Assembly: GCA_947626285.1 (NCBI GenBank)
Contig: CANQRR010000003.1
Span: 1-64,000, forward strand
Direction: 5' to 3'
Length of the DNA stretch: 64,000 bases
From: an uncultured Lachnospiraceae bacterium
GTDB taxonomy: Bacteria > Bacillota > Clostridia > Lachnospirales > Lachnospiraceae
Every line of letters starts with the position of its first letter. The stretch's first letter is position 1. Under the pieces are notes generated by a model. It was not told the DNA's origin and made no database searches. It worked only from the letters and a program-made list of their open reading frames with translations. The position numbers and the translations under genes are program-made. Of the stretch, positions 1 through 64,000 are shown piece by piece.

Positions 1-84
1 GATACTCCCGCAGCCATCTTCCTCCACGTAGGAATATTTCCAGCCTTTCCCCCGCAGATAATCCTGCAATTTTTCCAAGCGCAT
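1..84 (-). CDS. Small conserved hypothetical protein, N-terminal 28 residues only (cut by the window edge)
   Basis: The frame opens with ATG at 84 behind a good GGAGGTGATC ribosome site and stays open to the window edge, giving MRLEKLQDYLRGKGWKYSY and nine further residues. The basic, aromatic-rich start resembles small uncharacterised proteins that I associate with clostridial genomes, but I cannot assign a function. The gene overlaps, in another frame, the run-on of the truncated toxin frame upstream. The strong ribosome site argues that it is a real gene and that the toxin frame past about 125 is not. Confidence 0.5.
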   Translation of the reverse strand, partial: MRLEKLQDYLRGKGWKYSYVEEDGCGSI

Positions 85-271
85 TTTGATCACCTCCAAT
101 ATCTAAAAACCATGCATCTGTTATATTTTCTTCCAAACGATCATATACCTTTTCCACTTCGTCTAAAAAATGCACGGCCGCTTGTTCATTTTTCAGTTGA
201 TATATTAAATATCGCAAAGCAGAATCCAACAGTTCATTTGCATGCTCTGTAATTATCAATTTATAAACCAT
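85..271 (-). pseudogene. ParE/RelE-family toxin, probably 3'-truncated
   Basis: ATG at 271 overlaps the antitoxin stop, the usual antitoxin-toxin arrangement. The first 49 residues (MVYKLIITEHANELLDSALR onward to YDRLEEN at about residue 49) have the look of a RelE/ParE-superfamily toxin. After about position 125 the frame no longer resembles the family: the conserved basic/aromatic C-terminal half expected in a protein of about 100 residues is replaced by sequence that is the promoter and ribosome site of the next gene. The frame stays open but runs through that gene. I infer a deletion or recombination that removed the toxin's catalytic half. A divergent but intact toxin is the alternative. 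Confidence 0.5.
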
Positions 272-521
272 ATTTTGTTCTTATCCCCGCTAAAGCCGAT
301 CTGGCCTCCTTAACCTGATCATTTTGGGCTTGCTTTTCTGACAACTCGATATCCTTGTATACAGAAAGCCGCCGCATAGTACTTTCATAGGTTTCCATAC
401 TCATAATGACCATATCTCCGTATCCGTTTTTTGTAATATAAATAGGTTCAGTCGACTTATGACACCATTCAGAAATCTCCGATGTATTTTTCAAATCTTT
501 TATAGGAATAATTTGTGGCAT
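261..521 (-). CDS. Phd/YefM-family antitoxin
   Basis: This 86-residue protein begins MPQIIPIKDLKNTSEISEWC and continues with EPIYITKNGYGDMVIMSMETYE, the typical Phd/YefM fold with its N-terminal DNA-binding part and the ITKNG..VV/MS hairpin. The family neutralises RelE/ParE toxins and represses its own promoter. The start is fixed by AAGGAGGTGAAAAA before ATG. The stop overlaps the start of the toxin frame by 11 bases, so translational coupling is likely. A perfect-spacing promoter and an 18-bp palindrome lie just upstream. Its partner appears truncated, so it may persist as an orphan regulator. Confidence 0.85.
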   Translation of the reverse strand: MPQIIPIKDLKNTSEISEWCHKSTEPIYITKNGYGDMVIMSMETYESTMRRLSVYKDIELSEKQAQNDQVKEARSALAGIRTKYGL

Positions 522-538
522 TTTTTCACCTCCTTAAT

Positions 539-556
539 ATGGTCAAATTATACCAT
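539..556. promoter_or_regulatory. Candidate antitoxin operator
   Basis: ATGGT-N8-ACCAT inverted repeat that covers the -10 element of the antitoxin promoter. Phd/YefM antitoxins commonly bind such a palindrome to autorepress. The role is inferred from position. Confidence 0.45.
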
Positions 557-575
557 AATTATGTCCTTGTTTCAA
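547..575 (-). promoter_or_regulatory. Sigma-A promoter of the toxin-antitoxin genes
   Basis: TTGAAA (575-570), 17-bp spacer, TATAAT (552-547), followed by the AAGGAGG ribosome site of the antitoxin. Confidence 0.75.
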
Positions 576-696
576 CCGTGATATCCATAAAATTATCAGA
601 TCCTTATCGCAAAATAATCTGGAAATTGATCAATTACGATAATTCTCCATGTTCATGGTACAGGATTTATAGATAGCAAAATAAAAACAGTATTCC

Positions 697-1299
697 TCAA
701 AATACCCCTATCAACGCCTCCATGATGATCTGTCCTACGCTCACCGCGTCTTCGATCATCAAATAATGATCCGCGCTGGTATCCAGCAATAATTTCCCGG
801 ACGCCGGGAACTCTTCGTCCGCAAACCACAGTTTCAACAACAACGGGTAATACGGCAGAAAATCGAATCGCACACTAAGATCCGCATTACTCTTTGTTAT
901 TCTTCCCCCGAGTTCCTGGCATTTTCGCACCAGTTCCTCCTCCGGGATTTGACTCAAGCGGCTGCGGATCATCGTCTCACAGCGCCGATCAAAATCTCCG
1001 CCCCGGATCAGACCGTCCTTCACCTCGCCCATCGTCATCCACTGTCCTGTCAGCGGCGTACCATCCGCCAGCTTCATATAGTGCAGGACCACAAGCTGAT
1101 GCCATTCGTTGACGCACGGATCTATCTCATAATCCGGATATCTGATACCGATTTCCGCGCCCAGGCTAACGAACGAAAATCTCTTCGTTTCCTCGTCGTA
1201 AGCAATGCCGGTCTTTTTTGCGATATCCACCGGATCTCTATTCGCGAGCCACTCCCTGGCCGCTTTCATCATTTCCCCAAACGCACGGTTCTCCCGCAT
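697..1299 (-). CDS. DUF3786-like protein
   Basis: This is a cytosolic protein of 200 residues if translation starts at the ATG at 1299, which has GGGAGAGAAGCAGG directly before it; an upstream in-frame ATG at 1329 has no comparable site. The C-terminal stretch with LKLWFADEEFPASGKLLLD and the following ADHYLMIEDAV matches my memory of DUF3786, a family of anaerobes with no established function. There is no signal peptide or membrane segment. It stands alone, 114 bases upstream of the metal ATPase on the same strand, so it may or may not be co-transcribed with it. Family membership is recalled, not searched. Confidence 0.6.
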   Translation of the reverse strand: MRENRAFGEMMKAAREWLANRDPVDIAKKTGIAYDEETKRFSFVSLGAEIGIRYPDYEIDPCVNEWHQLVVLHYMKLADGTPLTGQWMTMGEVKDGLIRGGDFDRRCETMIRSRLSQIPEEELVRKCQELGGRITKSNADLSVRFDFLPYYPLLLKLWFADEEFPASGKLLLDTSADHYLMIEDAVSVGQIIMEALIGVF

Positions 1300-1412
1300 C
1301 CTGCTTCTCTCCCATCTGACCACAGGCAATCTCTCAGTCAGCTATAATCAGGTGATGCCTTTCCCACTAGTATGATTATTGCCCTCATCATTATATAACA
1401 CAGCTAATGATA

Positions 1413-3428
1413 TCACAGCTTCTTTACAAACAGGCAGCGGATCGCGTTGAGTACCGCCAGAACCATGACGCCCACGTCCGCAAAGATCGCCAGATACATA
1501 TTCGCAATGCCGACCGCTCCCAGAGCGAGGCAGGCAAACTTGACAGCCAGAGCGAAGACAATGTTCTGATAGACGATGCGCAGACACTTGCGGGAGATTC
1601 GGATCGCCTTGGAGATTTTCAACGGATCGTCATCCATCAATACGATATCCGCCGCTTCGATTGCCGCGTCTGATCCCATCGCGCCCATCGCGATACCGAT
1701 GTCCGCCCGCGACAGCACAGGCGCGTCGTTGATGCCGTCTCCGACGAAGGCAAGCTTTGCCTTTTCAGATTTCACGCGCAACAGCTCTTCGACCTTCTCC
1801 ACCTTGTCGGCCGGGAGAAGCTCGCTGTAGACTTCATCGATCCCGAGAGAGGCCGATACCTGATCCGCTACCTTTTTCGCGTCGCCGGTCAGCATTACCG
1901 TCTTTTCGACGCCCGACGATCTGAGCAAGGCGATGGCATCCTTCGAGTGAGGCTTCACGATATCGGAAATGACAATATGTCCGGCGTAAACCCCGCCGAC
2001 GGCGACATGAATGATCGTCCCGGCAGAATGGCACTCGATATAGGAAACGCCCAAATGCTTCATCAGCTTGTCGTTTCCGGCCGCGACTTCCACGCCATCC
2101 ACGTTCGCGATCACACCATTGCCGCTGATCTCCTGGATGTCGCTCACGCGGCTGCGGTCCGGCTCTTTGCCATACGCGCGCTGCAGGCTCTTGCTGATCG
2201 GATGGGACGACGCGCTCTCCGCCAACGCCGCGTACTCGATCAGCTTCGCGGCCTCCATCTCATTGTGATGGATCCCGTCCACCTCAAATACGCCCTGCGT
2301 CAACGTGCCGGTCTTGTCAAACACGACAATTTTTGTCTTTGAGAGAAGCTCCAGAAAGTTGGAACCCTTCACCAGAACGCCCTGCTGGCTCGCGCCGCCG
2401 ATCCCCGCGAAGAAGCTCAGCGGGATGCTGATGACGAGTGCGCAAGGGCAGCTGATGACAAGGAAGGTGAGCGCGCGGTAGATCCACACACTCCAGTTTG
2501 CGGAAAGTCCCATAAAAAGCATGCGGACGAGCGGCGGCAAAACCGCCAGCGCCAGCGCGCTGTAGCAGACGGCCGGGGTATAGACTTTCGCAAATTTTGA
2601 AATGAAATCCTCCGATCTCGACTTGCGGGAGCTGGCGTTTTCCACCAGATCGAGGATCTTCGATACCGTCGATTCCCCGAATTCCTTCGTGGTCTGTATC
2701 TTCAGCACGCCGGTCATGCTGATGCAGCCGCTGATCACCTCGTCCCCCGTCTTTGCCTCTCTCGGCAGGCTCTCCCCGGTCAAAGCACTCGTATTCAGAC
2801 TGGAGCTGCCCTCGATGATCACGCCGTCGATCGGCACCTTTTCGCCCGGCTGGACGACGATCACGCTGCCGGTCTCCACCTCATCCGGGTCGACCTGCTC
2901 CAGCTTGCCGTCTCTCTCGATATTCGCGTAGTCCGGCCGAATGTCCATCAGGCTGCTGATGTTGCGGCGGCTCTTGCCCACGGCGTAGCTCTGGAACCAT
3001 TCGCCGATCTGGTAAAACAGCATGACGGCGATCGCCTCCAGATACTCTCCGTTCTCGTAGATCGCCAGCGCCATCGCGCCGATCGTCGCGACCGCCATCA
3101 GAAAATTCTCGTCAAACACGCGTCCGTTTCGGATCCCCTGTAACGCCTTTTTCAAGATGTCATATCCGATAATAAAGTAATTGATCAGATAGCAAGCGAA
3201 ACGGATCCAGCGTCCCGCCGACGGAAACAGATATCGGTCGAGCTGATCAAACAGCTTTGCCGGGGCAAACTGAAGCCCCAGAAGGATTGCTGCCGCAATG
3301 AGAATACGAACCATCATCTTCCGCTGCTTTTTCGTCATGCCGCCCTCGCGCCTACCGAGAAAGAGGAGGAGTCCGGCCGCCGCCAGCACCACGATCGTAA
3401 GCAATATATCTATGATCATTTCCTGCAT
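1413..3428 (-). CDS. P1B-type heavy-metal-exporting ATPase (CadA/ZntA class)
   Basis: A membrane pump of 671 residues. The actuator motif TGES is near residue 214, the ion-binding SCPCAL motif in a membrane helix near 324, the phosphorylation motif DKTGTLT near 370, the HP motif of the nucleotide domain (SSHPIS) near 410, and GDGINDAP near 563. CPC ATPases move soft metals such as Cu, Zn, Cd, Pb or Co. The AIGIANMYLAIFADVGVMVL-type C-terminus fits the Zn/Cd/Pb group better than copper pumps. The cytosolic N-terminus has no metal-binding HMA domain; that domain is encoded separately just upstream. The divergent ArsR-type gene and shared operator imply metal-induced expression. The exact metal is not readable. 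Confidence 0.92.
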   Translation of the reverse strand: MQEMIIDILLTIVVLAAAGLLLFLGRREGGMTKKQRKMMVRILIAAAILLGLQFAPAKLFDQLDRYLFPSAGRWIRFACYLINYFIIGYDILKKALQGIRNGRVFDENFLMAVATIGAMALAIYENGEYLEAIAVMLFYQIGEWFQSYAVGKSRRNISSLMDIRPDYANIERDGKLEQVDPDEVETGSVIVVQPGEKVPIDGVIIEGSSSLNTSALTGESLPREAKTGDEVISGCISMTGVLKIQTTKEFGESTVSKILDLVENASSRKSRSEDFISKFAKVYTPAVCYSALALAVLPPLVRMLFMGLSANWSVWIYRALTFLVISCPCALVISIPLSFFAGIGGASQQGVLVKGSNFLELLSKTKIVVFDKTGTLTQGVFEVDGIHHNEMEAAKLIEYAALAESASSHPISKSLQRAYGKEPDRSRVSDIQEISGNGVIANVDGVEVAAGNDKLMKHLGVSYIECHSAGTIIHVAVGGVYAGHIVISDIVKPHSKDAIALLRSSGVEKTVMLTGDAKKVADQVSASLGIDEVYSELLPADKVEKVEELLRVKSEKAKLAFVGDGINDAPVLSRADIGIAMGAMGSDAAIEAADIVLMDDDPLKISKAIRISRKCLRIVYQNIVFALAVKFACLALGAVGIANMYLAIFADVGVMVLAVLNAIRCLFVKKL

Positions 3429-3477
3429 AGTATGCTTCCTTTCAAGATATACTTAATTGTTTATTTGAATCTCTGAA

Positions 3478-3502
3478 AAAACCGGCTCCCTTCAAACAGC
3501 CG
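3478..3502 (-). terminator. Weak intercistronic hairpin with T-run
   Basis: On the minus strand CGGCT-N10-AGCCG is followed at once by TTTTTT. It lies between the HMA gene and the ATPase and could act as an attenuator that lowers pump mRNA relative to the metal-binding protein. The stem is short, so confidence is low. Confidence 0.35.
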
Positions 3503-3531
3503 AAACAAGTCTTTCAAGCGCCGTATTATTT

Positions 3532-3750
3532 TCAGAGCTCGATCTCGCAGTCCGGCTCGACCTTTTTGCAGGCTTTCAACACATCCTTCATCACACTCTT
3601 CGAATCCTGTCCGTCCTCAAATTCCACGATCATCTTCTGCGTCATGAAATTCACCGTAGCAGAAGCTACGCCCTCCGTCTTGCGGGTCGCTTCCTCCATC
3701 AGATTCGCGCAGTTGGCACAGTCAACCTCAATCTTATAAGTCTTTTTCAT
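3532..3750 (-). CDS. Heavy-metal-associated (HMA) domain protein, metallochaperone-like
   Basis: A single-domain ferredoxin-like protein of 72 residues with the metal site in DCANCANLME (residues 10-19), which reads CxNC rather than the common CxxC with two variable residues. The rest (VASATVNFMTQKMIVEFEDG) fits the HMA fold. A further cysteine lies in KACKKVEPDCEIEL near the C-terminus. It probably binds the metal and hands it to the ATPase downstream, in effect replacing the missing N-terminal HMA domain of that pump. It is first in the operon, directly behind the operator-promoter pair. Confidence 0.85.
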   Translation of the reverse strand: MKKTYKIEVDCANCANLMEEATRKTEGVASATVNFMTQKMIVEFEDGQDSKSVMKDVLKACKKVEPDCEIEL

Positions 3751-3780
3751 GTTGATTTCCTCCCAGTCTTATAATTTTAC

Positions 3781-3800
3781 GATTAAGCACTTGTTTAATC
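3781..3800. promoter_or_regulatory. Metal-repressor operator, shared by both transcription units
   Basis: GATTAAGCACTTGTTTAATC is a 20-bp imperfect palindrome (GATTAA.CA/TG.TTAATC). It overlaps the -35 of the rightward promoter and lies just past the start point of the leftward one. ArsR/SmtB repressors bind sites of this kind, and the divergent gene encodes one. Binding is inferred. Confidence 0.7.
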
Positions 3801-3819
3801 TTTATGTTTGTAGTATAAT
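3791..3819 (+). promoter_or_regulatory. Promoter of the ArsR-family gene
   Basis: TTGTTT (3791-3796), 17-bp spacer, TATAAT (3814-3819). Its -35 lies inside the palindromic operator. Confidence 0.7.
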
Positions 3820-3840
3820 ACAAAGCATAGAAAACGTCAA
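3812..3840 (-). promoter_or_regulatory. Promoter of the HMA protein / metal ATPase operon
   Basis: TTGACG (3840-3835), 17-bp spacer, TATACT (3817-3812). The expected start point falls a few bases before the operator, so a bound repressor would block initiation. Confidence 0.75.
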
Positions 3841-3963
3841 TACAAAAATTTTAGGGCCTCGGCAGAAAATGCCTCGACCCTGTCAGAGTTGCAGCTATAC
3901 AAGTTATTTGTCAAAATATCTTTTAAGGCAGTCCTCAAAGGATTGAAAGAAAGGAGAGTCCCT

Positions 3964-4332
3964 ATGCGCAAAATCGAGTTACCCCACCACCACCACGAAC
4001 CACAGGAAATTGAGATGCTCCAGAATCAAATCGATCGCATAGAACATTTTCAGATCGTAGCGGACATCTTCAAGATGCTCGGCGACACCACCAGAATCCG
4101 CATCTTCTGGCTGCTCTGCCACTGTGAGGAGTGTGTGATCAACATCTCCGCCATGCTGGATATGTCAAGCCCCGCCGTCTCCCATCACCTGCGTCCGCTG
4201 AAAAACAGCGGGCTAATCATCAGCCGCCGCGAAGGGAAAGAAGTCTACTACCGCGCCGCCGACACCTCGCAGGCCAGGCTGCTCCACGAAATGATCGAAC
4301 AGGTCATGGAAATCGCCTGCCCGGGAGCATGA
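3964..4332 (+). CDS. ArsR/SmtB-family metal-responsive repressor
   Basis: Translation most likely starts at ATG 3964 behind AAAGGAGAGTCCCT, giving 122 residues; an upstream in-frame ATG at 3889 has no ribosome site and would begin inside the leader. The winged-helix core is clear: MLGDTTRIRIFWLLCHCEEC, then INISAMLDMSSPAVSHHLRP (recognition helix), and the wing with SGLIISRREGKEVYYR. Cysteines in CHCEEC lie at the alpha3 position used for soft-metal sensing in CadC/ArsR relatives. The N-terminus carries HHHH, a possible extra metal ligand. It is divergent from the HMA/ATPase operon and shares its operator, so it should repress both units until metal binds. Confidence 0.88.
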   Translation: MRKIELPHHHHEPQEIEMLQNQIDRIEHFQIVADIFKMLGDTTRIRIFWLLCHCEECVINISAMLDMSSPAVSHHLRPLKNSGLIISRREGKEVYYRAADTSQARLLHEMIEQVMEIACPGA

Positions 4333-4380
4333 TCGCCGGGACATGACTGCCCGGAAGCATAGTTGTCCGGGGAGCATGAG
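4318..4380 (+). repeat. Imperfect tandem repeat at the 3' end of the ArsR-family gene
   Basis: Four adjacent units of 15-17 bp with the core TG(C/T)CCGG..GCATGA: 4318-4332, 4333-4347, 4348-4363 and 4364-4380. The first unit contains the stop codon. The array looks like local slippage duplication; no function is visible. Confidence 0.5.
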
Positions 4381-4459
4381 CGCCTGTCTCAAACAAAGCA
4401 CGATGAGCAGCGGGACGCAAAAGGCTGGGATTCAAACAGATCACGATTAATTGCCTGAT

Positions 4460-5413
4460 TCATTCTGCGCGTTTCTGTACGATTCCCAGAAGTTTTATAA
4501 TCACGGGCGCTCCCGCCGTGATGTAGAGAATCAGCACGAACTGCTCCACGGCCTTGCCGATCCCGCCCGCGATTGCCTCTGTGATCAACGGCGTGGCATA
4601 GGTCTTCAGAAGCTCATAGACCGCGATGCAAATGACATAGCGGAGTGCGCGAAAATACCATTTGCCGTCCGTCTCAAATTTTATAAACCTTCTCTCCAGG
4701 AACCAGCCCACGATAAAGCCGAGTCCCATGCCCGCGTTTTTGAATGAGTCGATCGGCATTTTGGCCGGATCCACGATCACCTCTCCGGCCGCGTCATAGT
4801 CCACCGGATAGCCCTTCAGAGAGGCATAGACAACGAGCAGAATACAAAGCGCCGCGCCTACGAGCAGGACGATCCAATCCTTTTCCGGGTTCTGATCCAC
4901 CCAGTCAAGCAACTTGCGAAATGCAAGCAGCAACACAATCGCCAAAACAATAGAAACGATAACGTCCTGCGGCGTGTGCACGCCCAGATAGTTGCGCGAG
5001 AATCCGACCAGTAACACTAGGGCAACCATAACTCCGCGAAAGACTTTGGGATATTTTTTATTGCTTGCGAGACCGCCGAAAAAGGCGGTAGCGTTCGCGG
5101 AGTGACCGCTCGGGAAGGAATAACCGGTGGCATCCGCTATCGCCTCCGGAACCGGCAGAACGCGCGCGTCCCGGATCCACGGGCGATACACGCAGGCCGT
5201 GATCTTCAGGAAGCCGTTGATCACACGGTTGTAATAAAATGTGAGCATCAGAAAAATACCGTCGCGCTTGTCGATGCACCAGTAGACGAGCGCCACAAGA
5301 AGCGTGACGATTGACGCCTCGCCCAGCTTCGTGATCAGCTCGAACGCACCGTTTAATACCCCGCCTGTAGCTTCGCGCAGGTTCTGCAACAATAACAAAT
5401 ATTGAATATCCAT
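4460..5413 (-). CDS. PAP2-family membrane phosphatase
   Basis: An integral membrane phosphatase of 317 residues. The three acid-phosphatase motifs are present in order: KITACVYRPW (K..RP, about residue 70), SFPSGHSANAT (PSGH, about 98) and SRNYLGVHTPQD (SR..H, about 140). PAP2 enzymes remove phosphate from lipid phosphates or lipid pyrophosphates such as undecaprenyl pyrophosphate or phosphatidic acid at the outer membrane face. Several hydrophobic helices follow the third motif, more than in a minimal PAP2 protein, and the last 100 residues are unassigned. ATG is preceded by GGGAGGATGAGATT. It is followed on the same strand by no close gene; the VanX-like gene lies upstream with a 29-base gap, so co-transcription is likely. 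Confidence 0.85.
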   Translation of the reverse strand: MDIQYLLLLQNLREATGGVLNGAFELITKLGEASIVTLLVALVYWCIDKRDGIFLMLTFYYNRVINGFLKITACVYRPWIRDARVLPVPEAIADATGYSFPSGHSANATAFFGGLASNKKYPKVFRGVMVALVLLVGFSRNYLGVHTPQDVIVSIVLAIVLLLAFRKLLDWVDQNPEKDWIVLLVGAALCILLVVYASLKGYPVDYDAAGEVIVDPAKMPIDSFKNAGMGLGFIVGWFLERRFIKFETDGKWYFRALRYVICIAVYELLKTYATPLITEAIAGGIGKAVEQFVLILYITAGAPVIIKLLGIVQKRAE

Positions 5414-5442
5414 AATCTCATCCTCCCTGATTCCTGTCTAAT

Positions 5443-6288
5443 CTAATCAGATTCCTCTTGCGCGTACGCCTCATCGCGTTCCGGGCAGACATGATTGCGG
5501 AACACATTTCCTTCCTCATACCAACCGCCGCAGAACTCGCACTGTACCAAGTTTTCCGTGCTCCCCGGGACGGATTCTCCTCTCACCGGGAACGCGAAAT
5601 AGGTGTCCGGGTACGGCTCATTCTCCAGCGTAAAATGCCACCATTCCGTGTCTAACGGCTTGAAGCCGTTTCCTACCATGATATCTCTCAATGTATTCCT
5701 GTTCTGAATCTGCTCCTCCGTCAGATCCCCGACGTAGTCCGGATGCGAGAGCTCGCCGAAGTAATCGAACGTGCCGCCCATATCCAGTTCTTTCCCCGCA
5801 TCCATATCAAAAAGGGTCAGATCCAGGGTGCTGCCCCGGCTGTGTCCGGATTTCTCCGCGATATAACCCTGGTCGAACAACACGGATTTGTCGAGCTCCG
5901 GATAGAAGTACTCCTTCATACGCGTATCTTCTATATTCTCCGCCCACGCAATGAAATTGTCCACCGCCATCTGCGGACGATAGGCGTCGTAGATCTTCAG
6001 CATATATCCCTGCTCCTGCGCGTCAGCCGCCGCTCCTTTCAACGCTTCCGCGGCTTCCTTTGTGAGCAGCGCGCACGGCTCTTCATAGCCGTCGATCCGG
6101 TCTCCCACAAAATTATAGGTAGAATAATACCGAATCTCCAGTATCACGTCGGGCACTGCCTCGGCCAGCGAGACAAAATCCGTCGCATCCATCTCCGGTG
6201 TGCCGGCCTCCTCCGCCGCCGCTCCGGCGCCTGCCATCAGCACTCCCGCCATCATGGCAACAAGTAAAAATTTCTTCTTTTTCCTCAT
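5443..6288 (-). CDS. Secreted D-Ala-D-Ala dipeptidase, VanX/M15D family
   Basis: A zinc peptidase of about 281 residues. Zinc-ligand motifs SGHSRGSTLDLTLFD and EWWHFTLENEPYPDTYF are those of VanX/DdpX enzymes, which cleave the D-Ala-D-Ala dipeptide. The N-terminus (MRKKKKFLLVAMMAGVLMAG then GAGAAAEE) is a signal peptide, so this copy is exported, unlike VanX of resistance operons, which is cytosolic; I infer cell-wall turnover rather than vancomycin resistance. I place the start at ATG 6288, eight bases after GGGAG; the GTG at 6297 would overlap that site. The C-terminus holds CEFCGGWYEEGNVFRNHVC (C-x2-C plus H-x-C), which looks like a small extra zinc knuckle. Confidence 0.88.
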   Translation of the reverse strand: MRKKKKFLLVAMMAGVLMAGAGAAAEEAGTPEMDATDFVSLAEAVPDVILEIRYYSTYNFVGDRIDGYEEPCALLTKEAAEALKGAAADAQEQGYMLKIYDAYRPQMAVDNFIAWAENIEDTRMKEYFYPELDKSVLFDQGYIAEKSGHSRGSTLDLTLFDMDAGKELDMGGTFDYFGELSHPDYVGDLTEEQIQNRNTLRDIMVGNGFKPLDTEWWHFTLENEPYPDTYFAFPVRGESVPGSTENLVQCEFCGGWYEEGNVFRNHVCPERDEAYAQEESD

Positions 6289-6355
6289 ACATTTCACTCC
6301 CTTTTATACAAATCCTGCTATCTTTCATACAGCAGTCAAAGCAATTTTCCTTTTT

Positions 6356-6384
6356 ATTTAAAATAAAGTCCGCTTTTCTGTCAA
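6356..6384 (-). promoter_or_regulatory. Promoter of the VanX-like gene
   Basis: TTGACA (6384-6379), 17-bp spacer, TTAAAT (6361-6356; 4 of 6 matches to the -10 consensus). Confidence 0.5.
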
Positions 6385-6462
6385 TAGCTTCTCACGAAAC
6401 GTCTTCTGTATGACATGAAAAAAACGGAATAAATGTTTCCTGCAATTTAAGACACCAGATGT

Positions 6463-6816
6463 TTACACTCCCAGCGCTTCCTTCCACTCAGTTTCCCGGA
6501 ATCCGACAAGAACACGATCTTCTCGGACCAGGATCGGGCGCTTTACCAGAAGTCCGTCAGTCGCAAGAAGCGCGTACTGCTCCTCCTCGCTCATTGTCGG
6601 CAACTTGTCCTTCAATTGAAGCTCCTTATACTTCAGCCCGCTTGTATTAAAAAAGCGTTTCAGCGGGAGTCCGCTTCTGCGGTGCCATTCTTTCAATTCC
6701 TCCAGCGTGGGATTGTCCTCCTTGATGTGGCGCTCCTCAAATTTTATTTTGTTTTGCTCCAGCCATTTCTTCGCCTTCTGGCAGGTACTGCATTTCGGGT
6801 AACATACAAACAGCAT
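6463..6816 (-). CDS. ArsC/Spx-like thioredoxin-fold protein (YffB/MgsR type)
   Basis: A protein of 117 residues starting at ATG 6816 behind AAAGGAGGCACCGT. MLFVCYPKCSTCQKAKKWLE gives a CxxC redox motif, followed by ERHIKEDNPTLEEL and FFNTSGLKYKEL, then LLVKRPILVREDRVLVGF, the RP-loop typical of the ArsC/Spx family. Members are either glutaredoxin-dependent arsenate reductases or Spx-type RNA polymerase partners. No arsenic genes are nearby, and the CxxC is more Spx-like. A promoter lies immediately upstream, so the gene stands alone. Confidence 0.82.
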   Translation of the reverse strand: MLFVCYPKCSTCQKAKKWLEQNKIKFEERHIKEDNPTLEELKEWHRRSGLPLKRFFNTSGLKYKELQLKDKLPTMSEEEQYALLATDGLLVKRPILVREDRVLVGFRETEWKEALGV

Positions 6817-6832
6817 ACGGTGCCTCCTTTTC

Positions 6833-6861
6833 CTTATATTCTTTATAATCATTACTGCCAA
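6833..6861 (-). promoter_or_regulatory. Promoter of the ArsC/Spx-like gene
   Basis: TTGGCA (6861-6856), 17-bp spacer, TATAAG (6838-6833). It supports the ATG at 6816 as start because it overlaps any longer reading frame. Confidence 0.6.
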
Positions 6862-6952
6862 TTCTTCATAGCCATCACTGCAAATTCAGCCGATTTGCGC
6901 TCCGCTTCCGAAACAGTCGAATTTCTGTTTCCCCAACCGCACAATATTCTCC

Positions 6953-8650
6953 TCACAGCAGCGGCGAGATCGCCTTCAACAGCGCGCCCTCGATCTTCAC
7001 GGAGCGCTTCTCCTGCCGGATCGTCTCATCTGAAACAGCACGGCACTTCTCCAGTGTTTTGTGGAAGTCCGCCTCGATCTCTGGGATGCAGGAGGTTCGG
7101 TACATGTAAGCGGCGCACTCAAAATGATGGTACAAGCTACGATAGTCCAGGTTAATCGTACCTACCACAGCTCTGCAGTCGTCGCTGACAAACAGCTTCG
7201 CGTGCACAAAGCCCGGCGTGTACTCGTAGATCTTCACCCCGGACGCTAACAGGGACTTGTAGTGCGTCTTCGCAAGCGCGTACGGCGCGGCCTTGTCCGG
7301 AATCCCCGGCAGGATCAACCGGACATCCACACCCCGCTCCGCCGCGAATTTCAGCGCCGTCTCCATCTCGCCATCCAGGATCAGGTACGGCGACATGATG
7401 TGCACATAGCGGGTCGCGCGGTTCAGAATGTCCATGTAGACGCGCTCGCCCACCTTGTCCGCGTCGAGCGGGCAGTCCCCATAAGGAATCACATAGCCGT
7501 TCGACTGCTGCGCCAGTGTCGAAACCGCATTACCGTCCGTCTTCTGCACAGCTGTCCTAAGGGTATCCTCCTTCCCCTGCTGCATCACAGGGACTGCTTC
7601 CGCATCCGTCTGCTTCTTTTCCGTCTTCTGTTCCAACACCGGAACCTTCACATCCAGATACTTGTCATATTCCTCGTGCCGCGTGATGTTCCACATCTGC
7701 AAAAACATGAGCGCGAAGCTCTTCGCCGCCTCGCCTTGAAGCATGACCGCAGTGTCCTTCCAGTGTCCGTACTTCACGATATGATTGATGTACTCGTCGG
7801 CCAGATTCACGCCGCCGGTAAAAGCCGTATGCCCGTCGATCACGAGAATCTTGCGGTGGTCGCGATAGTTGTAATGCGTCGACAAAAACGGCGACATCGG
7901 GGAAAACGACTTACACTGGATCCCGAGCGCTTTCAGCTTCTTCGGATAATCGTGCGGAAGCGTGGAGAACTCGCAGGTGCCGTCGTACATGACACGTACC
8001 TCCACGCCCTCCTTCACCTTCTTCGCAAGGATCTCCAGGATCCTGCCCCACATCAGGCCTTCGTCCACAATAAAATATTCCATGAAAATATACTTTTTCG
8101 CCTGCTCAAGCTGCCGCAGCATCTCCGCGAACTTGTCTTCGCCCAGCGGGAAGAACGTTGTCTGTGTGTCAGCATAGACCGGAAAGCAGCCGCTCCTGCG
8201 GAAATAGCGCGCCAGCGCCGCCTCATGCGGGTCTTCCTGCTCCAGCGTCTGGAGCACTTTCTCATCCTGCGGGAGCTTGTCTTTCGTGGCCGCCAGAATA
8301 TCCTCCAGCCGCTTCTTCTCCACGCGATGTCCGGTCTCGCTCTGTGTGTACCAGAACAGCAGCGCCCCGAACACCGGCACCAGCATGATCACGATCAGCC
8401 AGGTGATCTTCGCCGTCGGATCCAGCGTACTGTTGATCAGGTACAGCACCATGACAAGCATGAAGAGCACCGTCCCGCCCAACACATGCGGCAAAAATTC
8501 CTGAAACCAGAGAAACAGGCCAAGCAACATCAGCGCCTGCAATACCAAAAGCACCAGCATGATCCCCACGCGGCTGAACAGCGCGTGCATGATTCCCTTC
8601 TGTCCCTTTTTCAGCAGGCTCAGCCCGCTGCCCTGCTCGTTTGTATCCAT
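6953..8650 (-). CDS. cls: Cardiolipin synthase (phospholipase D superfamily)
   Basis: A membrane enzyme of about 565 residues that joins two phosphatidylglycerols into cardiolipin and glycerol. Two hydrophobic segments near the N-terminus are followed by two HKD half-sites: HRKILVIDGHTAFTGGVNL and FVHAKLFVSDD followed by GTINLDYRS. Between them is a hydrophilic, low-complexity insert (EQKTEKKQTDAEAVPVMQ and about 35 further residues) not needed in the family. The start is taken at ATG 8650 because a good promoter occupies the sequence just upstream; a longer frame beginning at TTG 8740 would start within the -35 box. It is divergent from the SPFH gene, with separate promoters about 70 bp apart. 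Confidence 0.93.
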   Translation of the reverse strand: MDTNEQGSGLSLLKKGQKGIMHALFSRVGIMLVLLVLQALMLLGLFLWFQEFLPHVLGGTVLFMLVMVLYLINSTLDPTAKITWLIVIMLVPVFGALLFWYTQSETGHRVEKKRLEDILAATKDKLPQDEKVLQTLEQEDPHEAALARYFRRSGCFPVYADTQTTFFPLGEDKFAEMLRQLEQAKKYIFMEYFIVDEGLMWGRILEILAKKVKEGVEVRVMYDGTCEFSTLPHDYPKKLKALGIQCKSFSPMSPFLSTHYNYRDHRKILVIDGHTAFTGGVNLADEYINHIVKYGHWKDTAVMLQGEAAKSFALMFLQMWNITRHEEYDKYLDVKVPVLEQKTEKKQTDAEAVPVMQQGKEDTLRTAVQKTDGNAVSTLAQQSNGYVIPYGDCPLDADKVGERVYMDILNRATRYVHIMSPYLILDGEMETALKFAAERGVDVRLILPGIPDKAAPYALAKTHYKSLLASGVKIYEYTPGFVHAKLFVSDDCRAVVGTINLDYRSLYHHFECAAYMYRTSCIPEIEADFHKTLEKCRAVSDETIRQEKRSVKIEGALLKAISPLL

Positions 8651-8711
8651 TCCGTCAAGACTCCCTTCTGATGCAGCTTTGCTCTGGTTAAACCTCAATC
8701 TTACCATCTGT

Positions 8712-8740
8712 ATTATATACAAGCTCCGGGCAAATTGCAA
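8712..8740 (-). promoter_or_regulatory. Promoter of the cardiolipin synthase gene
   Basis: TTGCAA (8740-8735), 17-bp spacer, TATAAT (8717-8712). Confidence 0.65.
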
Positions 8741-8810
8741 TGTAAACCAGAGGGTAAAGCGTCCATCTCCGGCAATTCATATCTGTATCTTCCTTCCCTT
8801 TATTTTTTCC

Positions 8811-8839
8811 TTGACAGCACTCCTCTTTATGTATATAAT
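8811..8839 (+). promoter_or_regulatory. Consensus sigma-A promoter of the SPFH gene
   Basis: TTGACA (8811-8816), 17-bp spacer, TATAAT (8834-8839): a perfect consensus, suggesting strong constitutive transcription. Confidence 0.85.
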
Positions 8840-8882
8840 TTTGATATCATTTTAATATCATATTCAAGAACGGAGGATAGCT

Positions 8883-9848
8883 ATGAAAGAAAAACAGATC
8901 AACGTAGAAGAAAAAGAAATCACAGGAAAGCCCGGCTTCCTGATGCTGCTTATCGGCATCGCCGGCATACTGCTCTCCCTGCCCTGCTTTGTCTTACCGG
9001 CGGTGCTTAGGCTGCCTGTGGTCGTCATCGTTCTGGGTGCCATTCTCGGCGCCGTGCTCATAACCGGCGGTGTTCTCATCCTGTGCGGATTGCACGTCAT
9101 CAATCCGAACGAGGCCCTGGTCTTCGCCCTCTTCGGCCAGTATTACGGCACCATAAAAAGGCCCGGCTTCTACTGGATCAACCCGTTCTGCGGCGCTTTG
9201 AATCCGACGGTCAAGACCCACGTGGTCTCCGGAAACGGCGGCATTAGCTACACTTCGCTCAGCAAAAAAATCTCCACCAAGATCCTGACTCTGAACAACG
9301 AGCAGCAAAAGGTCAACGACCAGCTCGGCAACCCGATCGAGATCGGAACGATCGTCATCTGGCAGGTCACGAACCCGACCAAGGCCGTGCTGAACGTTGA
9401 GAATTACAAGAGTTACCTCTCGATCCAGTGCGACGCGATCACGCGCAACATTGCCCGCTGCTATCCCTACGATACGAACGACGACGATGAAAAGACCCTG
9501 CGCAGCAGCACGCAGGAAGTCGCGGAGATTCTGAAAAAAGAGCTTCAGGAAAAAGTGGAGAACGCCGGGATCACGGTCCTGGAAGTGCGCATCTCCCGCC
9601 TCGCCTACGCGACGGAGATCGCCTCCGCGATGCTGCAGCGCCAGCAGGCCGCCGCGATCATCGACGCGCGCCAGAAGATCGTGGAAGGCGCAGTGTCAAT
9701 GGTAGATATGGCATTGCAAAAATTGAGTGAAAACGATATCGTGGAACTGGACGAAGAACGCAAGGCCGCGATGGTGAGCAATCTGCTCGTCGTGCTCTGC
9801 GGCAACAAGGACGCGCAGCCGATCGTCAACAGCGGATCGATCTATTAG
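8883..9848 (+). CDS. SPFH/Band 7 (stomatin/flotillin-like) membrane protein
   Basis: A protein of 321 residues with ATG after GGAGGATAGCT. Two hydrophobic segments lie at about residues 18-40 and 43-65. They are followed by the SPFH domain beginning [20 protein letters not shown] and then [10 protein letters not shown]. The C-terminal part is an Ala/Glu-rich coiled coil ([20 protein letters not shown]). SPFH proteins oligomerise into membrane scaffolds and often associate with proteases. The C-terminal region is shorter than in flotillin. The gene is followed by a small frame and a ribbon-helix-helix gene on the same strand, an arrangement I recall as conserved in clostridia; the functional link is unknown. 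Confidence 0.88.
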
Positions 9849-9881
9849 AAACCGTTTCGGATACCACGACAGGAGCAAGGA

Positions 9882-9998
9882 ATGTATACACCCCGTAATT
9901 CAAATCCCTATGGGATAGGGAAACAGCTTTTCTGTTTCACAAGGTATATCGGCAAATACAGAAAATGTATAGAAATGATAGAAATAGAACTGGTATAA
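9882..9998 (+). CDS. Possible 38-residue protein
   Basis: ATG 9882 follows AGGAGCAAGGA and opens a frame MYTPRNSNPYGIGKQLFCFT and 18 further residues, ending TAA at 9998. It fits between the SPFH gene and the ribbon-helix-helix gene, each with its own ribosome site. I do not recognise it, and chance cannot be excluded at this length. Confidence 0.3.
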   Translation: MYTPRNSNPYGIGKQLFCFTRYIGKYRKCIEMIEIELV

Positions 9999-10019
9999 CA
10001 GTAGAAAGGAGGACAGCAC

Positions 10020-10202
10020 ATGGACAAGAAAAAAGAAAACGCGAAAAAGCAGCTCCCTCTGCGGCTGTCCTCCTCCCTCTACAATGAGCTGGCGGCGTGG
10101 GCGGAGGACGACTTCCGCTCCGTCAACGGGCAGATCGAGTACCTGTTGACGGAATGCGTCCGCAAACGCCGCCGGAGCAAAAATCAGTCAAAAACTCCAT
10201 AA
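10020..10202 (+). CDS. Small Arc/ribbon-helix-helix-like protein
   Basis: A basic protein of 60 residues preceded by [37 protein letters not shown] gives the beta-strand plus first helix of an Arc-type fold, and [20 protein letters not shown] the second helix, so it is probably a DNA-binding protein. In the same direction as the SPFH gene, it may be its partner or regulator. Its last 19 bases overlap the 3' end of accA on the opposite strand, so the two genes converge with no room for a terminator between them. Confidence 0.7.
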
Positions 10203-11002
10203 CTGCGGAACCGGTTCTTCCTGCGCTTCACGATCTCCTCCGCGGACATTTCCTGATAACCTCTTAAAAAAGATTTGATCTCACATCTCATGGACAGCGC
10301 AAGCTCATCCATATCCGCTATATTTGCCGGCTGCGGCTCCGGGATCACTTTTTCGATGATTCCCATGTCCTTCAGTTCGGCCGCCGTCATTTTCATGATC
10401 TCAGCCGCCTCTTCCGCCCGCTTCTTGTCTTTCCACAGGATGGCGGCGAAGCCTTCCGGAGAGAGTACCGAATACACCGCATTTTCCAGCATCCAGACCT
10501 CGTTCGCCACAGCGAAAGCCAGCGCTCCCCCGGAGCCTCCTTCCCCGGTGATGATCGATAGAACCGGCACGCTCAGATTCGACAGTTCAAACAGATTACG
10601 GGCGATCGCCTCCCCCTGTCCGCGCTCTTCCGCCTCCATTCCGCAGAACGCCCCCGGCGTGTCGACAAAAAAGACGATCGGACGGGAAAATTTCTCCGCC
10701 TGCTTCGCGAGACGCAGCGCCTTCCGGTATCCTTCCGGATTCGGCATCCCGAAATTTCGATGCTTGTTCTCTTTCGCGTTCCGGCCTTTTTGCTGGCCGA
10801 TGACCGTGACATACTGCCTGTCAATTGCCGCGATCCCGCCGATCACCGCCCTGTCGTCGCCAAAAAGACGGTCTCCGTGCAGCTCGAGAAAACCGTCAAA
10901 TATCCTGGAAACATAATCTTTTATATAAGGTCTGTCCGCGCTGCGGGCAATCTGAACCCGATCCCACGCGCTCACAGCGTTCTCACGATTCTTTTCTTCC
11001 AT
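10184..11002 (-). CDS. accA: Acetyl-CoA carboxylase carboxyltransferase, alpha subunit
   Basis: This is half of the carboxyltransferase that moves the carboxyl group from biotin to acetyl-CoA to make malonyl-CoA. At about 272 residues it is shorter than the E. coli form (about 319), as usual in Firmicutes. Recognisable segments are [36 protein letters not shown]-like [20 protein letters not shown], and [20 protein letters not shown], the crotonase-type acyl-CoA site. I use ATG 11002 behind GAGGAGCGGTGGAT rather than GTG 11008. It overlaps the accD stop by 20 bases and is the last gene of the fatty-acid operon. Confidence 0.95.
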
Positions 11003-11843
11003 ATCCACCGCTCCTCAACAAGATTCCAAGTGTACTGCGCAGCCGCTCGCGTCTCACGATCCGGTCCACAAACCCGTGCTTCAGCAGGTATTCCGCGCTT
11101 TGGAATCCCTGAGGCAGCTTTTGTCCGATCGTCTGCCGGATCACGCGCGGTCCCGCAAAGCCGATCAGCGCTCCCGGCTCCGCAAGTATTACATCCCCGA
11201 GCATGGCAAAGCTCGCCGTCACCCCGCCGGTCGTCGGGTCTGTCAGCACCGGAATATACAAAAGACCCGCCTCGTCATGTTCCTTGATCGCCTGCGCCGT
11301 CCTGGCCATCTGCATCAGGGAGAAGATTCCCTCCTGCATGCGGGCGCCTCCGGAGCAGCAGAACAGGACGACCGGGAGCCGTTCAGTTGTCGCCCGACCG
11401 ATCATCCGCGTGATCTTCTCTCCCACAGCCGTCCCCATGCTTCCCATCAGAAAGTCTGCGGACATCACGCCCAGCGCCGTCCGTATCCCGCAGACGCGCG
11501 CTTCTCCTGTCACGATCGCCTCCGCATAGCCCGTGCTTTTCCGGAGCGCTTCCAGCTTTTCCTCATAGTCCTCAAACTGCAGAGGATTTCCTCCCGTCAG
11601 TCCACGGTCCCACTCCTGAAACGTGTTCTCATCCGCTATCATCGGAATGCGCTCCCGCGCTCCTATGCGGTAATACCTGCCGCATTTCGGACAGCTGTAC
11701 CAGTTATTTTCTATGTCCTCTTCGAGCACGATCTTCCCGCACCCGTCGCACTTCCGAAAGAGTCCGTCCGGCGCCTGCGGTTTTTTATAGGATATTTCTG
11801 CCTCCGCTTCCCCGGCGGGCTTTTTGAAATGTTCTTTCAGCAT
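10983..11843 (-). CDS. accD: Acetyl-CoA carboxylase carboxyltransferase, beta subunit
   Basis: A protein of 286 residues that pairs with AccA. The N-terminal zinc ribbon is intact: [20 protein letters not shown] followed by PKCGRYYR (two CxxC pairs, about residues 33-55). The crotonase-like body includes [20 protein letters not shown] and [23 protein letters not shown] overlaps the accC stop by seven bases, showing translational coupling in the order accC-accD-accA. Confidence 0.96.
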
Positions 11844-13216
11844 ACAGCGTCACCTTTTTCCATCTGTCTTTCTTCCATGCCGAGTTCTATTCTCTGATTG
11901 AGCGCCCGCGCGTCGCCAGAGGCAAATTCCTGACTGCTGACGAGCTCGTACTGGAAGTCCAGATTCGTGGCGATTCCTTCTATCACCAGCTCTCCCAGCG
12001 CGCCTCTCATTTTGTGGATCGCCTCCTGTCTGTCGCCGCCGCAGACGATCACCTTCGCAAGCATCGAGTCGTAAAACGGAGGAACGGTATACCCCTGATA
12101 AAGCATCGTGTCCACGCGCACGCCGTTGCCGCCCGGCAGATAAAGCTCCCTGACGGTTCCCGTGCCGGGCAGAAATCCTTTCTCTGGATCCTCCGCGCAG
12201 ATCCTGCACTCGATCGCGTGACCGCGGCGGACAATGTCTTTCTGCTCAAACGCAAGCCTCTCCCCGGCGCTGACACGGATCATTTCCTTCACCAGATCAA
12301 TTCCCGTCACCATCTCCGTCACCGGATGCTCTACCTGGATTCGAGTGTTCATCTCCATAAAGTAAAACTGCCCGTCATCCTCCGCCAGAAACTCGACCGT
12401 CCCTGCGCTGTCGTACCCGACCGAGCGCGCCGCGCGCACAGCCGCGTCTCCCATTTGGACAAGCATATCGTCCGGCAGAAAGACCGCCGGCGTCTCTTCG
12501 ATCAGCTTCTGGTGTCTTCTCTGGATGCTGCAGTCCCGTTCCCCCAGATGGACGCTGTTTCCGTACCGGTCCGCGAGGATCTGGATTTCGATATGGCGCG
12601 CATGCGGGAGGTACTTTTCCAGATACATCTGATCGTCCCCGAACGCCTGTATCGTCTCCTGCTGAGCCATCTCGAACAGTTTTTCAAAATCCTCTTCCCG
12701 TTCCACGACACGCATCCCCTTACCGCCGCCCCCGGCCGATGCCTTGATGATGAGCGGGTAACCGATCGCGGACGCCAGCTTCTTCGCCTCGTTCACGTCG
12801 CTCATCGCCTCGTCCGTGCCCGGTATGACCGGCACGCTCGCCTTTTTCATGGCTCTGCGGGCCGCGGCCTTGTCCCCCATCTGCTCCATGATCTCCGGAG
12901 AAGGCCCGATAAAATCGATCCCGCACTGCCTGCACATCCGCGCAAATTTCGTGTTCTCCGAGAGAAAACCGAAGCCCGGATGGATGGCCTGGGCTCCCGC
13001 GGCAAGCGCCGCGCTCAGGACGCTCTCCGCATTCAGATAGCTGTCCGCGGGACGCGGTCCTCCGATGCAGATGCACTCGTCGGCAAGCTGGGCGTGCAGA
13101 GCCTCCCGATCCGCTTCAGAGCACACGGCGACCGTCCGTATGTCCATCTCCCTGCATGCGCGGATAATGCGCACGGCGATCTCTCCGCGGTTTGCGATCA
13201 GGATCTTGTGGTACAT
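11837..13216 (-). CDS. accC: Biotin carboxylase
   Basis: An ATP-grasp enzyme of 459 residues that carboxylates biotin on AccB using bicarbonate. N-terminal domain: [20 protein letters not shown]; glycine-rich ATP loop: [14 protein letters not shown] (about residue 160); catalytic region: [20 protein letters not shown]. Length and motifs are standard. A 146-base gap separates it from fabZ, the longest gap in the operon apart from its leader, with no clear promoter seen in it. Confidence 0.96.
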
Positions 13217-13362
13217 GCCATTCCCTTCTTTCCCATATCTGTTTCACGGCAATACCATGAGCCGCATTTCCCTCGAAAAACCTTTCTCAGAACCACTTTC
13301 TTACGGCTTCAGCAGCAAACGCTTCGGCCTGGTCTGAACAGTAGCCCTCGGTCCTATATGAC

Positions 13363-13788
13363 TCATTGTATCGCAAAGGTCAGCTCCGCCTCCGCGCAGA
13401 GCTGCCCCTGCACGTAGGCTTTCGCCTGTCCGACTCCTACCGGTCCCTTGATCTTCACCAGCTCGGTCTCGAGCGTAATCACATCCCCCGGCACGACCTT
13501 CTGGCGGAAACGGGCGTTTTTGATCCCTCCGAAAAAGGCGATTCTGCCTTTGTATTGTTCGCAGGACAGCAGCGCCACAGCGCCCACCTGTGCCAGCGCC
13601 TCGCAGATCAGCACCCCCGGCATCACCGGCTCGGCCGGGAAATGCCCGGCGAAAAACGGCTCATTGTAAGTGACCGCCTTGCGCCCGACCGCCTTCTTTC
13701 CAGGTTCCAGCTCATCGATGCAGTCTACCAGCAGAAACGGCGCGCGGTGCGGTAAAATTTCCATGATCTGTTTTGTATTTAATCTCAT
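13363..13788 (-). CDS. fabZ: 3-hydroxyacyl-ACP dehydratase FabZ
   Basis: A hot-dog-fold enzyme of 141 residues dehydrating 3-hydroxyacyl-ACP. Diagnostic segments are [17 protein letters not shown], then [20 protein letters not shown], which carries the catalytic His, and [11 protein letters not shown] with the catalytic Glu. It begins one base after the accB stop, with GGAGGCATAA as ribosome site. Confidence 0.96.
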
Positions 13789-14292
13789 TTATGCCTCCCT
13801 GATCCGCATCAGCGGCTGTCCGTATTCCACGAGCTGTTCATTTTCGACCAGAACCTTCTCCACGATACCGTCATACTCCGACTCGATCTCGTTCATCAGC
13901 TTCATGGCCTCCACGATCCCTACGATCTGTCCCTTTTTCACTGTGTCTCCCTCGGTGACAAACGGTTCCTTGTCCTTCGCCGGAGCCGCGTAAAAGGTGC
14001 CTACCATCGGACAGTCGATCGTGATTCCTGCCGCGTTCTCCGCATTTCCCGCCTTTTCCGCCTTTGCTCCTCCTGCCGTTTCACCCGTCCTGCCTCCGCC
14101 GGCAGAAGCCTGCACGATCTGCGGCGCGGGATTCACTCTTTTGGAAACCGACGGGCACACAGCCTCTTCCTCACCGCCGCCTTTTCTCTTGATTGATAGT
14201 TTGATATCCGCATCTTTGTATGCAAAGGAATCCAGCTCCGCTTCGTTCACCTTGTCGATCACCGAAAAAATCTCATCCAGTTCCAGTTTCAT
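13789..14292 (-). CDS. accB: Biotin carboxyl carrier protein of acetyl-CoA carboxylase
   Basis: About 167 residues starting at ATG 14292; a longer frame from 14307 would overlap the fabF end more deeply. The N-terminal helix region (MKLELDEIFSVIDKVNEAEL) and a Pro/Ala-rich flexible linker (about residues 55-90) precede the biotinyl domain with VEAMKLMNEIE, in which the Lys is biotinylated. The start lies close to the fabF stop with GGGGTGAAAGG across the junction. Confidence 0.95.
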   Translation of the reverse strand: MKLELDEIFSVIDKVNEAELDSFAYKDADIKLSIKRKGGGEEEAVCPSVSKRVNPAPQIVQASAGGGRTGETAGGAKAEKAGNAENAAGITIDCPMVGTFYAAPAKDKEPFVTEGDTVKKGQIVGIVEAMKLMNEIESEYDGIVEKVLVENEQLVEYGQPLMRIREA

Positions 14293-14296
14293 CCTT

Positions 14297-15532
14297 TCAC
14301 CCCACAAACTTTCTGATCAGCAGGCTGCCATTGTGCCCGCCGAACCCAAGCGAATTGCTGATCGCCGCGTCGACGATCCGGGAAACGCCTTCTTTCGTGT
14401 AGTTCAGATCCATTTCCTCTTCCGCCTCGCAGAAACCCGCCGTGGCGTGGATATAGTCCTCCATCACACTCTTTACGCAGACGATGCACTCCGCCGCGCC
14501 GGCCGCGCCGAGCATATGCCCCGTCATCGACTTGGTAGAATTTACATTCAGGGAATACGCGTCTTCTCCGAACGCCTTTTTGATCGCGCGTGTCTCGCAC
14601 AGATCGTTATGGTAAGTTCCTGTTCCGTGCGCGTTGACGTACTGGACCTCCGCCGGGGCGATCCCCGCCTCCTGCATCGCCAATGTCATCGCACGCGCCG
14701 CGCCGTCCCCTGTCTCCTCCGGGGAAGTCATATGGTACGCGTCGCAGGTGGCCCCGTATCCGCCGATCTCCGCGAGGATACGCGCCCCTCTCGCCTGCGC
14801 GTGCTCCAGCGATTCCAGCACGAGCACCGCCGCGCCTTCTCCCATCACGAAACCTCCGCGTTCTCTGTCAAACGGAATGGAAGCGCGCAGCGGGTCTTCA
14901 CTCACAGACAGGGCGGTCAGCGCCGCAAAGCCGCTGATCCCGAGCGGCGTGATAGCAGCTTCCGTCCCTCCCGCAAGCATAACGTCCGCATCCCCATACT
15001 GGATGCAGCGATACGCCTCTCCGATGGAATGGGTTCCCGTCGCGCACGCTGTGACGACATTTATACATTTTCCCTTCAGGCCGAAATGGATCGCCACATT
15101 TCCCGCCGCCATATTGGTGATCATGCGCGGAACCATCAGCGGAGGAACCGCCTTCGGGCCCCTGCTTCTCAATTTGTCCGCCGCCTGTTCCAATATTTGC
15201 AGGCTTCCGATGCCGCAGCCGACCGACACGCCGATCCTTGTGCGGTCCTCGTTCTCCGCCACGAGAGCCGCGTCCCGGATCGCGTCCGACGCCGCCGCGA
15301 CCGCGTACTGGCTGAACAGCTCCATCTTTTTTGCTTCCTTGAAATCCATATAGGCTTCCGGGTCAAAATCATGGACTTCGGCCGCCAGCTTTACCCGGTA
15401 GTCCGAGGTATCAAATCTGGTCAGCTTCCCGATCCCTACTCTCGACGCTCTCAGACTGTCCCAGAATGTCTGAACCGTATTTCCGACAGGGGAGATGATT
15501 CCCATTCCTGTCACCACTACCCGTCTTCTCAA
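14297..15532 (-). CDS. fabF: 3-oxoacyl-ACP synthase II
   Basis: The elongating condensing enzyme, 411 residues. Catalytic Cys in VVTACATGTHSIGEA, first His in NAHGTGTYHNDLCE and second His in NSTKSMTGHMLGAAGAAE. The start is TTG at 15532 (then RRRVVVTGMGIISPVGN), with GGAGG nine bases upstream; the TTG overlaps the fabG stop TGA. Any longer frame is only the shadow of fabG. No fabH (initiating synthase) occurs in the window, so initiation must be encoded elsewhere or done differently. Confidence 0.95.
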   Translation of the reverse strand: MRRRVVVTGMGIISPVGNTVQTFWDSLRASRVGIGKLTRFDTSDYRVKLAAEVHDFDPEAYMDFKEAKKMELFSQYAVAAASDAIRDAALVAENEDRTRIGVSVGCGIGSLQILEQAADKLRSRGPKAVPPLMVPRMITNMAAGNVAIHFGLKGKCINVVTACATGTHSIGEAYRCIQYGDADVMLAGGTEAAITPLGISGFAALTALSVSEDPLRASIPFDRERGGFVMGEGAAVLVLESLEHAQARGARILAEIGGYGATCDAYHMTSPEETGDGAARAMTLAMQEAGIAPAEVQYVNAHGTGTYHNDLCETRAIKKAFGEDAYSLNVNSTKSMTGHMLGAAGAAECIVCVKSVMEDYIHATAGFCEAEEEMDLNYTKEGVSRIVDAAISNSLGFGGHNGSLLIRKFVG

Positions 15533-16284
15533 ATTCCCATTCCTCCATCTACCAGAATTGTCTGCCCCGTGATGTAGCCCGCATAGTCCGAGGCAAGAAA
15601 AGCCACCGTCCGCGCTACATCCTGCGGGTTCCCCATCCGCTTCAATGGAATCTGCGCAAGTATGGCATCCTTCACACTGTCCGGCAAGACCACCGTCATG
15701 TCTGTGTCGATATAGCCGGGCGCGACCGCGTTCACCGTAACATTGCGGCCGGCCAGTTCCTTTGCCAGGCACTTCGTCATACCGATCACGCCTGCCTTTG
15801 ACGCGCAGTAATTGATCTGTCCGGGATTTCCGTGCACTCCCGTGATCGACGAAATGCTGACGATCCTGCCGGAACGCTTTTTGATCATGCGTTTCCCCGC
15901 CAGCTTCATGCACAGAAACGCTCCCTTCAGGTTCGTCTCGATCACCCGATCAAATTCTTCCTCGCTCATGCGCACAGCCAGATTGTCCCTGGTGATCCCC
16001 GCATTGTTGACCAGAATGTCGATACTCCCAAGCTGCTGCTCCATGTCCTGAAACATCGCTTCGCACTGCGCCGCATCTGACACATCCGCGCGAACCGCGA
16101 TCGCACACCTTCCCAGATCACGGATCTCCTGCGCCGTTCTCTTCGCTGCATCCTCCGAACCGCTGTAATTTACCGCCACATCCGCGCCCAGACGCGCCAG
16201 CGTCAGCGCGATCGCCCGCCCGATTCCGCGTCCCCCGCCGGTAACAAGCGCCATTTTTCCTTCCAGTATCTTTTCTTCCTGCAT
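15529..16284 (-). CDS. fabG: 3-oxoacyl-ACP reductase FabG
   Basis: An NADPH-dependent short-chain dehydrogenase of 251 residues. Cofactor loop VTGGGRGIGRAIALTLARLG, NNAG motif in ILVNNAGITRDNLA, catalytic Ser/Tyr/Lys in SSITGVHGNPGQINYCASKA (Ser, Tyr and Lys all present), and the C-terminal YITGQTILVDGGMGI typical of FabG. The stop overlaps the fabF TTG start. Confidence 0.95.
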   Translation of the reverse strand: MQEEKILEGKMALVTGGGRGIGRAIALTLARLGADVAVNYSGSEDAAKRTAQEIRDLGRCAIAVRADVSDAAQCEAMFQDMEQQLGSIDILVNNAGITRDNLAVRMSEEEFDRVIETNLKGAFLCMKLAGKRMIKKRSGRIVSISSITGVHGNPGQINYCASKAGVIGMTKCLAKELAGRNVTVNAVAPGYIDTDMTVVLPDSVKDAILAQIPLKRMGNPQDVARTVAFLASDYAGYITGQTILVDGGMGI

Positions 16285-16357
16285 CTTTTTCCTGCCTTTC
16301 CGAGACTTTGCGGATCGCTCCGCTCAGATCTCCGGTATGAGAGCCTGTTTTCCTGTT

Positions 16358-17278
16358 TCACAGCATCTGCTTTACCTGCGCCAGATCCTCCGGCGTCTCC
16401 ACGGAAAACGCCCGCGCCGTGCAGTCGATCTTTTTCAGAAAACCGCACAGGGTTTTCCCCGGTCCGATCTCGATAAACGTATCCGCGCCCTCAGAGATCA
16501 GATATTCCATACTCTGCCTCCATAGCACGGAGGAGCAGACCTGCCGGGCCAAAAGTCCTTTTATCTGATCCGGATCGCTCTCCGCACGGGCCGTCACGTT
16601 CGATACGAACGTCAACTCCGGCGTTTTCAGTGGAACCCGCTCCAGAACTCCTTCCAGCTTTTCCCCTGCCTCTTTCAGCATGGGAGAATGGAACGGGCCG
16701 CTCACCTTCAACGGGACTACGCGGGCCGCGCCCGCTTCCAGAAGCTTCTGCGCCGCAGCTTTCACCGCCTCCGTCTCGCCGGAGATCACCTTCTGGCCCG
16801 GACAGTTGTCGTTTGCGACCGTGACGATCCCGGGGACGCTTTCGCAGATCTCCTCCACGGGAACCGGCCTGCGGCTCAGCACGGCGGCCATCATTCCCCG
16901 ACCTTCCGGGACAGCCTCCTGCATGTAGGCTCCTCTTTCGCACACCGTGCGCAGCGCGTCTTCAAATCCTAAAGCGCCTGCCGCCGTCAGCGCGCAGTAT
17001 TCCCCCAGGCTCAGTCCCGCCGCGGCCTCCGCCTGTATCCCTTCGCCGCGCACCGCCGCCAGGATCGCGCAACACGCCGTCAGAAGCGCGGGCTGCGTGT
17101 ACCTCGTCTCATTCAAGCGGGAATTTTCGGTAAAACAAAGCTCCTCCATGGAATATCCGGTCAGCTTTGACGCCTTTTCAAATACCGCACGGCATACCTC
17201 ATACGAATCGTAAAATTTCTGTGCCATGCCGACATATTGCGCTCCCTGACCCGGGAACAAAAATACTGTCTTACTCAT
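16358..17278 (-). CDS. fabD: Malonyl-CoA:ACP transacylase
   Basis: Transfers malonyl from CoA to ACP; 306 residues. FLFPGQGAQYVGMAQKFYD is the oxyanion start. The nucleophile elbow reads AAAGLSLGEYCALTAAG: the catalytic Ser is present but the residue two before it is Leu where the classical motif is GHSxGE, a variant I recall in clostridial relatives. The catalytic His is in VSGPFHSPMLKEAG. Start ATG follows AAGAGGAGAATGGT. The 73 bases before fabG hold nothing recognisable. Confidence 0.94.
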   Translation of the reverse strand: MSKTVFLFPGQGAQYVGMAQKFYDSYEVCRAVFEKASKLTGYSMEELCFTENSRLNETRYTQPALLTACCAILAAVRGEGIQAEAAAGLSLGEYCALTAAGALGFEDALRTVCERGAYMQEAVPEGRGMMAAVLSRRPVPVEEICESVPGIVTVANDNCPGQKVISGETEAVKAAAQKLLEAGAARVVPLKVSGPFHSPMLKEAGEKLEGVLERVPLKTPELTFVSNVTARAESDPDQIKGLLARQVCSSVLWRQSMEYLISEGADTFIEIGPGKTLCGFLKKIDCTARAFSVETPEDLAQVKQML

Positions 17279-17290
17279 ACCATTCTCCTC

Positions 17291-18232
17291 TTACGCGAAC
17301 CGACCAGCGTGGGACAGCAGCTCTTCCGCCTGCTGTGCGATCTCCTGAATCATTTCCCCGCAGGTCTGCTTCCTGGATATCAGGCCCGCAATCTGCCCGG
17401 CCATCATGGAACCGTTTTTCGTGTCGCCCTCCTGCACCGCGCGACGCAGGGAACCGATCGTCATCTCCTCAAGCTCCTCGAAGCTGCAGCCTTCCTTTTC
17501 ACGCTTCAGATATTCCTTTGTCATCTGGTTGCGCAGGGTGCGCACCGGATGTCCGGTCGACCGGCCTGTCACAGCCGTACCGATATCCTTCGCTTTCAGC
17601 ACGCTCTCCTTGTAATTCGGATGGATCACACATTCCTCCGCCACAAGAAAGCGCGTACCCATCTGTACGCCGTCCGCGCCGAGCATCAGCGCCGCAGCAA
17701 GACCGCGCCCGTCCCCGATGCCGCCTGCCGCCACTACCGGTATCTGTACCGCGTCTGCAACCTGCGGAACCAAAGCCATCGTCGTCGCCTCGCCGATATG
17801 TCCGCCGGACTCGCAGCCTTCCGCGATCACGGCGTCCGCCCCCGCACGCTGCATCATCTTGGCCAGCGCCACGGACGCCACCACCGGAAGCACCTTGATC
17901 CCCGCTTCCTTCCACTGTTCCATATAGGGGCCCGGATTTCCCGCGCCGGTCGTCACGACCGGGACTTTTTCTTCCGCTGCGATCGCCGCGATCTCCTCCG
18001 CATACGGACTCAGCAGCATCACATTGACGCCAAAAGGCCGATCCGTCTTTTCTCTGGTTTTCCGGATCTCCGCTCTGACATAGTTCGCCGGCGCGTTTGC
18101 CGCCGCGATGATCCCAAGCCCTCCGGCGTTCGACACCGCAGACGCCAGGCTGCTCTCCGCCACCCAGGCCATCCCTCCCTGAATGATCGGGTAGCGGATG
18201 CCGAGCAGCTCCGTCAATGCCGTCCTGATCAT
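17291..18232 (-). CDS. fabK: Enoyl-ACP reductase II (FMN-dependent, FabK)
   Basis: A flavoprotein of 313 residues of the nitronate-monooxygenase/FabK fold, catalysing the last step of each elongation cycle in place of FabI. Features are LLGIRYPIIQGGMAWVAESS, the GSPVVTTGAGNP-like VPVVTTGAGNPG, AEGCESGGHIGEATTMALVP, and PVVAAGGIGDGRGLAAALML with the phosphate-binding glycine loop. It overlaps the acpP stop by four bases (ATGA). Confidence 0.94.
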   Translation of the reverse strand: MIRTALTELLGIRYPIIQGGMAWVAESSLASAVSNAGGLGIIAAANAPANYVRAEIRKTREKTDRPFGVNVMLLSPYAEEIAAIAAEEKVPVVTTGAGNPGPYMEQWKEAGIKVLPVVASVALAKMMQRAGADAVIAEGCESGGHIGEATTMALVPQVADAVQIPVVAAGGIGDGRGLAAALMLGADGVQMGTRFLVAEECVIHPNYKESVLKAKDIGTAVTGRSTGHPVRTLRNQMTKEYLKREKEGCSFEELEEMTIGSLRRAVQEGDTKNGSMMAGQIAGLISRKQTCGEMIQEIAQQAEELLSHAGRFA

Positions 18233-18462
18233 TCGTCGATCCCCTTTCCGGCCAGATAATCCACAACAGACTGAACCGTCGTCAGATTCTCCAGCTCTTC
18301 CGCCGGAATCTCGATGTCGTACTCTTCTTCCAGCGCGCTCACAAGCTCAAACAGATCGAGGGAATCCGCACCCAGATCCGCCTTAAAATCCGCCTCCGGG
18401 ATCACCCGGCTTTCCTCCACATGCAGCTGCTCCGCTACGATCGAAACCAATTTCTCCAACAT
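18229..18462 (-). CDS. acpP: Acyl carrier protein
   Basis: An acidic protein of 77 residues carrying the growing acyl chain on phosphopantetheine at the Ser of ADLGADSLDLFELVSALEEE. ATG 18462 lies behind AAGAGGAGAAAAAT; the frame continues upstream to GTG 18552, but that part shows no ACP homology. First gene of the fatty-acid operon. The leader upstream holds a palindromic operator and two copies of GGAGGAATAT. Confidence 0.93.
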   Translation of the reverse strand: MLEKLVSIVAEQLHVEESRVIPEADFKADLGADSLDLFELVSALEEEYDIEIPAEELENLTTVQSVVDYLAGKGIDE

Positions 18463-18615
18463 ATTTTTCTCCTCTTTTCGCAATAATGTATTTATGGCTA
18501 ATATTCCTCCATAAAGCAAGGAATTACCCATCTGATTGACATATTCCTCCACTTTTAAGTTAATGACATAAATAGCGATGAAAAAAAAATCATGCTGTCT
18601 TCATTATTTTTCGCC

Positions 18616-18632
18616 CAGCACACAGTGTGCTG
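18616..18632. promoter_or_regulatory. Candidate TetR operator in front of the fatty-acid operon
   Basis: CAGCACACAGTGTGCTG, a 17-bp palindrome with arms CAGCACA and TGTGCTG. The same arms with the same 3-bp spacing recur at the promoter of the neighbouring TetR gene. The site lies about 150 bases upstream of acpP. I do not see a convincing promoter match around it, so the exact mode of action is open. Confidence 0.7.
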
Positions 18633-18675
18633 AAAATGGCCGAAACAAGGCGCCGCACGGCGACGCTGTTTAAAT

Positions 18676-19257
18676 TTATTTTATTTTCATTCCATCCAGA
18701 AATATACCAAAGGCATAGCGGAAACCGCGCATGGCTTCCTCCTCAGGCAATTCCCTCGCGAGCGCATCCGCATTGTAGCCACGAATGAAGCACCAGATGG
18801 CGTAGCTCATCGTTTCGGAGTCCAGATCCGGTCTGGCAATGCCGCGACTCTTGCCAAGCTCAATAAGCCCGCAGATCCGCTCCTGCCACCAGCGGTAATT
18901 CTCCTGCGATGTGCTGTCCTGAGCGAAGACATACTGGTTCATGCCGGACTTCAGCTTATACGAGAGCGTCAGCGTCTCTGCGGCGATGTCCGTGATCTGT
19001 CCGAAGAAATCTCCATCCGGATCAAAACGGTCTACAATGCTCTGGCGCATTCTGACCGCCATATCCCGATAGACAAGGGCAAGCACCTCCTCCACATTGT
19101 GAAAGCGGTTGTAAAAAACTCTGTTCGTCACATTCAGCGCCCGGATGATCTTCCGAACTGTGACGTCCCCTGCCCCTTCGTTCATGGCCAGCCTGGCCGC
19201 CTCGTCCACGATCCTGCCGCTCATCTCGTCGTGAATGAGCGCTTCGCTCTCCGGCAT
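18676..19257 (-). CDS. TetR/AcrR-family regulator, probable controller of the fatty-acid operon
   Basis: About 193 residues from ATG 19257, seven bases after GGGAG; a GTG at 19278 would lie inside the operator. N-terminal helix-turn-helix: VTVRKIIRALNVTNRVFYNR, then FHNVEEVLALVYRDM, typical of TetR. The ligand-binding C-terminal domain (about residues 60-193) is unassigned but includes the aromatic-rich YVFAQDSTSQENYRWWQERI. The gene is on the same strand as, and directly upstream of, acpP-accA. Identical-arm palindromes sit at its own promoter and in front of acpP. Clostridial and streptococcal operons of this type are more often governed by FabT (MarR family) or FapR, neither of which is present here. 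Confidence 0.85.
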   Translation of the reverse strand: MPESEALIHDEMSGRIVDEAARLAMNEGAGDVTVRKIIRALNVTNRVFYNRFHNVEEVLALVYRDMAVRMRQSIVDRFDPDGDFFGQITDIAAETLTLSYKLKSGMNQYVFAQDSTSQENYRWWQERICGLIELGKSRGIARPDLDSETMSYAIWCFIRGYNADALARELPEEEAMRGFRYAFGIFLDGMKIK

Positions 19258-19271
19258 AGCTTCACTCCCTT

Positions 19272-19290
19272 TCAGCACAGTGTGTGCTGA
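19272..19290. promoter_or_regulatory. Candidate TetR autoregulatory operator
   Basis: TCAGCACAGTGTGTGCTGA, perfect 8-bp arms around GTG. It begins just downstream of the -10 box, over the expected transcription start. Confidence 0.75.
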
Positions 19291-19291
19291 G

Positions 19292-19320
19292 AATATATCA
19301 CAAACTTATCCTGATGTCAA
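19292..19320 (-). promoter_or_regulatory. Promoter of the TetR-family gene
   Basis: TTGACA (19320-19315), 17-bp spacer, TATATT (19297-19292), directly followed by the palindrome. Confidence 0.8.
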
Positions 19321-19333
19321 GCAGGACATAAAA

Positions 19334-20428
19334 CTAAACAGCCTGCCTCAGCACATCAAACCTTTTATAAAACATTTCTCTCCACTCGTCCTCATTTCCG
19401 AAGATCGCCGGATCCACTTCCTGTATCTGATTCAGCCCAACCTGTCTGACAGCCTCTTCCGCCGCCTCTTTCTGAGTCATCCTTTTAGAATAGACCGTCT
19501 GACAATTCGCGCCGTCTATCGCCTCGTAGCTGTAAAAGCTCTGGTTAAAGTCCATAAGCGGATACAGGGAAATGTAATCATTTGTCGCATTATCGATCAT
19601 AAAACCCCAGTTTTCCGGATGCCTGTCCGTATTCCCGACCAGATAGTCAATGATATTCATACCGTAATAAGTTTTTTTATCTATCCTTATGCACTCATCC
19701 ACTGTATTCAGGCCATGGTTACACGCGTAAATATCAAACGCCATCTTTGAGACGATCGAGTATTCCTTTGAGGTCACGATACGGCTTTTCGTCACTTTTT
19801 CTCCCGCATAAATATCTTCTTCGTACTTCACATGCTTGTAATCAAAGCACTGGCATATCTTACTTGCCAGCAACTCTCGCTTCACGGCGTCCTCTCCGCC
19901 ATCCTTTAAAAGAAGAAAGCCTTCTTTTCCCCTGATCCATGCTTTCGGAAAGCAACCCCTTGTCGACAGATCCTGCGCCAGCTCCCGGTCGGTAACGATC
20001 ATCTGTTTTCCTCTTAAAGGCAGCTCCACAAACGCCTCGCTCAACGGGTTATCATACAAGTTAATATCTTTGTACAAAATATCCTCATCCTGCGTTTTCA
20101 CCCAATATACGTCTGTCAGTGACACACAATGGTACGACAGAGAGATCTCCGCGCGATCCCTGTCTGTAACCGCCTGCGCTACACCGATACTGTTTAGGAT
20201 TTCTTTTGCATACTGCCTGTCCAGGGAAAGTACTCGCGCTGCGCACCAGTGATAGAAATTGATCAGATTATTGACCAGATCATCAATGTCCTGGCTTTCC
20301 TCCAGATAAAGATCATAGGGCAGGAATTTTTCTTTATACACAACCACTTTGCCCGTGCGACTTATTCTGGCTACCGTGTCGGATCCATGCATGATTTCGT
20401 AATCTGCAATGCTCAGATTTTCCTTCAA
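19334..20428 (-). CDS. HipA-like protein kinase, stand-alone
   Basis: A protein of 364 residues starting at TTG 20428 behind AGGAGGCGAGGGGA. The C-terminal half carries the kinase core of the HipA fold: MNIIDYLVGNTDRHPENWGF gives the N-x-D-R-H-x-x-N-W-G catalytic loop, and PLMDFNQSF the metal-binding D-F-N. A Lys in KAWIRGKEGFLLLKDGG could serve ATP binding. HipA kinases phosphorylate tRNA synthetases or other targets and can cause growth arrest. There is no adjacent HipB-type antitoxin, and the N-terminal 150 residues do not look like a HipA N-lobe. It may belong to the phage-type HipA-like kinases; substrate unknown. Confidence 0.7.
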   Translation of the reverse strand: MKENLSIADYEIMHGSDTVARISRTGKVVVYKEKFLPYDLYLEESQDIDDLVNNLINFYHWCAARVLSLDRQYAKEILNSIGVAQAVTDRDRAEISLSYHCVSLTDVYWVKTQDEDILYKDINLYDNPLSEAFVELPLRGKQMIVTDRELAQDLSTRGCFPKAWIRGKEGFLLLKDGGEDAVKRELLASKICQCFDYKHVKYEEDIYAGEKVTKSRIVTSKEYSIVSKMAFDIYACNHGLNTVDECIRIDKKTYYGMNIIDYLVGNTDRHPENWGFMIDNATNDYISLYPLMDFNQSFYSYEAIDGANCQTVYSKRMTQKEAAEEAVRQVGLNQIQEVDPAIFGNEDEWREMFYKRFDVLRQAV

Positions 20429-20489
20429 TCCCCTCGCCTCCTGCCTTTATACCTATTCCGTTTTACCATAGTATAATCTGCCGGGAGTT

Positions 20490-20954
20490 TCAAGGATTCT
20501 GATCAAAATTTCCCTCCTTCTTTGTCAAAGTTCCGATGATCTGGTACAGCGTCTGATACAGTTCCGCGGCTTTCTGCGGTTCGAGCTCTACGCAGGCCGC
20601 AAGTCTCGCAGGAACGGTGCGCGCCTTTTCTCGCAGGGCAGTTCCTGCATCTGTTATGGAAACGATCAGGTCGCGTTCGTCTTCGGTCGAGCGGCGTCGC
20701 GCCACATACCCCTTTTCCTCCAACCGTTTGAGCAAAGGCGTCAGCGTGCTGGAATCAAGATACAGGTATTTTCCGACTTCCTTCACCCGCAGTTCCTTAT
20801 GCTCCCACATCACCATCATCGTGATATACTGCGTATAGGTCAGGTCGAGTTCGTCGAGGTACGGCTTATATGCTTTCACAATTTCTTTCGCACAAGCATA
20901 GAGTGGAAAACATATTTGGTTTTCGAGTTTTAGTGGGTCAAATGGAACCGCCAT
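20490..20954 (-). CDS. MarR-family repressor of the OhrR type (organic peroxide sensor)
   Basis: A winged-helix dimer of 154 residues. LENQICFPLYACAKEIVKAY has the Cys at residue 15 in the position of the OhrR sensing cysteine, with the nearby Tyr. The winged helix includes LYLDSSTLTPLLKRLEEKGY and the wing RRRSTEDERDLIVSIT. It is the third gene after glutathione peroxidase and the flavodoxin-like gene on the same strand, so it should derepress its own operon on oxidation. Gaps between the genes are 3 and 15 bases. Confidence 0.82.
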   Translation of the reverse strand: MAVPFDPLKLENQICFPLYACAKEIVKAYKPYLDELDLTYTQYITMMVMWEHKELRVKEVGKYLYLDSSTLTPLLKRLEEKGYVARRRSTEDERDLIVSITDAGTALREKARTVPARLAACVELEPQKAAELYQTLYQIIGTLTKKEGNFDQNP

Positions 20955-20969
20955 GATTTTTGCCTCCCT

Positions 20970-21377
20970 TTACGATAAGATCCCCCTTGCAAAATCCGCG
21001 GCGGCCTTTTGGTCGGCCTCATTTGGTCTGCCTTTGTGAAGCATTGCAAAAGCGCCCCGGCAGGAAAATTCTTCTTTCGCAACAGGGATTTTCTTATCCG
21101 CAAGCAGCTTTTCCACATACTTGCGGGTAGATTTGACGGCGGCGGATGTGCTGAAATTCACGACTTTGCCCACGGATACATGGATGCCGCTGATGAACTT
21201 TTTTACTTCGTCGTCTACATCGAAAGCATACGGGGCGCTGCCGAGGAACAGAATATCCACATCTTCGGTCAGCGGTTCCGATACCGTTTTTGCTTCCACG
21301 CCAACGGCTTTCGCAATCGCCTCCGCAATCTTTTTCGTGTTGCCGCCTCTTGAATAGTACCGTACTTCAATATTCAT
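20970..21377 (-). CDS. Flavodoxin-like protein
   Basis: A single flavodoxin fold of 135 residues. The FMN phosphate loop reads MNIEVRYYSRGGNTKKIAEA (S-R-G-G-N-T-K), followed by ILFLGSAPYAFDVDDEVKKF and FSTSAAVKSTRKYVEKLL. It probably transfers electrons to an oxidoreductase. Its place between a peroxidase and an OhrR-type repressor suggests a reductant role in peroxide defence; the partner is not known. Confidence 0.75.
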   Translation of the reverse strand: MNIEVRYYSRGGNTKKIAEAIAKAVGVEAKTVSEPLTEDVDILFLGSAPYAFDVDDEVKKFISGIHVSVGKVVNFSTSAAVKSTRKYVEKLLADKKIPVAKEEFSCRGAFAMLHKGRPNEADQKAAADFARGILS

Positions 21378-21380
21378 TTC

Positions 21381-21920
21381 TTACAGCACCTCCTCAACCT
21401 TTGCCTTTACCTTGTCAAGAGATTCGGTCGGCTCAAAGCGTGCAACGATCTCCCCGTTGCGGTCGATCAGAAACTTCGTGAAGTTCCACTTGATATTGCC
21501 GTTGTTCTTGTAATCCTTGTCCATCTTTTTGGCAATGCCCTTCAACACCAATCCCATCGGGCCGGAAAATCCGGCAAAGGTGGTGTTCTCCGTCAGATAT
21601 TTGTAGAGCGGGATCGCGTTGTCACCGTTTACATCGATCTTGGCAAACTGCGGAAAGGTGATGCCATACCGTCCGGTGCAGAAGCTGTGAATCTCCTCGT
21701 CGCTACCCGGAGCTTGCTCCCCGAACTGATTGCAGGGGAAATCGAGGATCTCCAGTCCGTCTTTCTGGTGAAGCTCATATAAATCCTGAAGTTCACTGTA
21801 CTGCGGCGTAAATCCACATCCGGTCGCCGTATTGACAATAAGCAAAACCTTCCCCTTATAATCGGCCAGCGATACATCAGTTCCCTCCTGCGTCCTGATC
21901 TTGAAATCGTAGATGCTCAT
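21381..21920 (-). CDS. Glutathione peroxidase-family thiol peroxidase (Cys type)
   Basis: About 179 residues from ATG 21920 behind GAAAGGAGACCAAACT. The catalytic site is NTATGCGFTPQY with Cys (no selenocysteine codon), FPCNQFGEQAPG with the catalytic Gln and a probable resolving Cys, and IKWNFTKFLIDRNG with the Trp/Asn. Bacterial enzymes of this type usually take electrons from thioredoxin. First gene of the peroxidase/flavodoxin/OhrR operon, with a strong promoter upstream. Confidence 0.92.
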   Translation of the reverse strand: MSIYDFKIRTQEGTDVSLADYKGKVLLIVNTATGCGFTPQYSELQDLYELHQKDGLEILDFPCNQFGEQAPGSDEEIHSFCTGRYGITFPQFAKIDVNGDNAIPLYKYLTENTTFAGFSGPMGLVLKGIAKKMDKDYKNNGNIKWNFTKFLIDRNGEIVARFEPTESLDKVKAKVEEVL

Positions 21921-21979
21921 AGTTTGGTCTCCTTTCGCTATCTTGCTTGTGCTTAATTTAATCTTGCGCGATTGATTGT

Positions 21980-22008
21980 AGTATACTTCCACTTTTTCTT
22001 ATTGTCAA
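21980..22008 (-). promoter_or_regulatory. Promoter of the peroxidase operon
   Basis: TTGACA (22008-22003), 17-bp spacer, TATACT (21985-21980). GAAGTATACTAC across the -10 is a near palindrome and could be the OhrR-type repressor's site. Confidence 0.75.
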
Positions 22009-22128
22009 GGCCGTTTATTATAAAAAAGCTTTGGTCAACCTTTTTCCTCAACATCCGGGCAATATAACTGTCTGATTTTTATTCTCTTAACAGATATTTT
22101 CTGGCTTTACATTCCCCCCCTCTATTGA

Positions 22129-22325
22129 TAATAGTCTTTCATCTACCATAGCTTTTAATATCCGCTTTACCGTTAAGTCCGCCAGTCCAAGCAAATCCCG
22201 TGCCTCACTGTTGCTAATAGAGCCATTATCTTTTACAAATTGCAATATCTTTTTTTTCGCACATTTTTTATCAGCTTTTTATCGGTTTTTATCGGCTTTC
22301 TCATCTGACCGATAAAAACATACCA
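22129..22325 (-). pseudogene. Winged-helix C-terminal remnant, frameshifted at an A8 run
   Basis: Reading leftward, one frame gives MRKPIKTDKKLIKNVRKK; after a run of eight A at 22251-22258 the coding sense moves to another frame, ILQFVKDNGSISNSEARDLL followed by GLADLTVKRILKAMVDERLL, ending at a stop near 22129. The latter is a clear winged-helix of the type that ends many ATP-dependent, AlbA-domain regulators. No N-terminal part is present. The rest of the gene-free stretch 22021-22364 holds nothing else I can support. Programmed frameshifting is possible, but a decayed gene end is simpler. Confidence 0.5.
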
Positions 22326-22364
22326 CAAATCCGGACTTCAACTTTTTAGCAAAAAACGTAGAAA

Positions 22365-23387
22365 TTAATTCGTAATGTCTTTTACTATTCTAAAATTGAA
22401 AATGTCATCGCCATAATTTACAAATATCTTCTCTTCAATTTTTCCCCATTCACTATCTTTCATTCCAGAGTTAGATTGTATCCTCTCAAGCATTTCATTT
22501 TGCGATGCGAACAGCTGATGCTTCATAATTCTCTTTTGTTTTGTACCTTTTACGTAGATTATTAATCTGCGCAAATCCCCTTTTTGTAGCCATTGGCATA
22601 TATATTCCCACCACATCTTATCAGTCGCCCCTATAGACATCCCAAAAACACATATTATTATGCTGTTATCAATAATCTCTCGCATATCCTGTATTTTGTT
22701 TTGCGCAAATCTTTTGTTTGTATATTCCTTAATCAACAATTCCCGGAAACTTATATTATTTCTGAACTCCTGATTTGCAATTTGCTCAATATCATTTACA
22801 CCTAAAATCATTTCTGCATTTAACGTTCCGTGAATATGTAATATGTTCCCTAGTGAATGCGTATAGGTAGTTCCGCTATATCTATGATTTGATATATCCT
22901 TAGAGAAATGCTTTTTTACCAATGATACACACCTGTCCAACGCATCCGTATAATTGAAGCATATAAATGAATAACTTATATCTCCTGGTAACGATGACAT
23001 TCTATTTACCAAATACTGCTGTTGTTCTTTAGGAAAGTTTTTATAAAAACCTACTAATGAATCTCTCATCTTCGTAGCAATTTCTGTTTCTTCATCATCA
23101 GGAATATAAATTCTGTTTTGCTGACCTTCCAGATAATCCGCTAAAGATTCTTCTAATAAGGCCTCACTATTCCAAAATTCTTCTTCCTCACCTTTGTTAA
23201 CTTTAGCAGTATATTTTCCCAATCCTATTTCCAAATCAGACCACAAATCAGTATTTTTTCCAATGTCAGTTACTATTTTATCACCTGCATTTCGCTCTTT
23301 GCAGTATTCATAAAAATCAGAATATCTTGTGTCTAAGCCCACATTAATGTCAAAACCATTTCCTATCAAAAAAGTAATATTCTTCAT
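22365..23387 (-). CDS. AbiH-family phage abortive-infection protein
   Basis: About 340 residues from ATG 23387, with AACAGGAG upstream. The N-terminus MKNITFLIGNGFDINVGLDT then RYSDFYEYC is the AbiH signature as I know it. Later motifs are SYSFICFNYTDALDRC and GNILHIHGTLNAEMILGVND. The glycine loop, FNYT and HGT together resemble the layout of SIR2-like nucleotide-binding proteins, so an NAD-type ligand is a plausible inference. The gene follows the RloB-like gene with a 16-base gap and is co-directional with it, suggesting one defence operon. The region is AT-rich relative to the flanks. Confidence 0.8.
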   Translation of the reverse strand: MKNITFLIGNGFDINVGLDTRYSDFYEYCKERNAGDKIVTDIGKNTDLWSDLEIGLGKYTAKVNKGEEEEFWNSEALLEESLADYLEGQQNRIYIPDDEETEIATKMRDSLVGFYKNFPKEQQQYLVNRMSSLPGDISYSFICFNYTDALDRCVSLVKKHFSKDISNHRYSGTTYTHSLGNILHIHGTLNAEMILGVNDIEQIANQEFRNNISFRELLIKEYTNKRFAQNKIQDMREIIDNSIIICVFGMSIGATDKMWWEYICQWLQKGDLRRLIIYVKGTKQKRIMKHQLFASQNEMLERIQSNSGMKDSEWGKIEEKIFVNYGDDIFNFRIVKDITN

Positions 23388-23403
23388 ATGTATACTCCTG
23401 TTA

Positions 23404-24102
23404 TCAATTAAACCTCTTCTTACATTCCTCTGGCAAATACTTCGCCAATTCTTCCACCAACTCATACACCTTTGTCCCCGGTGCTATGTCTGCCGGCGTC
23501 TTACCTTGTCCTTCGCTTATGATCCTTTTTGCATACCGTATCGCCAATTTCGGATTTCCTTTTTCCATCAATATCTCGAATATGTTCTCCATATTTTTTC
23601 GATACTTTCCGATCCCTAGCTCTCTGAATTTGTCCTTTAAGAAAACAACATACTCGCTCCGATGATTATTTGCCGTATAATACGCAAAATGAAGCAGAAA
23701 CCAAAACTCAATGCATTCGTTTGACCATGCACAGTGATATTGCAAGTCCGAATTCGCTCTGTTGAGCTTATCCGCCCTCTCCGTTACCCCGTTAAAATCC
23801 TTTGACGGAAAACTGTCCTTATCGTACACGCACCAAATCTGCCCTTTTGTTATCCCATACCTCTCTACATATTTCTCAGCTGCCCCGATTACGCGCATTG
23901 TTTCCGCCGCACACGGCTCAATCTCTATCAGAACCATGTTTCGGTAGGTTGGATTTTCTTCTATCAACCGTTTGAATCCTGCAAAATACTGCGGTTCGGT
24001 CTGTTCCCCTTCACAAAAAATATAATAGCGGTATTCTTTCTGTTCCAAATAATCCTGTCGACGTTTCTTCTTCCACGCCTCCATTCCTGCTTTTTTAGTC
24101 AT
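23404..24102 (-). CDS. RloB/AbiLii-family protein
   Basis: A protein of 232 residues with the RloB layout: YRYYIFCEGEQTEPQYFAGF near the N-terminus (Glu of a TOPRIM-like core) and IWCVYDKDSFPSKDF (D-x-D) near residue 108, then AWSNECIEFWFLLHFAYY. RloB proteins pair with an ATPase (RloA/AbiLi) in phage-exclusion systems and are thought to be the nuclease-like effector. The start overlaps the stop of the ATPase gene by eight bases, so the two are translationally coupled. Confidence 0.82.
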   Translation of the reverse strand: MTKKAGMEAWKKKRRQDYLEQKEYRYYIFCEGEQTEPQYFAGFKRLIEENPTYRNMVLIEIEPCAAETMRVIGAAEKYVERYGITKGQIWCVYDKDSFPSKDFNGVTERADKLNRANSDLQYHCAWSNECIEFWFLLHFAYYTANNHRSEYVVFLKDKFRELGIGKYRKNMENIFEILMEKGNPKLAIRYAKRIISEGQGKTPADIAPGTKVYELVEELAKYLPEECKKRFN

Positions 24103-25321
24103 CGACTTTCCCCCAATCTATAAACCTGATCAGGTACGGGTCCGCCCCATATTTTCCTTCCAGATACTGCTTATCAAACTTTGCATCCTTGCGCACTGAT
24201 TCCCCTTTCTCATTCTTAAACTCCACCAGAGAATACAGCTTTGAGTTCTGGGCTCTCCCTTTTGCTACAAACCAGATTTCATCTCTGCGGAATACTTCAC
24301 TGTTCATTGTGGAGAGATCGTGCGAGGTAAAAATGAGCTGCGCGCCATTTCGATTAATTCTCATATCATTAAACATCATAATGATGTGGCGTAGCAACAA
24401 CGGATGAATTTTTGCATCCAATTCATCAATCACAAGCGTATTCCCTCTGCGCAGGCTCGCCGCAATCAACGGCAGCAATCCAAAGATTTTCTGTGTGCCG
24501 CTGGACTCATCCGTCAAATTCAGCTCCGCTTCATAACCCTCCGCTGAATGTCTGGTATAAACTTCAATCGTATCATTGTCCTTCTCTTCTATCCGAAAAT
24601 CAACAATATCCAAATCCATTTCCTTAATCATATCAAGCATCAGTTTCTTTACACTTTCCGATCCTGCCACCGCCATTCGCAACTCCTGAAGTGGATTTCC
24701 ATAGTTCAGAAAATAGACGTCTTGATCAAACCAATTTAGGACATCATTCACTATTTCATTCTTCCTATATGTGATTCCAAGATAAGACAAGAGCGGCAAT
24801 GTCTTTGACAGCTCATCGCTTACCTTCAGTCTCGCAAAACCGCCTTTTAAAATCATCCCCTGTTCATCCCGTTTAAACAGTGCAGACTTTCTCCCCGTTT
24901 CCCTCTTGATTCGATCCAGCCTCTCATAGACCACCGTATCTTTTCTCACATGCAAAATATATCTGTATTCCGCCTGCTCCGTGCGGAAGAAGATTTCAAA
25001 CTCTGTCGGATTTTCTCTACTGTCCTCCGAAAAGGCAAACGGTTCGATCACAAATTTAGAAGGAGACAACGTTCGCTCGCCCTTATTCTCCGCGACATAA
25101 AGAGGCCGCATCACCTTTGCCACCACTGAAAACAAAGCCTCCAATACATTCGACTTACCACCGCCATTCGGTCCATAGATTGCCGAAACCGGTAGGAAAA
25201 TCTCACCGTCTCTGTCTCTGATCACCCGATCCTCATGCTCCGAGATGGCGGCCGCCTGCATGTCAAAAGTAACCTCATCTCTTATACTTTTAAAGTTCTT
25301 AACCGTGAATTGGCATAACAT
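24095..25321 (-). CDS. AAA/ABC-type ATPase of an AbiL (RloA-like) system
   Basis: A protein of 408 residues of the SMC/OLD-like AAA_15/21 class. Walker A: IYGPNGGGKSNVLEALF (about residue 50). ABC-type signature: LNLTDESSGTQKIFGLLPLI. Walker B: NTLVIDELDAKIHPLLLRHI, and a switch-like LIFTSHDLSTMNSEVF. Such ATPases sense infection and gate a toxic partner. The immediate downstream gene is RloB-like, matching AbiLi/AbiLii. ATG lies behind GGAGGAGAAACGAC. First gene of the probable three-gene unit ATPase-RloB-AbiH. Confidence 0.85.
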   Translation of the reverse strand: MLCQFTVKNFKSIRDEVTFDMQAAAISEHEDRVIRDRDGEIFLPVSAIYGPNGGGKSNVLEALFSVVAKVMRPLYVAENKGERTLSPSKFVIEPFAFSEDSRENPTEFEIFFRTEQAEYRYILHVRKDTVVYERLDRIKRETGRKSALFKRDEQGMILKGGFARLKVSDELSKTLPLLSYLGITYRKNEIVNDVLNWFDQDVYFLNYGNPLQELRMAVAGSESVKKLMLDMIKEMDLDIVDFRIEEKDNDTIEVYTRHSAEGYEAELNLTDESSGTQKIFGLLPLIAASLRRGNTLVIDELDAKIHPLLLRHIIMMFNDMRINRNGAQLIFTSHDLSTMNSEVFRRDEIWFVAKGRAQNSKLYSLVEFKNEKGESVRKDAKFDKQYLEGKYGADPYLIRFIDWGKVDD

Positions 25322-25363
25322 GTCGTTTCTCCTCCGGCTTTGTATTTTTGTTTCTTACTCCCT

Positions 25364-25391
25364 ATTATAGCTCCATTTCTATATTTGTAAA
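25364..25391 (-). promoter_or_regulatory. Promoter of the AbiL/AbiH operon
   Basis: TTTACA (25391-25386), 16-bp spacer, TATAAT (25369-25364). For the divergent restriction gene the same 273-bp gap holds TATACT about 45 bp before the start, but no convincing -35. Confidence 0.6.
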
Positions 25392-25594
25392 CCTGTATTT
25401 GAGATTTTTTCTCATATTTTTTACCAAAATTTAATACGATGAAAAAAGTTTGAAATACAAATGGTTATCCATTACATAGCATATCCTACTCTTTCGATTT
25501 TTCTTTTATCTCCATAATAAACATAGCGATTTTTAAGAAATCATGATATACTGAATCATAATATAGAAAACGTATTTTGGACGGAGGTTCTTTC

Positions 25595-28432
25595 ATGATA
25601 AGCACAGAATTACGAGAATCCATAAGACAGTTCATTCTCAAATGGAATAACCGTGGAAAAGAAGATGAAGATGACCGTTCCTATTGGATTGATATTTTGG
25701 AGAGGATTTTAAATATATCTAATGCAACAGATCGTATTGATTTTCAAAAGAAAGTAATAGTCAATGGAAGCACAAAACGAATTGATGCCTATATTCCGGA
25801 AACAAGAATATTAATTGAGCAAAAAAGCTTTGGAATCCCACTAGACAAGAAAATATATAACTCTGACAATATTACATTAACTCCCTATGAGCAAGCAAAA
25901 CGTTACAATGATAATCTTCCGGTGAGCGAAAAAGCACGCTATATTGTAACCTCTAATTTTAGTGAAATATGGGTTTACGATATGGACTGCCGGGAACCCG
26001 AAAAAAGTATCGAAAAAATCTACCTTCAGAATTTTCAAAAAGAATTTTATCGCTTAGAGTTTCTTATAAATAGAGAGAATATATCTACCTCAAAGGAACT
26101 GGAAGTATCTGTTAGAGCCGGAGAACTTATTGGAATACTGTATGATAAATTGTATGAAAGTTACTCGAATCCAGACGCAGAAACATTAAAAAGCCTTAAT
26201 ATACTCTGTGTGCGTCTCGTCTTTTGTCTTTGGGCTGAAGATGCTGGTCTGTTTAAAAGAAAAAATATGTTCTATGACTATCTTTTTGCTATCGAACCGA
26301 AACACATGCGACGTGGGCTTATTGATCTTTTTCGAATTTTAAACACAAAAGATTCGGACAGAGATCCTGATGAAGAGCAGGATTTATTGGATTTCCCCTA
26401 TGTCAACGGCGGACTTTTCGCAAATGATAACATTCGTATTCCACAGTTTACGGATGAATTGAAGGACATTTTAATCAATCAGGCATCTAAAAACTTCGAT
26501 TGGTCTGAAATCAGTCCTACCATTTTTGGCGCTATTTTTGAGAGCACACTAAATCCTGAAACCAGACGCTCCGGTGGTATGCATTATACTTCCTTAGAAA
26601 ATATCCACAAAGTAATTGATCCTTTATTTCTAAATAATCTGTATGACGAGTTCAATAGCATCAAAAAGCGTCCCCGAAGTGATTCATGGAGAACCAGATA
26701 TCTGAAAAGTTTTCAAGACAAACTGGCTAGTCTTAGATTTTTGGATCCTGCTGCCGGATCCGGGAATTTTTTGACAGAAACCTATCTTTCTCTTCGCAGA
26801 CTTGAAAATGAAGTACTAAGGGAACTCAAGTCAGATATTGCATCACAAATGACATTAGAGTTTGTGGATGCAAATGAATTTTTCAATATCAAAGTATCTA
26901 TTAACCAGTTTTATGGCATTGAAATCAATGACTTTGCTGTCACCGTCGCCAAGACAGCTTTATGGATTGCCGAAGCACAGATGCTTCAGGAAACACTCGC
27001 CATAACAACAATAAAAGTTCCGTTTCTGCCGCTTACAACATCTGCTAACATTGCAGAAAAAAACGCTCTGACAACAGATTGGAATGAAATTCTTCCTGCA
27101 AGTGAATGTTCCTACATTATGGGAAATCCTCCTTTTATAGGGGCCAGAATGATGCCTCAGGGGAGTCAGCCCAAAAAAGAAATTGAACATCTATTCGGAA
27201 AAATACAGGATGTACAGGATCTGGATTATGTAACTGGATGGTATAAAAAAGCGGCTGAATACATTCAAAATACAGGTATTGAAGTAGGTTTTGTTTCTAC
27301 AAATTCTATCTGTCAGGGCGCTCAGGTGCCTGTTCTTTGGAATGTATTGCTACACGATCATCACGTTAAAATTAATTTTGCACACCAGACATTCCAGTGG
27401 GACAGTGAGTCAAATTTAAAGGCTCATGTTTATGTTATCATAGTCGGATTCTCCACCTTTGATCGCACTGACAAGCTGTTATACACTTATCGGACAATAC
27501 AAAGTGCACCGCGAGAAACCCATGTCAGCTTTATCAGCCCCTATCTGCTGCCTGTCGATGCCGGTATAGTCTGTGCCCAGAAAAACGCCTTGTGCGATGT
27601 GCCAAAAATGAACTTTGGCAACCAACCCCGTGATGGCGGACATTTTATAATCACCGGGGAGGAAAGAAAAACCATATTGTCAAAAGAACCTGCCTTAGAA
27701 AAATGGCTTCGTCCTTATATCGGTGCCGATGAATTCATCAAAGGAAAAAAACGATGGTGCCTATGGTTAAAAGACGCATCTCCTGCAGATATTGCAAACA
27801 GTAAAATATTGTATCATAAAGTGGCTGCTGTAAAAGAATTCCGTTTAGCCTCTAAAGCAAAGACGACTAATGGATATGCAAAGGTTCCACATTTGTTTGC
27901 TCAGATTACGCAACCAGACTATGCTAATTACTTAATTATTCCAAGAACATCGGGGGAAAAAAGGCGATATATCCCTATAGGTTTTATGCCGCCTACCGCA
28001 ATCGCATCCGACGCTGTACAGATTGTACCAAACGCTTCCTATTATCATTTTGGAATACTAACCTCCAATGTCCATATGGCATGGATGCGTACTGTCTGTG
28101 GGCGACTCAAAAGTGATTATCGATATTCCAAAGAATTGGTATATAACACTTTCCCATGGCCGGAGGCAACCACAGAGCAAAAAGAGCGTATTGTAGAAAC
28201 TGCAAAAGAGATTATACGAATCAGAAATAACTATTCTGTTGAAAATACCATGGCAGTTCTGTATGATCCCATTACAATGCCCGTCGATTTAGAAAAGGCC
28301 CATCGCAAAAACGATATTGCTGTAATGAATGCGTATGGTTTGCCAATTAACGAAACATCTGAGCTAACTTGCGTAGCAGAGCTAATGAAACGCTACCAAA
28401 AATTAATAAGCGCTGAAAAACTAAGCCGATAG
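25595..28432 (+). CDS. MmeI-like type II restriction-modification fusion (nuclease plus DNA methyltransferase)
   Basis: About 945 residues from ATG 25595 behind GGAGGTTCTTTC. An N-terminal PD-(D/E)xK-like motif reads KRIDAYIPETRILIEQKSFG (D...E-x-K, about residues 70-90). A helical spacer follows, then the adenine methyltransferase core with LRFLDPAAGSGNFLTETYLS (SAM motif, about residue 385) and SYIMGNPPFIGARMM (NPPF, about residue 510). The last 250 residues would hold target recognition (HFGILTSNVHMAWMRTVCGR is typical of the family). Such single-chain enzymes methylate one strand of their site and cut at a distance. The gene is AT-rich and divergent from the Abi operon. Confidence 0.85.
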   Translation: MISTELRESIRQFILKWNNRGKEDEDDRSYWIDILERILNISNATDRIDFQKKVIVNGSTKRIDAYIPETRILIEQKSFGIPLDKKIYNSDNITLTPYEQAKRYNDNLPVSEKARYIVTSNFSEIWVYDMDCREPEKSIEKIYLQNFQKEFYRLEFLINRENISTSKELEVSVRAGELIGILYDKLYESYSNPDAETLKSLNILCVRLVFCLWAEDAGLFKRKNMFYDYLFAIEPKHMRRGLIDLFRILNTKDSDRDPDEEQDLLDFPYVNGGLFANDNIRIPQFTDELKDILINQASKNFDWSEISPTIFGAIFESTLNPETRRSGGMHYTSLENIHKVIDPLFLNNLYDEFNSIKKRPRSDSWRTRYLKSFQDKLASLRFLDPAAGSGNFLTETYLSLRRLENEVLRELKSDIASQMTLEFVDANEFFNIKVSINQFYGIEINDFAVTVAKTALWIAEAQMLQETLAITTIKVPFLPLTTSANIAEKNALTTDWNEILPASECSYIMGNPPFIGARMMPQGSQPKKEIEHLFGKIQDVQDLDYVTGWYKKAAEYIQNTGIEVGFVSTNSICQGAQVPVLWNVLLHDHHVKINFAHQTFQWDSESNLKAHVYVIIVGFSTFDRTDKLLYTYRTIQSAPRETHVSFISPYLLPVDAGIVCAQKNALCDVPKMNFGNQPRDGGHFIITGEERKTILSKEPALEKWLRPYIGADEFIKGKKRWCLWLKDASPADIANSKILYHKVAAVKEFRLASKAKTTNGYAKVPHLFAQITQPDYANYLIIPRTSGEKRRYIPIGFMPPTAIASDAVQIVPNASYYHFGILTSNVHMAWMRTVCGRLKSDYRYSKELVYNTFPWPEATTEQKERIVETAKEIIRIRNNYSVENTMAVLYDPITMPVDLEKAHRKNDIAVMNAYGLPINETSELTCVAELMKRYQKLISAEKLSR

Positions 28433-28440
28433 TTTTAATC

Positions 28441-28468
28441 AGGCGGTTCGAGTTATTTCGAATCGCCT
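28441..28468. terminator. Hairpin between convergent genes
   Basis: AGGCGGTTCGA-GTTATT-TCGAATCGCCT: an 11-bp stem with one G-T pair, placed between the restriction gene and the oppositely oriented HExxH gene. Neither side has a good T-run, so it is at best a weak bidirectional terminator. Confidence 0.5.
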
Positions 28469-28514
28469 GTTCCCATAATTTCTTAATCAAAACAAAAGAA
28501 ACCTTTCGATGTGG

Positions 28515-29738
28515 CTAAATTTCGCTGCCGGTCTGTTCTTGCTCCAGCCCGTATAATTTCCAAAACATTTTTACAGCGCACAGCTCATCCACATTTGCGA
28601 TTTTCCGTGGATCACATCCGCACATATCGGAATAACATGGATCACCCGCATTTTTGCAAACAGCTTCCATCGGACATGCCTTTTTAATATACAAGCCCCG
28701 AAAATCCAATAACTCGTTAATAGCCATTGGCGCAAGAGTATATCCTAAATCAATTTCCATTCCGTCCAGATATGCGCCTTCTATCCTGTTAGCGTCTTTA
28801 TCTATCAATACTGGACACCCAAATTTTTCTATAAAAACATTCCAGAAAGCATATCTTGAATCCTTATTTTCCAATGACCGACTTATAAAGCATTTACTTA
28901 TTTCACGAAATTCACAGCCTATTTTAAAGCGCTCTACCAGCCACTTCCTGATAGGTGAAAAGTCAATCTCACAATTCGGATACATTTCTGTCAAATAGGA
29001 TTCAATCACAGCTTTGTCACCACGAAATCCTATTTTGAAGTGTTGATCTATAAATGCTTCCAGATTTTTAATGGACGAAGGAATAAAATGTTCCTCCCTC
29101 ATCAGCCACAATGCCTTCATAAAAAATACACCAGAATTTAATTCCAACAAGGACAGTTCACATAGCGACAGTACACCTATTTCATTTTGGGCAAACTCTT
29201 TGTATTCATGCTCACAGATATCTTGACATACCGTATACGGAAATTCTGCTTGCCTCTCCCGGATGTCATATAGTCGTTTCTCCACAATGTAAGCCATACT
29301 CTCTGCAATACATGCGCTTCCAAATCGGAAAGTTTTATTTGCATTATATGTTACTATAACACAATCACCATTTATCCCCTCATTAATCATATCGTATTTT
29401 TCCGAGGGCATAATTTCTATCTGCCTAATAATACACATAGCGTCTTCTATCTCTGTATCCCCACAGTAAATGTTTTGTAAATCTTTATTACGAAGTAAAC
29501 GTTCCTTGTCTATATCTTTTCCAATCTTGCAGAAAAATTTTTGCATATACATTAGAAAATTAGAATAGCCATATGTCGTCGACACATCCTGCAAAAAATG
29601 ACAATATTCATGAATAAATGTCCCCTTCACTTCAGCCGAATGCTTTTCAAAATCCTGAAAATCTATATTCTCATCAAGCTGTATAAAAAAAGCCCCTAAT
29701 ACATACAACCCATCTGTGTTATTAAATAATTTTAACAT
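28515..29738 (-). CDS. Unrecognised protein with an HExxH motif (putative zinc metallopeptidase)
   Basis: About 407 residues; ATG 29738 is preferred over TTG 29747, which lies only three bases after GGAG. I do not recognise a family. The strongest sign is VKGTFIHEYCHFLQDVSTTY near residue 45, an HExxH metallopeptidase motif in a helix, with SACIAESMAYIVEKRLYDIR about 100 residues later offering a possible Glu ligand. The C-terminal part has a cysteine cluster (KKACPMEAVCKNAGDPCYSD then MCGCDP), which may bind metal. No signal peptide or membrane segment. It sits beside restriction and abortive-infection genes with the same AT-rich composition, so a defence role is possible but unproven. Confidence 0.6.
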   Translation of the reverse strand: MLKLFNNTDGLYVLGAFFIQLDENIDFQDFEKHSAEVKGTFIHEYCHFLQDVSTTYGYSNFLMYMQKFFCKIGKDIDKERLLRNKDLQNIYCGDTEIEDAMCIIRQIEIMPSEKYDMINEGINGDCVIVTYNANKTFRFGSACIAESMAYIVEKRLYDIRERQAEFPYTVCQDICEHEYKEFAQNEIGVLSLCELSLLELNSGVFFMKALWLMREEHFIPSSIKNLEAFIDQHFKIGFRGDKAVIESYLTEMYPNCEIDFSPIRKWLVERFKIGCEFREISKCFISRSLENKDSRYAFWNVFIEKFGCPVLIDKDANRIEGAYLDGMEIDLGYTLAPMAINELLDFRGLYIKKACPMEAVCKNAGDPCYSDMCGCDPRKIANVDELCAVKMFWKLYGLEQEQTGSEI

Positions 29739-29838
29739 TCTATCCAAAATCTCCTTATGCCTATATGAAATTTCAATTTAATTAAAACAGTTCTTTTCCC
29801 TGAACTCGCTATTGTTCTTTAAGTATAAACTTTCAAAA

Positions 29839-29878
29839 AATCCCCGAAAGCACTGTTCTTAAAATGCCTACGGGGATT
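29839..29878 (-). terminator. Rho-independent terminator candidate
   Basis: On the minus strand AATCCCCG, a 24-base loop, then CGGGGATTTTTT. It would end transcripts from the right and insulate the HExxH gene. The gene-free stretch 29739-30053 holds this site and the fragment at 29882-30012; I see nothing else in it. Confidence 0.6.
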
Positions 29879-29881
29879 GTA

Positions 29882-30012
29882 CTATATATCTGCTATTTTC
29901 AAAATAATTCTTCCTTTTTGAATTTCCTGCCACTCATTCAACTTATACTCTTGGCCTTGTTGTTGCACGCACTATAAATCTGTTATTATGAAAGTGAACT
30001 CCCTTGCAGCCC
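29882..30012 (-). pseudogene. Degenerate protein-coding fragment
   Basis: Two overlapping frames read as one broken C-terminus: GCKGVHFHNNRFIVRATTRP and RV then stop, continuing in the next frame as EYKLNEWQEIQKGRIILKIA and DI before a stop at 29882. The composition is protein-like and there is no start codon with a ribosome site. I cannot name the family with confidence; the end recalls dehydrogenase C-termini. Probably a relic of an earlier insertion or deletion at the edge of the island. Confidence 0.35.
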
Positions 30013-30053
30013 TATGCTAGCATTAAAATTTAATCTCATCTGTCACAAAGAAC

Positions 30054-30323
30054 TTAGGCAATCTGTATTCCCCCGTTCGCGGCATACTTGTACAGTAAAT
30101 GAGCGTTGCTGCGAAGCAGCTGTTCAAACATAGCGATCTCCTCGTCAGAATATCCTTCCTTGTATTGCCAGTGATACTCCGGCAATTCGCATCTCGCTGA
30201 GTCAAATCCGTTATCCGTAGGACGTTCGAAGTGTACGATTACTTTCGTGTGATCAGCCTCTTCCAAAATTTGAGAGTGAACGATCTCCGTCCCGTCTCCC
30301 AGCGTCATATATGGATACATCAT
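30054..30323 (-). CDS. Small conserved hypothetical protein
   Basis: Eighty-nine residues beginning MMYPYMTLGDGTEIVHSQIL, with AGAAGGAGAGTTGCCTT as a good ribosome site, and the segment VHFERPTDNGFDSARCELPE. I have seen similar short proteins in gut clostridia but know no function. No signal peptide, membrane helix or catalytic motif is visible. It stands alone; the 155 bases to its right hold nothing I can support. Confidence 0.6.
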   Translation of the reverse strand: MMYPYMTLGDGTEIVHSQILEEADHTKVIVHFERPTDNGFDSARCELPEYHWQYKEGYSDEEIAMFEQLLRSNAHLLYKYAANGGIQIA

Positions 30324-30478
30324 AAGGCAACTCTCCTTCTGAAATTTGTTTGCATGTCATATAGCCACTCTGTCCAAATTGGTATGACCAGTATATCATA
30401 ATTTTCGTTTCAGAAAAACCCCTCAATCGATGATAAGACATGCAATTTATAAAAAGATTGTCCTTCAGCAAGCTTATC

Positions 30479-31435
30479 CTACGGCAGCCGCTTCAGCTCC
30501 GACGTGATCGCATGATCGCTCTCATACATCGCCTTCAGGGCGTCGGTCTTGTTGAACTGCTCGCCGATGCAGAACTCGTGGGACCAGGTCATGTAGTACG
30601 CCCACGGCGTGTGCGACTGCTCCAGCATCCGGATGTCCGGAAGGTAACCGATCTCCGCGAGCGCGGCGACCTTTTTGTCGGTCGTCTGTGCGATCAGCTT
30701 CTCATATTCTTTCGCGTAATCCGTCGCCGCATACTCCGGCAGATAAATGTCCATAGAGATCACGTCGACGTACTCGTCCCCCGGATAGCCTTCTGAGAGC
30801 GGACAGTTCCACACCCAGAGCAGATTATCCAGGTGATGATGCGCCGTGTAATGCTCATACATCAGCTTGTAGAGCTCGCGCGCGACCGCCGGCCCTTTCG
30901 CGCCCCACCAGAACCACTGCCCGTCCGACTCATGGAACGGTCTCCAGAGGATCGGAATCTTCTCGTCTCTGAATTTCTTCAGATGCTCCGCGATGACGTC
31001 CATATCGTGGTAAAAGGCGGCCCGCTCCGGGGTGCCCTCCACAAGGATCTTCGACGCGTCAAAATCCGTGTGCTCTGCGTAGAAGCTCTTGTCCCTGCCC
31101 CCAAGCGGCGAATACCAGTGGAACGTAAACGTGAGGATCACATCGGAATTTTTCGCCAGCTTCATCGCGGTGTCCAGCGTCCCACGGTTTTCATAGATCT
31201 CCGTCAGACATTCCTTGGACGCGTCGTCATAATTGATGTTCGGGGAATAGGCCAGCAGCTCAAAGCCGAACAGCTTCGGCAGTCTGCCCGTCTTCTCAAG
31301 GATGTACTGCGCTTCCTCCATCGGGTTCGTCTGCGTGTGCTGCCCTGTGATGATCTTCTTCCCGGCTATTTCGGAAAGGTAGTTCAAAAGCTCTCTCGCT
31401 TCTTTTATCGCGTTTGGATTTACCGTCGTCTGCAT
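30479..31435 (-). CDS. Intracellular GH26 beta-mannanase/mannobiohydrolase-like enzyme
   Basis: A TIM-barrel glycosidase of 318 residues. The acid/base Glu lies in ILWRPFHESDGQWFWWG (about residue 165), and the nucleophile Glu in KVAALAEIGYLPD (about residue 260); both are hallmarks of family GH26. KIITGQHTQTNPMEEAQYIL and VILTFTFHWYSPLGG are also typical. There is no signal peptide and no carbohydrate-binding module, so the enzyme should act in the cytosol on imported manno-oligosaccharides. It is the last gene of the locus, directly downstream of two LacI regulators. Confidence 0.88.
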   Translation of the reverse strand: MQTTVNPNAIKEARELLNYLSEIAGKKIITGQHTQTNPMEEAQYILEKTGRLPKLFGFELLAYSPNINYDDASKECLTEIYENRGTLDTAMKLAKNSDVILTFTFHWYSPLGGRDKSFYAEHTDFDASKILVEGTPERAAFYHDMDVIAEHLKKFRDEKIPILWRPFHESDGQWFWWGAKGPAVARELYKLMYEHYTAHHHLDNLLWVWNCPLSEGYPGDEYVDVISMDIYLPEYAATDYAKEYEKLIAQTTDKKVAALAEIGYLPDIRMLEQSHTPWAYYMTWSHEFCIGEQFNKTDALKAMYESDHAITSELKRLP

Positions 31436-31502
31436 ATCGTGTCCTTTCTTTCACAGAAAATATAATTTGTTTTTCCTCACTCTCAAGCAATTACGTCCTA
31501 CC

Positions 31503-32588
31503 TTACACGACTTCCCGTTTCTCGTCGTCCTGACTCATACTCTGCCGGAGCGCCTTCTTCCCGTCGACCTGCCCAGCGCTCTGCCGGACCACCAGCTTCC
31601 CGTCGATCGTCCGCACGGTCTGCTCCTGTGCTCCCTCGTTGATCCTTCTCAGCAGCAGCTTCAAGCTCTGATGTGCCATCGCATCCATATCCACAGCGTA
31701 GGTCGTCAGCTTTCCCTGCATGGGACCATTCACTAGAAAATCGTCGAAGCCGACAAGGGAAATATCCTCCGGAATCCGATATCCCGCCCGAATCAGAAGC
31801 TCGGCTGCCATCCCGGCGGTAAAATCGCAATTGCAGACAAAAGCGGTCGGCAAATGTTCCGGGAGCCGCAGCCTTGGCTTCCCCGTGTCCGCATCCCGAT
31901 CGGACAGGATCCACTCCGGGTTCTCGCTGATCCCATGCTCCAGCAGGGACTTGCAGAAGCCCTGATAACGGTCCATAATGCTGCCCGTCGCCAGGTAATT
32001 CCCGATAAATCCAATCTCTCTGTGCCCCAGACCAATCAGATAGTTGGTCATCTGATATGCTCCGTAAAACCCGTTTGAGATGACTGCGTCGCACGGGATC
32101 TCCTCGTCGGCAAAGTCCAGAAACAAAATCGGGCAATCTGTCGTCTGATACAGCTTTTTCAGATACGTCTTATCCGGCTTTCCAAGGACGATCAGTCCAC
32201 CGATTTCCTTGTCGCTCAGCAGCAGAGGCATTTCTCCCTGCTTCTCCTGCTCGTCCGTCAGAACCTCAAGCGACACGAAACAGCCCCTCCCGGACGCGGC
32301 GACAACGACCCGCTGATACATCTCCCAGTAAAAGGACGTGTATTTTTCAAGATATCTGTCTTCGACGGCCACGCCGATCCGCGTGCCTGTCCGGTACACC
32401 TTGCTCCTGGAGGAAGCCTTTCTCTCCCGGCGCGCTTTCCTGCGGTAGCCCATCTCCTGCGCCTTTTTCTCAATCTCTATGCGCAGTTCGTCGCCGACGC
32501 CGCTGCGGCCGGCCAGCGCGTTCGAAACGGTCACGATGCTGACCTGCAGCTCCTCCGCGATATCTTTCAAGGTAACATTCTTTTCCAT
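31503..32588 (-). CDS. LacI-family transcriptional regulator (second copy)
   Basis: About 361 residues; ATG 32588 has GTGGAG eight bases upstream and is preferred over GTG 32600. Helix-turn-helix: VTLKDIAEELQVSIVTVSNA followed by LAGRSGVGDELR; the ligand domain follows with IGVAVEDRYLEKYTSFYWEM and AFVCNCDFTAGMAAELLIRA. The C-terminus has an extra tail of about 40 charged, repeat-like residues (VVRQSAGQVDGKKALRQSMS). The effector is probably a mannose-containing sugar, inferred from the neighbours. It is clearly paralogous to the next LacI gene. Confidence 0.9.
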   Translation of the reverse strand: MEKNVTLKDIAEELQVSIVTVSNALAGRSGVGDELRIEIEKKAQEMGYRRKARRERKASSRSKVYRTGTRIGVAVEDRYLEKYTSFYWEMYQRVVVAASGRGCFVSLEVLTDEQEKQGEMPLLLSDKEIGGLIVLGKPDKTYLKKLYQTTDCPILFLDFADEEIPCDAVISNGFYGAYQMTNYLIGLGHREIGFIGNYLATGSIMDRYQGFCKSLLEHGISENPEWILSDRDADTGKPRLRLPEHLPTAFVCNCDFTAGMAAELLIRAGYRIPEDISLVGFDDFLVNGPMQGKLTTYAVDMDAMAHQSLKLLLRRINEGAQEQTVRTIDGKLVVRQSAGQVDGKKALRQSMSQDDEKREVV

Positions 32589-32682
32589 GGTATTCTCCAC
32601 TGTGTCGTCTCTGTAAAATTCCTGCCAACGCCCTCAAAGTGCAGGAATATCTGCCGCCACAAGGGGCAGAACCTGCGGCATG

Positions 32683-33693
32683 TCAAAAACTGTTTCCGCA
32701 GATAACCTTCCCTGTGACGACGCTTATGCGCGGCACAAAATGCGTCTGGTTGATCTTTCGCAGAAGCGTGTTCACGCTGATCTGCGCCATCGCATCCATG
32801 TTCACATCGTAAGTGGTCAACTCCACTCCGTCAATCTGACTCATCAGAAAATGGTCGAAGCCCGCCACGCCGACGTCCTCCGGCACCCGATAGCCGTCCT
32901 GCCGAAGCTGCTCGATCAGAAACGCCGCCGTCACGTCGCAGTTGCAGAAGAACACCTCCGGCATCTCCTCCGGCAGATTTACAAAAATTCCCACATTTGA
33001 AACACTCCGATCCGGAATGATCCACTCCGGCCGGATCTCAATCTGTCTCTCCATGAGCGCTTTCCGGTATCCGAAAAAACGGTCCCGGATGCTGGAGGTC
33101 GCCTGAATCGTCCCGACAAAGGCGATCTTTTCGTAACCGGCCGCCAGCATCCTTTTTGTCAGCTGGTATGCGCCCATATAGTTGTCGCTGACGATAAAAT
33201 CGGCATCCCCGATCGGCTGATAATAGTCGACAAAGATCACCGGCACCCTGCTTCCGTTTCGGATCGCTTCCGTGTACGCACGGCTCAGCTCGCCAAGCAC
33301 CAGGATCCCGTTTACCTGATCGTCCAGAGACAAGTTTGGCAGCTTCAGATTCTCCTCGTCCTCCATGTCCAGTATCTCAAGGAAAGTCATGCTTTTCTTT
33401 TCCTGCGCCGCCTTTACGATCTCCTGGTAGACCTTCATGTAAAAGGACGGCGTATACCGCAGATACCTCCGGGAGATCAGCACTCCGATCCGGATGATGG
33501 AATCCTTTTTCTGAGACTGCTCCGGCGTTCCCTCGTATCCCAACTCTTCAGCCATGTCAAGGATTCTCTGACGAAGTTCATTGCTGACGCCCTTCCGTCC
33601 GTTCAACGCGATGGAAACGCTCACCACACTGACATTCAGTTCGCGGGCAATGTCCGTCTGCGTCACCGCGCGCTGCTTCCGTTCTCCCACCAT
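32683..33693 (-). CDS. LacI-family transcriptional regulator (first copy)
   Basis: About 336 residues from ATG 33693 behind AAAGGGCAGAAAAAAT; TTG 33723 is a less likely start. Helix-turn-helix: VTQTDIARELNVSVVSVSIA then LNGRKGVSNELR. The periplasmic-binding-like effector domain shares unusual features with its neighbour: YTPSFYMKVYQEIVKAA, and VFFCNCDVTAAFLIEQLRQD. Both probably arose by duplication and bind related sugars. The order in the locus is esterase, this regulator, the second regulator, GH26. Confidence 0.9.
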   Translation of the reverse strand: MVGERKQRAVTQTDIARELNVSVVSVSIALNGRKGVSNELRQRILDMAEELGYEGTPEQSQKKDSIIRIGVLISRRYLRYTPSFYMKVYQEIVKAAQEKKSMTFLEILDMEDEENLKLPNLSLDDQVNGILVLGELSRAYTEAIRNGSRVPVIFVDYYQPIGDADFIVSDNYMGAYQLTKRMLAAGYEKIAFVGTIQATSSIRDRFFGYRKALMERQIEIRPEWIIPDRSVSNVGIFVNLPEEMPEVFFCNCDVTAAFLIEQLRQDGYRVPEDVGVAGFDHFLMSQIDGVELTTYDVNMDAMAQISVNTLLRKINQTHFVPRISVVTGKVICGNSF

Positions 33694-33843
33694 ATTTTTT
33701 CTGCCCTTTCTCTTGCTGCTCAAGGCAAAACGCTCCCGCTGCCCTCCGACACCATTCTTGCCTCACAGCAAGCAGGCCAGACAATCCCTCACTTTCAGAA
33801 TCATACTCTCTTAACCTGAGCATTCCCTATCGTTGTTTCTATT

Positions 33844-34914
33844 TCAGTCAAAACATCCCGTGCGCTTTGCCTGCTCCTCAATAAACGCCGCCAGCTCGTC
33901 CGACATCTCCTCGGCCTCGCCGATGCGGATGTGTCCGGGCGTCCCGCAGCCGTTTCGCCTGTAGAGGAAGTGCACAGTCTTCTCGTCGCCGATCTCCTTG
34001 CAGACCTCGTCGATCGCGTCATCCCAGCCCTTGTCATGCTCCAAAATGGTCGTGGCAAGAACGATCAAAGCCTGCGGATATTTTCCTCGAATGTTTTCCA
34101 CAAGCTTTCTGTACTGCCGTCGCCAAAGGGCTGCCTTTTCGCCCTCATAGTCTTCTTTCATGAAATCCACTGGGTGATTGTCGTTCTGCGCGATCGCGAC
34201 GACGACCACATGCGGCGTGTAACGGTCGAAATCCCAGTCCGTCACCTCTCCGAGCGCCGGGTTGTACTGCAGCTTATCCCACGCGTGCTCCATACCTGTA
34301 TAGCCGCCGTCTTCATTGAAATATCCCGTTCCGTCCAACAGGGCGATCCCACCCTGTGCGATGTCGTGGAGCTCTGCATTTAATTTGCGCGCAGTCATCC
34401 AGGCATAGGAGTACCAGACATTGGAATACTCTCCGTTGTGCTCGGGATCGGGCTTTCCGGTATATTCCACCGCCTCGGACACCTCGCCCGCAGACACGGA
34501 ATCCCCGTATACCTCTATCCTGCGCTCCGGCCTCGGAAGCGGCGGAAGGATCTCCGATCCCTCCGGCAATTCAAAGCCGTGAAAGAGCACCTTGTTACAG
34601 GAATCCTGCCGTTTGAAGAGCGTCAGCGTATGCTCCGTGTCCGGGAGATCCTTCGCCAGCACATAACGCCTCACATCCGTGTCCGCGTCCTCCTCGCCTT
34701 CCGCCAGGCAGATCGTGCTCTGATCGCCGTCCAGAATGGCGCCCATGTAATTGCCCCAGTACTGTCTGTGGTTTTCCAAGTACGCGCTGATCCCACTGCC
34801 CCGGAAGCGGACGGTCACCAGCGTCGCCGGCCAGATGAACATATACGCGTTCGGATCCGTGTCATCGATCCTGCCGCTATACTGCAGATATTTATGATCT
34901 GGTTTTATCAACAT
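33844..34914 (-). CDS. CE2-family SGNH acetyl esterase for acetylated manno-oligosaccharides
   Basis: About 356 residues from ATG 34914, which overlaps the end of the epimerase gene. The N-terminal part (about residues 1-115, MLIKPDHKYLQYSGRI onward) looks like the beta-sandwich of CE2 enzymes, followed by the SGNH domain with IEVYGDSVSAGEVSEAVEY (nucleophile Ser), AIAQNDNHPVDF (block III), and GTPGHIRIGEAEEM (catalytic His). No signal peptide, so it acts in the cytosol on imported acetylated oligosaccharides, as described for the Roseburia mannan locus. Substrate is inferred from context. Confidence 0.85.
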   Translation of the reverse strand: MLIKPDHKYLQYSGRIDDTDPNAYMFIWPATLVTVRFRGSGISAYLENHRQYWGNYMGAILDGDQSTICLAEGEEDADTDVRRYVLAKDLPDTEHTLTLFKRQDSCNKVLFHGFELPEGSEILPPLPRPERRIEVYGDSVSAGEVSEAVEYTGKPDPEHNGEYSNVWYSYAWMTARKLNAELHDIAQGGIALLDGTGYFNEDGGYTGMEHAWDKLQYNPALGEVTDWDFDRYTPHVVVVAIAQNDNHPVDFMKEDYEGEKAALWRRQYRKLVENIRGKYPQALIVLATTILEHDKGWDDAIDEVCKEIGDEKTVHFLYRRNGCGTPGHIRIGEAEEMSDELAAFIEEQAKRTGCFD

Positions 34915-34919
34915 ATCCT

Positions 34920-36089
34920 CTACCTCGACAATCTTTTGATGATCTCCATGCACATCCGCCCGTTGTGGTACGGGCACTTCCACGGATCCACGATTGCTTC
35001 CTCCTCCGTGATCTCCCCGTTTTCCTTCAGGTCACGGAACCACTCGGAGCCCTCTCTCTTGTCCACAAGATGATCCTTCACGAATCCCCAGATATCCTCG
35101 GCCGCCTGCATATACTTCAGCCTGGACGGATCCTGCTGCCACGCGTTCGTAAATCCGACGATCGCCTCCGCCTGCACCCACCAGACGCGGGTGGTATCGA
35201 CTTTGCCGCGCTCACACTCATTCGCGAGCGAATGGCTGCGGTAGGCCTCCTCGTAGACGCACTCCGTCAGCGTCCTCGTAATCTTCCGCATCTCCTCGGA
35301 AAGCGCCTCGTCGCCCAGCACGTCGCAGCCACGGTCGATCAGCCAGGCCGACTCAATGTCGTGTCCGAAGGAGTGAAGGTCGATCAGCGTATTCCACTCC
35401 TTGTCGAAGAACACCTCCAGACGGCGCTTCGACGGGTTGTAGACCCGGTCGGCAAACAGGCGCAGCATGTAGCGCAGCTGCTCCCCGACCGCCTCGTCGT
35501 GTGAGACATCGTAGAGCTCCGTGTATGCCTCGAATACATGCAGAAGCGTGTTCATCGTCTTCTCCGCCATCACGCCGTTCTCGGAAAGCTTCTCATTGTC
35601 CACCGGACGGAAATCCTGTGAGAACGCCTCCAGATAGCCGAAGGAATCCTTGCATTTGTCCTCGATCACCGCAAACAGCCGCTTTGCCAGTTGCAGGGCT
35701 TCCTCGTTTTTCGTCAGTCTGTAGTACGAGGAGAGCCCGTAGATAGCGAATGCCTGACAGTAGGTGTGCTTCATTCCTTCTTCCACTTTCCCGTCGTAGG
35801 TGACCGACCAGTACACGCCGCCGTTTTCCCGATCTACAAAGTAATCGCGCAGAAAAGCGTACGCGTGATCCGCCTCATCCTTCAGCGAAGCGTCGTTCAA
35901 AAGCAGCGCCGCGTTGGAGAAAAACCACAGGATCCTGCTGTTTAAGATACAGCCCTTGACGGCTTTCGGATCGATCTTCAGATCGTACCCCATATAGCCG
36001 TAATATCCGCCGTTTTCGTCGTCCCGCATGCCCTTCCAGAACGGAATGATCTTCCCCGTCAAATGCTCTTTTACTTCCTGAACAAACAT
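34920..36089 (-). CDS. AGE-family disaccharide 2-epimerase (cellobiose/mannobiose 2-epimerase-like)
   Basis: About 389 residues from ATG 36089, six bases after GGAGG. An (alpha/alpha)6 barrel with the expected His residues: HSFGHDIESAWLIDRGCDVL (H-D-I-E-S-A-W) and WKCPYHNGRMCMEIIKRLSR, and KTMNTLLHVFEAYTELYDVS. These enzymes convert the reducing-end mannose of beta-1,4-mannobiose to glucose, making Man-Glc for GH130 phosphorolysis. No GH130 gene is in the window; it may lie elsewhere. Position between transporter and esterase genes fits manno-oligosaccharide catabolism. Confidence 0.88.
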   Translation of the reverse strand: MFVQEVKEHLTGKIIPFWKGMRDDENGGYYGYMGYDLKIDPKAVKGCILNSRILWFFSNAALLLNDASLKDEADHAYAFLRDYFVDRENGGVYWSVTYDGKVEEGMKHTYCQAFAIYGLSSYYRLTKNEEALQLAKRLFAVIEDKCKDSFGYLEAFSQDFRPVDNEKLSENGVMAEKTMNTLLHVFEAYTELYDVSHDEAVGEQLRYMLRLFADRVYNPSKRRLEVFFDKEWNTLIDLHSFGHDIESAWLIDRGCDVLGDEALSEEMRKITRTLTECVYEEAYRSHSLANECERGKVDTTRVWWVQAEAIVGFTNAWQQDPSRLKYMQAAEDIWGFVKDHLVDKREGSEWFRDLKENGEITEEEAIVDPWKCPYHNGRMCMEIIKRLSR

Positions 36090-36210
36090 ACCATGCCTCC
36101 AAAATACTTTTTCATCTATGATCGCATTTTTCAAGAATCGTACCAATCACAATGATTCACATTCTTCCTGTCCGGCCGATGTATGAACCGGCCGGAGCAA
36201 TATGATATAC

Positions 36211-37059
36211 TCAGCCCTTCACGGCGCCTGCCGTCAGTCCGCTGTAGATCTGATCCTGGCACAAAATGAACAATATCAGCGCCGGGAGCAGGGAAATAAT
36301 CACGCCCGCGCAGATCAGATTGTACTGGCTACCCAGAGGCCCGACGAAGGTGTACAGCGAAGTCGCCACCGTCGGATACAGCTTCTTATCCTGCAGATAC
36401 AGGTTCGCCATGTAGTATTCATTGTAGGTGCCGACGCCCTTCAGGATACAGGAAGTCACAATCGCCGGTTTCAGCAGCGGCAGATGGATCTTGTAAAAGA
36501 TCGTGAAATAGTTCGCGCCGTCCATGATCGCCGATTCATCCAGGGCGATATCGATGTTCTCGAAAAACTGTATATAGATATAGATCGATATGACGTCCGT
36601 CCCGCACATGATGATCATATATCCGATCAGCGAATTGATAAAGCCCAGATTGTACATGATCTCATACAGGGATACCTGCATGGCGACGCCCGGAAGCAGC
36701 GACGCGAACAGGAACAGATTGCGGATCAGGTTATTCCCCGGGAACTTGAAGCGGTTCAGCACATAGGCAAGCTGCGTGCCGATGAACACGGAACCGATCA
36801 GCACACAGATCAGGATGAGCGTGGAGTTGAAAAACGCCCTGGCCATGTTCGCTCTCTGGAACGCCTGGATAAAGTTGTCAAAGTTCAGCCAGTTCTGCGG
36901 GAGCGTCATCACGTTCGTCTGCTGATACTCTGTCTCGGTCTTGAAGGCCGTGATCACGCAGGACACGACCGGGATCACCGCGACGAACGCGAAAAACACC
37001 AGCGACGCGTATTTCAGAAAAGCCAGGATCCCTCTTTTTGCATAATCCAATGTCCTCAT
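36211..37059 (-). CDS. Carbohydrate ABC transporter permease (MalG type)
   Basis: An inner-membrane protein of 282 residues with about six helices. The start is FLKYASLVFFAFVAVIPVVS and the conserved EAA loop reads ALDESAIMDGANYFTIFYKI followed by HLPLLKPA. Partner of the permease upstream (gap six bases) and of the binding protein. An ATPase gene is absent, as is common for CUT1 importers, which share an MsmX/MsmK-type ATPase encoded elsewhere. Confidence 0.92.
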   Translation of the reverse strand: MRTLDYAKRGILAFLKYASLVFFAFVAVIPVVSCVITAFKTETEYQQTNVMTLPQNWLNFDNFIQAFQRANMARAFFNSTLILICVLIGSVFIGTQLAYVLNRFKFPGNNLIRNLFLFASLLPGVAMQVSLYEIMYNLGFINSLIGYMIIMCGTDVISIYIYIQFFENIDIALDESAIMDGANYFTIFYKIHLPLLKPAIVTSCILKGVGTYNEYYMANLYLQDKKLYPTVATSLYTFVGPLGSQYNLICAGVIISLLPALILFILCQDQIYSGLTAGAVKG

Positions 37060-37065
37060 ATCCCA

Positions 37066-38073
37066 TCACCGTCCTTCCGCTGCCCTGGCGCTTCTCTTCG
37101 CCAGCCTGGCAAGTTTCTTGTCTCTCCGGATGCCTGCCTTCGGATCGTCGTCCTCCGCGTCGCGGAACACATACTTGAAGAAGAGCTTCTGCAGTATCGT
37201 CGCGATAATGATAATGATTAGCAGTATGATCGCCATTGCGGATGCAAGGCCTACCTTCTGCTGCGTGTGTGCGATGTTATGCATGACCACAAAGTAGGTG
37301 CCCGTCCCGTTCGCGCCGCTCGTGATGACGTACGGCGGCTCAAAAGCGCTCAGGGAACCGGTGATCGACAGGATCACGTTCAGCATGACGATCGTTCGTA
37401 TGCTCGGAAGGATAATATAGATAAACTGCTGGAACTTGTTCGCCCCGTCCAGCATCGCCGACTCGTACAGGCTGGAGTCCACCGACATGATCGCACCGAT
37501 GAAGAGCACCATGTTCTGTCCGAAATAGCGCCAGATGGACGTCCCCACCAGGGAGAAGTTGTTGATCCTCTGGTCGCGCAGCCAGTAGGGCAGGCTATCC
37601 AGCTTGAAGCCGCACCACTGAAGCACGGTGTCGAACACGAACCCTCTGGTATAGAAAAACTTAAAGATAAAGCCGATGGCGATACCGTTGATCAGATACG
37701 GGAAGAACATGAATCCCTTAAACAGTTTTCCGCACTTTACCTTGAAGCTCAGGACAGTCGCGAGGTACAGCGCGAGCACGAGCTGTATGATCGAGCCGAG
37801 CATGTAGTAAAGGCTGAGCTTCAGCGCTCCGAAGCAGTCCTTGCGCTGGAATACCTTCAGGTAATTGTCCCAGCCCACGAACTTTCGCGTGCCGGTGTAT
37901 TTCATCTTGTAAAAACTGAAGCCGAACATCTCCCCGAACGGAAGATAGGTAAAGACAAACAGCAACAAAAGCGGGATGATCATAAATGAGAGCATCACCA
38001 GGACCTTCTGTCCGTCCCTGCTTTTGATCCACACATTGAACGGCCGCCTCTTTTTCACTGCTTTTGTGTTCAT
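37066..38073 (-). CDS. Carbohydrate ABC transporter permease (MalF/UgpA type)
   Basis: Membrane protein of 335 residues with about six helices (first: VMLSFMIIPLLLLFVFTYLP) and the EAA loop DSSLYESAMLDGANKFQQFI followed by YIILPSIR. It has a charged C-terminal tail (KAGIRRDKKLARLAKRSARA). ATG is preceded by AGAGGGGGACCCG. It follows the binding-protein gene across an 86-base gap holding a stable hairpin. Confidence 0.92.
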   Translation of the reverse strand: MNTKAVKKRRPFNVWIKSRDGQKVLVMLSFMIIPLLLLFVFTYLPFGEMFGFSFYKMKYTGTRKFVGWDNYLKVFQRKDCFGALKLSLYYMLGSIIQLVLALYLATVLSFKVKCGKLFKGFMFFPYLINGIAIGFIFKFFYTRGFVFDTVLQWCGFKLDSLPYWLRDQRINNFSLVGTSIWRYFGQNMVLFIGAIMSVDSSLYESAMLDGANKFQQFIYIILPSIRTIVMLNVILSITGSLSAFEPPYVITSGANGTGTYFVVMHNIAHTQQKVGLASAMAIILLIIIIIATILQKLFFKYVFRDAEDDDPKAGIRRDKKLARLAKRSARAAEGR

Positions 38074-38099
38074 CGGGTCCCCCTCTTTCTATAAACAAA

Positions 38100-38122
38100 G
38101 GGGCTGAATCTACTCCAGCCCC
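38100..38122 (-). terminator. Intercistronic hairpin behind the binding-protein gene
   Basis: GGGGCTG-N9-CAGCCCC, followed on the minus strand by TTTGTTTAT. Such hairpins let the binding protein be made in excess over its permeases, by partial termination or 3'-end protection. Confidence 0.7.
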
Positions 38123-38159
38123 TCCGTCAAATTTTGCCGCGTTGCCGCGTATGCAGATT

Positions 38160-39512
38160 TTACTCGGTCACTTCAACGCCAAGGCTCTCCTGTGCGTCGT
38201 TCCATGCGGTCGTCCAGTCTGCCATGATGTCGTCAAAGCTCTCGCTGCCCGTAAACGCGGACTCTACGATTCTCTGAACCTTCGCGTCGCCGCCTGCGTT
38301 GAAGGAAAGCTCGGACTCTGCGTTCATCTCGCCAAGCAGGTCTTCCTCGCCCGGAAGCGCCGGCTGATCGGAAAGCATCGTGCAGGTATCGAATGCGGAG
38401 TACATGCTCGGATTCTCTCCGTTCTTGGAGGTCGCGTAGCAGCCCTCAGATACGTTCCAGCCGGACTCCTCGATGAGCCATTTCACGAAGACCATCGATG
38501 CGGTCTTGTTCTCGTCGCTCGCGTTTACATTGATGCCGTAGTTGTAGTCGCCGCCAGCTACCACGTACTGCGTGCCGTCAACCGTGATCGGGAACGGCAT
38601 GTAGCCGATGTCGTCGCCGTGGTCGCCCGCCTCTACCATCTGAGAGAACGCCCAGGAGCCGAGAACCATGCAGCCGATCTCGCCGTTGTTGATCATGCCC
38701 TTGCAGCCTTCCCAGTCGGTCGTGGTGTAGTCGTCCTCGATGAGGCCGTTCGCAACCGCGTCGTAGAGGATCTTGTACAAAGCGTACGCGCCCGTGCCGT
38801 CGCCGTGGTCCTCAAACGGATTCGCCATGTGCGCGAACTTCTGGTTCATGAAGGTATCGTCGCCCTCTGCGACCACGCCCATGTAAGCGTCCCATGCGCC
38901 CATCGTCCAGCCTGCCGCGTAGTTCGTGTAAAGCGGGATCGCATCCGTGTTGTCCTTGATCAGCTGCAGATCCGCGATGAACTCGTCCGGAGTCTTCGGA
39001 AGCTCGGTGATGCCGGCCTGCTCGAACACTGCCTTGTTGTAGACGACGCCCTGCGCGTTGCCCCACATCGGAACGCCGTAGCAAACGCCGTCATAGGACC
39101 ATGCGTTCATGAAGTTCAGCTCCGCGTCCAGCGCTTCCAGATCGCCGTACGGCTGGAAGTATGTACTCAGCTCTTTCGTGTCGATCGCCGGGATCAGCAT
39201 GATGTCGCCCCAGTCGCCCGTGGACAGACGAAGCAGGGAATCTTCCGCGTAGTCCGTGACGCCCTCGGTCTCGACAGAGATGTTCGGATATGTCTCGTTG
39301 AATTTCGCAACCAGATCTGCGATCGTGCCGTCTTCCTCACGGTCGGTCCTGCAGTGCAGGAACTTGATCGTAGCGGTCAGATCCGTGTAGTCCTCGCCCA
39401 GCGTGATGTCCAGATATCCCGGTACGCCGCCCTCATCGGCAGACACTGCCACCGGAAGAGAGAGAACCATCGTCGCAGCCAGGCCCAACGCCAACAACTT
39501 TTTCAGTTTCAT
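38160..39512 (-). CDS. Extracellular sugar-binding protein (family 1), manno-oligosaccharide importer
   Basis: About 450 residues from ATG 39512, seven bases after GGAGG. Signal peptide MKLKKLLALGLAATMVLSLP then VAVSADEG; there is no lipobox Cys at the cleavage site, which is unusual for a Gram-positive importer protein normally anchored as a lipoprotein. The mature part has the two-lobe fold with TIKFLHCRTDREEDGTIADL and PMWGNAQGVVYNKAVFEQAG. Aromatic-rich segments (GVPMWGNAQGVVYN, YAAGWTMGAWDAYMG) could stack on sugars. It heads the locus. The specificity for manno-oligosaccharides is inferred from the epimerase, CE2 and GH26 genes downstream. Confidence 0.88.
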   Translation of the reverse strand: MKLKKLLALGLAATMVLSLPVAVSADEGGVPGYLDITLGEDYTDLTATIKFLHCRTDREEDGTIADLVAKFNETYPNISVETEGVTDYAEDSLLRLSTGDWGDIMLIPAIDTKELSTYFQPYGDLEALDAELNFMNAWSYDGVCYGVPMWGNAQGVVYNKAVFEQAGITELPKTPDEFIADLQLIKDNTDAIPLYTNYAAGWTMGAWDAYMGVVAEGDDTFMNQKFAHMANPFEDHGDGTGAYALYKILYDAVANGLIEDDYTTTDWEGCKGMINNGEIGCMVLGSWAFSQMVEAGDHGDDIGYMPFPITVDGTQYVVAGGDYNYGINVNASDENKTASMVFVKWLIEESGWNVSEGCYATSKNGENPSMYSAFDTCTMLSDQPALPGEEDLLGEMNAESELSFNAGGDAKVQRIVESAFTGSESFDDIMADWTTAWNDAQESLGVEVTE

Positions 39513-39555
39513 AGTGGTACCTCCATTCATTTTTTAATTAAACTTGATATTATTT

Positions 39556-39584
39556 AATATAGCATTATTGCTTTATTCAGTCAA
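39556..39584 (-). promoter_or_regulatory. Promoter of the manno-oligosaccharide locus
   Basis: TTGACT (39584-39579), 17-bp spacer, TATATT (39561-39556). The 299 bases between the binding protein and lepA hold only this promoter, the inverted repeat next to it and AT-rich spacer. Confidence 0.75.
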
Positions 39585-39600
39585 CAAAATCAGATTAAAT

Positions 39601-39628
39601 TTTAAGTTTTCAGTAGCTTTAACTTAAA
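39601..39628. promoter_or_regulatory. Inverted repeat upstream of the promoter, candidate regulator site
   Basis: TTTAAGTT-N12-AACTTAAA; the right arm is itself part of the palindrome TTTAACTTAAA. It lies about 17 bp upstream of the -35 box, where an activator or looping repressor would sit. Either LacI-family protein of the locus could bind here; this is a guess from position. Confidence 0.4.
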
Positions 39629-39811
39629 TTATTTTTATTTTGCCCTGTTTTGTCGATTTCCGCACCTATTTATGTGCATTGTGCACAAAAGAAGGCTCTG
39701 CGACTAATTTCATCGAAAATCTTATTTTAAGTGAGCAAAAAACTGTCGCGAAACATACGCCTGAGTACCCTTCGCGACAGCCTCTGTCTTGTCTTAACAG
39801 TCTTGTCAGTC

Positions 39812-41623
39812 TTATTTGTCGTCCAGCTTCAGCACGCTCATGAACGCCTTCTGCGGGATCTCTACGTTGCCCACCTGGCGCATGCGCTTCTTGCCTTCCT
39901 TCTGCTTTTCAAGCAGCTTCTTCTTCCGCGTGATGTCGCCGCCATAGCACTTCGCAAGCACGTCCTTGCGCATCGCCTTGACGGTCTCCCTGGCGATGAT
40001 CTTGCTGCCGATCGCCGCCTGGATCGGGATCTCGAAGAGCTGGCGCGGGATCTCCTGCTTCAGCTTCTCGCACATCTTCCGCCCTCTCTCGTAGGCCGTC
40101 TCGCCGTGCACGATGAAGGAGAGCGCGTCGACCTCCTCGTGGTTTACCAGAATGTCAAGCTTCACAAGCTCGGAGCGCATGTAACCCTTCATATCGTAAT
40201 CGAAGGAGGCGTACCCGCGTGAGCGCGATTTCAGCGCGTCGAAGAAATCGTAGATGATCTCGTTGAGCGGCAGCGTGTACTTCAGAAGCGCCCTCGTCTC
40301 TTCGATGTACTCCATGCCCTCGTACATGCCGCGGCGTTCCTGGCAGAGCTCCATGATCGGGCCGATGTACTCGGTCGTCACCATGATCTCGGCCGCCACG
40401 ACCGGCTCCTCCATGTACTCGATCTCAGATGGATCCGGCAGGTTCGTCGGGTTCGTCAGATCGACGACCTCGCCGTTCGTCTTGTGTACCTTATAGATTA
40501 CGCTCGGCGCCGTCGTCACAAGATCTAGGTTGTACTCTCGCTCCAGGCGCTCCTGGATGATCTCCAGATGCAGCAGCCCAAGAAATCCGCAGCGGAAACC
40601 GAAGCCCAGCGCCACGGAGGTCTCCGGCTCAAACTGCAGGGAGGCGTCGTTGAGCTGCAGCTTCTCCAGCGCGTCCCGCAGATCCGGGTACTTCGCCCCG
40701 TCCGCCGGATACATGCCGCAGAACACCATCGGGTTTACCTTCTTGTAACCCGGCAGAGGCTCTGCGCAGGGATTCTCCGCGTTCGTCACCGTGTCGCCGA
40801 CGCGCGTGTCCTTCACATTTTTGAGGCTGGCGGTCAGATAGCCGACCATGCCCGCGCTCAGCTCCTCGCAGGGGATGAACTGCCCCGCGCCGAAGTAACC
40901 CGCCTCGACGACCTCGGCCTGCGCGCCCGTCGCCATCATGCGGATCGGCGTACCTTTTCTGACCGTGCCGTGCATGATGCGCACGAAGATGATCACGCCC
41001 TTGTAGGAATCGTAGACCGAGTCGAAGATCAGCGCCTGCAGCGGCGCGTCCGGGTCGCCCTTGGGCGCCGGGATCTTCGCAACGATCTGGCGCAGCACCT
41101 CCTCGACGTTCTGTCCGGTCTTCGCGGATATCCGCGGGGCGTCCTCCGCCTCGATGCCGATGACGTCCTCGATCTCGTGAACCACACGCTCCGGGTCCGC
41201 GCTCGGCAGGTCGATCTTGTTGATGACCGGCATAACGTCCAGATCGTGGTCGAGCGCCAGATAGACGTTCGCGAGCGTCTGCGCCTCGATGCCCTGCGCC
41301 GCGTCCACGACGAGCACCGCCCCGTCGCAAGCCGCCAGGCTTCTGGACACCTCGTAGTTGAAATCCACATGTCCCGGCGTGTCGATCAGGTTGAAGATGT
41401 ACTCCTCGCCGTCGTCCGCCTTGTAGATCAGCCGCACCGCCTGCGACTTGATCGTGATGCCGCGCTCACGCTCCAGGTCCATGTTGTCGAGCACCTGGTT
41501 CTGCATCTCGCGGCTCGTCAAAAGTCCTGTCATCTCGATGATGCGATCCGCCAGCGTCGACTTACCGTGGTCGATGTGCGCGATGATACAAAAATTTCTG
41601 ATCTTATCCTGACTGAAAGCCAC
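39812..41623 (-). CDS. lepA: Elongation factor 4 (LepA)
   Basis: A ribosome-binding GTPase of 603 residues. G1 loop [21 protein letters not shown]2 region [11 protein letters not shown]3 [13 protein letters not shown]-like [19 protein letters not shown]4 NKIDLPSA. The LepA-specific C-terminal domain begins [20 protein letters not shown] and ends in the basic [20 protein letters not shown]. It starts at GTG 41623 behind AGGAGGAGTACAG. It lies between two unrelated clusters and is probably transcribed alone. Confidence 0.97.
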
Positions 41624-41637
41624 CTGTACTCCTCCTG

Positions 41638-41755
41638 TTTATGACGTATACCCACAGGGCGTCTTCACTTCGTTTCGGTCGGCGCTTAACGTGCGCCACC
41701 GGCGCACAGCGCCCCGTAACTCAGATCCCTCCGGGATGGATTTTTATGACGTATA
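41638..41755. repeat. Palindromic intergenic element flanked by 13-bp direct repeats
   Basis: TTTATGACGTATA occurs at 41638-41650 and again at 41743-41755, the second copy containing the stop codon of the neighbouring membrane gene. Between them lie a long hairpin (GGCGCT taac GTGCGCC acc GGCGCAC AGCGCC, 41681-41713) and a smaller one (ATCCC TCC GGGAT, 41725-41737). The layout resembles a REP- or MITE-like insert with a target duplication. Confidence 0.55.
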
Positions 41756-42082
41756 TATCAAAATTCCCGCGATGATGATCAGGTTCCCGATGACCCGCCC
41801 TTTCGTGAACTTCTCTTTCAGGATCACATAGGACAGAAGCATCACGAACACGTAGCTGAACGCGTCGATCACTGTGCCGTACTTCATCTCCACTTTCGTG
41901 AACGCGTAGGTGTTCACCAACAGCACACAGAAGAAAATAAAGTACGACAACAGCACCCGCCAGTTCAGGTATTCCCGGATCGGGTTTTCCCACTGCTTAT
42001 TCGCGCTCTGCTTTAACAGTACCTGGGAAACTGCCGTGAAAAAAGTCCCGGCAAACATCAAACCGAAATATAGTTCAATCAT
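41744..42082 (-). CDS. Half-size EamA/SMR-type membrane protein (ArnF-like)
   Basis: About 112 residues from MIELYFGLMFAGTFFTAVSQ at ATG 42082, with four predicted helices. VLLKQSANK in helix 1 and the TVIDAFSYVFVMLLSYVILK segment resemble the small subunits that flip polyprenyl-phosphate-linked sugars (ArnE/ArnF) or SMR exporters. Its start overlaps the end of the next half-size gene by eight bases, so the two are coupled and probably form a heterodimer. Divergent neighbours (GT2, aminotransferase, ATP-grasp) favour a lipid-linked glycan substrate. Confidence 0.72.
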   Translation of the reverse strand: MIELYFGLMFAGTFFTAVSQVLLKQSANKQWENPIREYLNWRVLLSYFIFFCVLLVNTYAFTKVEMKYGTVIDAFSYVFVMLLSYVILKEKFTKGRVIGNLIIIAGILIYTS

Positions 42083-42425
42083 AATGCTGCACCACCATAA
42101 CTCCCACGAACACCACAAAAAGCCCTATGATGTTGCGCACGGAGAGATTTTCGTGAAAGATGACGACCGCCCAGATCTGCGACCAGATCAGGTACACGGT
42201 CTTGTTCGCATACGCGACGTTGAGCTGGAAGCGCTTGATCACCTTCTGCCAGATGACCGCGTAGATCAGACAGTTCAGGAACATCAGCGCCACAAAAACA
42301 TACAGGAGGATTCCCTTGAGCCCGTGCCGATTGAACTGTACGGAAGCCGCCTTGGAAAACACGCCTGTAAACGAAAACAACAGAATATTCAGATGCAACA
42401 GCATATAATTCTTCATTTTTTCCAT
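42075..42425 (-). CDS. Half-size EamA/SMR-type membrane protein (ArnE-like)
   Basis: One hundred and sixteen residues with four predicted helices: LNILLFSFTGVFSKAASVQF, GILLYVFVALMFLNCLIYAV, VAYANKTVYLIWSQIWAVVI and NIIGLFVVFVGVMVVQHYD. Like its downstream partner it is half of a ten-helix DMT transporter. No ribosome site precedes ATG 42425, but a -10 box ends eight bases before it, so the mRNA may be leaderless; alternative starts are Met 4 or Met 8. Divergent from the GT2 gene, with overlapping promoters. Confidence 0.7.
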   Translation of the reverse strand: MEKMKNYMLLHLNILLFSFTGVFSKAASVQFNRHGLKGILLYVFVALMFLNCLIYAVIWQKVIKRFQLNVAYANKTVYLIWSQIWAVVIFHENLSVRNIIGLFVVFVGVMVVQHYD

Positions 42426-42432
42426 GGAAACG

Positions 42433-42461
42433 ATTATAACATTCTTTTACAAATGGTGCAA
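42433..42461 (-). promoter_or_regulatory. Promoter of the two half-transporter genes
   Basis: TTGCAC (42461-42456), 17-bp spacer, TATAAT (42438-42433). The predicted start point falls on or next to the first ATG. Confidence 0.65.
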
Positions 42462-42474
42462 GATATGCTATACT
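42446..42474 (+). promoter_or_regulatory. Promoter of the GT2/aminotransferase/ATP-grasp genes
   Basis: TTTACA (42446-42451), 17-bp spacer, TATACT (42469-42474). It overlaps the leftward promoter by 16 bp, so the two should interfere or be co-regulated. Confidence 0.65.
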
Positions 42475-42523
42475 GTGAAAGTTAAAGATTGAAAGTCGAA
42501 GATCATTACTTAGGAGGAAATCC

Positions 42524-43453
42524 ATGAGTTTATATTCTGTGGTGGTTCCGGTCTACAATTCGGAGCTCACATTGGAGGAATTGTACACGCGCCTTCGCGC
42601 GGTCTTCGAGGAGATCATGCACGAAGATTTTGAGCTGATCCTGGTGGACGACGGATCCAGGGATCACTCTTGGGACGTCATGGAGAAGCTGCATGAGCGT
42701 GACCCGCGGGTGAAGATCATCCAGCAGGCAAGGAATTTCGGGCAGCATCCCGCGCTTCTGTGTGGTTTCCACTATGTGAACGGGGACTTCATCATCACGA
42801 TGGACGACGACCTGCAGCATCCGCCCGAGGAGATCCCGAAGCTCGCGAAGGTGATAAACGAACGCGACGACGTGGACGTTATCATCGCCAAATACGAAGG
42901 CCGCAAGCACAATCTCGTCCGTAAAATCGGCACCTGGGTCTCGGTCTACGCGACCTCCAAAATGCTCGGAAAGCCGCGCGACCTGGAGATCACCAGCTTC
43001 CGTCTGATGCGCCGCTTCATCGTGGACGCGATCGTGCAGATGACCGTGCGGAAGCCCCAGATTGGGAACCTGCTGGTGCAGACCTCGAACCGCATCATCA
43101 ACGTGCCGGTGCACCATGACGCCCGCAAATACGGTCACAGCGGCTACACGTTTACGCGGCTGGTGAAAGATCTGTTCTACGATATCACAAGCAACTCCGC
43201 GTTCCCGCTCGTTCTGGTGCGCAACATCGGGATCCTGAGCTTCCTTGCCAGCGTGTTCCTAGCGATCTATTTTCTGATACGCTATTTCCTGTACGGAATG
43301 TCCGTGGAAGGCTGGACCTCCACGATCCTGATCATCCTTGCAAGCAACGGCCTCATGCTACTCGCGATCGGCATCATCGGCGAATATCTGATGCACATCC
43401 TCGACGAAGCGCGCAAGATGCCGAACTACATAGAGCGTCAAAAAAAATTGTAA
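42524..43453 (+). CDS. GT2 polyprenyl-phosphate glycosyltransferase (ArnC/DPM1-like)
   Basis: A protein of 309 residues with TTAGGAGGAAATCC before ATG. The GT-A core reads VVVPVYNSELTLEELYTRLR, ELILVDDGSRDHSWDVMEKL and DFIITMDDDLQHPPEEIPKL (D-x-D). Two C-terminal membrane helices follow (about residues 230-290), as in enzymes that load a sugar onto undecaprenyl phosphate. Donor sugar is unknown. Its product would be the natural cargo for the divergent half-transporter pair. First gene of a rightward three-gene unit. Confidence 0.88.
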   Translation: MSLYSVVVPVYNSELTLEELYTRLRAVFEEIMHEDFELILVDDGSRDHSWDVMEKLHERDPRVKIIQQARNFGQHPALLCGFHYVNGDFIITMDDDLQHPPEEIPKLAKVINERDDVDVIIAKYEGRKHNLVRKIGTWVSVYATSKMLGKPRDLEITSFRLMRRFIVDAIVQMTVRKPQIGNLLVQTSNRIINVPVHHDARKYGHSGYTFTRLVKDLFYDITSNSAFPLVLVRNIGILSFLASVFLAIYFLIRYFLYGMSVEGWTSTILIILASNGLMLLAIGIIGEYLMHILDEARKMPNYIERQKKL

Positions 43454-43525
43454 GCTACACATATCCGCGGCAATGCGCGGAACCGTATGAACAGAACGCT
43501 CTGAACGCTTATATAGGGAGGACTT

Positions 43526-44524
43526 ATGAAAGAAATCGGCGGATATCTGGAGCTGGAGCGTTTCTCCGGCCCGGAATACTATGACGATATGGTAAAGCTG
43601 AATCTCGGCCGGACCGCCCTGCTCTATCTCATGAAAGCTGCAGGCGCCCACACGCTGTGGGTGCCGCGTTTTCTGTGTGAGGCGGTTCTGGACAGCTGTA
43701 CGCGCGCAGGCTATCAGCTCAAATACTACTCGATCGGGCGGGATTTTCTCCCCGGATCGGATCTCGCTCCGCAGCCCGGAGAATATACCTGCATCGTGAA
43801 TTTCTACGGGCAGTTGACGCAGGAGCAGATCCTCTCTATGCGCTGCAAATACGGTCCGGTGATCCTGGACAACACGCACGCCTTTTTCCAGCCGCCGGTC
43901 GGACAGATCCCGACGCTCTACTCGCTGCGCAAGTTCTTCGGGCTTTGCGACGGCGCCTATGTGTCGATGGGAAGCCTGACCCCGGCGATCGATCCAAAGC
44001 ATCTGGAGCAGGACTTATCCGGGGGACGCATGGGGCATATCCTCGGACGCTTTGAAGCGGACGCTTCCACCCACTATCAGACTATGCTGGACAACGCGCA
44101 CGCGCTTGACCACGAACTGGTCAAGCAGATGTCTCCGCTCACAGAGAACCTGCTGCACGGCATCGATTATGAGCGGGCGCGCGCCGCAAGAGAGGAAAAT
44201 TACCGGGCGCTCGATGCGCTGCTCGGCGCGGACAACCCCCTGCCGATCCATATGCCGGCGGGACCGTTCGTGTATCCGTTCTACCACAGGGACGGGATGC
44301 GGCTGCGCAGACAGATGGCAAAACAGAAGATCTACGTCCCGACCTACTGGAACAACGTGCTGAAGCAGATGCCGGAGGATTCCTTGGAATACGATTACGC
44401 AGCGAATATCCTGCCGCTGCCCTGCGACCAGCGCTACGCACCGGCGGACATGGAGACCGTCGCGCGCGTTTTGCGGGAATCCGCCGGAGAGCTGGAGAGC
44501 GCCTGCACGCCGACCGCCGGATAA
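43526..44524 (+). CDS. DegT/DnrJ/EryC1-like PLP-dependent aminotransferase, divergent
   Basis: A protein of 332 residues, ATG after AGGGAGGACTT. It reads as a shortened sugar aminotransferase: LNLGRTALLYLMKAAGAHTL near the start, VILDNTHAFFQPPVGQIPTL (Asp for the PLP ring), and YSLRKFFGLCDGAYVSMGSL with the Lys expected to hold PLP. The C-terminus (KQKIYVPTYWNNVLKQ) is family-like. It would make a 4-amino sugar, consistent with the neighbouring ArnC-like transferase. Lower similarity to textbook motifs than usual, so activity is not certain. Confidence 0.65.
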   Translation: MKEIGGYLELERFSGPEYYDDMVKLNLGRTALLYLMKAAGAHTLWVPRFLCEAVLDSCTRAGYQLKYYSIGRDFLPGSDLAPQPGEYTCIVNFYGQLTQEQILSMRCKYGPVILDNTHAFFQPPVGQIPTLYSLRKFFGLCDGAYVSMGSLTPAIDPKHLEQDLSGGRMGHILGRFEADASTHYQTMLDNAHALDHELVKQMSPLTENLLHGIDYERARAAREENYRALDALLGADNPLPIHMPAGPFVYPFYHRDGMRLRRQMAKQKIYVPTYWNNVLKQMPEDSLEYDYAANILPLPCDQRYAPADMETVARVLRESAGELESACTPTAG

Positions 44525-44568
44525 AACGCCGATACAGAGTACAGTAAACAAAAAACTGGAGAATACAT

Positions 44569-45813
44569 ATGCACAGACTTGTGGTCCTGGGGTCCCTCGG
44601 GGAATTTGTACAACTGATCAAACTCGCGAAAAAGCGCGGTTACTACACGATCGTCTGCGACGGCTATCCGGGCAGCATAGGGAAATCCTTCGCAGACAAA
44701 GCGTACGACATCGACGTCGGCGATGCGGACGCCATCGCGGCCATGTGCCGCGCGGAAGAGGCAGACGGGATCATCACCTCATTTTCGGATTATCTGTTTG
44801 AGTGTATGGTGAAGATCGCAGAAAAGGCCGGGCTGAAATGTTATTTCAACACCCGGCAGCTTCCGTATTACCGGGACAAGGTTCGTATGAAAGACATGCT
44901 GACCGAACTCGGCATACATACGCCGGCGTACCGCTACGTCGCGAAGGATTTTTCCGATAAGGAACTCGCCGGGCTCGCCTTCCCGGTCGTCGTGAAGCCC
45001 GTGGACAAGTACGGCTCGCGCGGCGTCGAGGTATTGGATTCCGTCGAGGAAGTGCGCAGCCACTTCGACCACACCTGCGCCACCTCTGACATCAAAAAAA
45101 TCCTCGTGGAGGAATACCACGACGGCTTTGAGTTCAATATGATGACCTGGGTGCTGCACGGCAAAGTGCAGGTCATCAGCATCGCCGACCGCGAAAAGAC
45201 ACCAATCGGCGACCACCAGATCCCGATCAGCTCACGCAACGTCTACCCTTCCAAACGCCTCGACCGCGTGATCGATGAGACAAAAGACGTCCTGCAGCGC
45301 ATTGCCGATCACCTCGGGCAAAAAGAAGGCCCGCTGTCCATGCAGTTTTTTTGGAAGCCGGAGACCGGCGTGTCCGTCTGCGAGGTGGCCGGGCGTTTTT
45401 TCGGCTATGAACACGAGCTCGTGGAGTACGCCGGCGGGCTGAATTTCGAACATCTGCTGCTCGACTATGTCTACAATGAAGCGGCTGTGGAGCGGTTGTT
45501 CGCGGACTACTCGCCGCGCTTTTCAAAGACAAGCGCCGTTCTGTATTTTCACGGAAAACCCGGCATGCGCGTCGTGCATCAGGAGACCGCCGAAGCGCTG
45601 TCGTGCCTGCCCGGCGTCGCGAAAACCTGGCTGTTCTACCGCTCCGGCGAGGAGATCATCCAACACGGCCCGAACCCTTACGTCGCCCGCTACTACATCA
45701 CAGGCGACACCCGTGAAGAGATCGACGCGCTGACGGAGGAATTCTTCGCGCGCATGAGCATCACGGACGCGGGCGGGCAGGAAGTGCTGTATCGAAATTC
45801 AATCGGTGAATAA
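44569..45813 (+). CDS. ATP-grasp ligase, substrate unknown
   Basis: A protein of 414 residues, ATG after CTGGAGAATACAT. N-terminal Rossmann-like domain (MHRLVVLGSLGEFVQLIKLA and VCDGYPGSIGKSFADKAYDI). ATP-grasp core: FPVVVKPVDKYGSRGVEVLD (Lys and small loop), ILVEEYHDGFEFNMMTWVLH, and GPLSMQFFWKPETGVSVCEV with the metal-ligand region. A C-terminal domain of about 90 residues ends the protein. ATP-grasp enzymes of this layout join a carboxylate to an amine. With an aminotransferase next door, acylation of an amino sugar is a reasonable but unproven guess. Confidence 0.8.
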   Translation: MHRLVVLGSLGEFVQLIKLAKKRGYYTIVCDGYPGSIGKSFADKAYDIDVGDADAIAAMCRAEEADGIITSFSDYLFECMVKIAEKAGLKCYFNTRQLPYYRDKVRMKDMLTELGIHTPAYRYVAKDFSDKELAGLAFPVVVKPVDKYGSRGVEVLDSVEEVRSHFDHTCATSDIKKILVEEYHDGFEFNMMTWVLHGKVQVISIADREKTPIGDHQIPISSRNVYPSKRLDRVIDETKDVLQRIADHLGQKEGPLSMQFFWKPETGVSVCEVAGRFFGYEHELVEYAGGLNFEHLLLDYVYNEAAVERLFADYSPRFSKTSAVLYFHGKPGMRVVHQETAEALSCLPGVAKTWLFYRSGEEIIQHGPNPYVARYYITGDTREEIDALTEEFFARMSITDAGGQEVLYRNSIGE

Positions 45814-45818
45814 TAATT

Positions 45819-47045
45819 TTACGCTCCGCTTAGTACCCGGTGCAGAAGATCCGCCAGCGGAGCCATCGCGTTTTGCTCCTCCTCCACGGTGTTCATCTGT
45901 GTGCCTGCCTCCACCAGCAGGGAGCGCGGCTGCAGATGCAGGTTAAAGCGCTCCGCTTTCAAGTAGATGTTCCGCGTAAATCCGGGATACAGTTCTTCGG
46001 CCGCAAGCTGTAGCTGCAAGGAGAATGCAAGGTTGTCCTGCGTGTAAGGATTCTCCAGCCAAGACAGCGGCCGATCCGCACTGTCCCGCGAAATGCCGTT
46101 GAAAAACATGATGCGGGAGGCCGGCTGTCCGTCAATCTCCGTCACAAACTTCTCTCCCTCCACCCCGTCTCGGTGCAGATCGACGATGACCTCGATCGTA
46201 GGGTGTTCTTCCAGAATCTTCTCGATTGCCTCGCGCGCGTAGTCGTACGCTGCGCTGCGGTCCAGCACGCCGTCCACCAGATCATAGACGCCCGTGTCAT
46301 GGATCACGTTATAGCCGTATGTATTCCGCAGCTCCTCCGCAAGCAACTCTCCCATACCGACGATCGTATCGCCAGTCTCCCCCTCCCGCGAATCCGCAAA
46401 CGCTTCCTGCGAATGTGTGTGATAGATCAGAATCTGAGGCACGGACGGATCCTGCGCCAGCCTCAGATCTTTCTGCAGCAGAACGTCGACATCCAAAAGC
46501 TCCTCGTCTGCCATCGTCCCCTCGTCCACCGTAAAATAGTGGGACAGCAGATAGTCGAAATCCTCCAGCTGTGTCAGAAGCTGTTCGGAAACGACCGCAT
46601 GGGAGGCTGTCGGCTGCGTCTCCGCCCCGGGCGTCGTGACTTCCTGCCGCTTTGTCACGCGCTGAGAGTCCTGCCCCGCCTGCGTTTCTTCCTGCACAGG
46701 CTTCTCCGTCTCCCCTGGCTGTCCTTCCGCCTGTGAGATCGTCTCTGTCTCCTGTGCGCTCTCTCCCTCTGTCTCCTCCGCCAGATAGCTGTAGACCGGC
46801 ACGACCTGCCGCATCCATTTCGCGATCCAGTTTGGCATACCGCGATCCTCCACGCTCGCCGCAAAGCCCGGCGCGTAAGTGCGCATCGCCGCGTCTTCCA
46901 GGTTTCTCTGAACTTCCCCGGAATCCAACGCCTGCCGCGCCGCCTGACTTTCCAGAAAGATGCGGCCAGCCTTATACAGGATATAGATTCCCAGCACCAG
47001 CATGATCAGATAAAGAAGCTTCTGGAACCCGCTTGTCCTCCTCAT
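45819..47045 (-). CDS. spoIIP: Stage II sporulation protein P
   Basis: About 408 residues from ATG 47045 behind GGGAGGCGGCGT; a TTG at 47078 is less likely. One N-terminal membrane helix (LYLIMLVLGIYILYKAGRIF) is followed by a Glu/Gln-rich linker (about residues 80-160) and the amidase domain: PQILIYHTHSQEAFADSREG (zinc His) and TIEVIVDLHRDGVEGEKFVT (zinc His). SpoIIP, with SpoIID, thins septal peptidoglycan during forespore engulfment. It shows that the organism belongs to an endospore-forming lineage. It converges on the ATP-grasp gene with five bases between stops. Confidence 0.93.
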   Translation of the reverse strand: MRRTSGFQKLLYLIMLVLGIYILYKAGRIFLESQAARQALDSGEVQRNLEDAAMRTYAPGFAASVEDRGMPNWIAKWMRQVVPVYSYLAEETEGESAQETETISQAEGQPGETEKPVQEETQAGQDSQRVTKRQEVTTPGAETQPTASHAVVSEQLLTQLEDFDYLLSHYFTVDEGTMADEELLDVDVLLQKDLRLAQDPSVPQILIYHTHSQEAFADSREGETGDTIVGMGELLAEELRNTYGYNVIHDTGVYDLVDGVLDRSAAYDYAREAIEKILEEHPTIEVIVDLHRDGVEGEKFVTEIDGQPASRIMFFNGISRDSADRPLSWLENPYTQDNLAFSLQLQLAAEELYPGFTRNIYLKAERFNLHLQPRSLLVEAGTQMNTVEEEQNAMAPLADLLHRVLSGA

Positions 47046-47137
47046 ACGCCGCCTCCCGCGATTCTGCGTCGTCTGCAATTGTTCTCTAATAAAGACGCTA
47101 TTTCATGTATATGAGAAGTCCCGCAGAAATATGCATC

Positions 47138-47176
47138 AAAAAAAGAGAGCCACCGCATCTTCATGCGGCGACTCTC
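47138..47176 (-). terminator. Rho-independent terminator of the propanediol/rhamnulokinase operon
   Basis: On the minus strand GAGAG-CCGCAT-gaag-ATGCGG-CTCTC arms (with two 3-base internal loops) followed by seven T. It lies 31 bases after the rhaB stop. Confidence 0.9.
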
Positions 47177-47206
47177 CCGTAGAAAATCGCAGAATATCCG
47201 AATGCC

Positions 47207-48613
47207 TCAATTTGCGGCGTAGATCTTCACATCAAACGACTCATGGATCGTCGTGCGCGCCTCCTCGACGGACTTGAACTCGCCCGCCTCGAGCATCTGC
47301 GCCGTGATGTTGCCGATCGCGGTCGCCTCGCCCGGACCCGCGTGAACCTCCTTGCCGGTCGCCTTCGCGGTCAGCTCGTTTAAGTAGCCCGCGTTGGAAC
47401 CGCCGCCCACGACATGGATACGACTGTACGTCCGTCCGGTCATCTCCTCGAGCTCCTTCGCAGTCTTCGCGTAGCACTCCGCAAGGCTCGTGTAGATTAC
47501 GGTCGCCAGCTCGCCCAACGTCTCCGGCACCTGCTGATCCGTCCTGCGGCAGAAATCCTTCACCGCCTCGGTCATATTGTCCGGCGACAGGAAGCAATCG
47601 TCGTTCGCATCCACCCGCGACGGGAAATCTTTCGCCTGCTCCGCCATCTCGCAGATCTCTCCGAAGCCGTACTTGTCGTCAAACTCGTGGCGCACGGACT
47701 GGATCATCCAAAGACCCATAATGTTCTTCAGATAGCGGAAGCGTCCCGCGTAGCCGCCCTCGTTCGTGAGGTTGCGCGCGAAGCTCTCCATCGAGCAGTC
47801 GGCAGTCGGGCGCTCCAGCCCCATCAGCGACCATGTCCCAGAGCTGATATAGATAAAGTCGTCGTCGTTCGCCGGGACCGCGAGCACCGCGGAACCCGTG
47901 TCGTGCGTTGCCGGGGCGACCACCTTCAGGTCGAAACCAACTTCGTTCTTCACTTCCTCGCTCAGGCCGCCAATCACCGTTCCCGGCATGATGAGCTTCT
48001 GGAAGATCCTGCGCGGATAGCCGAGCATGTCGATCAGTTCATAATCCCATTCCTTCGTCGTGGGGCTCACGAGCTGTCCCGTCGTCGCCTCGGTGTACTC
48101 GCAGGTCTTCTTCCCCGTCAGCAGATAATGGAAATAATCCGGCACATGCAGAAGCGTCTCCGCCTGCTCCAGATACTCCGGATGCTTTTTCTTCACCGCC
48201 ATGAGCTGATAGACCGTGTTGAAGATTGCCTTCTGGATGCCGGTGCGCGCGTACAGATCCTTGTGCGGGATGATCTTGTAGACCTCCTCGTCCATGCCGT
48301 CCGTGCGGTGGTCGCGGTAGCCAACCGTGTTGCCGAGCACCTTGTCATCCGCATCGAGCAGCACAAAGTCCACGCCCCAGGTGTCGACCCCCATGCTCAC
48401 CGGGATCTTGCCGATCTCCTTACACTTTTTGAGTCCCGCGATGATCTCCTTGTAGAGCCGGTCGAACTCCCAGCAGAGCTCTCCGTCCTTCTTCACCATG
48501 CCGTTCTCGAAGCGCCAGACTTCCTCGAGCTCCATCTTTCCGTTCTCAAGATACCCCAGGATCAGACGACCGCTCGAAGCGCCGATGTCCACCGCCAGAT
48601 GATATGTAGCCAT
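47207..48613 (-). CDS. rhaB: Rhamnulokinase
   Basis: An FGGY-family kinase of 468 residues phosphorylating L-rhamnulose. N-terminal ATP loop ATYHLAVDIGASSGRLILGY, then MGVDTWGVDFVLLD, GYRDHRTDGMDEEVYKIIPH, the second phosphate loop VVAPATHDTGSAVLAVPAND, and IHVVGGGSNAGYLNELTAKA with the adenosine-binding GGG. ATG follows TAAAGGAGGATTTGCA. The 135 bases to pduO hold no clear promoter, so it may be the last gene of the microcompartment operon, linking rhamnose catabolism to propanediol use. Aldolase, isomerase and transporter genes are not in the window. Confidence 0.94.
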   Translation of the reverse strand: MATYHLAVDIGASSGRLILGYLENGKMELEEVWRFENGMVKKDGELCWEFDRLYKEIIAGLKKCKEIGKIPVSMGVDTWGVDFVLLDADDKVLGNTVGYRDHRTDGMDEEVYKIIPHKDLYARTGIQKAIFNTVYQLMAVKKKHPEYLEQAETLLHVPDYFHYLLTGKKTCEYTEATTGQLVSPTTKEWDYELIDMLGYPRRIFQKLIMPGTVIGGLSEEVKNEVGFDLKVVAPATHDTGSAVLAVPANDDDFIYISSGTWSLMGLERPTADCSMESFARNLTNEGGYAGRFRYLKNIMGLWMIQSVRHEFDDKYGFGEICEMAEQAKDFPSRVDANDDCFLSPDNMTEAVKDFCRRTDQQVPETLGELATVIYTSLAECYAKTAKELEEMTGRTYSRIHVVGGGSNAGYLNELTAKATGKEVHAGPGEATAIGNITAQMLEAGEFKSVEEARTTIHESFDVKIYAAN

Positions 48614-48748
48614 TGCAAATCCTCCTTTACGTATAGTAATGTGAAATGAATTACTTCCCGAAGCCCGGTATCGAGCATCTTTCGCAAAAATATCCCTGCT
48701 GTTTTCTCAGATATGATTGATCCGACCTGCTGCGCAAAAAAGTATCAG

Positions 48749-49924
48749 TCAAAGGATCTCCGCCAACTTCGACAGGCCATACATCGCGAGCGAGTGGTCC
48801 TCCTCGCCCGTACCACCGCTGACGCCCAGTCCTCCAATGATCGCGTCGCCGACTTTGATCGGCACGCCGCCGCCGAAGATGATGATGTTGCCGCCCTCCA
48901 TCTTATCGAGGCCGTAGAACGTCCCACCCGGCTGCGCCAACGCATTCAGCTCCATCGTCGACATCTTGACCGCCACGGAGGTGTAGGCCTTCTTGACCGC
49001 CACGTCGAAGCTCACGAGGAACGCCCCGTCCATCACGTGCACCGCGACCGGATTTCCATCCGGCGTGCAGACCGCGATCACCGCCTGCTTGCCGCGGCGC
49101 TGCGCTTCCTTCTCTATCTCTTCGATCAGCCGTTTCGCCTGCTTAAGAGTGATCTTATCCGAAGCGCTCACGCGCCGGATCACCTCCTGTACGACCTCGC
49201 TGATCTGCTGATTCTCGTTTCCGCTCATCGCTGTTTCTCCTCTATCTGTCCAGACAGCGCCGACTGTTCCGCCTTCTCCGGACGTATGCTGTCTTTCAGC
49301 GACTTCATTCATCTGCTTCTCTGAAATCGTCAGATCGTCTGTCCCCGGTCTGACATCCCCGGACTCCTTCGCATCCTCGTATCGCGCGAGCACGTAAAGG
49401 TAGTCCGCCAGGCGGTTCATGTATTTCTTCGTCCCGTTGTCCGAACCGAACTTCACGCTGACGCTCGCGAGCGCGCGCTCCGCCCTTCTCGCCACCGTCC
49501 GCGCAATGTCGATCTCCGCCGACAGACGGTTCTGTCCCGGCAGGATAAAGCGCTTCGGACGCTCGAACAGCGCCTCCAGCCGATCGATCTCCGCCTCCAG
49601 CGTCTCTGTCTTCTCGTCGCCGATTTTATAGTCTTTATTGTACGGATCCGCGACGCCCGCCATCACCGTGATCAGCGTCTGCTGGATCTCCTCGAACAGC
49701 TCGAGCGCGCGCTTCGCCTGCGCCGCGGCTCCGTCCGCCGTCCTACTCCCCGCGCCCGCTGCGCCGCTCTTCTGCTCCCGAAGCAGCGTCTTCACCAGTC
49801 CGAGATGGCTCGTCAGCTCGTCAATGCTCCCGACCAGCTGGATGCGGTCGTCCGACTTGGACACATTTTTCGTGTGGATCAGGTTCGTGATCCCCTTGTC
49901 TCCGCCTTTGGTGTAAATGTTCAT
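48749..49924 (-). CDS. pduO: PduO: corrinoid adenosyltransferase fused to a GlcG/HbpS-type domain
   Basis: A protein of 391 residues. Residues 1-190 are a PduO-type ATP:cob(I)alamin adenosyltransferase: MNIYTKGGDKGITNLIHTKN and FILPGQNRLSAEIDIARTVA then RRAERA. It supplies coenzyme B12 to the diol dehydratase. Residues 233-391 form a GlcG/HbpS domain (KQAVIAVCTPDGNPVAVHVM; PGGTFYGLDKMEGGNIIIFG). The joint is a low-complexity stretch, and at residue 233 (ATG 49228) an internal start lies behind GAGGAGAAACAGCG. The sequence right after it, ENQQISEVVQEVIRRVSA, looks like an encapsulation helix. So two products are possible. The start overlaps pduH by four bases. Confidence 0.9.
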   Translation of the reverse strand: MNIYTKGGDKGITNLIHTKNVSKSDDRIQLVGSIDELTSHLGLVKTLLREQKSGAAGAGSRTADGAAAQAKRALELFEEIQQTLITVMAGVADPYNKDYKIGDEKTETLEAEIDRLEALFERPKRFILPGQNRLSAEIDIARTVARRAERALASVSVKFGSDNGTKKYMNRLADYLYVLARYEDAKESGDVRPGTDDLTISEKQMNEVAERQHTSGEGGTVGAVWTDRGETAMSGNENQQISEVVQEVIRRVSASDKITLKQAKRLIEEIEKEAQRRGKQAVIAVCTPDGNPVAVHVMDGAFLVSFDVAVKKAYTSVAVKMSTMELNALAQPGGTFYGLDKMEGGNIIIFGGGVPIKVGDAIIGGLGVSGGTGEEDHSLAMYGLSKLAEIL

Positions 49925-50259
49925 AGTGAAATCTCCTTAAACGGCAATTTCTTCACCGCCCGCGCGCTGTTCGCCCCGAGGTTCCGGCACTGCCCGAACG
50001 ACGGCGCGTCCAGCTCGAACACGTTCTTCCCGCGCGGAAGTCTCTGCATCTGCATCGCCAGCCGCGCGCCGTGAATCCCGATTCCGGAGCCGAGCATCGA
50101 CTCCTTCGCGGCCTCGTAAGCGAGACTGTCGAGGTCACCCTCGTGCGCCTGCACCTGATAGAGCACGCCCTCCTCCTCGATCCCCGCGCAGACCTCCCGC
50201 AGGAGATCCTCGTCCGGCTCACGCACATAGATCATAATGGTTGGTTTATTGACGACCAT
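49921..50259 (-). CDS. pduH: Diol dehydratase reactivase, small subunit
   Basis: A protein of 112 residues: MVVNKPTIMIYVREPDEDLL, the EVCAGIEEEGVLYQVQAHEG segment and AAKESMLGSGIGIHGARLAM are typical of PduH/DdrB. Together with PduG it releases damaged cobalamin from the dehydratase. It overlaps pduG by 14 bases and pduO by four, so translation is coupled. Confidence 0.93.
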   Translation of the reverse strand: MVVNKPTIMIYVREPDEDLLREVCAGIEEEGVLYQVQAHEGDLDSLAYEAAKESMLGSGIGIHGARLAMQMQRLPRGKNVFELDAPSFGQCRNLGANSARAVKKLPFKEISL

Positions 50260-52075
50260 ACGAATCTTCTCCTATTCCCGACAGCAGCAATCCCGTTGCC
50301 ACCGCGTTTCGCGGGCCGCACACGCCGCGGATGTTGCCGCGGCCACAGACGATACGGTACTCGGCGAGCGCCTGCGTCAGCATCTCCGGGATCTCGAAGT
50401 CCTCGGCGGAACCGCCGACCAGCACCACGTTCGGGATCCTGCGCAGGTCGTGGTCCGGCGCCACCTCGCGCAGCGCGCGCAGCGCGTTCGTCACGAACAC
50501 CTTCTGCTTTGCCTCGCGGCGGACCTCCAGTATCTTCTCCATCGGGATGTCCTCCTCGACCTTGAGCATCTCGCCCGGCGCGAGGAGCACCACATGCCCG
50601 TAATATCGCGGATCGATGGATTCCTCGAAGAACTGCATCGCGCCGTTCTCCAGGCGCATGTGGAACAGGCTCTCCACCTTGCCCATCGGATATTTCTTGA
50701 TCTGCTCCGCGGCCGTCCGGCTGCCGAGCCCCAGTTCCGTCTGAATCAGCATCGAGACGAGCTCTCCCGCGCCGGCCTGGTGCGTCGTGCGCACGCTGCC
50801 GTCCGCCTGCAGAAGCGCCGCGTCCGTCGAACCGCCGCCCATGTCGAGCATCGCGAGCGGAAGTCTGGTGCCGGGCGTCGTCATCGCGCCCAGGGAAGCC
50901 ATCACGGCCTCGACTCCCGCCACGACTGCCTTCACCCCGAGCTCCCGCTCGAGCCGCGCTGCGATCTCCCTCATCGGGAGCTGCTGCGTCTTCACCATCG
51001 CGGCGATGCCGACCGCCTTCTCCATGCAGGTCTCCCCCGCCAGCGATCCGGAGATCTCCACCGGTGCCAGCGTGTCGACCGCCAAAATATCGGTAATCTG
51101 TATCTTATCGTGCTGCTCCTTCGACACATCCGCCATACTGCTCTTGATGCGTGTGAGCATGTTTCCCACGTTTGTGTTCGTCTCTCCGTCAATGTCGCGG
51201 ATCTCGCCCGCCTGCGCGAGCGTCTCCATGATCTGCTCCGCCCCTGCGTCGATGTCGACGCGCTTTTCCTGCTGTCCGTGGAACGTGATATGTCCGGCCG
51301 GCAGGACGTTCTCCCGAATGTTACCGTGCGGCGTCCGTATGACGACCGCGCTGCGCTTGCCGATCAGGCTCTTCGCGATCGGCGTCACCGCCTTCGTCTC
51401 GTCGGCGTCCAGTCCGAGCAGCGTCGCGATCCCATAGGGGTTCGACAGCATGCGGATTGACGTCCCCGGCAGGGCTACCTCGATCGCCGCCAGCTTGCCC
51501 TCCGGCACCTTGCTGATGTGGCGCACCTCATCCACGATCGGCATTTTTTTGTTCAGACGGTTCTCCACGAGCACCGCCTCGTCGGCCTGCAGAATCAGGC
51601 CGCGGATATCGAGCTCCGGGATGTGCTGATTCAGACGCGCGGCAGCCTCCTCGTAGGAGAATTTGTTCGCGACCGCCACGATGTACGGCACACCCGGCTT
51701 GCCCTTCCAGATGTTTTCGAGCAGCAAAAGCTCCCCGACTGCCTCGCCTGCTCCGGCCGGCGTCGAGGGGTTGTGTCCGATCATCGAGGATTCCGTGATG
51801 ATCGTCTCGGTGATCGTCTCCATTGCCGTGTCGCCGATGACCGGAGCGGCCTCGTTCAAGCGCACTAAATCTAGCGCCGAGAGCGGCTGCCGGATCTCAT
51901 CCAACGCCTCCTCGAGCGCGGCCTTCACGCCCAGAACATTCGGCAGCGTACCCTTTGTCCCGGTCGTCATGCGGGAGGCACTGCTCAGGAAACGAAACGC
52001 TCCGTCGTCCCCGATGCCCCCGATGCACACTTCAGTTGTGGAGTTTCCGATGTCAACGCCTGCAACCAGTTTCAA
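50246..52075 (-). CDS. pduG: Diol dehydratase reactivase, large subunit
   Basis: A molecular chaperone of 609 residues with an actin-like ATPase fold: LVAGVDIGNSTTEVCIGGIG at the start and MLDMGGGSTDAALLQADGSV in the second phosphate site. It swaps inactive cobalamin out of the dehydratase at ATP cost. Translation starts at TTG 52075, overlapping the pduE stop TGA, with AAAGGGGAATCCTTCT upstream. Confidence 0.94.
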   Translation of the reverse strand: MKLVAGVDIGNSTTEVCIGGIGDDGAFRFLSSASRMTTGTKGTLPNVLGVKAALEEALDEIRQPLSALDLVRLNEAAPVIGDTAMETITETIITESSMIGHNPSTPAGAGEAVGELLLLENIWKGKPGVPYIVAVANKFSYEEAAARLNQHIPELDIRGLILQADEAVLVENRLNKKMPIVDEVRHISKVPEGKLAAIEVALPGTSIRMLSNPYGIATLLGLDADETKAVTPIAKSLIGKRSAVVIRTPHGNIRENVLPAGHITFHGQQEKRVDIDAGAEQIMETLAQAGEIRDIDGETNTNVGNMLTRIKSSMADVSKEQHDKIQITDILAVDTLAPVEISGSLAGETCMEKAVGIAAMVKTQQLPMREIAARLERELGVKAVVAGVEAVMASLGAMTTPGTRLPLAMLDMGGGSTDAALLQADGSVRTTHQAGAGELVSMLIQTELGLGSRTAAEQIKKYPMGKVESLFHMRLENGAMQFFEESIDPRYYGHVVLLAPGEMLKVEEDIPMEKILEVRREAKQKVFVTNALRALREVAPDHDLRRIPNVVLVGGSAEDFEIPEMLTQALAEYRIVCGRGNIRGVCGPRNAVATGLLLSGIGEDSYGRQ

Positions 52076-52467
52076 AGAAGGATTCCCCTTTTCTCGTAGA
52101 TCTCAGCCGCCTCGAGCACCAGCTTCGCGCAGTGCGGCGCATGGTACTTCTCCAGCAGCTCGCGCGCCATCTCCGCCAGCTCCCGCTTCGTGGAGCGGTT
52201 CGGGCGTAGCTTGTTGTACATGTCCAGGATCACCGCGTCCGGCACGTCCACCAGCTCGGACGCGCGCTCAAAGTTCGCGGCCATCTGCGGATTGTCCGCC
52301 TCCGCGGCCACCTGTCCCTGCCTCTTCAGCATCTCCGTGGAGATCTTGATGTCCTCGGACGTCACGTTTCCGCGTTTGACTTCTTCCAGTGTAATCTGGG
52401 AAAGTTTTTTTCCGGTCTTCGAGGTGATCGTGTCCGCCTCGTGAAGACCCAACGGATATCTGCTCAT
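52072..52467 (-). CDS. pduE: B12-dependent diol dehydratase, small subunit
   Basis: About 131 residues from ATG 52467 behind GGGAGGGTGCAAG. YPLGLHEADTITSKTGKKLS is typical for the gamma subunit, and the VPDAVILDMYNKLRPNRSTK segment closes the fold. It overlaps the pduD stop by four bases and forms the dehydratase with PduC and PduD. Confidence 0.94.
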   Translation of the reverse strand: MSRYPLGLHEADTITSKTGKKLSQITLEEVKRGNVTSEDIKISTEMLKRQGQVAAEADNPQMAANFERASELVDVPDAVILDMYNKLRPNRSTKRELAEMARELLEKYHAPHCAKLVLEAAEIYEKRGILL

Positions 52468-53207
52468 CTTGCACCCTCCCATACGATCATGCCCTTGTCC
52501 GGGTCTAACTGCTCTGTCTCAATGATGTGCATCAGCGCGGCCTTTACCTGGTATTTCGCGCGCACCATCGGGTCGTTCGTGCACTCGATCGGCGTGACCT
52601 TCTCGCCCTTGACGTACTTCGCGGCGTTCTTGCCGATCTTCCGGTAAGTCTCGAGGTCCATCAGCGGCGCCTGCGGAAACAGCTCCAGATTCGTCAAAGG
52701 ATACAGGTCCTTCTGGTGAATGACTGTCGTTCCCTTCGACTGAATGCCGATGCCGATACCCGATCCGGAGAGCTTCGCCGACTGCAGCGCCATAAAGCAC
52801 ACGTCCGAGGTGTCGAGCACCTTCACGACACGGGAGGTCATGCCTTCCTCCTCGATCCCCGCCTTCACATTGCGCAGCACGTCGTCGAGCGGGATCCCAC
52901 CGATCGTCGCGTTGATCTCGGTCTGGAACGCCGCCCCGACGCCGATCACGACCTCCTTCGGGTCCGTCCCCTGCTTCGCGCGCTCGGCTCCCTCATAAGA
53001 ATGCTTCGGGCGCATCCGCGTCTTTCCCGCGAGGCTCTGCGTGACACCCTGCCCGGAACCGCTACCGGAGCGCGGCGCAGAACCTGCCGCCTGCGGGCCG
53101 CTCGCCTGTCCGATCCCGGAATTTCGGCCTGCCTGTGCGCCGTCCGCGTGGAGCTGTCTCACCACCGCCTCTGTGATTGCGCGTATCAGTTGTTCGTTCA
53201 CTTCCAT
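52464..53207 (-). CDS. pduD: B12-dependent diol dehydratase, medium subunit with encapsulation helix
   Basis: About 247 residues from ATG 53207, six bases after AGGAGG. The first residues MEVNEQLIRAITEAVVRQLH form an amphipathic helix that targets the enzyme into the compartment, followed by a disordered Gly/Ser/Gln linker (about residues 20-55). The body holds PKEVVIGVGAAFQTEINATI and LSGSGIGIGIQSKGTTVIHQ, contributing to cobalamin binding. Together with PduC and PduE it converts 1,2-propanediol to propanal; glycerol is a possible second substrate. Confidence 0.94.
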   Translation of the reverse strand: MEVNEQLIRAITEAVVRQLHADGAQAGRNSGIGQASGPQAAGSAPRSGSGSGQGVTQSLAGKTRMRPKHSYEGAERAKQGTDPKEVVIGVGAAFQTEINATIGGIPLDDVLRNVKAGIEEEGMTSRVVKVLDTSDVCFMALQSAKLSGSGIGIGIQSKGTTVIHQKDLYPLTNLELFPQAPLMDLETYRKIGKNAAKYVKGEKVTPIECTNDPMVRAKYQVKAALMHIIETEQLDPDKGMIVWEGAR

Positions 53208-53295
53208 GACGTTCCTCCTGATCTCTTCCAAAATCTATGTCCCGGCACAGGCTTCTTCCGCTCTTCGTCTCTGCGCCTGTGCTCCGTTTTCTGTC

Positions 53296-54960
53296 CTAAA
53301 ATTCATTTACATCAATCCTGTGCGGGATCGCCTTAATCTCCTCCCAGCGCTGTCCCGTCACGCGGTAACCGGTCCCCGGCCCCATGTAGTCGTTCGGCGT
53401 GTTCACGCCGGACATCACCTGAAAATGCTCGTCCAGGATCGCCGCCGTGTGCATGTAGTCGCCGATCACGCGCTGCTTGAGCATATTCAGAATGCTTTCC
53501 GCCAGATCCACGAAACCGCTCTCGGCGAGCGCCTTCACGACGTCTACGCCGGTGATCCCGCGCTTCATCAGATCGTCGGCCGCCATCAGATCGGAGGCGA
53601 CGTCCCTCTTCAGCGTGTCCTTGCTGCCGTGCGCGTAGGTGACGGCCTCGACCTGCTCGTCCGTGACCTCGGTGAGCCCCAGATACTTGAACACGGCCTG
53701 CACCGCCTTACCCGCCTCGCGCCGCACGCGGATGACCTCCTCCTCCGTCACCGGCCGGAGTCCGCCGTCCACCTGCATATCTCTCTGCAGCACGTTGTAA
53801 TCGTCAAAGTCCTCGGCGTCGAAATTCGACCCAGCGAACATATTGTCGTAGTTCGGCTCCGCCGCGTAGCCGGAGAAGATAAAATCCGTGCCCGGCATGA
53901 ACTGGAGCATCGTCCGCGCCGTCCGCCTCATGTCCGAATTCGAGAAGCTCTGGTCGTTCGAGGACGCGCACTCCAGACCGAGCAGCGCGGCCACCAGGTT
54001 CTCGCCCATGATCTCGCGGATGCCCGCCGGCACGCCGGCCGCCACGCCGACGCAGCTCACGGAGCCGTTCTGTATCCCCTGCGTGCCCGCGCCCTTCGTC
54101 ACGTACAGGCAGCGGCACTCGAGGTAGAGCATCGACTTGCGCTCGCTCGAGCCCATCAGCACCTCGGAACCGGCCCCGGAGGTGAAACGCACCTTCAGTC
54201 CGCGCGACGCGTAGGCCGCGTTCAGAAACGCCTTGGAGTACGGCGTGTCGTCCCCGTCGATGAAGACCTTCTCGGTGCCGTACACGGAGAGCGTCTCGGC
54301 GTAAGTCGTCAGACCGCGGATGCCAAGCTCCAGCTCCGTCGCCTCCTCGACCGCGCACTGCGTCAGCACGCCCTTGCGCCCCACCTGGGAACCGATCAGC
54401 AGCGCGATCGCGTTGAACGGCGCGTACCGCGCGACGCCAGTCGTCGTCTCCTCCTCAGAGAACCCGCGCAGCGCGCCCTCGGCGGCGTCCGCGGCGATCT
54501 GGACCGGATCGTCCTTCAGGTTCGTGATGTGGGCCTGGTTGCCCGGCACCTTTCTGGCGCGCATTTTCTGCATGCCCATCATCATCTCGACGACGTTCAG
54601 GTAGTTGATCACCTCGACCATCTTCGCCGGGGTGATGCCCGAAATGATCTCGAGGATCTCCTTTCGCGACGTCTGAATGTCCACGATCTTCCGCGCGATC
54701 TCGAGCGACGGCATCGCCATCGACTGCTGCGCGCGGTCGATGCGAATCGCGTAGTCCGCGATGAACTGATCCAGAAAATCAAAGTCCGCTCGCTTCTTCC
54801 CGTCGAGCTCTGTGATCACGCCGTTCTCCACGCTCACGGAAGGCTTCGGGTCGTAGGGACTGTGCATCGCGACAAACCCCATCTCCGGCCATTCGTCGAT
54901 AAATCCGTCCTTGTTCACGGCGCGGGCGTCCAGCGCCTCGATTCGTTTCGATCTTCTCAT
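53296..54960 (-). CDS. pduC: B12-dependent diol dehydratase, large subunit
   Basis: A radical-forming TIM-barrel subunit of 554 residues. Typical PduC stretches are DFLDQFIADYAIRIDRAQQS, NVVEMMMGMQKMRARKVPGN and PGTDFIFSGYAAEPNYDNMF, with LQRDMQVDGGLRPVTEEEVI near the active site. It binds adenosylcobalamin base-off between the large and medium subunits. Sequence alone does not separate propanediol from glycerol dehydratase; the adjacent rhaB favours propanediol. ATG has AAAGGCAGAAAG before it. The 86-base gap to pduQ shows no promoter. Confidence 0.96.
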   Translation of the reverse strand: MRRSKRIEALDARAVNKDGFIDEWPEMGFVAMHSPYDPKPSVSVENGVITELDGKKRADFDFLDQFIADYAIRIDRAQQSMAMPSLEIARKIVDIQTSRKEILEIISGITPAKMVEVINYLNVVEMMMGMQKMRARKVPGNQAHITNLKDDPVQIAADAAEGALRGFSEEETTTGVARYAPFNAIALLIGSQVGRKGVLTQCAVEEATELELGIRGLTTYAETLSVYGTEKVFIDGDDTPYSKAFLNAAYASRGLKVRFTSGAGSEVLMGSSERKSMLYLECRCLYVTKGAGTQGIQNGSVSCVGVAAGVPAGIREIMGENLVAALLGLECASSNDQSFSNSDMRRTARTMLQFMPGTDFIFSGYAAEPNYDNMFAGSNFDAEDFDDYNVLQRDMQVDGGLRPVTEEEVIRVRREAGKAVQAVFKYLGLTEVTDEQVEAVTYAHGSKDTLKRDVASDLMAADDLMKRGITGVDVVKALAESGFVDLAESILNMLKQRVIGDYMHTAAILDEHFQVMSGVNTPNDYMGPGTGYRVTGQRWEEIKAIPHRIDVNEF

Positions 54961-55046
54961 CTTTCTGCCTTTCCTTTTCTATATCTTCCGGCCCGCCTAT
55001 GCTTTGCGGAATCCGGTCTCACTTCAGGCGAAGCATAACGATAGAT

Positions 55047-56198
55047 TCAGAATGCCCACAGTTTCGTGTAGATTTTTATGATGTCCTCCTTCGTCGGGAC
55101 GCGAGGATTGTTCGCGGTGCAGGTGTCCGCCAGCGCCGCATCCGCCATCTTGTCGAGCGCCCCGAAGTACGCGTCCGGCGGGATCGTCCCGAGCTCCTGG
55201 ATCGTCAGCGGAATGTTCATCTCCTTCTGCATGAACTGGATCCAGTTCACGAGGGAGCGCACAGTCATGACCTTGTTGTAATTGCTCAGACCCAGGATGT
55301 GCGCGATATTCGCGTAGCGCTTGACCGCCGGGAGGTATTCCTTCTGGCTCCTGCTGTGCTTGTTGATGTTCGCGTTGAACTCGACGATATGAGGCAGGAG
55401 CATCGCGTTCGCGCGCCCGTGCGGGATGTGGAACATCGCCCCAAGCTGATGCGCCATGCTATGCGTGATGCCAAGACCAGCCGTGTTGAACGACAGTCCC
55501 GCGAGGCAGGACGCGACGTGCATCTTCTGGCGCGCGTGCATGTCGTTGCCGTCTAAGTACGCGCGCAGCAGGAACACCCCGCAGATCTCTATGGATTTCT
55601 CCGCGAGCGCGGAGGAAAATTCGTTGTGTTCGGTGCTCACGTAGGACTCAAGCGCGTGCGTGAACACGTCCATGCCGGTGTCGGCCGTCACCGCGGGCGG
55701 CACGCTGCGCACGAGCTCCGCGTCGAGGATCGCCTCGTCCGCCGTCAGGCTGTCGGACACCAGCGGGTACTTCACTTTCGCGTGCGTGTCGTTGACGACC
55801 GCGAACGATGTGACCTCCGATCCCGTGCCGCTCGTCGTCGGCACCGCAATCAGCCCCACCCTGCCGTAATTGTTGATCTTCAGCGCGAACTCGCGGATCG
55901 CCTTGGACGAATCGATTGCCGAGCCGCCGCCCACCGCGACGACCACCTCCGGCTGAAATTCCAGAAACTTCTTCACGCCCTCAGCGATCTTCCCGACCGG
56001 CGCGTCCGGCACAACATCCTGAAAGATATCGTATGTGATCCCCGCCTTGTCGAGCGGAGCCGTGATCAGCTCGATCATGCCGCTCTGCACCACGATCGGG
56101 TCCGTGATGACCAACGCCTTCTTGTAGGGGATGCTTCTCAACCGGTCCAGCGCGTTCTCGCCAAAGTGGATCACTGTCTTCATTTCGAAAGTTTTCAT
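55047..56198 (-). CDS. pduQ: Iron-dependent alcohol dehydrogenase (propanol dehydrogenase PduQ-like)
   Basis: About 383 residues from ATG 56198 behind GAGGAACAGGAC. The NAD(P) region is VVVAVGGGSAIDSSKAIREF followed by IAVPTTSGTGSEVTSFAVVN; the iron ligands lie in HALESY and GITHSMAHQLGAMFHIPHGR. It should reduce propanal to 1-propanol, regenerating NAD inside the compartment. A second, zinc-type dehydrogenase is encoded near the right edge. Confidence 0.9.
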   Translation of the reverse strand: MKTFEMKTVIHFGENALDRLRSIPYKKALVITDPIVVQSGMIELITAPLDKAGITYDIFQDVVPDAPVGKIAEGVKKFLEFQPEVVVAVGGGSAIDSSKAIREFALKINNYGRVGLIAVPTTSGTGSEVTSFAVVNDTHAKVKYPLVSDSLTADEAILDAELVRSVPPAVTADTGMDVFTHALESYVSTEHNEFSSALAEKSIEICGVFLLRAYLDGNDMHARQKMHVASCLAGLSFNTAGLGITHSMAHQLGAMFHIPHGRANAMLLPHIVEFNANINKHSRSQKEYLPAVKRYANIAHILGLSNYNKVMTVRSLVNWIQFMQKEMNIPLTIQELGTIPPDAYFGALDKMADAALADTCTANNPRVPTKEDIIKIYTKLWAF

Positions 56199-56244
56199 GT
56201 CCTGTTCCTCACTTTCAGACCCCGTCTTCTGACCGCCGCAGCGG

Positions 56245-57030
56245 CTATTCCTCTGTCGCCCGGTCCTCAGGGTATCTGCACTCGATTCCCATCTCTTCAA
56301 ACAGCCGCAGCCACCGCTCGGCGGGTTTCCTGTCCGTGACGACGATGTTCACGTCGTGCAGGCTTCCCGCCATCGAGTACGCGGCCTTGTCAAACTTGCC
56401 GCCCTCCGCGACAAGAATATTCTTTCTGCCGGAATCCATCATCGTCTTCTTCGTGGATGCGAGAAGCTCCTGAGATTCCATCATGCCTCTCTCGGCGTCG
56501 AGCGCCTTGCAGGAGAAGATCACCTTATCCACGTAGTACGAGCGGATCGCGTCGTCCGTCCGCGACCCCAGAAACGCCAGATAACGCCCCTCCATCACGC
56601 CGCCGGTGGAGATGATATTCCAGTCCGAGACGTCGGAGAGCTCCAGCAGAATCTCCATTGAATTCGTGATCACGGTCAGGCGTTTCCTGCACTCCTTGAG
56701 CGCCTTCGCCACGAAGACCGCCGTCGTGCTCGCGTCGAGGAAAATGTGTTCGTCCTCCTCCACCAGCGACGCCGCGATCTCGGCCATCTTCTGCTTGCCG
56801 GACACGTTGCGGTTCTTGCGCACGTTGAACGGAAGCTCGATCCCAAGTGTCTCGTTCACCACCGCGCCGCCGTAGCTCTTCGTCGCAAAGCCTTCTTTTT
56901 CGAGTTTTTCGAGGTCGCGACGGATCGTCTCCTCCGAGACGTCGTAGAGCTGGCTGAGCTCGCTGACCACTACTTTTTTTTCGCTCTGAAGCTTTTCGAG
57001 GATCTGATTTCGTCGTTCCAGTGCCAACAT
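56245..57030 (-). CDS. DeoR-family regulator of the microcompartment operon
   Basis: A protein of 261 residues. Helix-turn-helix: VVSELSQLYDVSEETIRRDL then EKLEKEGFATKSYGGAV, the classical DeoR signature; the sugar-phosphate-binding domain follows with DEHIFLDASTTAVFVAKALK and NIISTGGVMEGRYLAFLGSR. DeoR members usually respond to phosphorylated sugars, so a rhamnose- or fucose-derived phosphate is a likely effector. It is embedded within the operon between pduT and pduQ. ATG follows AGGAGAGAGGACC. Confidence 0.9.
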   Translation of the reverse strand: MLALERRNQILEKLQSEKKVVVSELSQLYDVSEETIRRDLEKLEKEGFATKSYGGAVVNETLGIELPFNVRKNRNVSGKQKMAEIAASLVEEDEHIFLDASTTAVFVAKALKECRKRLTVITNSMEILLELSDVSDWNIISTGGVMEGRYLAFLGSRTDDAIRSYYVDKVIFSCKALDAERGMMESQELLASTKKTMMDSGRKNILVAEGGKFDKAAYSMAGSLHDVNIVVTDRKPAERWLRLFEEMGIECRYPEDRATEE

Positions 57031-57043
57031 GGTCCTCTCTCCT

Positions 57044-57592
57044 TTACAGGATCGAATCCATCATCTTGCGGTCCGGATGCGCGATCACGGACGAATCGAG
57101 ATACATACCCTTGCCCGCGACCAGCTGCTTCGCGCGCTCGATCGACGCCTCCACCGCGGATACCTCGCCGGTGATCAGCATGTAGGATTTGCCGCACATG
57201 CCTTTGGCGATGCGCAGTTCGATCAGATCCACGACGGCCGTCTTCGCCGCCTGGTCCGCCGCCTCGATGATGGAAGCCGCGTCGTACGTCTCGAGAATAC
57301 CGAGCGCGCTGACCTCCTCCACCTGCGTCGCCCCGTAGATCGCCGGGAAGATGGACTCGTGAGGATTGCCGAGCACAAAGCTGTCGATGCATTTGTCCTC
57401 ACCCATCGCCTCGGCCGCCTCCACAGCCGCCTTCACCGCGCTGAGATCGCCTGTGATGATCGCGATGTACTTTCCGGGACATACGGTCTGCGCCTCGAGG
57501 ATCTCCACTTCTGAGGTCTTTACCATGGTATCCGCAGCCGTGATGCCGCTGGCGGTTGTCTTAAATTCAATCATTCCGATTGCTCTGCTCAT
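57044..57592 (-). CDS. pduT: Trimeric tandem-BMC shell protein PduT
   Basis: Two BMC domains in 182 residues (about 1-90 and 92-182), forming a pseudohexameric trimer in the shell. The Cys at residue 38 (EILEAQTVCPGKYIAIITGD) is at the position that holds the [4Fe-4S] cluster in the PduT pore. It is directly downstream of the flavoprotein PduS, its expected electron partner, consistent with electron passage across the shell. Confidence 0.93.
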   Translation of the reverse strand: MSRAIGMIEFKTTASGITAADTMVKTSEVEILEAQTVCPGKYIAIITGDLSAVKAAVEAAEAMGEDKCIDSFVLGNPHESIFPAIYGATQVEEVSALGILETYDAASIIEAADQAAKTAVVDLIELRIAKGMCGKSYMLITGEVSAVEASIERAKQLVAGKGMYLDSSVIAHPDRKMMDSIL

Positions 57593-57616
57593 GTCTTGTA
57601 CCTTTCCCCTTCATAG

Positions 57617-58942
57617 TTACGCCGTGATCGCAATGTAGCGATCCGTCACCTCAGTTACCGTTCCGCAGATGCTCGCGTGGATCCCCACGCTGAGCCCGTT
57701 CGCCGGCTGCGCGATCATCTGGCCCCGTGTAACCGCATCCCCGGCCTTGACGGCCGGCTGGGCCGGCGCCCCGATGTGCTGGCTCAGAAGGATCTTCACC
57801 TTCGCCGTCCCGACGAGCTCCTCGTCGATCGGCGCCTCTTTATCGTACTTCGTCAGCGCCAGGCGCGCCATCAGGCGCTCCTCCGGCACCTTGCGGTACT
57901 CTCTCGACTCCCTCACTGGCTTCGGCTGTACGCCCTGCGGCGGCTTCACGCCGTTCTTCCGCAGTCCGGCTTTCATGTCGGCGAGCAGGCTCCTCGGCGC
58001 CAGGCTCTGCGGACAGGAGTACATCTCACAGACGCCGCACGAGCTGCAGAACGCCGCGTCCAGATACGGGTTCAGATCCCGGAAGTCCGCGTTTGACGCC
58101 GCCCGCATGAAACGCGCCGGGTCGATCGGATGACCGAGGTTGTTCCTCGGGCAGAGATCCGTGCAGGTGTTGCACTGGCAGCAGATGGACGCCGCCCGTT
58201 TCAAATCTATCGAAGAAGTCCTGCGCTTCTTCATCACGATCAAGTGGTCCTGCGGAAGGACCAGAATTGCATTCGTCGTCTTCGTCACCGGCTCCGAACC
58301 GCTGCCGATGCGCCCCATCATCGGACCGCCCACAAAGTAGACCGGATCCTTGATTGTGACGTTCCCGGCCTGTGCGACTACCTCGTCGAGCGTACACCCC
58401 AGCGGGACGCGCACCGTCACGGGCTTGCTGACCTCGCCCACCACGGATATGTATTTGTCCGTCACCGGTTTCTGTTTCTCGACCGCCCGGTATGCGTTGT
58501 AGACCGTCTCCACGTTGAACACCGCGACGCCCTGCTCGATCGGCAGTCCGCCCGGCCGCACCACGCGCCCGGTCGCCTCGTAGATCAAGACGACCTCATC
58601 GCCCATCGGATAAACCTCGTCCAGAAGATGGATCCGCATCCCCGGGAACTCTCCGATGTGAGCCTGCAGTGCGTTTACAGTCTGCACATAGGACTTTTTG
58701 ATCCCGATGACCGCCTCATTCGCACCCACGGTCTGAGCGATCTCGTGGAACATTTTCATGATTTCATAAGCATGTTTTTCCAGAAGCTGTCTGTGCAGCT
58801 TCAGCAGCGGCTCACACTCCGCACAGTTCAGAAGTATCGTGTCCGCCTTGTCGGTGAGCTTCCCGTACGTCGGGAAACCGGCGCCGCCCGCGCCTACCAC
58901 ACCGCTTTCCTGTAATATTTTCTGTAATTCCGCTATATTCAT
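57617..58942 (-). CDS. pduS: PduS, RnfC-like flavin/iron-sulfur cobalamin reductase
   Basis: About 441 residues from ATG 58942 behind TTGGAGTAGCGCC. NIAELQKILQESGVVGAGGA then GFPTYGKLTDKADTILLNCA is the FMN-binding RnfC-like start. Two ferredoxin clusters follow: CCQCNTCTDLCPRNNLGHP and CSSCGVCEMYSCPQ. It reduces cob(III)alamin toward cob(I)alamin for PduO. The C-terminal barrel-sandwich (AVKAGDAVTRGQMIAQPANG) is intact. Confidence 0.93.
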   Translation of the reverse strand: MNIAELQKILQESGVVGAGGAGFPTYGKLTDKADTILLNCAECEPLLKLHRQLLEKHAYEIMKMFHEIAQTVGANEAVIGIKKSYVQTVNALQAHIGEFPGMRIHLLDEVYPMGDEVVLIYEATGRVVRPGGLPIEQGVAVFNVETVYNAYRAVEKQKPVTDKYISVVGEVSKPVTVRVPLGCTLDEVVAQAGNVTIKDPVYFVGGPMMGRIGSGSEPVTKTTNAILVLPQDHLIVMKKRRTSSIDLKRAASICCQCNTCTDLCPRNNLGHPIDPARFMRAASNADFRDLNPYLDAAFCSSCGVCEMYSCPQSLAPRSLLADMKAGLRKNGVKPPQGVQPKPVRESREYRKVPEERLMARLALTKYDKEAPIDEELVGTAKVKILLSQHIGAPAQPAVKAGDAVTRGQMIAQPANGLSVGIHASICGTVTEVTDRYIAITA

Positions 58943-58946
58943 GGCG

Positions 58947-59213
58947 CTACTCCAATCCCGCACCGTCGTCAATGATACCGACGATCGCCGCATCAATCGG
59001 TGCTGTCTCTTCCCCGCAGCCAATCCTGGCCGCGCTTCCCTGCGCTACCAATACGTATTCTCCGATTCCTGCACCGATGATATCGATGGCAATCAGCTGT
59101 TCAAGACCATCCTTCATATGATGCAGCGGCTCCACTATCATAAACTTCTGTCCGATCAATTTCTCACTCTTCCGCGTGGACACCACGCTTCCAACAACCT
59201 TCCCTACAATCAT
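58947..59213 (-). CDS. pduN: BMC vertex protein (EutN/CcmL family, PduN)
   Basis: Eighty-eight residues from ATG 59213, five bases after GGAGG. MIVGKVVGSVVSTRKSEKLI and AIDIIGAGIGEYVLVAQGSA are the pentamer-forming fold that caps the shell vertices. The reading frame is open for 39 codons upstream of the ATG with protein-like sequence (see findings). It ends four bases before pduS. Confidence 0.92.
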   Translation of the reverse strand: MIVGKVVGSVVSTRKSEKLIGQKFMIVEPLHHMKDGLEQLIAIDIIGAGIGEYVLVAQGSAARIGCGEETAPIDAAIVGIIDDGAGLE

Positions 59214-59340
59214 ATGAACCTCCAGACCTTCGTTTCGGATATACCACAGAATATCCGCCCGGATCACCGATATGGTTTTCCGAAGGACAGCCCGAAAGGC
59301 GCCGGGCGGGTATTCCGTGACCTCATCCCATTTTTATTTC

Positions 59341-59985
59341 TTACTTGATGATCGTAACTGTGTTTCCCGTGGCAATCTTCGCCGCGTTCGCCTCGTCCGT
59401 GTCGATGTGCATCTCCAGCGTGAAGCTGTCGTCGACGCGGATCTTGACCTGATTGAAGATCGTCCCGCGCTCGTTGTCCGCCTTCACGGAAACGATGTCT
59501 CCGTCCCGCACGCCCGCCGCCTGCGCGTCCTTCGGGGACATGTGAATGTGGCGCATCGCCACGATACAGCCCTCTTTTAAGTAGATCGCTCCCTTCGGCC
59601 CGACGATCGCGATCGGTGCGCTGCCCTTGACGTCCCCGGACTCGCGGACCGGCACGTTCATGCCGAGCTTGATCGCGTCCGTCGCGGAGACCTCCACCTG
59701 GGAGGCTTTGCGGACCGGGCCTAAGATGCGCACGTTCTCGATCGCGCGCAGCTTCAGACCCACGATGGTGACGGTCTCATTGGAAGCGAACTGTCCACCC
59801 ATCAGCTCCTTCTTCTTCGTCAGCTGATACCCCGGGCCGAACAGTGCCTCCACATGCTCCTGCGTCAGGTGGATGTGTCTGGCGGAAACGCCGATCGGAA
59901 CGACGAAGCCGTTGCCCTTTTCCTCGTTCTGATTGATCGCGGCGATTACCATTTTCGTAATCAACTCAATGTTGTTCGTTTCCAA
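59341..59985 (-). CDS. pduL: Phosphate propanoyltransferase PduL
   Basis: A protein of 214 residues converting propanoyl-CoA and phosphate to propanoyl-phosphate, recycling CoA inside the compartment. Two beta-barrel domains with metal-ligand motifs: VPIGVSARHIHLTQEHVEAL (H-I-H) and CIVAMRHIHMSPKDAQAAGV (H-I-H). The N-terminal ETNNIELITKMVIAAINQ looks like an encapsulation helix. The start appears to be TTG 59985 with only a weak GCGGGTG upstream; ATG 59952 would cut away the helix. The leader before it is occupied by a hairpin-rich repeat. Confidence 0.93.
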   Translation of the reverse strand: METNNIELITKMVIAAINQNEEKGNGFVVPIGVSARHIHLTQEHVEALFGPGYQLTKKKELMGGQFASNETVTIVGLKLRAIENVRILGPVRKASQVEVSATDAIKLGMNVPVRESGDVKGSAPIAIVGPKGAIYLKEGCIVAMRHIHMSPKDAQAAGVRDGDIVSVKADNERGTIFNQVKIRVDDSFTLEMHIDTDEANAAKIATGNTVTIIK

Positions 59986-60019
59986 GAGTACACCCGCTTT
60001 CTTTTCCTTTATTTCTGAA

Positions 60020-60141
60020 AGCCCACGGATTGCTGCGTGCTTCGCACTCCCGCAATCCTACCCTCTATTCGCAAATCGCATCGCTCTCTTCGATTCGCGC
60101 TGCTTTTTTGCTCATGAGGGTTAGCGTCTCTGCATAGAGAC
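60020..60141. repeat. Hairpin-rich intergenic repeat between two microcompartment genes
   Basis: GGATTGC...GTGC ttc GCAC...GCAATCC forms a 32-bp stem-loop (60027-60058), and GTCTCT gcat AGAGAC another (60126-60141). It resembles dispersed palindromic intergenic repeats of gut clostridia. It sits in the leader of pduL and could affect mRNA stability there. Confidence 0.45.
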
Positions 60142-60153
60142 CGGGCTTTCATA

Positions 60154-60432
60154 TCACTTGAGTGTCGGCAGGATCTTTTCCACATCGTTGTGCGGACGCG
60201 GGATCACGTGCGTCGCTACCAGCTCGCCCAGTCTGGACGCCGCTGCGCTGCCGCTCTCCACTGCGGACTTCACTGCTCCTACGTCGCCGCGAACCATAAC
60301 GGTCACGAGACCGGAACCAATCTTCTCCGTGCCTACGAGCACCACGTTCGCCGCCTTGCACATCGCGTCAGCCGCCTCGATCGCCGCGGTAAGTCCTCTT
60401 GTTTCCACCATTCCCAATGCTTCCTGTGTCAT
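60154..60432 (-). CDS. Hexameric BMC shell protein, PduA/PduJ type (copy 2)
   Basis: Ninety-two residues: [20 protein letters not shown], the [20 protein letters not shown] pore region and [21 protein letters not shown] canonical shell-facet hexamer through whose pore the diol enters. It differs from the copy at 60901-61179 at about ten positions only. ATG follows CAAGGAGGTAAAAACA. Confidence 0.93.
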
Positions 60433-60540
60433 TGTTTTTACCTCCTTGAAAAAAGTTATGGATTGATATGTTTTACGTACAAAACTCTGTTCCGGCGCAC
60501 TTGCCGGTGTTGTCCAATGCGGGACGATCCCGCGCTGGAA

Positions 60541-60873
60541 TTAACAGTCGAGCGGGACTTCGGAACCTCTTCCGCCAAGCGGAGCGCTCTTGTCCCAACG
60601 GCTCTTGCTCAGCTCTACGATCCTCACGATCTCCTCATGCGGGCGGGCTATGACTGCATGGGCCACCGGTTTCTTGATGGCCTTGGCGTTCGCGGTCTCA
60701 ACTGCCTCCGTGACAGCGGCCACGTCGCCCTCTACAATCATGGTCACCAGACGTCCTCCCAGCTTGCGCTCCCATGACGCCAGCTCCACATCCGCCGTTT
60801 TACACATGATATCCAGTGCGTCGATCGCCGCAGCTACGCCTGTAATCTCAATAAACCCATACGACTTGCTCAT
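60541..60873 (-). CDS. BMC shell protein with C-terminal extension
   Basis: One BMC domain (about residues 3-88, SKSYGFIEITGVAAAIDALD; VTMIVEGDVAAVTEAVETAN; VAHAVIARPHEEIVRIVELS) followed by a tail of about 20 residues, KSRWDKSAPLGGRGSEVPLD, ending in Cys. Proteins of this kind are often called PduK-like, but the usual iron-sulfur-type tail is not seen. Its sequence is well apart from the two PduA/J-type copies between which it lies. Confidence 0.85.
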   Translation of the reverse strand: MSKSYGFIEITGVAAAIDALDIMCKTADVELASWERKLGGRLVTMIVEGDVAAVTEAVETANAKAIKKPVAHAVIARPHEEIVRIVELSKSRWDKSAPLGGRGSEVPLDC

Positions 60874-60900
60874 GAGTCAACTCCTTTTTGTATGCCTGGA

Positions 60901-61179
60901 TCAAAGCTTCGGCAGGATCTTCTCCACATCCGCGTGCGGACGCGGGATCACGTGCTGCGCTACCAGCTCGCCCAGTCTGGACGCCGCCGCGCTGCCGCTC
61001 TCCACCGCTGCCTTGACCGCCCCTACGTCGCCGCGAACCATGACGGTCACGAGACCGGAACCGATCTTCTCCGTACCTACGAGTACCACTTCCGCTGCCT
61101 TCGTCATCGCGTCAGCCGCCTCGATCGCCGCGGTAAGTCCTCTGGTTTCTACCATTCCTAAAGCTTCCTGTGACATCAT
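60901..61179 (-). CDS. Hexameric BMC shell protein, PduA/PduJ type (copy 1)
   Basis: Ninety-two residues, nearly the same as the gene at 60154-60432: [59 protein letters not shown] facet hexamer. The DNA similarity of the two copies is also high, pointing to recent duplication or gene conversion around the extended shell gene. ATG follows CAGGAGGAATGA. Confidence 0.93.
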
Positions 61180-61269
61180 TCATTCCTCCTGAATATGTTG
61201 TTTTGTTTCCTGCAACTTTATCTTTCACCCTATCTCCGGCTCGTGACTCCGATCCGCCTCCGATCAGCG

Positions 61270-61584
61270 CTAATCTTTGTCCAGCGCGCTGATCTTCAGC
61301 ATCTCCTCGGTGCCCGGCTCCGGATTTGGGATAATATGGTGCTGCACCACGCCGGTCATGCGCTCGGCGGTCTCAATACCGGCTTCCATCGCCGCCGTCA
61401 CATCGGCGACGCTTCCGCGGTATTTGATGGTAACCAGCAGAGGCACCGGAAGGCTGTCCGCGTTGGCCGGCTTGTTCTTGTCGAACACATCAAGCCGGAC
61501 GTTCGCGGCCTTGCAGCCGGCGTCCGCCGCCACGAAAGCGGTGGTCAGGCCAAATACTTCTAAGATTCCTACTGCTTCTGCCAT
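61270..61584 (-). CDS. BMC shell protein, diverged hexamer
   Basis: A protein of 104 residues with a BMC fold: AEAVGILEVFGLTTAFVAAD at the start and VTIKYRGSVADVTAAMEAGI later. About a dozen residues are inserted near position 35-47 (DKNKPANADSLPV) compared with PduA, which should alter one shell face. HHIIPNPEPGTEEMLKISAL ends it. It follows the zinc alcohol dehydrogenase gene by 24 bases. Confidence 0.88.
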   Translation of the reverse strand: MAEAVGILEVFGLTTAFVAADAGCKAANVRLDVFDKNKPANADSLPVPLLVTIKYRGSVADVTAAMEAGIETAERMTGVVQHHIIPNPEPGTEEMLKISALDKD

Positions 61585-61608
61585 GTCGTGTCTCCTTTAC
61601 CCGTGTGG

Positions 61609-62835
61609 TTACTCGTTGATGATCGCAATCTTCAGTCCTGCCATCGCCAGATTCGTCTTGTGCGCCTCGTTGATCTGGTCGAGCGGGAAGCGGTGTGTGA
61701 TCAGCTCCGACATCGGAAGGCCGATGCCCTTCGCTCTTCTCAGGAAATCAAAGGTCGTCGCGTAGTCTCTCAGGGTGTAGACCCAGGAACCCACCGTCGT
61801 GATCTCCTTGGAGCAGATATCAAAGTGCGGGTTGATCGTCGCGTCGCCGCCGTTGATGAAGAACCCGAGCTCGCAGAGGCCGCCGCCGTTTCGGATGAAC
61901 TTGTAGATGTTCGCGTGCGCCACCGGGGAACCCGTGCACTGGAACGCGAAATCCGCGAGATGTCCGCCGAACGCGTCCTTCACGCCGCCCGCAAGGGCCT
62001 CGATACCCTTGAAGTCCTTGAAGTTCACGGTCTGGCTCGCGCCCATGCGCTTCGCGAAATCAAGGCGCTTCTGCTCGCCGTCCACCGCGCAGATGTTCTC
62101 GATACCCATCGTGCGCAGCACCGCGATACAAATCAGGCCGATCGGTCCGCAGCCCTGTACAACGACTCTGCTGTTGAAGCGGAGAATGTTCGTCGTCTTC
62201 GCGCGCTCTACCGCGTGAACGAGGACCGCGCACGGCTCGATGAGGATCCTGGAATCCAGATCCAGATCGCTCACGTTGAAGAACGTGGAGCCGAAGGATC
62301 CGCCGCGGATGAAGATGTAGTCGGAAAACCATCCGTTCAGATGGACGTCGTCGTCCGGAAGCAGTCCGTAGACATCCGCGCCGCCCACGTTTTTCTTGTT
62401 CAGATCGTACATCGTGATCTCCGGATCATCCTTGAAGATCATGCAGGTGACGATCTTGTCGCCGACCTTGACCGGCTTGCCGGCCGTGTCGGTCTTGACG
62501 TTCTTGCCCATCGCCACGATCTCGCCGGTACCCTCGTGTCCCAGCGCTACCGGGATCAGACCGAACGGGTCTCTCTTGAACTCATGGGCGTCCGTGCCGC
62601 AAATACCGCAGCCCTCGACCTTGACAAGGATGTCGTCGTCGCCCACCGGCGGGATCGGGAACTCCTTGATGTCGTAGTGCTCGAGAGCGGTCAGCATCGC
62701 GACCCTCGCTGTCTTCGGGATCGCGCCGCCCGTTGCCCTCGGCGCGGACGCGGCGGGAGCGGATGCCCCGTTTCCTGTCATGCCGGAGAGAACCTGTCTA
62801 ACGATCTCTTCGATATTTACATTGTTAATATCCAT
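61609..62835 (-). CDS. Zinc-dependent (MDR) alcohol dehydrogenase with encapsulation helix
   Basis: A protein of 408 residues. The first 18 residues, MDINNVNIEEIVRQVLSG, are an amphipathic targeting helix, followed by an Ala/Ser linker to about residue 38. Catalytic zinc region: VEGCGICGTDAHEF and GHEGTGEI; the NAD fold has VVVQGCGPIGLICIAVLRTM. It lacks the usual run of four structural-zinc Cys after the catalytic site (NKKNVGGADV region). Likely a compartment-located propanol/lactaldehyde-type dehydrogenase in addition to the iron enzyme PduQ. ATG follows AGGAGGAGAACAGACC. Confidence 0.9.
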   Translation of the reverse strand: MDINNVNIEEIVRQVLSGMTGNGASAPAASAPRATGGAIPKTARVAMLTALEHYDIKEFPIPPVGDDDILVKVEGCGICGTDAHEFKRDPFGLIPVALGHEGTGEIVAMGKNVKTDTAGKPVKVGDKIVTCMIFKDDPEITMYDLNKKNVGGADVYGLLPDDDVHLNGWFSDYIFIRGGSFGSTFFNVSDLDLDSRILIEPCAVLVHAVERAKTTNILRFNSRVVVQGCGPIGLICIAVLRTMGIENICAVDGEQKRLDFAKRMGASQTVNFKDFKGIEALAGGVKDAFGGHLADFAFQCTGSPVAHANIYKFIRNGGGLCELGFFINGGDATINPHFDICSKEITTVGSWVYTLRDYATTFDFLRRAKGIGLPMSELITHRFPLDQINEAHKTNLAMAGLKIAIINE

Positions 62836-62853
62836 GGTCTGTTCTCCTCCTGA

Positions 62854-64000
62854 TCAACGGATGCAAAGGCTGTCGGACATGACGCAGCGCCTTCTCTTCG
62901 TGAAGGTGCTCGCGCTTGTGAGTCCCTCGCCGGTACGGCTCGCGATCGTGAACGTGCAGTAGCCCTCTCCCCCGAAACCGAGCGCCGCGTAGGACGGAGC
63001 GTTCTTCACGAGGATGGCGGTGTCGATCGCCTTCGCATACTTTGTGATATTGTCTATGTTCTTGGAATGGATGTGCGCGGAATGACGGTTGCCGTGCTCA
63101 AGCCATACCGCCTGCTCCACCGCGTCGTCAAAGTCCTTCGCGCGGACGACGCCGAGAATCGGCATCATCAGCTCCGTCGCGATCAATGGATGCTCCTTCG
63201 GGCCTTCGAAGGTAATGCAGCGGATGTTCGACGGGACGTTCACCCCGATCATCGCCAGCAGCGCCTTCGCGCTGCGCCCCACGCACTTGCGGTTCAGCTT
63301 GCCGCCCGCCAGCACGACCTCGGTGAGCTTATCCTGCTCCTCCTTCGAAGCCAGATAGCAGTCGTTCTCGCTGACCAGGTAGTGCATCAGCTCATCCGCG
63401 ATCGAGGCGACCGCCACGATCTCCTTCTCCGCGATGCACGGGAGATTGTTGTCGAACGTACACCCGTTCACGATATCCTGCGCTGCCTTCCTGACGTCGG
63501 CCGTCTCGTCCACGAGTGCCGGCGGATTGCCCGCGCCCGCGCCGATGCCGCGCTTCCCGGAGGAGAGCACCGCGGTCACAACGCCGGGGCCTCCGGTCGC
63601 CGCGATCAGCGGGATATCTTTGTGCTTCATCATGATGTTGCTTGTCTCCAGTGTCGGATCCTCGACCGTCACCGCGATGTTGTCCGGGCCGCCGGCCTCA
63701 AGGGAAGCCTCGTTCACCAGGTTGATCGCGTAGATCGATGTCTTGATCGCCGCCGGGTGCGGATTGAATACCACGGTATTTCCTCCGGCCAGCATGCCGA
63801 TCGTGTTGCACAGGACAGTCTCGCTCGGATTCGTGCAAGGGGTGATCGCGCCGATCACGCCGAACGGTCCCATCTCGATCAGGGTCAGTCCTCTGTCTCC
63901 GGACCACGCGGTCGTCGTGATGTCCTCCGTGCCGGGCGTCTTGTCCGCCACCAAGTGATGCTTGAGGATCTTGTCCCCGACGTTGCCCATCCCGGTCTCG
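62854..64000 (-). CDS. pduP: CoA-acylating propanal dehydrogenase PduP, C-terminal part (cut by the window edge)
   Basis: The frame enters from the right edge (ETGMGNVGDKILKHHLVADK) and ends at 62854, giving the last 380 or so residues. Nicotinamide and catalytic regions: MGPFGVIGAITPCTNPSETV, GGPGVVTAVLSSGKRGIGAG, and the catalytic Cys in IVNGCTFDNNLPCIAEKEIV. It oxidises propanal to propanoyl-CoA for PduL. The N-terminal targeting helix lies outside the window. It is the first visible gene of the operon. Confidence 0.93.
   Translation of the reverse strand, partial: ETGMGNVGDKILKHHLVADKTPGTEDITTTAWSGDRGLTLIEMGPFGVIGAITPCTNPSETVLCNTIGMLAGGNTVVFNPHPAAIKTSIYAINLVNEASLEAGGPDNIAVTVEDPTLETSNIMMKHKDIPLIAATGGPGVVTAVLSSGKRGIGAGAGNPPALVDETADVRKAAQDIVNGCTFDNNLPCIAEKEIVAVASIADELMHYLVSENDCYLASKEEQDKLTEVVLAGGKLNRKCVGRSAKALLAMIGVNVPSNIRCITFEGPKEHPLIATELMMPILGVVRAKDFDDAVEQAVWLEHGNRHSAHIHSKNIDNITKYAKAIDTAILVKNAPSYAALGFGGEGYCTFTIASRTGEGLTSASTFTKRRRCVMSDSLCIR

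Follow-up and report, generated by a model that had tools for sequence, protein, structure and literature searches.

The fatty-acid synthesis genes of an uncultured Lachnospiraceae bacterium follow a gene for a TetR-family regulator, and the palindrome CAGCACA-N3-TGTGCTG is present both in front of this regulator gene and behind it. Do the regulator and the two palindromes control fatty-acid synthesis, as an original prediction made from the DNA alone had proposed? The window analysed here is a stretch of 64,000 nucleotides (contig CANQRR010000003.1), and all genes of the locus lie on its minus strand. The regulator gene, tetR (18676–19257), encodes 193 amino acids and was assigned from its PF00440 TetR_N domain (27.1 bits, cut-off 24), from an AF2 model with an all-helical TetR fold (pLDDT 90.7) and from the loci of relatives. 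It is followed by acpP (18229–18462), the acyl carrier protein gene that opens the fab operon and was recognised by a family scan, and by fabK (17291–18232), encoding enoyl-ACP reductase II (TIGR03151 over cut-off). Next come fabD (16358–17278), fabG (15529–16284), fabF (14297–15526, start approximate), accB (13789–14292, start approximate), fabZ (13363–13788) and accC, accD and accA (10184–13216), whose names were read from sequence. A close fabH may be absent from this genome or very different in it: a relative's FabH matches only a 28%-identical protein (G000:C20:5525-6424). Elsewhere in the window (20490–21992), a MarR-family gene closest to OhrR stands beside flavodoxin-like and glutathione-peroxidase-like genes (names read from sequence), perhaps forming a peroxide-response cluster.

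The arms of the two palindromes, 7 bases each, are identical and stand 3 bases apart in both, as had been claimed. The predicted operator 1 (O1; CAGCACAGTGTGTGCTG, 19273–19289, no strand assigned) lies between the -10 element and the ribosome-binding site of tetR; the interval first given for it, 19272–19290, extends this site by one T/A pair. The predicted operator 2 (O2; CAGCACACAGTGTGCTG, 18616–18632, likewise unstranded) lies between tetR and acpP, 43 bp past the tetR stop codon and ~153 bp ahead of the acpP ATG, in line with the original estimate of about 150 bp. From base composition, 0.0003 exact matches are expected per window and 0.016 per genome (3.73 Mb), and the window has 12 perfect palindromes of 7-3-7 form, among which CAGCACA is the only arm to occur twice. 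A search of the whole genome, which the prediction had also envisaged, bore out the pair but placed sites at the tetR-acpP locus only. O1 and O2 are the sole places with 0–1 mismatches in 3.73 Mb, and the 14 places with two mismatches represent no excess (16 places in all, compared with 27 for a reversed control pattern).

O1 directly follows a promoter, TTGACA-17-TATATT (19292–19320, minus strand), that agrees with the consensus at 11/12 positions, and it overlies the position where transcription should begin, in agreement with the prediction; promoter-like sites in the tetR region number two, with 1.2 expected. This overlap recurs in relatives. O1 begins 6–13 nt downstream of the first base of the -10 element in 83 of 95 loci, which still include some double-fetched ones, compared with 29 of 475 controls in which the bases outside the sites were shuffled. 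The offset from the -10 is that of a repressor, and the placement of O1 over the start of a strong promoter is as expected of self-repression.

A scan of relatives, with one genome per species, yielded 104 stretches encoding TetR relatives, the best 80 of which (45–98% identity) were kept. Their record titles denote MAGs or uncultured isolates, nearly all of them Clostridia, Lachnospiraceae or Oscillospiraceae. The operator consensus among these TetR relatives is the 17-bp sequence YAGCACACNGTGTGCTR. With at least 12/14 matches required, a site lies within 200 bp upstream of tetR in 71 of the 78 loci with enough sequence and is missing in 7; a downstream site lies within 200 bp in 46 of 80 loci. 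Sites of at least 12/14 number 132 in the 46,853 positions around tetR and 5 in 765,924 positions elsewhere in the same loci, and a loose motif found 144 places in 60 tetR genomes from among those of the 80 loci, compared with 19 for a reversed control. In a class sample of 391 genomes, own genome included and TetR called at E up to 1e-20, the TetR is present in 29 genomes (13 families, 21 genera) and the strict motif CAGCACACNGTGTGCTG in 9, all among those 29 (Fisher p about 2e-11). Leaving out the window's own genome, the motif occurs in 8 of 28 TetR genomes, with the reservation that the motif was sharpened on the first scan and some class genomes also supplied its loci, so that the sets are not fully independent. 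A chance origin of the sites is rejected by the base-composition expectation, the clustering near tetR and the co-occurrence with TetR. By computation, the TetR and its predicted operator form a tight, coupled pair. All 45 aligned relatives share an unchanged RVFYNRF in the DNA-recognition region, as would suit a single protein that reads a single operator.

We are largely confident in the following overall explanation, a lipid-responsive TetR repressor with a dedicated 17-bp operator that would act at both O1 and O2. Bound at O1, TetR would block transcription start from the tetR promoter and so limit its own synthesis, and it would also limit any read-through into acpP-fabK-fabD-fabG-fabF-accB-fabZ-accCDA; at O2 it would form a second block ahead of acpP. 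The signal is most likely a long-chain acyl thioester, either acyl-ACP or acyl-CoA, an assignment by analogy that we hold with moderate confidence and whose sign is uncertain. Many aromatic residues are conserved in the C-terminal half of the aligned relatives, and these would suit a hydrophobic ligand.

The window's genus gives a view of how the cassette may have reached acpP. A search for FabK was positive in 39 of 47 genomes of the genus, and 30 acpP loci were read, 5 with tetR, all of which have O2, and 25 without tetR. The prediction that the second site would be conserved in front of acpP proved correct where tetR is present: O2 is kept at 13–14/14 matches in 4/4 relatives with tetR beside acpP, and a site before acpP is absent in 24/24 judgeable loci without tetR, the 25th being too short upstream. 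The TetR protein was searched for in 36 of the 47 genomes (4 found), G068 was added via the motif and the other 10 were covered by motif search only; a looser motif occurs in 6/47, comprising the five known tetR carriers and G030, where the exact match lies within a coding gene. These data suggest that the tetR-operator cassette was acquired, by transfer as we infer, in the window's lineage and set before a FASII operon that is without it in sister species. The five acpP-linked proteins group as a single clade (100/100) in a tree of 105 TetRs. This clade is nested within DegV- and ADH-ALDH-linked proteins whose records bear the label Lapin (rabbit), and with a midpoint root the deep branches are mostly fabH-linked. 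The cassette may thus have originated at FASII, a step that is tentative because of the midpoint root, and would later have moved to uptake and alcohol genes and then, in the window's lineage, back to FASII. In the genus, many relatives that lack tetR carry a sigma-70-region-2-like gene ahead of acpP (L202-L226; one scanned), perhaps another way to control FASII. It is sometimes followed by a small membrane-like protein, which might be an anti-sigma factor, and a few loci have a gene there that reads as MutS2-like.

The nested position of the acpP-linked clade bears on whether O2 acts at all. Repression might be exerted at O1 only, on a single tetR-fab transcript, with O2 a relic of the cassette's earlier target: the nearest outgroup TetRs have a DegV or ADH-ALDH gene behind them, and stem-loop and O2 are often arranged there as in the window. 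Moreover, no canonical promoter was found at O2 in the window. Across 64 O2 regions the sigma-A promoter score is no better than in shuffles (mean 8.97 vs 9.21), with the site falling between the best -35 and -10 in 17 of 64 regions compared with 7.4 expected, a mild excess. However, none of the five acpP-linked loci has lost O2, not even L017, with just 30 nt between O2 and acpP, and the terminator-like stem-loop ahead of it speaks against simple read-through. Repression at O1 only is therefore not negligible as a possibility, but we consider it unlikely.

The stem-loop (18650–18666, minus strand) lies just before O2, has a T-rich tail and contains one G-T pair that is A-T in L017. A stem-loop precedes O2 in 40 of 60 cases, compared with 0.6% in shuffles and 4 of 88 O1 sites, and in 30 of these 40 the stem ends 6–11 nt from the operator. 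The stem sequence varies among loci while pairing is kept. The tail is T-rich, as in an ordinary terminator, in the window and in 6/10 stems of L021-L041. An ordinary terminator is a poor fit in L042-L096, where tails are mostly A-rich: at least 5 A are present in 13/19 and at least 4 T in 2/19, the corresponding counts for other intergenic stems being 10 and 69 of 134. The RNA fold around O2 is ordinary (z -0.65), and Rfam on eight loci returned three tRNAs and three matches far under the gathering score. Downstream operators often form part of a module consisting of a stem-loop of free sequence, a short A/T tract, the TetR operator and a ribosome-binding site. This module also stands before the second operator of unlinked DegV leaders (L170:2671, L195:2501 and the short L166:394), indicating that the stem-loop is not simply the end of tetR; the unlinked DegV-synthetase leaders with the module already have an operator at their own promoter. 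It is conceivable, if distinctly doubtful, that the repressor would also act after initiation, either by bringing RNA polymerase to a halt within the leader or by influencing how transcripts terminate or are processed at the stem-loop. Between tetR and fabH, L231 and L244 each have three consecutive modules of variable stem-loop, A-rich tract and operator, whose stems pair without sharing sequence, and L240 and L241 (1333-1451) have four operators at an exact 34-bp spacing.

We then consider which genes the cassette accompanies. Across 102 distinct loci, the gene that comes next is synthetase-like in 26, fabH in 21, DegV in 19, of ADH/ALDH types in 12, an OYE-type reductase in 6, acpP-fabK in 4 and HAD in 2, with none recognised in 12. 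For these counts 7 double-fetched loci were removed and gene contexts were taken from tblastn of the next gene; the class of L021, with a DegV-like start ahead of ADH-ALDH, may be wrong. In the 28 other tetR genomes of the class sample, the fetched stretch downstream contains fabH in 21, DegV in 2, a synthetase-like gene in 2 and none recognised in 3, and an operator site is present in 25. The DegV proteins match FakB1 and the synthetases match long-chain acyl-CoA ligase models, all below the NCBIfam equivalog cut-offs, so that the names DegV (FakB-like) and synthetase are resemblances; the dehydrogenase neighbours likewise match named models only below these cut-offs. Judged by such assignments, the neighbours are mostly lipid genes, the OYE, AcnX and HAD neighbours not clearly so.

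Sites also occur away from tetR. Forty regions were fetched and 6 containing tetR (L165, L168, L172, L178, L182 and L194) were excluded. In 10 of the remaining 34 the site lies upstream of DegV, synthetase or ADH-ALDH genes, counting L169, where a further gene separates the site from DegV, and L166, which is only a short piece with a DegV start and a synthetase end. In the other 24, no lipid gene was recognised after the site, and several of these sites are inside a coding gene. Two unlinked DegV-synthetase operons (L170 and L195) have the operator as the spacer between -35 and -10 (TTGACA-aa-operator-TATAAT); at one unlinked ADH-ALDH gene the layout is that of O1, with a consensus promoter ahead of the operator. 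A strict-motif operator in G450 lies on what reads as the promoter (TTGACA-17-TACAAT) of a fabH-acpP-fabK operon on a contig other than that of tetR, and in G472 a strict-motif site away from tetR precedes an iron alcohol dehydrogenase gene. In genome G102, two operators (L180:2501 and 2598) stand between divergent genes, one of them on the promoter of a 341-aa membrane protein, CPBP-type protease-like by reading, a possible non-lipid target.

It could be argued that control by TetR is confined to its own gene and an unrelated target, such as drug efflux, and that its place before acpP is accidental, given that tetR stands beside acpP in only five genus genomes and has other neighbours elsewhere. 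Yet a synthetase-like, fabH, DegV or ADH/ALDH gene comes next in 78 of the 102 distinct loci and acpP-fabK in 4 more, O2 is retained in all four relatives with the acpP arrangement, and operators occur at unlinked fabH, DegV and synthetase genes. We regard accidental placement as very improbable; purely local autoregulation is unlikely, given the lipid neighbours and the unlinked operators. That the palindromes are RNA hairpins (terminator, attenuator or stabiliser) rather than protein operators is scarcely credible, for although each could form a hairpin with a stem of 7 bp and a 3-base loop and O2 comes after another stem-loop in many loci, their sequence is fixed beyond pairing (positions 3–7 and 11–15 at least 98% identical in the 132 sites, themselves picked by motif similarity), the strict motif occurs only alongside this TetR in the class sample, and O1 is locked to the promoter while the sites of L170 and L195 fill a -35/-10 spacer.

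The lipid-responsive repressor is the reading we retain. Near-identical sites precede fatty-acid synthesis and uptake genes in relatives, so this TetR probably controls membrane-lipid supply. At the level of comparative genomics, control of fatty-acid synthesis by the TetR and its palindromes is supported: across the class, the pair is met again in front of fabH-acpP-fabK operons and of genes of a fatty-acid uptake type.

Accounts of FASII control in Gram-positive bacteria usually centre on FapR and FabT. FapR, known from Bacillus, Listeria, Staphylococcus and C. difficile, has a fold other than TetR and malonyl-CoA as its ligand. The FabT gene stands before fabH-acpP-fabK type operons, and FabT uses acyl-ACP as co-repressor and has an operator that differs from that of the window TetR. 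FabR, DesT, FasR, Bacillus FadR and SaFadR are TetR-type regulators of fatty-acid genes, and EthR regulates a monooxygenase. The claim that neither FapR nor FabT is present stood for FapR: PRK04424, which we take to be the FapR model, has no match in the window genome (1 of 14 control genomes is over the cut-off). Absence of FabT is suggested only weakly, by five weak MarR matches to NCBIfam FabT model NF050133 (a MarR protein), the best at 37.8 bits of 200, with no control genome passing, Lactococcus lactis included. The window TetR is not among the matches of this model, and the MarR gene at 20490–20954 was rejected as FabT, its best model being OhrR (172.6 bits, below its 200 cut-off) compared with 32 bits for FabT.

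In one source, FabT is described as repressing fatty-acid genes globally in Gram-positive bacteria and FapR as a global repressor of lipid synthesis genes, and DesT and FabR are named among fatty-acid gene regulators (PMC5052256). No NCBIfam equivalog is over its cut-off for this TetR; the Bacillus-type FadR model NF053878 has no match listed for it and gives 22.1 bits of 200 with relative L075. Among the structural matches of the window TetR model, EthR2/EthR of Mycobacterium rank first, the likeness being in fold only (12–16% identity), and B. halodurans FadR (16% identity) and SaFadR in a DNA-bound structure (14%) are also listed. That FabR, DesT and FasR are not among the 50 structural matches listed is uninformative either way; the comparison with these three was made through the NCBIfam models. 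The accessible part of PMC12288450 does not mention a TetR regulator, and our literature search, with most subscription journals outside it, found no paper on this one. It is apparently an uncharacterised member of the TetR lipid repressors, themselves a known kind, and it has the palindromic operator at its own promoter that is a trait of the TetR family, present as a site in the window (O1) and in 71 of 78 related loci. The tight pairing of protein and operator would make its regulon readable from the genomes of gut bacteria mostly known from metagenomes, and the operators collected from relatives provide ready sites for testing. Synthesis from the fabH operon would share one operator with genes of scavenging type (DegV, acyl-CoA synthetase-like) and with alcohol/aldehyde dehydrogenases. 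We therefore propose another, apparently uncharacterised FASII regulator beside FapR and FabT, which differs from FabT in belonging to the TetR family rather than being a MarR winged-helix protein, and which, like FabT, would join the control of synthesis with that of scavenging.
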